From a virus: 21,847 nt of DNA. A program made the position numbers and the translations under genes. Each line of letters starts with the position of its first letter. The first letter of the stretch is position 1. The DNA lies in IMG/VR virus record IMGVR_UViG_3300013102_000082, positions 1-21,847 of that record. One strand, 5' to 3'. The notes beneath the pieces are model-generated. The model worked only from the letters and a program-made list of their open reading frames with translations. It was not told the origin of the DNA and made no database searches. Below are positions 1-21,847 of the stretch, piece after piece.

Positions 1-8
1 CGGGCCTA

Positions 9-38
9 GGGGGTGGGGTGGGGGCATCCTGGGGCGGG
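9..38 (+). other. G-rich tract, possible G-quadruplex
   Basis: Five runs of G (9-13, 15-18, 20-24, 31-34 and 36-38) sit within 30 bases, separated by one to six bases. Four runs of four or more G fit the usual pattern for an intramolecular G-quadruplex on the plus strand. The tract lies just beyond the stop of the HNH gene, where related phages usually place the cohesive end and the terminase genes. A cos-proximal role is inference; no terminase is visible in this window. Confidence 0.4.
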
Positions 39-43
39 TACCC

Positions 44-352
44 TTACCGCCACCGTCTACTGGTCTTTAGGGGTCTCATATCGGCGTACCGGGCTTCTGA
101 GGCATCCTTGTTTCCGCGCTTTTGGTTGCATAGGCGGTGCGCGAGTCGGCAGTTCTTCCGGTCGAATGGTGATCCGCCTTTGGATACCGGGATGATTTCG
201 TCTACTTCGGGTGATCCTGGCAGTCCGTGAGGCAGGGTCTTGTCTACTGGCATGTGGCATAGCCAGCAGTCTGTCTCTTCACGGATGACGCGGGCTCTGA
301 TCTTGTCACGTAATGAACCGTTGGAGCGTCGGGGGTTTGGCTTAGTCGCCAT
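44..352 (-). CDS. HNH endonuclease
   Basis: A 102-aa protein with a compact HNH nuclease fold. A CWLC pair is followed by PEVDEIIPVSKGG, which holds the catalytic D-E-I-I-P stretch in the place of the usual D-H-I-x-P, and by NCRLAHRLCNQKRGNK, the usual N and H/C-x2-N end of the motif. In many cos-type phages such small HNH proteins sit beside terminase and help cut DNA at cos during packaging. The position at the end of the leftward operon fits that role. The start is ATG at 352, just before the end of the upstream 76-aa gene (11-base overlap); the SD is weak (GGCAG), so translation may be coupled. The first catalytic residue is E rather than H, which is worth checking. Confidence 0.85.
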   Translation of the reverse strand: MATKPNPRRSNGSLRDKIRARVIREETDCWLCHMPVDKTLPHGLPGSPEVDEIIPVSKGGSPFDRKNCRLAHRLCNQKRGNKDASEARYADMRPLKTSRRWR

Positions 353-572
353 GTCGCTGCCGGTTCGGCCTGAAGCCGATGCGGTAGGCGCTGCTGTCGT
401 CGTCATCGATTGATTGGCGAGAGTAGCCGGAGTGTAGTTCGGGTGGTGCGGTGTAGGAGTGTGCGTGCTCGGCTTGGGTGAAGTTGTTGCCCTCGGGTTG
501 GGGCTCTTGTTCGATGCCCATAGATGCGGCGTGAGCTTCAAGCCAGGCGCATATGGCGCGGTAGAGACGCAC
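342..572 (-). CDS. hypothetical protein, 76 aa
   Basis: Starts at GTG (572) behind a strong SD, AAGGAGG, six bases upstream, and ends inside the start of the HNH gene. The N-terminus (RLYRAICAWLEAHAAS) looks like an amphipathic helix; the rest is polar, with a DDDD run. I do not recognise the family. The strong SD and the coupling to the HNH gene support a real gene. Confidence 0.65.
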   Translation of the reverse strand: MRLYRAICAWLEAHAASMGIEQEPQPEGNNFTQAEHAHSYTAPPELHSGYSRQSIDDDDSSAYRIGFRPNRQRHGD

Positions 573-725
573 GCTATCCTCCTTGGCTTGGTGCCAGATG
601 GTGGCAGGTGCACCTAACCACCACCCGGCGTTGCTGCGGTCTTACCCATCCGTCAGCTCTGGGGTGTGGTGATCTACTTTGCTAGGCCGCGTTTTCTATT
701 GTTGGTCGGCGTGCGTTTCGATCAG
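573..725. other. intergenic stretch between tRNA and the 76-aa gene
   Basis: 153 bases with no supported gene. It holds the SD of the 76-aa gene at its left end. A promoter for the last two minus-strand genes may lie here because a bidirectional terminator stands upstream, but I see no convincing -35/-10 pair. Confidence 0.4.
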
Positions 726-798
726 TGGCAACGTCAGGACTTGAACCTGAGACCTTCCGCTTATGAGGCGGACGCTCTACCTGCTGAGCTACATAGCC
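726..798 (-). tRNA. phage tRNA with CAT anticodon (Met, or Ile2 if lysidine-modified)
   Basis: On the minus strand the 73 bases fold as a tRNA. The acceptor is GGCTATG with CGTTGCC, with one T-T mismatch and one G-T pair. The D arm is GCTC...GAGC. The anticodon arm is TCCGC/GCGGA around loop CTCATAA (anticodon CAT). The variable loop is AGGTC, and the T arm is TCAGG/CCTGA around TTCAAGT. The discriminator is A and CCA is not encoded. Sequence alone does not separate elongator Met from a tRNA-Ile2 whose C34 is converted to lysidine. It lies between the bidirectional terminator and the HNH cassette. Confidence 0.92.
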
Positions 799-881
799 GT
801 GGTGCCGGCGTCGTCACGACGAGCGGCGGTGTCCGTATCGCTGGGCTGCGAGATGCTGCCTCCTGGGGGAAGAGGGCAAAC

Positions 882-921
882 AAAAAGCCGGAGACGCTTA
901 TGCGTTCCGGCTTGGTTTTTT
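882..921. terminator. bidirectional intrinsic terminator
   Basis: The stem AAGCCGGA-G-ACGC (885-897) pairs with GCGTTCCGGCTT (902-913) around TTAT. T runs flank both sides: 916-921 on plus, and five T on minus (886-882). It follows the stop of the 205-aa gene at 951 and so ends the leftward early operon, insulating the tRNA and HNH cassette. Confidence 0.85.
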
Positions 922-950
922 CGAGACTTGTGACCTCGACAGGACTTAGC

Positions 951-1568
951 TTAATTCACTCCTGCCACTCCTGCAACATCTGTTGTGGGTGTGTTGAGTG
1001 CGACGGCTCGAAGCCATTTGAGTTCGTCGCCGGTCCATTCGGCTTTGCATCCGTCGCAGTTGGCTGTCCATTTGTTGGGTGGTGCAACGGTTTCGGTGTC
1101 GTCATCCCAGTAGTGGATGGCTAGGCATTGGTCTCGTTCGGGCCCATGGAAGCGTTGGCCGCAGGCTGGGCATGGGATGGATGGGCGCCATGGTGGGCGT
1201 TTGGATACGAGCAGGTCCCGGATGTCACTGACCCATTGGTTGGTGATGCCTTCGAGGTAGGGCTGCCATTCGGTTGCTGTGGCGATGGACCAGGCGCGTA
1301 GGAGTTCTACGAGGCCGCCCTGGTATTCGAGGCTGGTCATTTCGTATTGGTTGGCGAGGGCTTCGGCTTTGATGTCGTTTTCGAGTTTGACGGCTTTGTG
1401 GTTGACGATCATGCCTGCCCCGCCGGTTCCGCCGCCTTGTGCGCCCATGTTGGATCCGCATGCGGCGCGGAGTTCGGCGAGTAGCGGTGGTGTTTGGTGG
1501 AATGATCCGTCATCGGCGCGGGTCATGTGCTCGTTGACCAATTGGTGGATGTTGTCTTTCAGGCTCAC
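951..1568 (-). CDS. hypothetical phage protein with C-terminal zinc ribbon, 205 aa
   Basis: The N-terminal half is helical (MSLKDNIHQLVNEHMTRADD, then PPLLAELRAACGSN and a G-rich linker). The C-terminal half has two Cys pairs, CPACGQRF and CDGCKAEW, as in a zinc ribbon. The layout resembles a small family of actinophage proteins that I know only as a domain of unknown function. ATG at 1568 overlaps the upstream stop by four bases (ATGA). It is the last gene before the terminator. Function unknown; nucleic-acid binding is a guess from the ribbon. Confidence 0.8.
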   Translation of the reverse strand: MSLKDNIHQLVNEHMTRADDGSFHQTPPLLAELRAACGSNMGAQGGGTGGAGMIVNHKAVKLENDIKAEALANQYEMTSLEYQGGLVELLRAWSIATATEWQPYLEGITNQWVSDIRDLLVSKRPPWRPSIPCPACGQRFHGPERDQCLAIHYWDDDTETVAPPNKWTANCDGCKAEWTGDELKWLRAVALNTPTTDVAGVAGVN

Positions 1569-1879
1569 GCTTCACTCCTGTCCAGTTTGTGGCAGCGGTC
1601 CAGCCACTCAGCTTCGGTTTCGTGGTATTCGTACGTGACTCTTGGTTGGGGTTCGTTTACTTCGGTCCCGTAGTCAGGCCCGCCCCATTCGGTACCTTCG
1701 TATGCTTCAAGAGCACGCAACCCGGCTTTGGCCCGGAAGTACAAGCCCCAGTCTTCATCTGTTGGAGGGGTTTCGTGGCGGGTAGCTTTGCGGGTGTATC
1801 GGCTGTCGTTGAGTGATTTCTCCATGTACAGCATTTCTGCTGAGACCCGGATCATGACCGCGTTCTTATGAATTTCCAC
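1565..1879 (-). CDS. hypothetical protein, 104 aa
   Basis: GTG at 1879 follows a GGAGG box about nine bases upstream and shares one base with the TAG stop of the previous gene. Longer upstream in-frame starts would run through that gene and are unlikely. The protein is charged and rich in W, Y and E (TEWGGPDYGTEV, YEYHETEAEWLDRCHKL), with no membrane segment. I do not recognise it. Confidence 0.7.
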   Translation of the reverse strand: MEIHKNAVMIRVSAEMLYMEKSLNDSRYTRKATRHETPPTDEDWGLYFRAKAGLRALEAYEGTEWGGPDYGTEVNEPQPRVTYEYHETEAEWLDRCHKLDRSEA

Positions 1880-2217
1880 TATGGTTTGCCTCCGTTGTGG
1901 ATGAGTTGGCGGCGCTTGGTTCTCCAGTGGGTGGGCCAGTGCCCGAACATCAGTCGGAGTGAGGCCCTGCGCTCTCTCTTCTCGCGGCGGGTCTTTGGTG
2001 GGATGCAAGTTAGCGTGAGCGTTGTTCCAATAACGGGCGGGTAGGTTCGTATGACTCGTTCGTCCGGTCTCGCGCTGTACGTGAAGCCAGGATCGCGGGC
2101 GGAACCTAATTCCTGCCACTGATCAGGCGGCCCATCGATGCTCGCTCCGGCTGGTGCGAAGTAGACCTTGCCTCCTGGCTTGAGGTATCCGCCTTTGTTG
2201 AATGGCAGCTCACTCAC
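1879..2217 (-). CDS. hypothetical protein, 112 aa
   Basis: Begins at GTG 2217 (GTGA overlap with the upstream stop), with GGAGG four to five bases before it. The N-terminal half is compact and Gly/Pro-rich (NKGGYLKPGGKVYFAPAGAS). The C-terminal half is strongly basic (PPKTRREKRERRASLRL). It may bind nucleic acid, but I do not recognise a family. Confidence 0.7.
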   Translation of the reverse strand: MSELPFNKGGYLKPGGKVYFAPAGASIDGPPDQWQELGSARDPGFTYSARPDERVIRTYPPVIGTTLTLTCIPPKTRREKRERRASLRLMFGHWPTHWRTKRRQLIHNGGKP

Positions 2218-2414
2218 TTGTCCTCCTTGGGTCCGTTGCCGTCGTTGCGCCATTGCCAGTCGAGGATGTAGCAGAGTTCTTTCCGGGCGAGGTTGTGCAG
2301 TGTTCGAATGAAGGCACGGGCCGTGAGTGGTGTCTCAACCCGGTAGTTGAGGTTGTTGCCTGCTCGGGCTTCGGTGATGCCGTACCGAATTTGGGTTGCG
2401 TGCCGGGTTTTCAC
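2214..2414 (-). CDS. hypothetical protein, 66 aa
   Basis: GTG 2414 is preceded by GGAGG at SD distance and overlaps the stop of the rusA reading frame (GTGA). Because of a frame slip in rusA this frame happens to stay open far upstream, giving a false 198-aa fusion. The SD and the overlap argue for a separate 66-aa protein. It is basic and aromatic (IRYGITEARAGNNLNYR, LCYILDWQWRND). Family not recognised. Confidence 0.7.
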   Translation of the reverse strand: MKTRHATQIRYGITEARAGNNLNYRVETPLTARAFIRTLHNLARKELCYILDWQWRNDGNGPKEDK

Positions 2415-2810
2415 TTTGCCTCCGTGATGGTGATGTCTAGTCCTGGCGTTTTGGTTGCCCAGACCTTTTTGATGTCCCAGTGGACTATGCGGGCGTTGCA
2501 TTTTGTCGAGGTCTTTGGGGCCTGCTGGGTGGTTGTGGAATTTGGAACGCGCAATCGGTGACGCCCTCGAATCCGCCGGCATCCTCACCAATGACGTGGT
2601 GCGTGGTTTGCGGATCCGGATTTCGCCGGCGATCTTGACGGGGTCGTCTATTGGTTCCCAGTTGGGTCCGGCGGCCAGTTTGGCGGCTGCTTTGACGGCG
2701 GCTCTCCATGCGGGCAGTTGCTTGTCTGACTCGACTAGGTTCTTCCCGTAGCTGTTCTTGCTGCCTTGGCTGGCTGGTGTGCCGTGGGCGATGATGCGGA
2801 GGCCGGTCAT
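2411..2810 (-). pseudogene. rusA: rusA Holliday-junction resolvase, scrambled and frameshifted
   Basis: RusA cuts Holliday junctions as a dimer, using conserved Asp residues. The minus strand starts well (HGTPASQGSK, later AGEIRIRKPRTT) and ends well in another frame (ARIVHWDIKKVWATKTPG, then LDITITEAK and stop at 2411). FHNHPAGPKDLDK matches the KPDLDK motif. The expected core LERAIGDALESAGILTND is missing after DLDK; it is present but encoded on the plus strand at 2542-2595, inverted and placed upstream of the FHNHP block. The gene spans 400 bases, not a multiple of three. The product is probably inactive unless the arrangement reverts. A sequencing or assembly fault cannot be excluded. Confidence 0.8.
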
Positions 2811-2953
2811 TGGGTGACGCCAAGGATTGCGGTGGTCATGGCGATGAGGCAGGAGCCGATAGCGAGCCAGAGTAGTGAGGCCCGTCCGCGGCCTTGGATT
2901 CCTTCGTATGCGACGTACAGGAGGATGAGGGATGCGAATAGGAAGGTGATCAT
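2807..2953 (-). CDS. small two-segment membrane protein, 48 aa
   Basis: ATG 2953 overlaps the upstream stop by four bases and its TGA overlaps the rusA start in the same way, so the gene fits exactly into the coupled operon. It has two hydrophobic segments, ITFLFASLILLYVAY and SLLWLAIGSCLIAMTTAIL, joined by a short polar turn (EGIQGRGRA). Such small early membrane proteins are common in actinophages and some act in exclusion. The role here is unknown. Confidence 0.65.
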   Translation of the reverse strand: MITFLFASLILLYVAYEGIQGRGRASLLWLAIGSCLIAMTTAILGVTQ

Positions 2954-3237
2954 TGGTCCTCGTTCCAGGATGCGGTGATGGTGAGTGCTTTGGCGCCGGT
3001 TTCGTCCCGGGTTTGGGTGATGGTGATGTCTGCGTTGCCGGGGATGGCGTTAATGACTTCAGGCAGTACGCCCGCGATTGGTCCGCGCATGAAGTGCATG
3101 GGCGGGTGCAGCGGTTCGAATAGTGGTTCCGGGCGGTTGTACTTCACGCTGGGCTTGCCGAGTTCGTTCATGACAGGGCCAGTGCAGGATGTCTTGTGTG
3201 CCCCGCCTAGCGCCCCGCATGTTTCGCAGACGCTCAT
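2950..3237 (-). CDS. hypothetical protein with N-terminal Cys motif, 95 aa
   Basis: ATG 3237, ATGA overlap with the upstream gene. The N-terminus CETCGALGGAHKTSC is a C-x2-C-x10-C pattern that could bind a metal. The C-terminus (ADITITQTRDETGAKAL) looks like beta structure. Not recognised. Confidence 0.7.
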   Translation of the reverse strand: MSVCETCGALGGAHKTSCTGPVMNELGKPSVKYNRPEPLFEPLHPPMHFMRGPIAGVLPEVINAIPGNADITITQTRDETGAKALTITASWNEDQ

Positions 3238-3488
3238 TTGAGGTCTTCCCAGAGTGAGCGGGTGAGGACTTGTTCCTGCCAGGGGTCGAGGCGGCCGAAT
3301 CCGAAAGCGTCCATGAGTGGCTGGAAGGTGTCACGGACTGCTTTGCCGATGCTGCACCCAAAGTGCGCGTAGCTCTGCTCGTGGGCTTGTTCGCGTTCGA
3401 TGGCGCGGAACTGGTCAGGGTAGGTGCCAGCGACGTTGCACGGCGGGCATTCGTAAACCCAGCGTGCTTTGCCTTCTTTGCGGATCAT
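3234..3488 (-). CDS. hypothetical protein, 84 aa, CPPC motif
   Basis: ATG 3488 overlaps the previous stop (ATGA). It has ECPPCNVAGTYPDQFRAIEREQAHEQSYAH, a Cys pair followed by two His, like a small zinc finger, then an amphipathic C-terminus ending WEDLK. Function unknown. Confidence 0.7.
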   Translation of the reverse strand: MIRKEGKARWVYECPPCNVAGTYPDQFRAIEREQAHEQSYAHFGCSIGKAVRDTFQPLMDAFGFGRLDPWQEQVLTRSLWEDLK

Positions 3489-3688
3489 CGGCTGTCTTCT
3501 TTCTCGGCGAGGATGAGTTCGTTGGGCCCGTACCAGAGCGGCGTGGTGCTGTTGAGTCCACTCACCCGGAATACGAGGTCGTTGGGTCCGTCTGTTGACT
3601 TGTCGATGGTGGTCACGCGGCCCACAGCGTCCCAGTGGATGTCGAGTCGGTTGATCACGCGGACAGGGTCGCCGAGTCTGAACTTCAC
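3485..3688 (-). CDS. small SH3-like hypothetical protein, 67 aa
   Basis: GTG 3688 follows GGAG at seven bases and makes a GTGA overlap with the upstream gene. KFRLGDPVRVI, DAVGRVTTID and DLVFRVSGLN look like the short strands of a KOW/SH3-like barrel, which often binds nucleic acid or protein. This is a fold guess from pattern only. Confidence 0.65.
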   Translation of the reverse strand: MKFRLGDPVRVINRLDIHWDAVGRVTTIDKSTDGPNDLVFRVSGLNSTTPLWYGPNELILAEKEDSR

Positions 3689-3951
3689 TGGCCGTCTCCT
3701 GTCTTGCAGATGATGGCGCCGGAGAGGTCGATGACTGGTTTCCGGTATGGGTTGTCGGCTTTGAGCTTGGATGCTGATGCGGCGCCGATGCTCCATCGGC
3801 TGTCGGCTTCGTTGACAGCGGCGTCCCATCCAGTGGACATGAGTTCGCGGCGGCCTTCTTCGAGCTTGTCTGTCATGCGCTTGAGCATCTGGGCGAGTTT
3901 GTTGTTGGAGGCTTTCAGGCGATCGTTTTCGGCGCGGAGGTCTTCGGTCAT
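3685..3951 (-). CDS. coiled-coil hypothetical protein, 88 aa
   Basis: ATG 3951 has AAGGAG seven bases upstream, which fixes the start. Residues 1-40 (RAENDRLKASNNKLAQMLKR, then DKLEEGRRELM) form a heptad-type coiled coil. The C-terminus is short and mixed. Phage proteins of this shape are often accessory or scaffolding factors. No family assigned. Confidence 0.7.
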   Translation of the reverse strand: MTEDLRAENDRLKASNNKLAQMLKRMTDKLEEGRRELMSTGWDAAVNEADSRWSIGAASASKLKADNPYRKPVIDLSGAIICKTGDGQ

Positions 3952-3971
3952 TTTGTTCTCCTTGGGTACGG

Positions 3972-4382
3972 CTAAGCCCCAGCGTTTGCCGGGGCTTCGT
4001 GGTCTTCTGTGGGTGGTTCGTAATGGCGGCCGATCATGTCCGGGGGTCTGATGCCGGCCAGGAAGTCGGCCCTGCAGCATCGGCAGGCGTGGGACGGTTC
4101 CCCGATGTGGTCCGGGCATGGATCAGGTCGAGGTGCTGGTGTCTTGATTTCTGGCATGTCCCAATGCGCTCCGGGCATGAAGATCACATCTGGGGACTTG
4201 ACGGCGGGGTTTGCAGCAGCTCTTACCGCGGCCAGGGCAAGGTCGGCGAATGGGTGTTCTGTGCGGTGTTCCCAGAAGAGCTTTAGTAGTTGGGGTTTCC
4301 GCCAGTCTTTCGGCCGGAGCTCGGCCAGCATGTCAGCTAGGGCCGAGGCTTGGGCGTTGGTCATTGGCTCGATGGTGGTCAT
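3972..4382 (-). CDS. hypothetical phage protein, 136 aa
   Basis: ATG 4382 has GAGGAAAG upstream; an in-frame ATG at 4397 overlaps that SD and is less likely. Residues about 8-70 (ASALADMLAELRPKDW, WEHRTEHPFADLALAAVRAA, NPAVKSPDVI) match a helical domain I remember from many actinophage and actinobacterial proteins. A Cys/His cluster follows (CPDHIGEPSHACRCC), probably a metal site. It is the first gene downstream of the putative origin. Function unknown; a replication accessory role would fit its place. Confidence 0.75.
   Translation of the reverse strand: MTTIEPMTNAQASALADMLAELRPKDWRKPQLLKLFWEHRTEHPFADLALAAVRAAANPAVKSPDVIFMPGAHWDMPEIKTPAPRPDPCPDHIGEPSHACRCCRADFLAGIRPPDMIGRHYEPPTEDHEAPANAGA
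3974..3997. other. hairpin over the stop region of the 136-aa gene
   Basis: AAGCCCC (3974-3980) pairs with GGGGCTT (3991-3997) around ten bases, covering the last codons of the gene at 3972 just before the next SD. It has no T run, so it is not a normal intrinsic terminator. It may protect or process the mRNA. Confidence 0.45.
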
Positions 4383-4397
4383 GGATTCTTTCCTCAT

Positions 4398-4613
4398 GGT
4401 TCAAAATTCGTCGTCGAACGTTCCGGCCTTGCGCGTTACGTAACTGAACGATTCGACGATTTCTTTAGCCCAATCTCTTTTAACTGAAGTAGAGACTTAG
4501 GCGAGGGAAGGCACCTACGTAAGTAGGTACTCTTAACTCTGCCGCTCTGTTGCCGGGGTTTTTGCCGCGGCTAATTAGCGGCAATTGCCGCTCGTTTTGC
4601 CGCTTTTGCCGCT
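4398..4613. other. putative replication origin: TTGCCGCT iterons and inverted repeats
   Basis: A 216-base gap right after the replication-initiator-like gene. TTGCCGCT occurs at 4585, 4597 and 4606, with an inverted copy AGCGGCAA at 4577; together 4577-4592 form a 16-bp perfect palindrome. Near copies are at 4562 (TTGCCGCG), 4550 (TTGCCGGG) and 4539 (CTGCCGCT). Further left are ACCTAC-GTAA-GTAGGT (4513-4528), the palindrome GTTACGTAAC (4435-4444), the pair TCGTCGAA/TTCGACGA (4411-4418 and 4452-4459), and a more AT-rich stretch near 4456-4500. An iteron cluster plus AT-rich DNA by a replication gene is a typical origin layout. Operator function is the alternative. Confidence 0.6.
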
Positions 4614-5066
4614 CTAGAATGGGGCTTCATTTGGGCCTAGTTCCGCTTGTTTCAGCCAACTTTCACCGTCTACGGCGGCTTGCTGGCAGTGCAGGCAGGA
4701 TTCCACGTAAATTTGCCGCTTCTCATGGTTCGTTACGTGGGCGCCGCGCTTCCCAACTTCGGAGCGGGTCTTGGACAGTTTCTCGTTGTCCGTCTGGTGC
4801 TTCACATAGTCGTGGAGCTGGTAACTTCGGGCGTCAATCTTGTGGAGCAGGTCGCCTTCCAGGAGCTCTTTCAATGCGGCTTCTCCACGGGCTTTGCACA
4901 GCCGGGCAGACAGTACGCCGCCCTTCTGCTGCTTCTTCGCCTTCAGGATCAGGCCGACGTGCAGGAGTTGGCCGGCGTCAGACAGCTCATCGATTTTCGG
5001 GTTATCGAAGTAGTCCACGTCGATCTTTGCCCAAAGCCGCCGGTCCTTCTCTTCAGGCTCAGGCAC
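4614..5066 (-). CDS. replication initiator / replisome-organiser-like protein, 150 aa
   Basis: GTG 5066 has GGAG five to six bases upstream. Residues 8-110 (RRLWAKIDVDYFDNPKIDEL, SDAGQLLHVGLILKAKK, then GGVLSARLCKARGEAALKEL and LHKIDARSYQLHDYVKHQ) follow the pattern of the winged-helix N-terminal domain of phage replication proteins: W-K-D-x-D, helix, LSD, and a wing ending in HDY. The C-terminus is basic and then has CLHC. It is shorter than full initiators and has no visible ATPase, so it probably binds DNA and recruits host helicase. The iteron cluster directly downstream supports this. Confidence 0.75.
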   Translation of the reverse strand: MPEPEEKDRRLWAKIDVDYFDNPKIDELSDAGQLLHVGLILKAKKQQKGGVLSARLCKARGEAALKELLEGDLLHKIDARSYQLHDYVKHQTDNEKLSKTRSEVGKRGAHVTNHEKRQIYVESCLHCQQAAVDGESWLKQAELGPNEAPF

Positions 5067-5068
5067 GG

Positions 5069-5260
5069 CTACTCCTTTCTGAGGCGTTGGTTGCGGGCGT
5101 TCATATACGTGTTGTGGGCGTGCCGGCACCGTTCGCAGAGTGGTACGCCGTGGTTTTGGTGCTGCCGGTAGCCTTTCCGGGTGCCGCATTTGCCGGGGTC
5201 GAAGGTGAATTTCTGGCGGGGACCTGCCCACGCTTCGCCGCCGGCGTATTGGTACTTCAT
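5069..5260 (-). CDS. small Cys/His phage protein, 63 aa
   Basis: ATG 5260 overlaps the stop of the HTH-array gene (ATGA). KCGTRKGYRQHQNHGVPLCE and CRHAHNTYMNAR form the pattern C-G-T-x2-G-Y-x2-H...C-x2-C-x2-A-x3-Y, which I recognise from many small actinophage proteins, probably zinc-binding. Its function is not known to me. Confidence 0.75.
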   Translation of the reverse strand: MKYQYAGGEAWAGPRQKFTFDPGKCGTRKGYRQHQNHGVPLCERCRHAHNTYMNARNQRLRKE

Positions 5261-5991
5261 GCGGCGCGTCCGCTCTTTTCGTGTCGTTGTGAGCCCCAGT
5301 TGTAGCCGTGGCCTCGCCGGAGGGTGCTGAGGTATTCGAGGCGTTGTTCCAGGGTCCATTGGCGGTCCGGGAAGTGGCGTTTGAGGGTGTCATAAGACGC
5401 GCCGTCCGTGCGGGTGATTTCCGCGAAAGACCAACCGTCATCGAGCATTTGCTGGATTCGGGTGATTCGTTCCGGAGTGATCCGGAGGCGTTCGGTTCCG
5501 GTGATTCCAAGTTCGGCGCGTACGTTGGCTACGCCGCGGACACTGCATCCGAGAGCGTCCGCGATTTGCTGAAGGGTTTCTCCTTGTTCGGTGCGGGCAC
5601 GGACTTCTTCACGGTCGATCACTTTGTATCGGCCACTGCCGTGCTTTTGCGGGGCGATTCCGAGTTGCCGGCGGGCCGCAGTGACTCGCTCTGGTGTGCA
5701 TGCGAAGTGTTCGGCGAGTTCTTTCCGGCTGAGGCCCCGGTCGTGGAGTTCCCGGAGTTGGTCGAGGTTGACTTTGCGGTGGCTGTTGCGTGGTTTGTTG
5801 ATGCCCATGCGTGCTCGCGCCCGGGATACTGCGCTCGGTGCGCATCCGAGGTGTTCGGCTATGTCCTTGAGCGATTTTCCGGCGAGTGTGAGTTCTTTGA
5901 CTCGGTTGGCGTCGATGCGGCGTGGGTCTTTGGATGCTTCGTGGGCGGCTGCTTCGAGGCGTTCCAATGCTTCGTCTTGGTCGGTGGTCAT
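5257..5991 (-). CDS. protein of four tandem helix-turn-helix units, 244 aa
   Basis: ATG 5991 overlaps the upstream stop (ATGA). Four related units follow one another: residues 26-65 (LAGKSLKDIAEHLGCAPSAV), 74-113 (DRGLSRKELAEHFACTPERV), 125-164 (TEQGETLQQIADALGCSVRG) and 171-211 (DDGWSFAEITRTDGASYDTL). The first three each end with an R-x2-L/M-G-I motif. Each unit looks like an HTH of the Hin/Trp-repressor class. A chain of four implies binding to a long or repeated DNA site. The nearby iterons (4539-4613) are one candidate target. It has no catalytic domain. Regulator or origin binder; the exact role is unknown. Confidence 0.8.
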   Translation of the reverse strand: MTTDQDEALERLEAAAHEASKDPRRIDANRVKELTLAGKSLKDIAEHLGCAPSAVSRARARMGINKPRNSHRKVNLDQLRELHDRGLSRKELAEHFACTPERVTAARRQLGIAPQKHGSGRYKVIDREEVRARTEQGETLQQIADALGCSVRGVANVRAELGITGTERLRITPERITRIQQMLDDGWSFAEITRTDGASYDTLKRHFPDRQWTLEQRLEYLSTLRRGHGYNWGSQRHEKSGRAA

Positions 5992-6230
5992 CGTTCTTCC
6001 TTGGGGTAGTTGAATGGCCGTTTGGGCGCGGTGGGGCGTTGTCGTTGTGCGCGCATGACGTTGTTGACGGCTTGGTTGCCGGTGGGATCGCGGTGTGTGG
6101 TCATTGCTCGGTCGTTGGCGTCTTGCCGGCGGCGTGCGTCTACGTGGTGTTCGCATGCGCCGCGGCTGAGGCAGATACCTGTGTTGGATCGGCATATCCC
6201 GCAGCACGGGTCGGTGAGCAGCTTGCTCAT
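5988..6230 (-). CDS. Cys-rich hypothetical protein, 80 aa, with DPTG-NVMR motif
   Basis: ATG 6230, ATGA overlap with nrdH. The N-terminus has five Cys and two His (DPCCGICRSNTGICL, RGACEHH), a likely metal-binding knuckle. The middle carries HRDPTGNQAVNNVMRAQRQ, nearly the same as HSDPTGEEAVKNVMRERNQ in the 87-aa protein at 11754. The shared block suggests a common partner. No known family. Confidence 0.7.
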   Translation of the reverse strand: MSKLLTDPCCGICRSNTGICLSRGACEHHVDARRRQDANDRAMTTHRDPTGNQAVNNVMRAQRQRPTAPKRPFNYPKEER

Positions 6231-6505
6231 GCGGCGATGTCCGCGGCGGCGAGGGCTTCCACTTTGGCTGGAACGTATCCGCCCCAGTGCTCGTCACCGC
6301 TGGTGTAGGCGACGGGGACTTGGGCGTAGTTGAGGCTGGTCACGAACTCGTACGCGGCGGGGTCCTGGGTGACGTCTACCTTGTGGAAGGGCACGCGTTC
6401 CTTGGTGAGCTTCCGGACCATGGCGTCGCATTGGACGCAGGGTGTCTTTGAGTAGAGGATGACGGGTACTTGGTGCTGTTCGAGTAGTTGCTGTGCGTGG
6501 TTCAT
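6227..6505 (-). CDS. nrdH: NrdH-like glutaredoxin/thioredoxin
   Basis: A 92-aa protein with the thioredoxin-fold layout of NrdH redoxins, which give electrons to class Ib ribonucleotide reductase. It shows VILYSKTPCVQCDAMVRKL (active site C-V-Q-C), then FHKVDVTQDP, the cis-Pro segment AQVPVAYTSG, and GGYVPAKVEALA. The start at ATG 6505 is set by AAAGGA five bases upstream. No ribonucleotide reductase is in this window; the phage may boost the host enzyme or carry nrd genes elsewhere. It follows two strong hairpins, so it may be expressed separately from ssb. Confidence 0.85.
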   Translation of the reverse strand: MNHAQQLLEQHQVPVILYSKTPCVQCDAMVRKLTKERVPFHKVDVTQDPAAYEFVTSLNYAQVPVAYTSGDEHWGGYVPAKVEALAAADIAA

Positions 6506-6519
6506 TGGGTCCTTTCGGT

Positions 6520-6550
6520 AGCGGCGCCCGACGTGTTTCCGGGCGCCGCT
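6520..6550. promoter_or_regulatory. perfect 11-bp hairpin in the nrdH leader
   Basis: AGCGGCGCCCG (6520-6530) and CGGGCGCCGCT (6540-6550) pair without mismatch around nine bases. On the minus strand it lies after the ssb terminator and directly before the AAAGGA SD of nrdH. It lacks a T run. It could protect a processed 5' end or regulate entry into nrdH. Confidence 0.6.
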
Positions 6551-6557
6551 GGGCATC

Positions 6558-6582
6558 AAAAAAGCCGCGGTGTGCGCGGCTT
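6558..6582 (-). terminator. intrinsic terminator after ssb
   Basis: AAGCCGCG (minus, from 6582) pairs with CGCGGCTT around CACAC, followed by six T (6563-6558). It starts eight bases past the ssb stop. Confidence 0.8.
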
Positions 6583-6589
6583 GGGGGGT

Positions 6590-7024
6590 CTAGAAGGTGG
6601 GGTCTTGGGCGGGCCATCCGCCGTTGTCTGGCGGCGGTGGTGTTGCCCACGGGTCAGACTGGGCGGGTTGCTGGTTTTGTCCGGCGAGTTTCTGACGGTC
6701 CTTGAGGCTGGTCAGAATCTCCACGGCAGACACTTTGACGTCTTTGGAGATCCGCTGTTCGCCGTTCTGCTCGTAGGACCGGTCATGGTAGGTGCCGTAG
6801 ACCTTGACGCGGACACCTTTGAGAAGGTCAGCGGCGAAGTGTTCGGCCATGCTGCCCCACCATTCGCAGCGGAACCATTGGGTCGAAACGTCTTCCCATG
6901 AGCCGTCGTCTTTCCGCTTTGATTTCTTGTCAGCCACACTGAACGTGAGCTTCGGGGATCCGCTTGGCGTGTACTTGGGTTCGCTGTCCTGGCCAAGGTT
7001 GCCGGTGATGATGATTTCAGCCAT
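6590..7024 (-). CDS. ssb: single-stranded DNA-binding protein
   Basis: A 144-aa SSB. The OB fold is visible: AEIIITGNLGQDSEPKYTPSG, KLTFSVADKKSKR, TQWFRCEWWGSMAEHFADLL-like core (the actual sequence has AADLLKG), VRVKVYGTYHDRSYE and ISKDVKVSAVEIL. A Pro/Gln-rich tail ends AQDPTF, a variant of the acidic SSB tip that binds partner proteins. It coats single-stranded DNA in replication and in recombination with the nearby exonuclease. ATG 7024 directly follows the upstream stop. The unusual tip may alter its contact with host SSB partners. Confidence 0.9.
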   Translation of the reverse strand: MAEIIITGNLGQDSEPKYTPSGSPKLTFSVADKKSKRKDDGSWEDVSTQWFRCEWWGSMAEHFAADLLKGVRVKVYGTYHDRSYEQNGEQRISKDVKVSAVEILTSLKDRQKLAGQNQQPAQSDPWATPPPPDNGGWPAQDPTF

Positions 7025-7216
7025 TTAGAAGACCGCTTTCTTGGGTAGCGTTCCGTGGGTGGCTTCGATTGAGGTCCTGATGTCCGCGGCTACCCGTTGG
7101 GCTGCTCGTTCGGCTTCGGCACCCTCGAATGCTGGGTTGCCGCCGGACCATTTCTTTTCGTACTGGACGATCGTTCCGTCCGCGAGCTCTACATTGACTG
7201 TGACTTTTCCGGGCAT
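7025..7216 (-). CDS. hypothetical protein, 63 aa
   Basis: ATG 7216 shares one base with the stop of the next gene up; its stop abuts the ssb start. VTVNVELADGTIVQYEKKW suggests strands and AEAERAAQRVAADIRTSIE a helix: a small alpha/beta protein tied to ssb in order and spacing. Not recognised. Confidence 0.7.
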   Translation of the reverse strand: MPGKVTVNVELADGTIVQYEKKWSGGNPAFEGAEAERAAQRVAADIRTSIEATHGTLPKKAVF

Positions 7217-7407
7217 TACTTGGCCTCCTGGGCGATGGGGGTGAGTACTTCAACCCATTGGGCTGCGACTTCGGGTTGGATGTGGAAGAAGTTTGCGGCG
7301 CCGGCCATTTGGAGTTGGTGGCCGGTTTCTGCGTTTCCGTTGCCGGTCTTGGTGAGGGTGCCGGCGACTAGGGTGACGCTGATGTAGCCGGGGATTCGTT
7401 CGCTCAT
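7216..7407 (-). CDS. hypothetical protein, 63 aa
   Basis: ATG 7407 overlaps the 186-aa gene by four bases. The sequence is neutral with a likely beta N-terminus (GYISVTLVAGTLTKTGNG) and a helical end (EVAAQWVEVLTPIAQEA). It lies in the exo-to-ssb recombination cluster. Function unknown. Confidence 0.65.
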   Translation of the reverse strand: MSERIPGYISVTLVAGTLTKTGNGNAETGHQLQMAGAANFFHIQPEVAAQWVEVLTPIAQEAK

Positions 7408-7964
7408 GCGGTGGGCTCCTGCGCTTGTACGTAGTCGGTGATGTGGGTGGGTGCGCCTTGGTTGGTGAGCCAGGCGAGGTAGTCAGGTAGTTTGCCTTCG
7501 CTGACCATGCGTGCCGTAGTGGTTTTGATGTCTTCCGGGATGGTGAGGTCCGGCTGCTTCTGTTCGGGTGCTGCGTCGGGCAAGGGCTGGACGGTGAATG
7601 AGCGTTTCTTGCCGCGGGTTTCGGTGAGTGCCAGGGTGAGCGGCTTTCCAATGCCTGACATTGCGGCAATTTCTATTCCGCCGACTGCTTTGCCGCCGTA
7701 CTTGACGCCCGGGTTGCCGACGAGGGTTAGGCGGCGTCCGATGTAGGCGTCCGTCTCGGTGCCCCATGCGATGGCCAGGACCCTGCGCATGCTCTTGTTG
7801 GGCTTGAATGGCCGGCCGGGATACTCCACGAGCTCGATGTGTAAGGGCTGCTCTGACCCTTTGAATACCTTGCCGTCCGCGACGGTGACAGTTCGGGGGC
7901 CGGCAATGTAGTCGTCGTAGTTTTGTTGGTCTGATTTCGGGGCGAGTGTTTCGGTGATGTCCAT
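7404..7964 (-). CDS. conserved phage protein of unknown function in the recombination cluster, 186 aa
   Basis: ATG 7964 lies one base after the exo stop. The central part (GRPFKPNKSMRRVLAIAWG, YIGRRLTLVGNPGVKYGG, AVGGIEIAAMSGI) follows a pattern I recall from phage proteins next to exonucleases: P-K/N-K-S-M-R-R...W-G...Y-x-G-R...V-x-x-G-G...G-G-I-x-I-x-x-M-S. The C-terminus is helical. It sits where other phages carry the strand-annealing partner (RecT, Erf, Bet), but I see no motif of those families. A role with the exonuclease is inference. Confidence 0.7.
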   Translation of the reverse strand: MDITETLAPKSDQQNYDDYIAGPRTVTVADGKVFKGSEQPLHIELVEYPGRPFKPNKSMRRVLAIAWGTETDAYIGRRLTLVGNPGVKYGGKAVGGIEIAAMSGIGKPLTLALTETRGKKRSFTVQPLPDAAPEQKQPDLTIPEDIKTTTARMVSEGKLPDYLAWLTNQGAPTHITDYVQAQEPTA

Positions 7965-7965
7965 G

Positions 7966-8784
7966 TCAGATGAACTCCGGGTCTAGGTAGTGGTCGATGC
8001 GTTCGGTGTCGGGCATGTCGGCGGTTGCGGTGAGGTAGTCGCTGACCATGGTGGCGATGATGGTCTCTGCCTGGTTGGCGGCGCCGAGGATGGCGGCGTG
8101 CCATGCGGGGTCTGGGTAGACGCGCTTTGTCCAGAGCTTCATGCCACCGGAGTAGGAGACGTAATCGATCCAAGAGCGCCCGGAGACGAGCAGACCGGTT
8201 TGGAGTTGGGCCACATTCTCGCTGGGGACCTCATCAGCAAGTACGGTCTTGAGCTGGATCTTCTGGGCACGAGACTTGATTTCGATGAGTCCGGCCAAGG
8301 CCACCAATCCATCGGGTGAGTATCCAATCCGGAAGCTGTCGAACTCACGGACCATAAACCCAAGCTCATAGACGCGGGCGTGGTGGGTGGAGTAAGCGTC
8401 TCTGGCGTACGGCTCATCTAGTTGTCCACGTTCCATTGCCCGTGACTGCAACGTTGGCTCAACAAAGCCGGTGATACGTTCGGCCGCGAGGGTCATAATG
8501 AGGCCAAGCGCTGTTTCGCTGGTGGTGTCCGCGGTGATGACCCTGTCCAGTTCGCGGGCTGCTGCTGCGCGGGCTGGGTGGAGTGTCTTGATGGGGTCCG
8601 GTGTGCGTTTGCCAAGGCAGGGCCCGTTTGGTGTAGCGCCGCATTCAGGGCAGTCCGTTTCAAGTGCTGTCGGCTGCCGGGACGAAACAAGGTTGCCGAT
8701 CACGGATGCGGTTAGGATGCCGCAGCGTGCTTGGAGCCACTCATCTGATCCTTGTTCCAACTCGGGGTAGGTGTGCAGGGTCAT
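7966..8784 (-). CDS. YqaJ/lambda-exonuclease-type recombinase nuclease with inserted zinc finger
   Basis: A 272-aa 5'-3' exonuclease of the PD-(D/E)XK class, which resects double-stranded ends for phage recombination. The N-terminus has QGSDEWLQARCGILTAS (family W-x3-R motif). Catalytic candidates are E119 (MERGQLDEPYA), D158 (GYSPDGL) and E168/K170 (LIEIKSR). QLQTGLLVSG helps build the core. Residues 45-70 (CPECGATPNGPCLGKR, then H69) look like an inserted C-x2-C...C...H zinc finger that most family members lack. ATG 8784 has AAGGAG and overlaps the upstream stop. A hairpin terminator lies just upstream. Confidence 0.85.
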   Translation of the reverse strand: MTLHTYPELEQGSDEWLQARCGILTASVIGNLVSSRQPTALETDCPECGATPNGPCLGKRTPDPIKTLHPARAAAARELDRVITADTTSETALGLIMTLAAERITGFVEPTLQSRAMERGQLDEPYARDAYSTHHARVYELGFMVREFDSFRIGYSPDGLVALAGLIEIKSRAQKIQLKTVLADEVPSENVAQLQTGLLVSGRSWIDYVSYSGGMKLWTKRVYPDPAWHAAILGAANQAETIIATMVSDYLTATADMPDTERIDHYLDPEFI

Positions 8785-8963
8785 TGTTCTCCTTGTGGGC
8801 ATGAAAAAGGCCCCTGTGCGGGGCCGTGTATCTTGCAGTCTGGGTTGGTGGGTCGAGGGTTGCTTGGCGAGTAGCGCCAAGGTGGGCAGTCGCATCCGGC
8901 GTATCGGTTCGTTTGCCGCGCCCATGTGTTCGCCGCGCCCATACCCGGCAACAGATCAGGCAT
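8781..8963 (-). CDS. Pro/Cys-rich hypothetical protein, 60 aa
   Basis: ATG 8963 overlaps the upstream gene by eight bases and the stop overlaps the exonuclease ATG (ATGA). YAGCDCPPWRYSPSN and PDCKIHGP resemble the small Cys/Pro tails common in actinophage proteins. Its last codons form a terminator-like hairpin, so part of its sequence may be set by RNA function. Function unknown. Confidence 0.6.
   Translation of the reverse strand: MPDLLPGMGAANTWARQTNRYAGCDCPPWRYSPSNPRPTNPDCKIHGPAQGPFSCPQGEQ
8804..8825 (-). terminator. terminator-like hairpin inside the end of the 60-aa gene
   Basis: GGCCCC (minus, from 8825) pairs with GGGGCC around GCACA, followed by five T (8808-8804). It lies within the coding end of the gene at 8781 and upstream of the exonuclease SD, so it would reduce exo, ssb and later genes unless read through. 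Confidence 0.65.
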
Positions 8964-9150
8964 CGTTCGCGACTTCTGGGACTTCCTCAATTCGGATGAG
9001 CCAGACCTTGCTGTCTTGTGGCCGGTATCCCCGAAATGCGATGGCCTTAGCTTCAGCCTCGCCGTAGGAATCAGCAAGGACGGTCACCGGATGGGCGTAT
9101 TCGCTGTGGCGGTTAGCGGGGCCAACCTTGAACTCGTAGCGTGCGCTCAT
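8956..9150 (-). CDS. hypothetical protein, 64 aa
   Basis: ATG 9150 overlaps the upstream stop by four bases. YEFKVGPANRHSEYAHPVTVLADSYGEAEAKAI looks like a small alpha/beta domain (strand, then the helix GEAEAKAIAF, then strand VWLIRIEEV). Several phage proteins of this size share that plan; no function is known to me. Confidence 0.65.
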   Translation of the reverse strand: MSARYEFKVGPANRHSEYAHPVTVLADSYGEAEAKAIAFRGYRPQDSKVWLIRIEEVPEVANDA

Positions 9151-9698
9151 GCCGTGTCACCACCCAACGCCTGGGTGAGGGCTTCGGCTGTCTTGCAGGG
9201 CCAGAGCGCTTCGCGGTATCCCCATTCCTCGCCTGTCTCGGAAAGCTGCTCGGACTCGACGCGGGCACATTCGCCGCAGACCTCGAAGAATTGCGGGCCT
9301 GCCTCGATTGCCACCACTCCCAGGTCCACTTCTCCTGCGGCTTCTAGTGCTTGGTCACGGGTGAAGAACGTGTAACCCGCGCCCTCGTAAGGCTCCCAAC
9401 GCTTCTCAGGCTTGTGCAGCCCGGCCACGGCTTCTATGGCTGCGATGAGCTTGGCCTGATCCGTGGGAGCGTTGGCGATGAAGGTTGCGTCTTTTATAGC
9501 TTGAGGCTCCCTCTTGGCGAGGTGTGGGGCGGCTCGGACAACGCGGAGGCTGCGCGGATCGTCGTAACCTTCTTCAACGTCGCGAGGGTCAGGGTCGGTA
9601 GTAATCACATCGCCATACTCGCGAAACCAGGGCCCGGGTGTGGCTGCGGCGAGTCGGTCTTTCAGGGGCTGCAACAAGAAGGGGATAGTGGCGGTCAT
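9147..9698 (-). CDS. conserved phage protein (ATPGPW type), 183 aa
   Basis: ATG 9698, ATGA overlap. LKDRLAAATPGPW near the N-terminus, then ATFIANAPTDQAKLIAAIEAVAGL, is a common signature of phage and prophage proteins (A-T-P-G-P-W, followed by F/I-A-N-A-P-x-D). The C-terminal third has FEVCGECARVESEQLSE and ALWPC, perhaps a metal site joined to the common domain. Function is unknown despite wide occurrence. Confidence 0.75.
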   Translation of the reverse strand: MTATIPFLLQPLKDRLAAATPGPWFREYGDVITTDPDPRDVEEGYDDPRSLRVVRAAPHLAKREPQAIKDATFIANAPTDQAKLIAAIEAVAGLHKPEKRWEPYEGAGYTFFTRDQALEAAGEVDLGVVAIEAGPQFFEVCGECARVESEQLSETGEEWGYREALWPCKTAEALTQALGGDTA

Positions 9699-10015
9699 GA
9701 CGCAGACCCTTCGTGCAGGACCGTGGCAGGGCGGTCCAAGTCGGCGGACAGCGATTTGTCCCGCGTTCCCGTTTCGGCCCACCATCCACCGTCCTTGACG
9801 AACACGCCGCCATACACGCTGCGGATGACAGCATCCGATGGCAGTGCGTCGAGTTCTTCCACGGTGGTGACCGTGCGGGGCTTCTTGTAGCCAGCGGCAA
9901 GGAGGTCATCTGCGATGGCTCGGGCGTCAGAGTAGCCGACGTCGACGGCGTAGTAGCCTTCCCCGATCCGGTAGCCGACGATTGCAGCCGCCAGTTCGTC
10001 GCGTTCGGCGCTCAT
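9695..10015 (-). CDS. hypothetical protein, 106 aa, AGYKKPRT family
   Basis: ATG 10015, ATGA overlap. The helical N-terminus ARAIADDLLAAGYKKPRTV leads into TTVEELDALPSDAVIRSVYG and GVFVKDGGWW. The same plan, ADALLIAGYRKPRTI followed by NLPNGTVVVTKGDVF, is in the 104-aa protein at 10798, so the two are paralogous in part. The second half resembles a small beta domain seen in many actinophage proteins. Function unknown. Confidence 0.7.
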   Translation of the reverse strand: MSAERDELAAAIVGYRIGEGYYAVDVGYSDARAIADDLLAAGYKKPRTVTTVEELDALPSDAVIRSVYGGVFVKDGGWWAETGTRDKSLSADLDRPATVLHEGSAS

Positions 10016-10215
10016 GCTTCCACGTCCGCGATGTAGTCACTGACGGCGGGCAGGAATGCCTTATCTCCGCATCCTTCGCAGGTCAGGGTGAGGTCGCCCA
10101 GCCAGTCAAGGTCGATCACTACCTCTTGCCCGGGCTCCTGTGCGGTGTCCAGTTCTGTGCTGGTCATGCTCTCACCGCAGTCACAGGCGGTCTTGTACGT
10201 GACGATCAGGCTCAT
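10012..10215 (-). CDS. zinc-ribbon-like hypothetical protein, 67 aa
   Basis: ATG 10215 and the stop both make four-base overlaps with neighbours. ACDCGESM and TCEGCGDKAFL supply two Cys pairs, about 33 residues apart, as in a small zinc ribbon. Acidic overall. Function unknown. Confidence 0.65.
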   Translation of the reverse strand: MSLIVTYKTACDCGESMTSTELDTAQEPGQEVVIDLDWLGDLTLTCEGCGDKAFLPAVSDYIADVEA

Positions 10216-10337
10216 CTGGTGGGTTCTTCTTTCGTGGCTTGGAGGATTGTTGCAAGTTCAACTTGCAAGGGGTCGATGATCTTGGCGGCGAGACGCGGGC
10301 AGGTGACCGCCAGCGCGGCAAGTTCGGCGGGAGTCAT
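10212..10337 (-). CDS. very small protein, 41 aa
   Basis: ATG 10337 overlaps the upstream stop and the TGA at 10212 overlaps the next ATG, so it exactly fills the gap in a run of four-base overlaps. The product (start MTPAELAALAVTCPRLAAKI, end ATILQATKEEPTR) is mostly helical. The middle, LQVELA, is encoded by a perfect DNA palindrome. Not recognised. Confidence 0.6.
   Translation of the reverse strand: MTPAELAALAVTCPRLAAKIIDPLQVELATILQATKEEPTR
10250..10268. repeat. perfect 19-bp palindrome inside a gene
   Basis: TTGCAAGTT and AACTTGCAA flank a single central C. It lies within the 41-aa gene. It could be an operator-like protein site or an RNA hairpin lacking a loop. No second copy was seen in the window. 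Confidence 0.55.
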
Positions 10338-10576
10338 GGCGCGGTCCTCGATTCGATGAGGTCACCGCGCCCGTACCTTGCCGCGCAGTCACCGCACTCT
10401 TTGAGCCGAATGGGGCACTTGGCAGGCTTCCACGTGCCCCGCTCAAGAGCTTCGTCGTAGTAGTCGTCGCCGGCCAGTGCAGTATGGGTCAGGTAAACGC
10501 TGCCAGGTTCAATGCGGCCAGAGCAGCTATCGCAGTAGTGCTTCTTCCGTGCTTTCCGGGCGACGGTGACGCTCAT
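10334..10576 (-). CDS. Cys-rich zinc-finger-like protein, 80 aa
   Basis: ATG 10576 overlaps the upstream stop. HYCDSCSGRIEPGSVYL, then KCPIRLKECGDCAARYG, give two Cys pairs plus a further Cys, in the style of treble-clef or LIM-like zinc fingers. It may bind nucleic acid or host protein. I know similar small proteins in actinophages without a defined function. Confidence 0.7.
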   Translation of the reverse strand: MSVTVARKARKKHYCDSCSGRIEPGSVYLTHTALAGDDYYDEALERGTWKPAKCPIRLKECGDCAARYGRGDLIESRTAP

Positions 10577-10758
10577 GACCGCTCCCTGCTTGGCTGTTGG
10601 TCGCCGCTGATGGGGTATTCGCAGCCGGTCGCGCACCGGGCTACCTGGTCGTACCACCATGCTGGGAGGTTCAGGTCAGCGGCCGCCCAACCACCCGGCG
10701 GCATACCCTCAGCCGGACGCTGCTGTACATGCGGGGCACGGCGCGGATTCCGGATCAT
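10573..10758 (-). CDS. hypothetical protein, 61 aa
   Basis: ATG 10758 with GAGGTG upstream; the stop overlaps the next ATG. The N-terminus is basic and Pro-rich (RNPRRAPHVQQRPAEGMPPG), followed by LPAWWYDQVARCATGCEY. The low complexity makes the call weaker, but the exact overlaps support it. Confidence 0.55.
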   Translation of the reverse strand: MIRNPRRAPHVQQRPAEGMPPGGWAAADLNLPAWWYDQVARCATGCEYPISGDQQPSRERS

Positions 10759-10796
10759 GGCTGCACCTCATGAATGATCGTCAAAGGCAGGGCCAT
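10755..10796 (-). CDS. possible 13-aa leader peptide
   Basis: ATG 10796 to TGA 10755 would encode MALPLTIIHEVQP. It starts one base after the 104-aa gene stops and its stop overlaps the next ATG. It may only keep ribosomes moving between two genes (coupling). Weak call. Confidence 0.25.
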   Translation of the reverse strand: MALPLTIIHEVQP

Positions 10797-10797
10797 C

Positions 10798-11112
10798 TCA
10801 TCGAGGTGATGGTTGTAGCTGCTTCCAGGCGCGAACCAGTAGCCGTTGAAGTGTTTGAAAGACGTCCCCTTTCGTCACAACCACGGTCCCATTCGGCAGG
10901 TTCACTTGATCGGCTCGGGAAGCTATCGTGCGAGGCTTCCGGTATCCAGCGATAAGGAGGGCATCGGCGATGTGCCCGGCATGCGATGGAGAGTTGTAAC
11001 CGCCCTCGATAGTCAGGTCCGGGCATGAGGGGCAGGCGCCGGTGAACTCGCCTTTCACGAGCCACGGGTGCTGCATGATGTCAGTGACCAGTTCGCCGCG
11101 GGCGGTGCTCAT
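10798..11112 (-). CDS. hypothetical protein, 104 aa, AGYRKPRT family
   Basis: ATG 11112 overlaps the stop of the small membrane protein gene. CPSCPDLTIEGGY gives a Cys pair; then HIADALLIAGYRKPRTI and VNLPNGTVVVTKGDVF match the plan of the 106-aa protein at 9695. A longer open frame runs upstream but is overlapped by real genes. Function unknown. Confidence 0.7.
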   Translation of the reverse strand: MSTARGELVTDIMQHPWLVKGEFTGACPSCPDLTIEGGYNSPSHAGHIADALLIAGYRKPRTIASRADQVNLPNGTVVVTKGDVFQTLQRLLVRAWKQLQPSPR

Positions 11113-11297
11113 TGTTCGCCTTTCCTGTAACTGTCGGCGTCGTCCTCGAACTGGGTGTCCTGTTCTTCGGCCAGCGCGTCGTAATCGATGGGCTCGCACG
11201 GTTCCAGTCGGGCGTCGTGCTGGCGGGCCTTGGCGATGGTCAGTGGCGCGGCGAAGATCGTGGCCGCGAACAGTAGAAAGTAGATTCCGGTGATCAT
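11109..11297 (-). CDS. small single-pass membrane protein, 62 aa
   Basis: ATG 11297 overlaps the upstream stop (ATGA) and has GGAGGA about ten bases upstream. An in-frame ATG at 11315 lies before that SD and is less likely. The N-terminus ITGIYFLLFAATIFAAPLTIA is a clear membrane segment; the C-terminus is acidic (EEQDTQFEDDADS) and probably cytoplasmic or exposed. Early phage membrane proteins of this kind may act in exclusion; no evidence is specific here. Confidence 0.7.
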   Translation of the reverse strand: MITGIYFLLFAATIFAAPLTIAKARQHDARLEPCEPIDYDALAEEQDTQFEDDADSYRKGEQ

Positions 11298-11560
11298 GAT
11301 GTTTTCTTCCTCCATACGCGGGTGGCGCCGTACTTACGTGCTGCAGCGTGGGATGTTTGGTAGCCGACAGGCTCGATGTGGCCTGCCTTCTTGGCGGCGA
11401 TAATTGCCCGGCCGGGCCACGATGGTTCGTCCGGGTCGCGCATCTCTCGGCGGAGGTCGTCGGCGCTGAACACTTCGTGCGCGTTTGCAAGGCCGATGAT
11501 CGTGGCGACGGCATCCTCGTGCCATTCGTCCTTGTCCTGCTCAAACGCCATCGCCCTCAT
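11294..11560 (-). CDS. winged-helix-like hypothetical protein, 88 aa
   Basis: ATG 11560 with GAGG five bases upstream overlaps the previous stop. HEVFSADDLRREMRDPDEPS, RAIIAAKKAGHIEPVGY and ATRVWRKK fit a pattern I recall from actinophage proteins: a helix pair, then I-x-x-A-x-x-x-G-x-I-x-x-x-G-Y, ending in a wing strand. It probably binds DNA. Confidence in the fold is moderate and the target is unknown. Confidence 0.7.
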   Translation of the reverse strand: MRAMAFEQDKDEWHEDAVATIIGLANAHEVFSADDLRREMRDPDEPSWPGRAIIAAKKAGHIEPVGYQTSHAAARKYGATRVWRKKTS

Positions 11561-11757
11561 GAGGACCTCTTTCTTGCTGCGTAGGCTTTGATGTCGTCAT
11601 TGAGTCGTTTCTGACGGGCGCGTTCGAGAGTGTCCGCCATCAGGTCCGGGGTGAACTGGAAGGCGTTCTTGCGTGCTCGCTTACCGCCGCGGCCATTCTC
11701 AACCGGCCGCGACTTGGCGCCTTGTCTTACTGCGCGCTTCACAAGCCCGTCGTTCAT
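11557..11757 (-). CDS. basic hypothetical protein, 66 aa
   Basis: ATG 11757 and the stop both overlap neighbours by four bases. It is very basic (KRAVRQGAKSRPVENGRGGKR), then helical (TPDLMADTLERARQKRLNDD). It may bind nucleic acid. Not recognised. Confidence 0.6.
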   Translation of the reverse strand: MNDGLVKRAVRQGAKSRPVENGRGGKRARKNAFQFTPDLMADTLERARQKRLNDDIKAYAARKRSS

Positions 11758-12017
11758 GCCGCCAACCTTCGGGCCGCTGCAGCCTGGTTGCGTTCCCGCA
11801 TGACGTTCTTTACTGCTTCCTCGCCCGTTGGGTCGGAGTGTTGAAGGACGCGGGCGATGAGCTCGTCATCCGTGAGGGTCAAGGCGTTGCACGCTTCGAA
11901 GTTGCGGTTGATCTTCTTCGCTGCCCGCCTGACGACCGTGCGGTCGAGGGGGAGCTTGTGGGTGGCGGCGTAGGAACGGATCTTGTTTTCCCAGCCGGCC
12001 AAAGTGTTTTCGGACAT
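11754..12017 (-). CDS. hypothetical protein with DPTG-NVMR motif, 87 aa
   Basis: ATG 12017 with AAAGGG about nine bases upstream. The N-terminal half is helical and basic (RTVVRRAAKKINRNFEACNA); then DDELIARVLQHSDPTGEEAV and KNVMRERNQ. The last part repeats the block in the 80-aa protein at 5988. It is the first gene of the run of overlapped small early genes. No known family. Confidence 0.7.
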   Translation of the reverse strand: MSENTLAGWENKIRSYAATHKLPLDRTVVRRAAKKINRNFEACNALTLTDDELIARVLQHSDPTGEEAVKNVMRERNQAAAARRLAA

Positions 12018-12133
12018 GCCAATTAGCCCTTTCTCCGAGGGACGAACCCATGGGTGAGGTCAAAGATGGTGGTGCTGTGGTGGTGTTGCCCAGACGATGG
12101 GGCGAAGGTGCCGAGAGTCGGCGAGGGGTGTTT
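12018..12133. other. intergenic gap in the early region
   Basis: 116 bases between the excisionase-like gene and the early small-gene run. It holds the SD of the gene at 12017. I see no clear promoter or terminator. Confidence 0.4.
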
Positions 12134-12316
12134 CTAGGATGCTTCGGAGGGAAGTGTTTCGAGCCAGGCATCTAGCTCTGTAGCTCTTATTACGGGTTTG
12201 CTGCCGATGTACTTGACGGCGATCTCTCCGCGTTCAACGATCCGCTGAAGGGTTCGTACTGAGACGCCTACAGAGTTTGCGGCTTCCTGATAGGTGTATG
12301 CGCGCTTCTCAGTCAT
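12134..12316 (-). CDS. xis: excisionase-like MerR/HTH_17 protein, 60 aa
   Basis: KRAYTYQEAANSVGVSVRTL, RIVERGEIAVKYIGSKPVIR and ATELDAWLETL match the compact winged HTH of the excisionase/AlpA family: Y-T-x-x-E-A-A, V-S-x-R-T-L, a basic wing and a D-x-W-L end. Such proteins bend attachment DNA to favour excision or act as activators. ATG 12316 overlaps the Cro-like gene by eight bases, so it is made with the lytic regulator, which fits a role in excision after induction. Confidence 0.75.
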   Translation of the reverse strand: MTEKRAYTYQEAANSVGVSVRTLQRIVERGEIAVKYIGSKPVIRATELDAWLETLPSEAS

Positions 12317-12551
12317 TGGCCTGGTCCTGATCTATCAGGAGGACTCCGGCGAACGTTACGCCGAGTGCTTCGGCGACTCTGCCGAGTTCGTTTACGTACC
12401 AGTCTGTGTGTCCGTCAAGCTTCCGGTCGAAGCTTGTTTGGGGGATCCCGGCCTTCTTGGCTAGGGCGTGGCGGTTGGTGTTCTGCTTTGCGATTTGGTG
12501 GAGGATTGTGTGGTTTGCGGCTGAAGTGACATCAGCGATGTTCTTTCCCAT
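12309..12551 (-). CDS. Cro-like XRE-family regulator, 80 aa
   Basis: NRHALAKKAGIPQTSFDRKL, then VNELGRVAEALGVTFAGVL, is a Cro/C1-type HTH. It is the first gene of the leftward early operon and diverges from the plus-strand regulator at 12745, as cro does from cI. ATG 12551 lies inside operator copy 12545-12557; the SD is weak (GGGAAG). Upstream in-frame residues are possible but would be read through the operators. It is likely to repress or tune the immunity switch. Confidence 0.8.
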   Translation of the reverse strand: MGKNIADVTSAANHTILHQIAKQNTNRHALAKKAGIPQTSFDRKLDGHTDWYVNELGRVAEALGVTFAGVLLIDQDQAND

Positions 12552-12573
12552 ATGGAAAGCTTCCCATATGGAA
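12545..12573. promoter_or_regulatory. two operator copies at the Cro-like gene start
   Basis: TTCCCATATGGAA at 12545-12557 and again at 12561-12573, 16 bases apart, each with TTCC/GGAA arms around a short centre. The first covers the ATG of the Cro-like gene. A third copy, reversed, is at 12739-12751. They are probable sites for one or both XRE regulators. Confidence 0.8.
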
Positions 12574-12584
12574 AGTGAGTTCAG

Positions 12585-12690
12585 CAAGTACGACGCGAGA
12601 TTCTTTTCGAGTACATCCAAGTAGTGCAAGTACCTGGAACGTGAGTACAATCGCACGCGGCCGCAGGCGGGCGCGCACGAGGCTAGGTAC
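12585..12690. repeat. iterated AGTAC-like motifs in the divergent control region
   Basis: CAAGTAC (12585), CGAGTAC (12608), CAAGTAG (12618), CAAGTAC (12627), TGAGTAC (12642) and TAGGTAC (12684) recur on the plus strand, several at about 9-15-base steps. They lie between the operators and may mark a second regulator's sites or overlap the leftward early promoter (TTGCAC at 12629-12624 on minus with AAGAAT at 12605-12600, spacing 18). Confidence 0.4.
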
Positions 12691-12709
12691 ACAAAAGTTT
12701 CGTCAGGAG

Positions 12710-12751
12710 TTGTTAACTGCCCAAATGGTTGCTATTTTTTCCATATGGGAA
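12710..12751 (+). promoter_or_regulatory. repressor promoter with operator over the start codon; probable leaderless mRNA
   Basis: -35 TTGTTA (12710-12715), 17-base spacer, -10 TATTTT (12733-12738) puts the start site at about 12745, the A of the repressor ATG. There is no SD. The reversed operator TTCCATATGGGAA (12739-12751) overlaps the start site and ATG, so the promoter can be shut by its own product or by the Cro-like protein. Confidence 0.65.
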
Positions 12752-12999
12752 CTTACGGGAATGACATTCAGGCGGCCATCGCAGCGCAGATCAAGGCTGA
12801 GATGGGCGCCAAGGGCTGGAAGCAAGCCGACCTGGCGAAAGCTACCAGCATGCAGGGAAGCACGCTCTACCGCTACCTCGCCGGCGCACGTGACATCCCG
12901 TTGCCCGTAATGGCTGACATTGCGACCGCGCTGGGCATGGACATTATTGAACTTGCCCAGCGCGCACAGCGCCGCCTAGATGGCAAGGACGTCAGCTAA
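12745..12999 (+). CDS. XRE-family immunity repressor candidate, 84 aa
   Basis: KGWKQADLAKATSMQGSTLY, YLAGARDIPLPVMADIATAL and GMDIIELAQRAQRRL form a full Cro/C1-type HTH domain with a short helical tail. It has no peptidase or dimer domain of the classical CI kind, so it is a small repressor as in many actinophages. It is read opposite to the lytic operon and shares operators with it. The start at ATG 12745 seems leaderless. The 3' end overlaps the convergent gene at 12976 by 24 bases. Confidence 0.8.
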   Translation: MGTYGNDIQAAIAAQIKAEMGAKGWKQADLAKATSMQGSTLYRYLAGARDIPLPVMADIATALGMDIIELAQRAQRRLDGKDVS

Positions 13000-13161
13000 C
13001 GTCTTCCCGTGTAATTCAGCAAGCGCCCCAACCTCTCGGACGGTCATGGGGCGCTTTCCGCTTTTAACGTGCTCCACTTCTTCGTGGTGCAGCCTCCAGG
13101 CCTCACAAAGGTCACTGGCAGGTGTGTCTCGTGCCAATGCAACCAAACGCTCAACGTGCAT
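12976..13161 (-). CDS. small HTH-like regulator, 61 aa
   Basis: ATG 13161 with GGGGA seven bases upstream. AWRLHHEEVEHVKSGKRPMT, then REVGALAELHGKTLADVL, is the second half of an XRE-type fold, including the last three helices. It converges on the repressor with 24 bases of overlap, so antisense transcription is possible. A TATATT -10-like box lies at 13186-13181 on minus. It may modulate repressor levels. Moderately sure it is a real gene. Confidence 0.6.
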   Translation of the reverse strand: MHVERLVALARDTPASDLCEAWRLHHEEVEHVKSGKRPMTVREVGALAELHGKTLADVLAI

Positions 13162-13438
13162 GTGTCCGTCCCCAGATTCGAATATATGTTCTAACGATTA
13201 TGAGCCTACGACGCTGGACCGACAAACAAGAGCGAATCCTGCCTCTGCATGACGGGATTAAGTCCAGACGCGTTAAAGATAGCCTCTCATGAGTCTCAGG
13301 GTTAAATTTGAGCTTAAACCCTTCCATGGTCCATGCTTAGAGTTAATATTGAGCCACCAGAACTTATATAAGTTCTCACGACGAGTTGAGGGCGTCTGCA
13401 TGCCGCTTGCGGCTTTCTGACTCCGGAACGGATAGATT
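13162..13438. promoter_or_regulatory. AT-rich control region with an 18-bp palindrome
   Basis: 277 bases without a supported gene, more AT-rich than its surroundings. It holds the perfect palindrome AGAACTTATATAAGTTCT (13359-13376), a looser inverted pair GGGTTAA...TTAAACCC (13299-13321) and CATGGTCCATG near 13325. It separates divergent promoters for the genes at 13161 and 13439, so operator function is likely. Confidence 0.55.
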
Positions 13439-13717
13439 ATGGTCATGCCTGCCGTAAAGCAACCAGAATCGGGACCACTCGCGAAGGCCTTCGCCGGGGA
13501 GGTCCGCGCCGCCCTTGCGCGCCGCCGGATCACCGCTAAGCAGCTGGCGAGTGCTACAGGTCTATCTCCTACCTATGTGAACAAGCGTCTCCGCGATGAG
13601 GCCCCGTTCACCCTCAACGATGTCGAAGTGATCTGTGACAAGCTCGACGCGGACTCGGAGGGTTTCCGGGCAGCAGCAGCCAAGGCGCTGCGTGAGGCCG
13701 GCGCTGACGACGAATAA
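13439..13717 (+). CDS. second XRE-family regulator, 92 aa
   Basis: ITAKQLASATGLSPTYVNKR, then FTLNDVEVICDKLDADSEGF, is a C1-type HTH. Two starts are in frame: ATG 13439 and ATG 13445. A -10-like TAGATT at 13433-13438 would start RNA at about 13445, which favours a leaderless MPAVKQ start; no -35 or SD is convincing. It converges on the integrase with a shared terminator between. It could be the main immunity repressor, or a partner of the 84-aa one. Confidence 0.75.
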   Translation: MVMPAVKQPESGPLAKAFAGEVRAALARRRITAKQLASATGLSPTYVNKRLRDEAPFTLNDVEVICDKLDADSEGFRAAAAKALREAGADDE

Positions 13718-13727
13718 ACCACAAAGA

Positions 13728-13761
13728 AAGGCGCCCCTACCAATATCGGTAGGGGCGCCTT
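13728..13761. terminator. convergent-gene hairpin terminator
   Basis: A 14-bp perfect stem: AAGGCGCCCCTACC (13728-13741) pairs with GGTAGGGGCGCCTT (13748-13761) around six bases. It stands between the converging regulator and integrase genes. T runs are short, but its symmetry suggests bidirectional use. Confidence 0.75.
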
Positions 13762-13768
13762 CTGCGTT

Positions 13769-15070
13769 CTATTGGGTTAGTTGTGGGGTCAGTAGCTTGG
13801 AGATGGATTCCATGCCTTCACGCATGCGTTGGCGGTGCACCTGGGAGCGGGTGCGGTAGTCGCGGGACATTGCCCGGGACGAGTGGCCGAGGATCATAGG
13901 TATGAGGTCTTCAGGGACGCCGGCGTAGTAGAGCAGGTCGGCCATGGTGTGTCGGGAGCCATGGAGGTTGACGTCTTCGGGGAGCCCGGCGCTAATGAGT
14001 ACGGCTTTCCATCGCTTGGATGCCCGGTCTGGGTCGTAGGGTCGGTCGTCGCCGAACTCGCTGAAGACCAGCCCTTCTGTGCGACCTGCGACTGCTAGGC
14101 CGAGGAAGGAGCGGAGCGGTTCGACGTTGGGGATGATTCGCCAGCCGGCGCTGGACTTGGGGCGGGTCAGGTAGAGAGTGCCGCGGAGGTGACGATATTC
14201 GAAGTCATCCGGGGCTGACTTGATGTCCTTGATGCGTTGGAGCTGCCATGAGAAGTCGATCTCTTCGCCGATGCGGTCGCATTCGAGTCCGAGGACTTCG
14301 CCGCGTCGTCCGCCGGTGAGCAGGTACGCTGCCCAGAGTGGCCCGTCATCGAGTGTGGCGAGGTGCGCCAGGAGTTGGATTGCTTCGTCTAGCTCCAATG
14401 CCTTCTGTTCGGTCTTGCGGGCTTTGGGCCGGTCAACGAGATCACAGACGTTCCGGCGCAGCTTCTTCTCCTTGACTGCTTGCTCGAGCGCGGATGAGAG
14501 CACGTTGTGGGCCAGTAGCGTGTAGGTGCTGGATAACGTGGGGAGCTCGTCCGGCCATTCTTGCTCGGGCTTGCCCTTGAGAGATTCCGGCCACTTCGCC
14601 GGGTCAAGGTCTTTGACGACGTCGGCCCACTTCGCCCGGGGGATTCCTTTGAGGTGTTCACGGTCGCGCCTGTTCTTGGGCATGGCGCGCATAGTGGCGT
14701 GAAGCTTGCGGACGTGGTCGGCGCTCAGCTTCTCCATCTTGGTCTTGCCGATCGCGGGGATGATGTAGTTGTTGATGACACCCCGATAGCCTTCCATGGT
14801 CTTGGGCCGGACGTCCTTGGGTGCGATGTCATCACGCCAGATGGCAAGCCAGTCGCCAAGGGTAGTTGCGCCATTGAGTAGGTCGCCGTGCTCGGCTAAC
14901 TCGGCTTTGAGTTTGCGCATCTCCGCGACGAGTTTTCCACGGTCCTTCCTGCGGATAACTTTGCGGATCTGCTTGCCATTGTCATCCCAGCCAAGCGTTA
15001 AAGCGCCGGCCCACATGCCGTCTTTTTGCCGGTAGATACTGCCGTCTCCGTTGGCCTTCTTCTCTGCCAT
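13769..15070 (-). CDS. int: tyrosine-recombinase integrase
   Basis: A 433-aa phage integrase that recombines attP with a host tRNA gene. The N-terminal arm-binding domain spans about residues 8-60 (GSIYRQKDGMWAGALTLGW), and a SAM-like core-binding domain follows (LGDWLAIWRDDIAPKDVRPK). Catalytic residues visible are R255 (TGGRRGEVLGL), K305 (RPKSSAG), H370 and R373 (NLHGSRH), H396 (ILGHSS) and Y405 (SRDYRT). About 45 residues (131-178) with an unusual EHLKGIPRAKWADVV stretch extend the core-binding domain. ATG 15070 has GAGGGG at SD distance. It reads away from attP, so its promoter lies among the arm sites, which allows self-regulation. Confidence 0.95.
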   Translation of the reverse strand: MAEKKANGDGSIYRQKDGMWAGALTLGWDDNGKQIRKVIRRKDRGKLVAEMRKLKAELAEHGDLLNGATTLGDWLAIWRDDIAPKDVRPKTMEGYRGVINNYIIPAIGKTKMEKLSADHVRKLHATMRAMPKNRRDREHLKGIPRAKWADVVKDLDPAKWPESLKGKPEQEWPDELPTLSSTYTLLAHNVLSSALEQAVKEKKLRRNVCDLVDRPKARKTEQKALELDEAIQLLAHLATLDDGPLWAAYLLTGGRRGEVLGLECDRIGEEIDFSWQLQRIKDIKSAPDDFEYRHLRGTLYLTRPKSSAGWRIIPNVEPLRSFLGLAVAGRTEGLVFSEFGDDRPYDPDRASKRWKAVLISAGLPEDVNLHGSRHTMADLLYYAGVPEDLIPMILGHSSRAMSRDYRTRSQVHRQRMREGMESISKLLTPQLTQ

Positions 15071-15088
15071 GTCGCCCCTCGTTAGTTA

Positions 15089-15110
15089 CTGTAGCTACCC
15101 CTGTAGCTAC
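15089..15110. repeat. left integrase arm-type sites
   Basis: Two tandem copies of CTGTAGCTAC separated by CC. The same 22-base layout, with TC between, recurs at 15325-15346. The inner GTAGCTAC is itself a palindrome. The sites lie 19 bases upstream of the int ATG. Confidence 0.8.
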
Positions 15111-15168
15111 GACAGTACGTGACATGTCGCTACGTGTCATCCGGAGTGCTCCAAATTCCCCGGAATCT

Positions 15169-15248
15169 AGCGGTAGTTGGTCTACTAAGTGTATCGTGCC
15201 GCACGACTCATAATCGTGAGGTCGGGAGATCGAGCCTCCCCACCGCTA
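15169..15248 (+). other. attP core: tRNA-Met(CAT) 3' half with a degenerate 5' half
   Basis: From 15202, CACGA/TCGTG frames loop CTCATAA (anticodon CAT). The variable AGGTC follows, then T arm GGGAG/CTCCC around ATCGAGC, acceptor CACCGCT and discriminator A at 15248. Upstream, AGCGGT (15169-15174) pairs with ACCGCT, and GTAG-TTGGT-CTAC (15173-15185) mimics a D arm, but 26 bases separate acceptor and anticodon arms, too many for a normal tRNA. Integration would restore the host gene from the 3' half. Confidence 0.8.
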
Positions 15249-15257
15249 CAGAGCAAG

Positions 15258-15293
15258 AATCCCCTAGAACTCAACGGTTCTGGGGGATTTTTT
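15258..15293 (+). terminator. terminator directly after the attP tRNA half
   Basis: AATCCCC-TAGAAC pairs with GGTTCT-GGGGGATT, with an imperfect middle, followed by six T (15288-15293). It lies ten bases past the tRNA end in the same direction, so after integration it would end the host tRNA transcript. Confidence 0.8.
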
Positions 15294-15324
15294 CATGCCC
15301 CGAAGTGGCGTTGAAGCTGGCCGA

Positions 15325-15346
15325 CTGTAGCTACTCCTGTAGCTAC
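15325..15346. repeat. right integrase arm-type sites
   Basis: Two tandem copies of CTGTAGCTAC separated by TC, in the same orientation as the left pair at 15089-15110. Confidence 0.8.
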
Positions 15347-15402
15347 GCGCCTACGGACGCCAACACCTGCCATCCCCTGACAGAGAGTGACTGAGACTCT
15401 TC

Positions 15403-15774
15403 TCACGCTGGCAGTATCCCGGGTAGCCTGTTTCCCCATCGGATGGTTCGCAGGTTTTCGGGGCAGCGGTTGTATTGGTCGATGTCCCATTCGGATTCGG
15501 TGACTGGTCGGACGTGTTGGCGGGGTATCCATGCGATGAGGCTGTCTTTGTTGTCGTCGTACCAGCGGACGTGGATTTGGGTGGTGTTCCAGTGTGTGGC
15601 TTCGGCGTAGACGTTGATGGTGCCGCCTGTTTTGAGCGGGATTTGTGCGTGGACTTTGGGGCGTTCGTTTAGTGGCCAGGATCGGACGTCACCGACGGGC
15701 CCTACGCGTTCGGGGGCGGTGAACTCGTACAGCACGCCGTCGAGGGTGAATGTTGCGAGCGGGAGGATGGGCAT
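15403..15774 (-). CDS. hypothetical protein, 123 aa
   Basis: Read toward attP. ATG 15774 gives MPILPLATFTLDGVLYEFTA; an ATG at 15819 would add 15 residues but overlaps the opposite gene more and has no SD. The protein is rich in W, R and P (HWNTTQIHVRWYDDNKDSL, DQYNRCPENLRTIRWGNRL), likely all-beta at first. The sole Cys and the N-R-C-P-E-N-L end recall the tail of some HNH proteins, but the His-Asn core is absent. Unknown function. Confidence 0.65.
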   Translation of the reverse strand: MPILPLATFTLDGVLYEFTAPERVGPVGDVRSWPLNERPKVHAQIPLKTGGTINVYAEATHWNTTQIHVRWYDDNKDSLIAWIPRQHVRPVTESEWDIDQYNRCPENLRTIRWGNRLPGILPA

Positions 15775-15799
15775 GGTTCCATCATGCCAAGATGGTGGG

Positions 15800-15946
15800 G
15801 TGGAAGTTATCTTGACCATTGAGAATGCGGCCGGCGAACAGGGCAGCGTGCAAGCATCTGGAGCCGATTACGCGGAAGCCTATGCTGCGGCCCGGGCACT
15901 CATCCCCGAAGACTGCAAAGCCATCGTCATCCGCACTGACAGTTAA
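15800..15946 (+). CDS. small hypothetical protein, 48 aa
   Basis: VEVILTIENAAGEQGSVQAS, then YAEAYAAARALIPEDCKAI and VIRTDS, matches a pattern I recall from actinophage small proteins: a strand, G-S-V, A-x-x-Y-x-x-A, A-L-I-P-E, ending I-R-T-D. GTG 15800 starts the conserved part; in-frame ATG 15773 with GGGAGG upstream would add nine less typical residues. It runs opposite to the 123-aa gene and the 5' ends may overlap. A strong hairpin follows. Confidence 0.6.
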   Translation: MEVILTIENAAGEQGSVQASGADYAEAYAAARALIPEDCKAIVIRTDS

Positions 15947-15954
15947 ACGACAGT

Positions 15955-15984
15955 AGAGCCCCACCCGGTGAAGGGTGGGGCTCT
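15955..15984. terminator. 12-bp hairpin after the 48-aa gene
   Basis: AGAGCCCCACCC pairs perfectly with GGGTGGGGCTCT around GGTGAA, nine bases after the stop. The T run is weak (ATTA), so termination may be partial. Confidence 0.65.
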
Positions 15985-16025
15985 ATTACGTTGCGGCACT
16001 AAGCCGGTCTTATGTTGCCCTTGAC

Positions 16026-16105
16026 TTGCAACACTGCGACGTCGTGCTTAGGGTCCACGCACGAAGCCTTATGATTAGGTCAATCCGTTTACTTCCTTGG
16101 GGGAC
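16026..16105 (+). promoter_or_regulatory. promoter region of the lipoprotein gene
   Basis: TTGCAA (16026-16031), 17 bases, TAGGGT (16049-16054) is one possible promoter. A second -10-like box, TATGAT (16070-16075), would start RNA near 16082. GGGGGA at 16099-16104 is the SD for the TTG start. An own promoter fits expression from the prophage, apart from the late operon read on the other strand. Confidence 0.5.
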
Positions 16106-16107
16106 TC

Positions 16108-16962
16108 TTGCGCCGTAATCGCTTCCTTGCCGCCGCCGTTCTGGCCGCGACCGTTGCCGTCTCTACCGGCTGCGCATCATCCCCACCGCCAGTCTCCCAG
16201 CAGGTCCAGGACTACTACGACGCGAACAAGGACCGCCCCTTGGGGGTAACCCCCGGCGCCTCCCCCGCGAGTGCAAGCGCGGCTGCAAAACCAAGCGTGG
16301 CCCCTATCCCCGTGGGCTTTGACCTTGCCAGCATCAAAGCAGCCCTCGCCAGCAACCCAGCAGTCACCATCAGCGTTCTGGGTGACTCAACCGGCAACTC
16401 CACCGGTGAGTGGGTAGACCTTTGGGGCAAGCACCTCTCCACTACAGCGTCAGTGACAATCCACCTGTGGGACCAGGACAAGGAATCATGGCGCCCAAAC
16501 GCGACAGCGTACCCCGGCCCTGAAGGCCGGACCATCGAGATCTGGAATGGCTCCCAGCCGGGGTCCACCGCTGACTATCCTTCTTCGCGGCTCAAGGTCA
16601 TGCAGCCGAACAAACCCGACTTCGTGATTCTCAACTTCGGGCACAACGGCAGCGCCGGTGCAGTCGCTTCGCAGCTCCAGCAGACAACAGATGCCGTATC
16701 CGCCCAGTGGGGCGGCAAGCTTCCCACCGTAGCCATCCTTCAGAACGCTGCTGGCGCCCCACGAACGATGCAAACTGACGCGAACCAGAACGTGCTCAAG
16801 GCGTGGGCAGTCAGCACGGGTATTCCAACCATTGACGTGCGCTCAGCCTTTGACGCTCTCCCCGACCTGAAGGCATATCTGGTAGACGACGGGCTGGGCG
16901 TCCACCCAAACCCCGCCGGTCAGCAGATCTGGGCAGACACCGTCGTAGCCACTCTGGGCTAA
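16108..16962 (+). CDS. secreted SGNH-hydrolase lipoprotein (lysogenic-conversion candidate)
   Basis: A 284-aa protein, TTG start with GGGGGA upstream. The N-terminus has two Arg, a hydrophobic run and the lipobox VSTGC (C22), so it should be anchored outside the membrane. A Pro/Ala/Ser linker follows to about residue 68. SGNH blocks: GDSTGN (S94), LNFGHNGS (N180) and GVHPNPAG (H266). The Asp partner is five residues before the His (D261) rather than three. Such enzymes remove acyl groups from sugars or lipids. It is alone on the plus strand and meets the tail fibre, also an SGNH enzyme, by a four-base overlap. It is likely a moron that changes the host surface; the substrate is unknown. Confidence 0.85.
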   Translation: MRRNRFLAAAVLAATVAVSTGCASSPPPVSQQVQDYYDANKDRPLGVTPGASPASASAAAKPSVAPIPVGFDLASIKAALASNPAVTISVLGDSTGNSTGEWVDLWGKHLSTTASVTIHLWDQDKESWRPNATAYPGPEGRTIEIWNGSQPGSTADYPSSRLKVMQPNKPDFVILNFGHNGSAGAVASQLQQTTDAVSAQWGGKLPTVAILQNAAGAPRTMQTDANQNVLKAWAVSTGIPTIDVRSAFDALPDLKAYLVDDGLGVHPNPAGQQIWADTVVATLG

Positions 16963-18959
16963 GCCTCTCGCAGCATCACCAAGGGAAGCTTGCCTGTTGC
17001 TGTCGAACCAAGAGCCACGGTTGACGGGATCGGGAAAATGCCACCCACCACGCGTGAGTATCCAGCCCCGGTGACAAGCTTGAGCAAGCTGGACGTTACG
17101 TTGAGGCCCTTATACGTCGCTGTGGTGTTGTCAGCGGCGAGCACGATGTAGTACGTCTGCCCGGCCAGCAAGGACACCGCTGGGGACACGGTCTCGGCCA
17201 CGTTAGTGCTCGGCGCCGGCCAAGCCGTGGAACCCTTGGACCACAGACGTGCACCCGCCGAGTCAAGTACGGCGATGTCATAGTTGCCAGCCTGCACAGT
17301 TCCGGTAACCCATTCCAATACAGCTAGGTTGATGTTCCGGTGCGGCTTCACCGGCATAACGACACCGAGGTTAGCGATGCCGATCACTGCCGAGTTTGTT
17401 CCGGCAACCGCCAAGGCAGCCACCACAGGGTTACTGCCTACCGTGGAGCAAAAGTCGATCTGCGTCAACGAGGGATCACCCGCCGGGCCTGTAGCGCCAG
17501 CCTGCCCCATGCTGCCCTTACGAGGCAGCACGCCAGGCACCACCCACACACGATCGAATGTCACGTCCGCTGCGGCATTGGCTGCGCTGTCCGCCCAAAG
17601 AGTCAGCCGCAGGTAAGCGGCGCCTGGGCTTGGTGTGAACGTCAGCACGCGGTAGTGGAACCCATCGCGGGCGTAAGCGTAGTTCCCAGAGTTCACTGCG
17701 CTCTGAACGCCGTCTGTCCATCCGAACCGGCCCTGTGTAACGGGATCTGTCGGAGTCTTTGTATCAACGCGGACGCGCACCACGGCGGTGATTGGCTTGC
17801 CTGCCCATTTGGCCCTGAAGGCGGCGTCAAAGGGCATGCGGATGTAGGCTGCAGAACTGCCATCAACTGCCTGAACGCGGACACCATAGCCGTTCCCTGT
17901 GACGTTCTCGAAGTACCCAGCCCGGACATCCTTGGTCACGGTTGCGTTGTTGGCTTCCCACCCTGCTGGAAGGGTGCTGGTCCAGTCGGAGAAGTTGCCG
18001 TTGGGGATGAGCTGATCCGCATTGGTTTCGATGGCGCTGACCTGCTGGGCGCGGATGGCACCAGTGTCCTTGCTGTAGGTCCAGAAGGGCAGTTCCAACT
18101 GGGCCATGAGCAGTGAACCGTTGGGAGAAGGCGCATCGGCCGAGGTCGTCGGGTGGATGCCGTCAGCCTTCATGTACTGCGTGAGCGTGCCGCCAAGGTT
18201 CTTGATGGCTGACAGGAACAGCCTGTGAAGGTCGATGACTCCGTAACCGCGCAGGGCTGCGATCTGGGCGTATACCCGGTTCTTCCTCGCCATGTCATTG
18301 TCGTCGCGGTTCGGGATTTGCAGGACGCATACGAGATCCGCGAACGGGAGATCCTGCTTGATGGTCTCGGTGAACGCTAGGTACTGACCGCGCCAGTGTG
18401 CATCCGACGAACCGCCTGACGTCGTGCCCTCATTCTTGCCATGGAGCAACACGATGAGATCTGGGTTCGTCGCGATCAGCACCGGGTAGCGGGACCCCTG
18501 CGCGTAGGAAGCATTCATGCCTGAGACCGCAAAGTTCCACACGTGGGTGACGAATGGGCCGCCGGCGTTGCCGGTTCCCGTGCCGGTTTGCACTGTCACA
18601 GGTGCGATCCACGTTGCGCCGGTGCTGGGATCGATCAGGTGATAGATGTAGCTGCGTGACGGGTTGAGTGCGGCCCGGGCCTGGAGCAGGAGGAAAATGT
18701 GCTCAAGCTGCTCATTGCCGATTGAGTCACCAATCCACAGCTCGCTCAGGTCGCGCAGGTCTTCAGCTTCGAGTGACAAGTAGCGGTGAGTTCCAGCGGC
18801 CGCAGTGGCAGGGCCGGGCTTGAGTGCGAACGCGTCCTTCATGGCTTCCGCTGAGGGGCCATAAGTGGCATTAAGTGCCGCGTCTTGGAGGCGGGGTGGG
18901 AGGCTGGCGTCAACAACCTTGCCATTGCTATCGACGATGGCCGTTTTGATGATGGGCAT
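16959..18959 (-). CDS. tail fibre / receptor-binding protein with SGNH-esterase domain, 666 aa
   Basis: ATG 18959 with AAGGAG seven bases upstream. Residues 1-60 are a tail-attachment region. Residues about 70-290 are an SGNH hydrolase: ELWIGDSIGN (S79), AVSGMNASY (G148), LLHGKNEG (N176) and DGIHPTTSAD (D266, H269). Residues about 312-480 (LIPNGNFSDWTSTLPAGWEA, TFDRVWVVPG) look like a jelly-roll carbohydrate-binding module. A short GATGPAGDP collagen-like link leads to a C-terminal beta domain. It probably binds and trims an acylated surface sugar polymer during adsorption. Large for a minor tail protein and placed after the lysis genes. Confidence 0.85.
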   Translation of the reverse strand: MPIIKTAIVDSNGKVVDASLPPRLQDAALNATYGPSAEAMKDAFALKPGPATAAAGTHRYLSLEAEDLRDLSELWIGDSIGNEQLEHIFLLLQARAALNPSRSYIYHLIDPSTGATWIAPVTVQTGTGTGNAGGPFVTHVWNFAVSGMNASYAQGSRYPVLIATNPDLIVLLHGKNEGTTSGGSSDAHWRGQYLAFTETIKQDLPFADLVCVLQIPNRDDNDMARKNRVYAQIAALRGYGVIDLHRLFLSAIKNLGGTLTQYMKADGIHPTTSADAPSPNGSLLMAQLELPFWTYSKDTGAIRAQQVSAIETNADQLIPNGNFSDWTSTLPAGWEANNATVTKDVRAGYFENVTGNGYGVRVQAVDGSSAAYIRMPFDAAFRAKWAGKPITAVVRVRVDTKTPTDPVTQGRFGWTDGVQSAVNSGNYAYARDGFHYRVLTFTPSPGAAYLRLTLWADSAANAAADVTFDRVWVVPGVLPRKGSMGQAGATGPAGDPSLTQIDFCSTVGSNPVVAALAVAGTNSAVIGIANLGVVMPVKPHRNINLAVLEWVTGTVQAGNYDIAVLDSAGARLWSKGSTAWPAPSTNVAETVSPAVSLLAGQTYYIVLAADNTTATYKGLNVTSSLLKLVTGAGYSRVVGGIFPIPSTVALGSTATGKLPLVMLREA

Positions 18960-18970
18960 CTGGTGGCTCC

Positions 18971-19474
18971 TTAGACTGTGATGAGTAGGACGTTGGGGTT
19001 GGCTGGGTCTACCTCAACCGTCCCGTCATCCTTCGTGCTGACTAGGAGCACGTTCGGGTTTGTGGGGTCGATGGCGAATCCGCCACCCTGGGCGACTGCT
19101 GCGGCTGTTTGTGCGGCGGCGGCCGCGTCAGCAGCGTTCGCCCCAGCAGTGGCCGCTTCGGCTTGTGCGTCTTGGGCTGCGTTTTTGGCGGCTACTGCTT
19201 CGTCTCGGAGGCCGATGTACGAGTTGTAGACGTTGCTGAATTCGCCGGACTTCCAACGCACTTGCGGGAGTGGTGCCAGGAAGCCGGGGGTGAACCCGTA
19301 AGCGTTCGACGTCAAAGGGTTGGCGAGCGGGAACCCATTCAAATCCTTCAACGGCAGCAATGTCGTGCCCGCGGTGTCTTCCGGCGCGTAGATCCCCACC
19401 GAACCGTTCACCACAACATTCATCGGGTTGTCCGGGTCAACAACCAGTTCCATCCCAATCGGGTAATCAGCCAC
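18971..19474 (-). CDS. minor tail protein with coiled coil, 167 aa
   Basis: GTG 19474 with AAGGAG seven bases upstream gives MADYPIGMELVVDPDNP. This and the block PLTSNAYGFTPGFLAPLPQV are known to me from Arthrobacter phage minor tail proteins. Residues about 90-130 are an Ala-rich coiled coil that could trimerise the fibre. The C-terminus repeats AIDPTNPNVLLVS and EVDPANPNVLLIT. Twelve bases before the SGNH fibre, it probably joins that protein to the tail tip. Confidence 0.8.
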   Translation of the reverse strand: MADYPIGMELVVDPDNPMNVVVNGSVGIYAPEDTAGTTLLPLKDLNGFPLANPLTSNAYGFTPGFLAPLPQVRWKSGEFSNVYNSYIGLRDEAVAAKNAAQDAQAEAATAGANAADAAAAAQTAAAVAQGGGFAIDPTNPNVLLVSTKDDGTVEVDPANPNVLLITV

Positions 19475-19496
19475 AGTGGGGCTCCTTAAAAACAGT

Positions 19497-19524
19497 GGGG
19501 CGGACCAGTTTGTTGGTCCGCCCC
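19497..19524 (-). terminator. hairpin between holin and tail genes
   Basis: GGGGCGGACCA and TGGTCCGCCCC pair perfectly (11 bp) around six bases; on the minus strand ACTG and then five T follow. It ends the lysis transcript or reduces flow into the tail-fibre genes. Confidence 0.75.
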
Positions 19525-19541
19525 GAAAAGTGGGTGGTGGG

Positions 19542-19793
19542 TTAAGTGGCCGGCTTCGGTGCGACCTTGAGGCGCAGCAAGAACGAACCCAGCGACGTCA
19601 GCAAAGACTTGCCGATCAGGATCCCGAACGTCACCCAGAAAGCCTGGGTCGTGATGTCATGCTCAGTCAGCAACGACGTCAGCCCAGTACCGATCAGCAC
19701 CAGAGCATCCAAGATGATGCCCGTGTACAAGGTCCGCCACGCCCGATTCAGGGCATCCATCTTCACACTCACCGGAGCGGCATGATCAGCCAT
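19542..19793 (-). CDS. holin, two membrane segments, 83 aa
   Basis: ATG 19793 overlaps the endolysin by eight bases. The segments TLYTGIILDALVLIGTGLTS and FWVTFGILIGKSLLTSLGSF are separated by a polar loop (LLTEHDITTQA); the C-terminus is basic (LRLKVAPKPAT). Size, layout and place next to the endolysin fit a class II holin that opens the membrane at lysis time. Confidence 0.85.
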   Translation of the reverse strand: MADHAAPVSVKMDALNRAWRTLYTGIILDALVLIGTGLTSLLTEHDITTQAFWVTFGILIGKSLLTSLGSFLLRLKVAPKPAT

Positions 19794-20667
19794 CAGCAGG
19801 TTCCTCCTTGCCGATGGTCACCGTGAGCTGAGCGCCCTTCACGGCTTCCTCGAAAGCCCCGCGCACAACGGCCGGGTCGATCTTCAGTTCCTCAGCCAGC
19901 CGCGGGATGACATCGTTGATCAGGACATCAGTGTTCGTGGTCCCATTCGCCGTGTCCTGGATCCACCGCACCGTCTTGCCATTCCGAAGAACCGGGTACT
20001 CGGCAACACGCCGGGGCACGTCATCGATGAGCTTTTGAATGGACGCACCATAAAGCATCGACTCGCCGCCCCGGATGAGCGCGTTCTGGACCTCGGTAAG
20101 TGTCTTGCGGTCAGCATCAGTAAACATGTCGTCCTCTTCCTGGATGGGGGTCGTGACTTCGCCGGCGGATTCGATTGAGCCCTTTTCGTCTTCCCAGTAG
20201 TCCGTCATGAACAAGCGGGGGTTGACGCGGCCATAAGTGTTGCTGTTGAGATTGAAGTTGTACGGCAAGCACCCAACATGGCAGTGAGGGCCGGTGCTGA
20301 TGTTCGTGCCGCCGTCAGTGTTGCCAGAGAGCGCGATGATCTGACCGCGCTTCACACGTTGATTCGTGGAGACTAGAAGCTTCGAGTTATGCCCGTACTC
20401 GAAATACGGGGCCGTCTCGCCGTCCATGTTCAGGACCGCCATCAAGCCGCCGTACATCAGGTTCCAACCGAAGTTGTCCGCGTACGTGTCATCGAACTGG
20501 CCAGCGAACACAACAACGCCGTCGCCGGCGGCCCTGACAGGCGTGCCCACAGGGACAGCCCAATCGTCACCGTTATGGCCGCCCGGTGGGTTAGGACCCC
20601 AGCCGGGATTAGCGCCGAAGTCCTGCGACCTGCGGACGCTGCGAGGGAAAGGGAAGAGATAGCCCAT
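19786..20667 (-). CDS. endolysin, M23 metallopeptidase with C-terminal binding region, 293 aa
   Basis: The N-terminal 150 residues are an M23 (LytM-type) peptidase that cuts peptidoglycan cross-bridges. Zinc and catalytic residues visible are H31 and D35 (GGHNGDDWAVPVG), H93 (EYGHNSK) and H128/H130 (TGPHCHVG). A linker (GSIESAGEVTTPIQEEDD) leads to residues 181-293 (RKTLTEVQNALIRGGESMLY, VRWIQDTANG), a helical end seen in actinophage lysins and probably for wall binding. GGAGG stands ten bases before ATG 20667. An internal ATG at 20127 has a good SD and may make the C-terminal part alone. Confidence 0.9.
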   Translation of the reverse strand: MGYLFPFPRSVRRSQDFGANPGWGPNPPGGHNGDDWAVPVGTPVRAAGDGVVVFAGQFDDTYADNFGWNLMYGGLMAVLNMDGETAPYFEYGHNSKLLVSTNQRVKRGQIIALSGNTDGGTNISTGPHCHVGCLPYNFNLNSNTYGRVNPRLFMTDYWEDEKGSIESAGEVTTPIQEEDDMFTDADRKTLTEVQNALIRGGESMLYGASIQKLIDDVPRRVAEYPVLRNGKTVRWIQDTANGTTNTDVLINDVIPRLAEELKIDPAVVRGAFEEAVKGAQLTVTIGKEEPADG

Positions 20668-20669
20668 GG

Positions 20670-21116
20670 TTACGATGCCTCCTGCTCGGGTGTTTCCGTG
20701 GTGGGCTTGTAGCCCTTGGGAGGTGTCGGGATCTCCACATGCGGGAGGTGGTCCTCGATGATCTTCAACAGCGTCGTGATGTACGCGTAAGCCGACGCCA
20801 GGCCCCGCTGCAACATGTCCACCAACGCGCCAAGCTCAGCCTGTGCCCGGCCTTGGTCCTTCTGGGTTTCCTCAACAGCCGTCAAACGCTCCTGAAGCTT
20901 GCCGTTGTTCGCCAACAAGGTAGCGTTCACAGCAAGGACAGCGTCAAGGTTCGCCCTGTGCGTCGTGGCCACAAGGTTGTCCACCTCAGCCGGCGTCTTC
21001 AAGTCCCGGGCCTTAGCCTCAGACTTCACATTCCGGCGGTTCACGAGGACGCCCACCACTGTCGCAATCGCACCCAACGTTCCGGCGCTCAAGATGAGCG
21101 GCATGATGTCGTTCAT
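20670..21116 (-). CDS. membrane-anchored coiled-coil protein in the lysis cluster, 148 aa
   Basis: ATG 21116 overlaps the upstream gene. One N-terminal membrane segment (IMPLILSAGTLGAIATVVGV), then a basic stretch and a long coiled coil (about residues 45-95: LANNGKLQERLTAVEETQKD), ending with a Pro-rich tail (VEIPTPPKGYKPTTE). The plan resembles lysis accessory proteins such as LysZ or spanin-like factors. Direct evidence for that role is lacking. Confidence 0.75.
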   Translation of the reverse strand: MNDIMPLILSAGTLGAIATVVGVLVNRRNVKSEAKARDLKTPAEVDNLVATTHRANLDAVLAVNATLLANNGKLQERLTAVEETQKDQGRAQAELGALVDMLQRGLASAYAYITTLLKIIEDHLPHVEIPTPPKGYKPTTETPEQEAS

Positions 21117-21583
21117 GTAGTTTCGTCCTCCCGCGGCAGCGGCAACTCTTTGATCAACATCAGCCGGTTATGCGCCTCGATCCAAAGGGCCCGGACCTTG
21201 ATCACGCAGGCCGCAGCAACAATGGCGTAAGTGAGGCTGCCCATCGCAGAACGGTGCTGACCGTTAGTAGCCACACCCTCAAGCAGCCCAGCCGAGTAAG
21301 TGAGAAAAACGACTGCCGCGAGGGACATGCCAACCATTTCCAGGCCGAAAGACCAGCGGTGTTTGCCTCGGATCAGACCGGCGAACATCAGCACACCGGC
21401 AACCAGCAACAGCAGCCGGAACAGGACGTTCCACGGCGGCGCCAGCACACTGATTGAGGAAGGCGTGAACTTCTCATCGAACATGACCAGCGCGCCGGTG
21501 ATGATCAGGATCAAGGCAATGCCGGCCTCGAAGGGCTGAGCGTAGAGGTTAGCGAGACGGTGACCTGTGAACCTATGCGGCAT
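21113..21583 (-). CDS. four-segment membrane protein, 156 aa
   Basis: ATG 21583. Hydrophobic segments are near residues 20-36 (GIALILIITGALVMF), 50-68 (WNVLFRLLLLVAGVLMFAGL), 78-97 (GLEMVGMSLAAVVFLTY) and 113-128 (GSLTYAIVAAACVI). The C-terminus is cytoplasmic and charged. Proteins like this often stand before the endolysin in Arthrobacter phages; it may be a second holin or a lysis regulator. Unproven. Confidence 0.75.
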   Translation of the reverse strand: MPHRFTGHRLANLYAQPFEAGIALILIITGALVMFDEKFTPSSISVLAPPWNVLFRLLLLVAGVLMFAGLIRGKHRWSFGLEMVGMSLAAVVFLTYSAGLLEGVATNGQHRSAMGSLTYAIVAAACVIKVRALWIEAHNRLMLIKELPLPREDETT

Positions 21584-21595
21584 GACCAGCCCCTC

Positions 21596-21847
21596 TCACA
21601 CGTACCACCCGAGCCCACCGAGTTGGAACACCATTGCTCGAGCGATCTGCAGCGGCACGCCTGACCGGAAGCTGATCTTGATTTCACCGGCTGGTGTGAC
21701 TCGCAGGTCTGCTTGGTAGGCGTTCACCAGAAGCGGAGTCAGAACCTCACTGGGGGCTTTGGGCGCGAACTCAGGCGGCACCGTAGCCAACGTGTACTCA
21801 GTGGCCGGCTTGTTCACGTCCATGGCGTCATACTTGATCGGCACCAA
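21596..21847 (-). CDS. hypothetical structural-region protein, 5' end at the window edge
   Basis: The frame is open to the last base of the window. It may start at GTG 21844 or TTG 21847, or be the end of a longer gene; treat it as partial. The visible 83 residues (YDAMDVNKPATEYTLATVPP, LRVTPAGEIKISFRSGVPL) look like beta structure and could belong to a tail protein. The family is not recognised. Confidence 0.6.
   Translation of the reverse strand: MVPIKYDAMDVNKPATEYTLATVPPEFAPKAPSEVLTPLLVNAYQADLRVTPAGEIKISFRSGVPLQIARAMVFQLGGLGWYV

What the first reader, a model, noticed from the sequence alone, without database searches (positions are those of the whole stretch)
16108..18959. Two SGNH hydrolases back to back: tail fibre and a lipoprotein moron
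The tail fibre (GDSIGN, HGKN, DGIHP) and the lone plus-strand lipoprotein (lipobox VSTGC, GDSTGN, FGHN, GVHP) carry the same enzyme fold and meet with a four-base overlap. SGNH enzymes in tail fibres usually deacylate receptor sugars. An anchored SGNH enzyme made by the prophage could strip the same groups from the host surface and block new phage of the same type. I know of no described system that pairs the two in this way; it is inference from domains, place and separate promoter.
Basis: partly seen in the sequence, partly recalled or inferred. Interest (0 to 1): 0.8.

Follow-up and report, generated by a model that had tools for sequence, protein, structure and literature searches.

The report
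Tail-fibre esterase with matching surface enzyme
A temperate soil phage carries an esterase-type enzyme in its receptor-binding tail fibre and, directly opposite, a cell-surface enzyme of the same fold; related phages keep the two genes together and swap them as one block, as expected if the second enzyme alters the host surface so that sister phages cannot attach.

Summary
A 284-aa SGNH lipoprotein (16108-16962, +) meets a 666-aa SGNH tail fibre (16959-18959, -) tail to tail with a 4-base overlap.

The pair recurs: in 14 of 15 non-redundant phage or prophage loci the anchored SGNH is convergent with an SGNH tail gene; the exception, Mbo4, has a pectate-lyase tail. In other phages unrelated SGNH subfamilies, AT3-SGNH O-acetyltransferases or Wzy polymerases fill the same slot. 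In a tail-blind sample of Arthrobacter phages, SGNH tails go with SGNH slot genes (5/6 against 0/6, p=0.008). Related phages exchange the tail's receptor part and the slot gene as one block (2.6 kb at 100% identity, flanks 58-91%). A conserved element (15997-16014) precedes the slot.

The anchored enzyme is not a copy of the tail domain; its kin are host enzymes beside AT3 and polysaccharide genes.

Best reading: an actinophage counterpart of the P22 gtr and Sf6 oac conversion slots. The prophage's anchored enzyme edits acyl groups on the glycopolymer the tail fibre uses, and so excludes sister phages. Removal rather than addition is favoured but untested. New variant of a known kind.

The parts
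16108..16962 (+). Anchored SGNH lipoprotein (slot gene), 284 aa, TTG start
   Evidence: AF2 model pLDDT 84, SGNH domain mostly above 90
16108..16173 (+). Signal peptide with lipobox VSTGC; C22 codon 16171-16173
   Evidence: sequence; same N-terminal module (TGCAS..PPPVS..V/I...Y) in JABBNV and BrayBeast
16363..16959 (+). SGNH domain, aa 86-284: S94 (16387-16389), N180 (16645-16647), H266 (16903-16905)
16959..18959 (-). SGNH tail fibre, 666 aa
   Evidence: phrog_15641 2e-192; 79% identical to Gordonia phage Obliviate gp31
18090..18761 (-). SGNH domain of the tail fibre, about aa 67-290: S79, N176, D266/H269
16959..16962 (.). 4-base overlap of the two stop codons
15954..15985 (.). 13-bp G+C-rich hairpin, terminator-like on the - strand
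15997..16014 (+). Conserved slot element CACTAAGCCGGTCTTATG
   Evidence: once in window, expected 0.06; same place and orientation in 10 or more Arthrobacter phages
16070..16104 (+). TATGAT (-10-like, 16070-16075) and GGGGGA Shine-Dalgarno (16099-16104)
   Evidence: sequence; inference; GGGGGA recurs upstream of homologues
15800..15946 (+). 48-aa ORF before the hairpin, resembling 47-aa RootBeer gp26 and Shoya gp30
   Evidence: weak similarity by eye
13769..15070 (-). Tyrosine integrase
12745..12999 (+). HTH repressor-like gene, on the slot gene's strand
13439..13717 (+). Second HTH regulator

Best explanation
The lipoprotein gene sits in a lysogenic-conversion slot at the end of the late operon, convergent with the receptor-binding tail gene and next to the integrase and repressor region. 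In the lysogen it is made from its own promoter (inferred) and held on the outside of the membrane by its lipid anchor. There its SGNH domain edits acyl esters, most likely removing O-acetyl groups, on the cell-wall-associated glycopolymer that the SGNH tail fibre recognises and deacylates. The edited surface no longer takes up sister phages with the same tail fibre, which excludes superinfection at the adsorption step and may spare released progeny from binding lysogens. Because editor and tail fibre must match the same polymer, phages exchange them as one cassette. Shown: the genes, domains, anchor signal, recurrence, block exchange, conserved element, and host kin in polysaccharide loci. 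Inferred: expression, substrate, direction of the reaction, and exclusion.
For: Recurrence: window, RootBeer, Shoya, L008, L009, L010, L011, L013, L015, L027, L035, L036, L037 and G543 (L078) pair the anchored SGNH with a convergent SGNH tail gene, mostly with 4-base overlaps or a few bases' gap. Independent versions: TM-anchored or lipoprotein 'type B' SGNH beside SGNH tails in Bridgette, Judy, RadFad, Isolde, BrayBeast, and a TM-anchored SGNH in Belphegor; a third SGNH type in Anekin and L032. The same slot holds other surface-modifying genes: AT3-SGNH in Hum25 and Peas, Wzy_C in Maja and Zucker. Block exchange: Bridgette, RadFad and Isolde are 100% identical across slot and tail C-terminus inside 58-91% flanks; similarity of RadFad with Anekin, and of Shoya with BrayBeast, stops before the slot and resumes at the tail N-terminus. 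Tail-blind sample: 5/6 against 0/6, p=0.008. Anchored and tail distances correlate (Mantel r=0.45, p=0.007, 11 pairs). Host kin lie beside AT3 (9/10 Rhodococcus-family loci within 8 kb) and glycosyltransferase/Wzz genes. Fold hits are acetyl esterases, and for the tail also G7C gp63.1. Precedent: Sf6 oac and P22 gtrABC occupy the same convergent slot and block phage (PMC9558356, PMC10883804). Klebsiella prophage SGNH tail fibres are active esterases (PMC13123978).
Against: No activity, expression or adsorption data. The canonical -3 Asp is missing in the window protein. Obliviate has a 79% identical tail fibre with no slot enzyme, and several SGNH-tailed Gordonia and Rhodococcus phages have none. 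Persistence has a divergent SGNH-like tail and an empty slot. Mbo4 pairs the enzyme with a pectate lyase. The tail-blind sample is small and its phages are related.
Confidence: 0.62

Rival explanations
1. The anchored SGNH is an acyltransferase rather than an esterase: it takes acyl groups from a host AT3 protein (two-component, like PatA/PatB or AlgI/AlgJ) and adds them to the receptor polymer, as Oac of Sf6 does.
For: In Hum25 an SGNH domain 67% identical to a stand-alone one (L011) is fused to AT3. Host homologues lie near AT3 genes. SGNH domains are essential for transfer in AT3-SGNH proteins (PMC9558356). PatB is among the fold hits of the tail model.
Against: Most phage copies have no AT3 partner. 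Most AT3 genes beside host copies already carry their own SGNH domain (7 of 9). Best fold matches are esterases.
Confidence: 0.2
2. The enzyme acts in the lytic cycle as a receptor-destroying release factor, keeping progeny from binding debris and already infected cells.
For: Same fold class as the tail fibre enzyme; Belphegor has such a pair within its structural genes.
Against: The gene lies on the strand opposite the late operon and beside integrase and repressor in most cases; late transcription would run antisense through it.
Confidence: 0.1
3. It is an ordinary fitness moron: a host-derived surface enzyme parked at a permissive site, with no link to the tail fibre's specificity.
For: The slot holds varied genes and is often empty; host homologues exist.
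Against: Tail and slot are exchanged as one block and their enzyme classes match.
Confidence: 0.15
4. The lipoprotein is a duplicated tail-fibre domain or a virion part.
For: phrog_15641 (tail fibre) also matches it at 4e-27.
Against: All tail SGNHs fall on one side of a 100% SH-aLRT branch and all anchored ones on the other; identity to its own tail (mean 25%) is no higher than to other tails.
Confidence: 0.03

Closest known systems
Sf6 oac / P22 and epsilon34 gtrABC serotype-conversion slots
   Same: Surface-modifying gene convergent with the receptor-binding tailspike gene, between it and int, with its own annotated promoter; P22 gtrABC is prophage-expressed and blocks adsorption (PMC10883804), Sf6 acetylation hinders its own tailspike (PMC9558356)
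   Different: Gram-positive hosts and a different, endolysin-bearing tail operon; the window's modifier is an anchored SGNH protein of the tail enzyme's own fold, not AT3 or a glucosyltransferase; no lysogen data
SGNH tail-fibre deacetylases (G7C gp63.1; Klebsiella prophage RBPs)
   Same: SGNH domain in the tail fibre; G7C gp63.1 (4qnl) is a fold hit of the tail model
   Different: These reports concern the virion enzyme; in the passages read I found no description of a paired anchored enzyme
AT3-SGNH acyltransferases (OafA/OafB/OatA)
   Same: Extracytoplasmic SGNH next to the membrane acting on surface sugars; Hum25 fuses the same SGNH type to AT3
   Different: The window protein has no AT3 domain and a lipid anchor

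Membership tests
SGNH/GDSL hydrolase superfamily | Pfam match and block I Ser, II Gly, III Asn, V His | tested here: met
   PF13472 above cutoff; S94, G152, N180, H266 conserved
SGNH/GDSL hydrolase superfamily | Catalytic Asp at DxxH (-3) | tested here: not met
   L263 at -3 in the lipoprotein (D260/D261 nearby); met in the tail fibre (D266). Some SGNH enzymes work as Ser-His dyads (own knowledge), so superfamily membership is not in doubt but activity needs testing
Bacterial lipoprotein | N-terminal signal peptide ending in a lipobox Cys | tested here: met
   VSTGC fits the relaxed pattern; strict LAGC/LTGC in homologues; lipidation itself not tested
P22/Sf6-type conversion slot | Gene convergent with the receptor-binding tail gene, between it and integrase | tested here: met
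P22/Sf6-type conversion slot | Product modifies a surface polysaccharide | not testable with these tools
   Indirect only: host kin in polysaccharide loci, AT3 fusion
P22/Sf6-type conversion slot | Expressed from the prophage and blocks superinfection | not testable with these tools
   No expression or adsorption data; no defence-system model hit in PADLOC
P22/Sf6-type conversion slot | Homology to Oac or GtrABC | tested here: not met
   No AT3 or Gtr match; it may work like them, it is not a homologue
AT3-SGNH acyltransferase | AT3 membrane domain or partner encoded | tested here: not met
   No AT3 match in the lipoprotein; none among the window genes scanned, but not every gene was scanned and the 21.8-kb record is a fragment
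SGNH tail-fibre deacetylase | Tail gene with intact SGNH motifs | tested here: met
   activity not tested

The most novel reading that the evidence does not exclude
Temperate actinophages use a matched 'editor plus reader' allele: the virion carries an SGNH esterase that needs an acylated wall polymer, and the prophage makes an anchored SGNH enzyme that removes the same acyl groups, so lysogens are invisible to any phage with that tail fibre. The two travel as one exchangeable cassette bounded by a conserved DNA element.
Probability: 0.4. Interest if true: 0.78.

Novelty: new variant of a known kind. Interest (0 to 1): 0.64.

Why it matters
If true, receptor editing by prophages, best known from O-antigens of Gram-negative hosts, also shapes phage competition on Gram-positive actinobacteria. 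The tail fibre would then predict the superinfection-exclusion gene beside it. Because many Arthrobacter globiformis phages carry matched and mismatched cassettes, the exclusion specificity of each can be tested directly. It would also assign a function to proteins now annotated only as 'esterase', 'lipase', 'hydrolase' or (mis-started) 'hypothetical'.

Tried and rejected
Single-protein scan of IMG/VR with the lipoprotein: no relative; an alignment was needed. Duplication of the tail domain: rejected by the tree and by equal identity to own and foreign tails. Conserved element as a common host attB: not seen in 396 Actinomycetales genomes at exact match, so unlikely but not excluded. Lysin-B role: Arthrobacter has no mycolates and its phages lack lysin B (PMC5513430). 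Known family names: no PADLOC hit and no NCBIfam hit for the two window proteins. My first count treated Persistence as non-SGNH; its tail has divergent GDSY/DGVH motifs, so it was moved to the SGNH class, which weakens the test to 5/6 against 0/6. Three tool calls failed on wrong frames or handles or a script error (the last lines).

Full report
OBSERVATION. The plus-strand ORF 16108-16962 (284 aa, TTG start behind GGGGGA) and the minus-strand ORF 16959-18959 (666 aa) are convergent and share four bases. Both carry SGNH domains by Pfam and PHROGs. The window is a 21.8-kb virus record, classed as in IMG/VR, of a temperate actinophage with integrase and M23 endolysin and HTH repressor-like genes on the lipoprotein's strand. 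AlphaFold models give confident SGNH folds for both proteins. The nearest solved structures are acetyl esterases such as Axe2 for both and, for the tail, also the G7C gp63.1 tail fibre, Ape1 and PatB. One caution: the lipoprotein has Leu, not Asp, three residues before its catalytic His, a feature of the DDGxGVHP sequence shared with L027 and (as DGIGVHP) RootBeer.

RECURRENCE. The anchored SGNH was found in isolated phages (RootBeer, Shoya, Mbo4), IMG/VR contigs (L008-L011, L013-L015, L027) and bacterial contigs or prophages (L035-L037, G543/L078). Counting Mbo4 and L014 once, there are 15 loci. In all of them the anchored gene is convergent with a tail gene, mostly with 4-base overlaps or a few bases' gap (largest gap seen about 58 bases, RootBeer). 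In 14 the tail protein has an SGNH domain; in Mbo4 it is a pectate lyase. The set was gathered by similarity to the lipoprotein, so the phages are not independent samples.

THE SLOT. Other phages fill the same position with other enzymes. Hum25 has AT3 fused to an SGNH domain 67% identical to the stand-alone SGNH of L011. Maja and Zucker have a Wzy_C polymerase (the Zucker match is just under the cut-off). Peas has AT3-SGNH plus a hexapeptide acetyltransferase. Bridgette, Judy, RadFad and Isolde have a different anchored SGNH ('type B') plus a small membrane protein, again beside an SGNH tail. Anekin and L032 have a third SGNH type and Belphegor a TM-anchored one. BrayBeast gp27 appears mis-started in its record: the upstream frame adds a lipoprotein signal and the linker PPPVSAKIQAAYEK, close to the window's PPPVSQQVQDYYDANK but carrying a type-B SGNH. 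So the same N-terminal module is seen with different SGNH domains.

IS IT MORE THAN CHANCE? To sample without regard to tails I took temperate Arthrobacter phages by integrase similarity and classed tail and slot. Merging the near-identical Bridgette-type cassettes into one lineage, five of six SGNH-tailed lineages (RootBeer, Shoya, BrayBeast, Bridgette type, Anekin; not Persistence) have a stand-alone SGNH in the slot. None of six others does (Peas, Zucker, Sarge, ArV2, Tiff81, Mufasa8, the last two without a recognised tail fibre there). Fisher p=0.008; 0.015 without RootBeer, the query; 0.04 if the two without a tail fibre are also dropped. Over 11 SGNH/SGNH pairs, distances among anchored domains and among tail domains correlate (Mantel r=0.45, p=0.007). 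Relatedness of the phages is not corrected for.

BLOCK EXCHANGE. The most telling evidence is recombination. Between Bridgette and RadFad or Isolde, the stretch from just before the SGNH-B gene to the tail gene's distal part is 100% identical over about 2.6 kb, while flanks are 58-91%; 35 phage records carry that SGNH-B protein at 99% identity or more. RadFad against Anekin: similarity stops at the conserved element upstream of the slot and resumes at the tail N-terminus. Shoya against BrayBeast, same genus, behaves alike, as does Bridgette against Peas. Slot gene and receptor-binding part of the tail thus change together.

CONSERVED ELEMENT. CACTTAACCGGTCTTAYG-like DNA occurs once in the window (15997-16014; 0.06 expected), next to a hairpin and upstream of the slot gene, and in the same place and orientation in RootBeer, Shoya, Hum25, Maja, Anekin, Bridgette, Judy, Peas, RadFad, Isolde, L009 and L114, although the slot genes are unrelated. 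It was not found in 396 Actinomycetales genomes. It may be a promoter or operator, a recombination joint, or both; this is inference.

ORIGIN AND SUBSTRATE. In a tree of 67 domains all tail SGNHs lie on one side of a fully supported branch and all anchored SGNHs on the other. The phage anchored copies are mixed with host chromosomal ones, with at least three changes required by well-supported branches (one of the 'host' rows, L052, is the G543 prophage). Phages therefore seem to have taken the enzyme from hosts, or exchanged it with them, more than once. In the Rhodococcus family 9 of 10 host loci have an AT3 gene within 8 kb, most with a fused SGNH domain, and glycosyltransferase, Wzz and flippase genes are common nearby; several of these loci are orthologous, so independent cases are fewer, perhaps four. 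This points to O-acylated surface glycopolymers as substrate. Removal is favoured over addition because most phage copies lack AT3 and most neighbouring host AT3s already have their own SGNH; the Hum25 fusion keeps the transferase reading alive.

COMPARISON. P22 and Sf6 have the same architecture: tailspike gene, convergent gtrABC or oac, then int. GtrABC alters O-antigen to block adsorption (PMC10883804) and Sf6 acetylation hinders its own tailspike (PMC9558356). SGNH tail fibres of Klebsiella prophages are active esterases and 5-30% of prophages per K-locus encode predicted acetyltransferases (PMC13123978). What I did not find described, in limited full-text searches, is the same-fold pairing, its joint exchange, or this slot in actinophages. 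I file it as a new variant of a known kind.

LIMITS. Everything about function is inference. SGNH-tailed phages without a slot enzyme exist (Obliviate, Dolores, Trogglehumper and others), so the pairing is common, not obligatory.

Noticed in passing
window 15997-16014: Conserved element CACTTAACCGGTCTTAYG upstream of unrelated slot genes in many Arthrobacter phages, with similarity between RadFad and Anekin ending right at it
   Followed up: partly
L105:10170-10875: BrayBeast gp27 appears mis-started: the upstream frame encodes a lipoprotein signal (LVLTGC) and a full type-B SGNH protein
   Followed up: partly
L036:9722-16146: Rhodococcus sp. 14-1411-2a has a tail-like SGNH gene and two anchored SGNH genes inside a polysaccharide locus (Wzz, WecG, glycosyltransferases, flippase)
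   Followed up: partly
L035 (JABBNV010000035.1): Contig labelled as an Acidobacteria MAG carries an actinophage-type tail/lysis/integrase region with the SGNH pair; possibly misbinned
   Followed up: no
L003:6740-8605; L009:8600-10438: SGNH domain of some tail fibres appears split between block I and block II by a large insert, LamG-like by eye
   Followed up: no
L005:5776-6714: Mbo4 slot SGNH has lost the block III Asn (FSHT instead of GHN), which may change its catalysis; it is also the one partner of a pectate-lyase tail
   Followed up: no
L100/L110/L111: A 2.6-kb tail plus slot cassette is 100% identical between phages of different genera and sizes, which implies very recent transfer
   Followed up: yes
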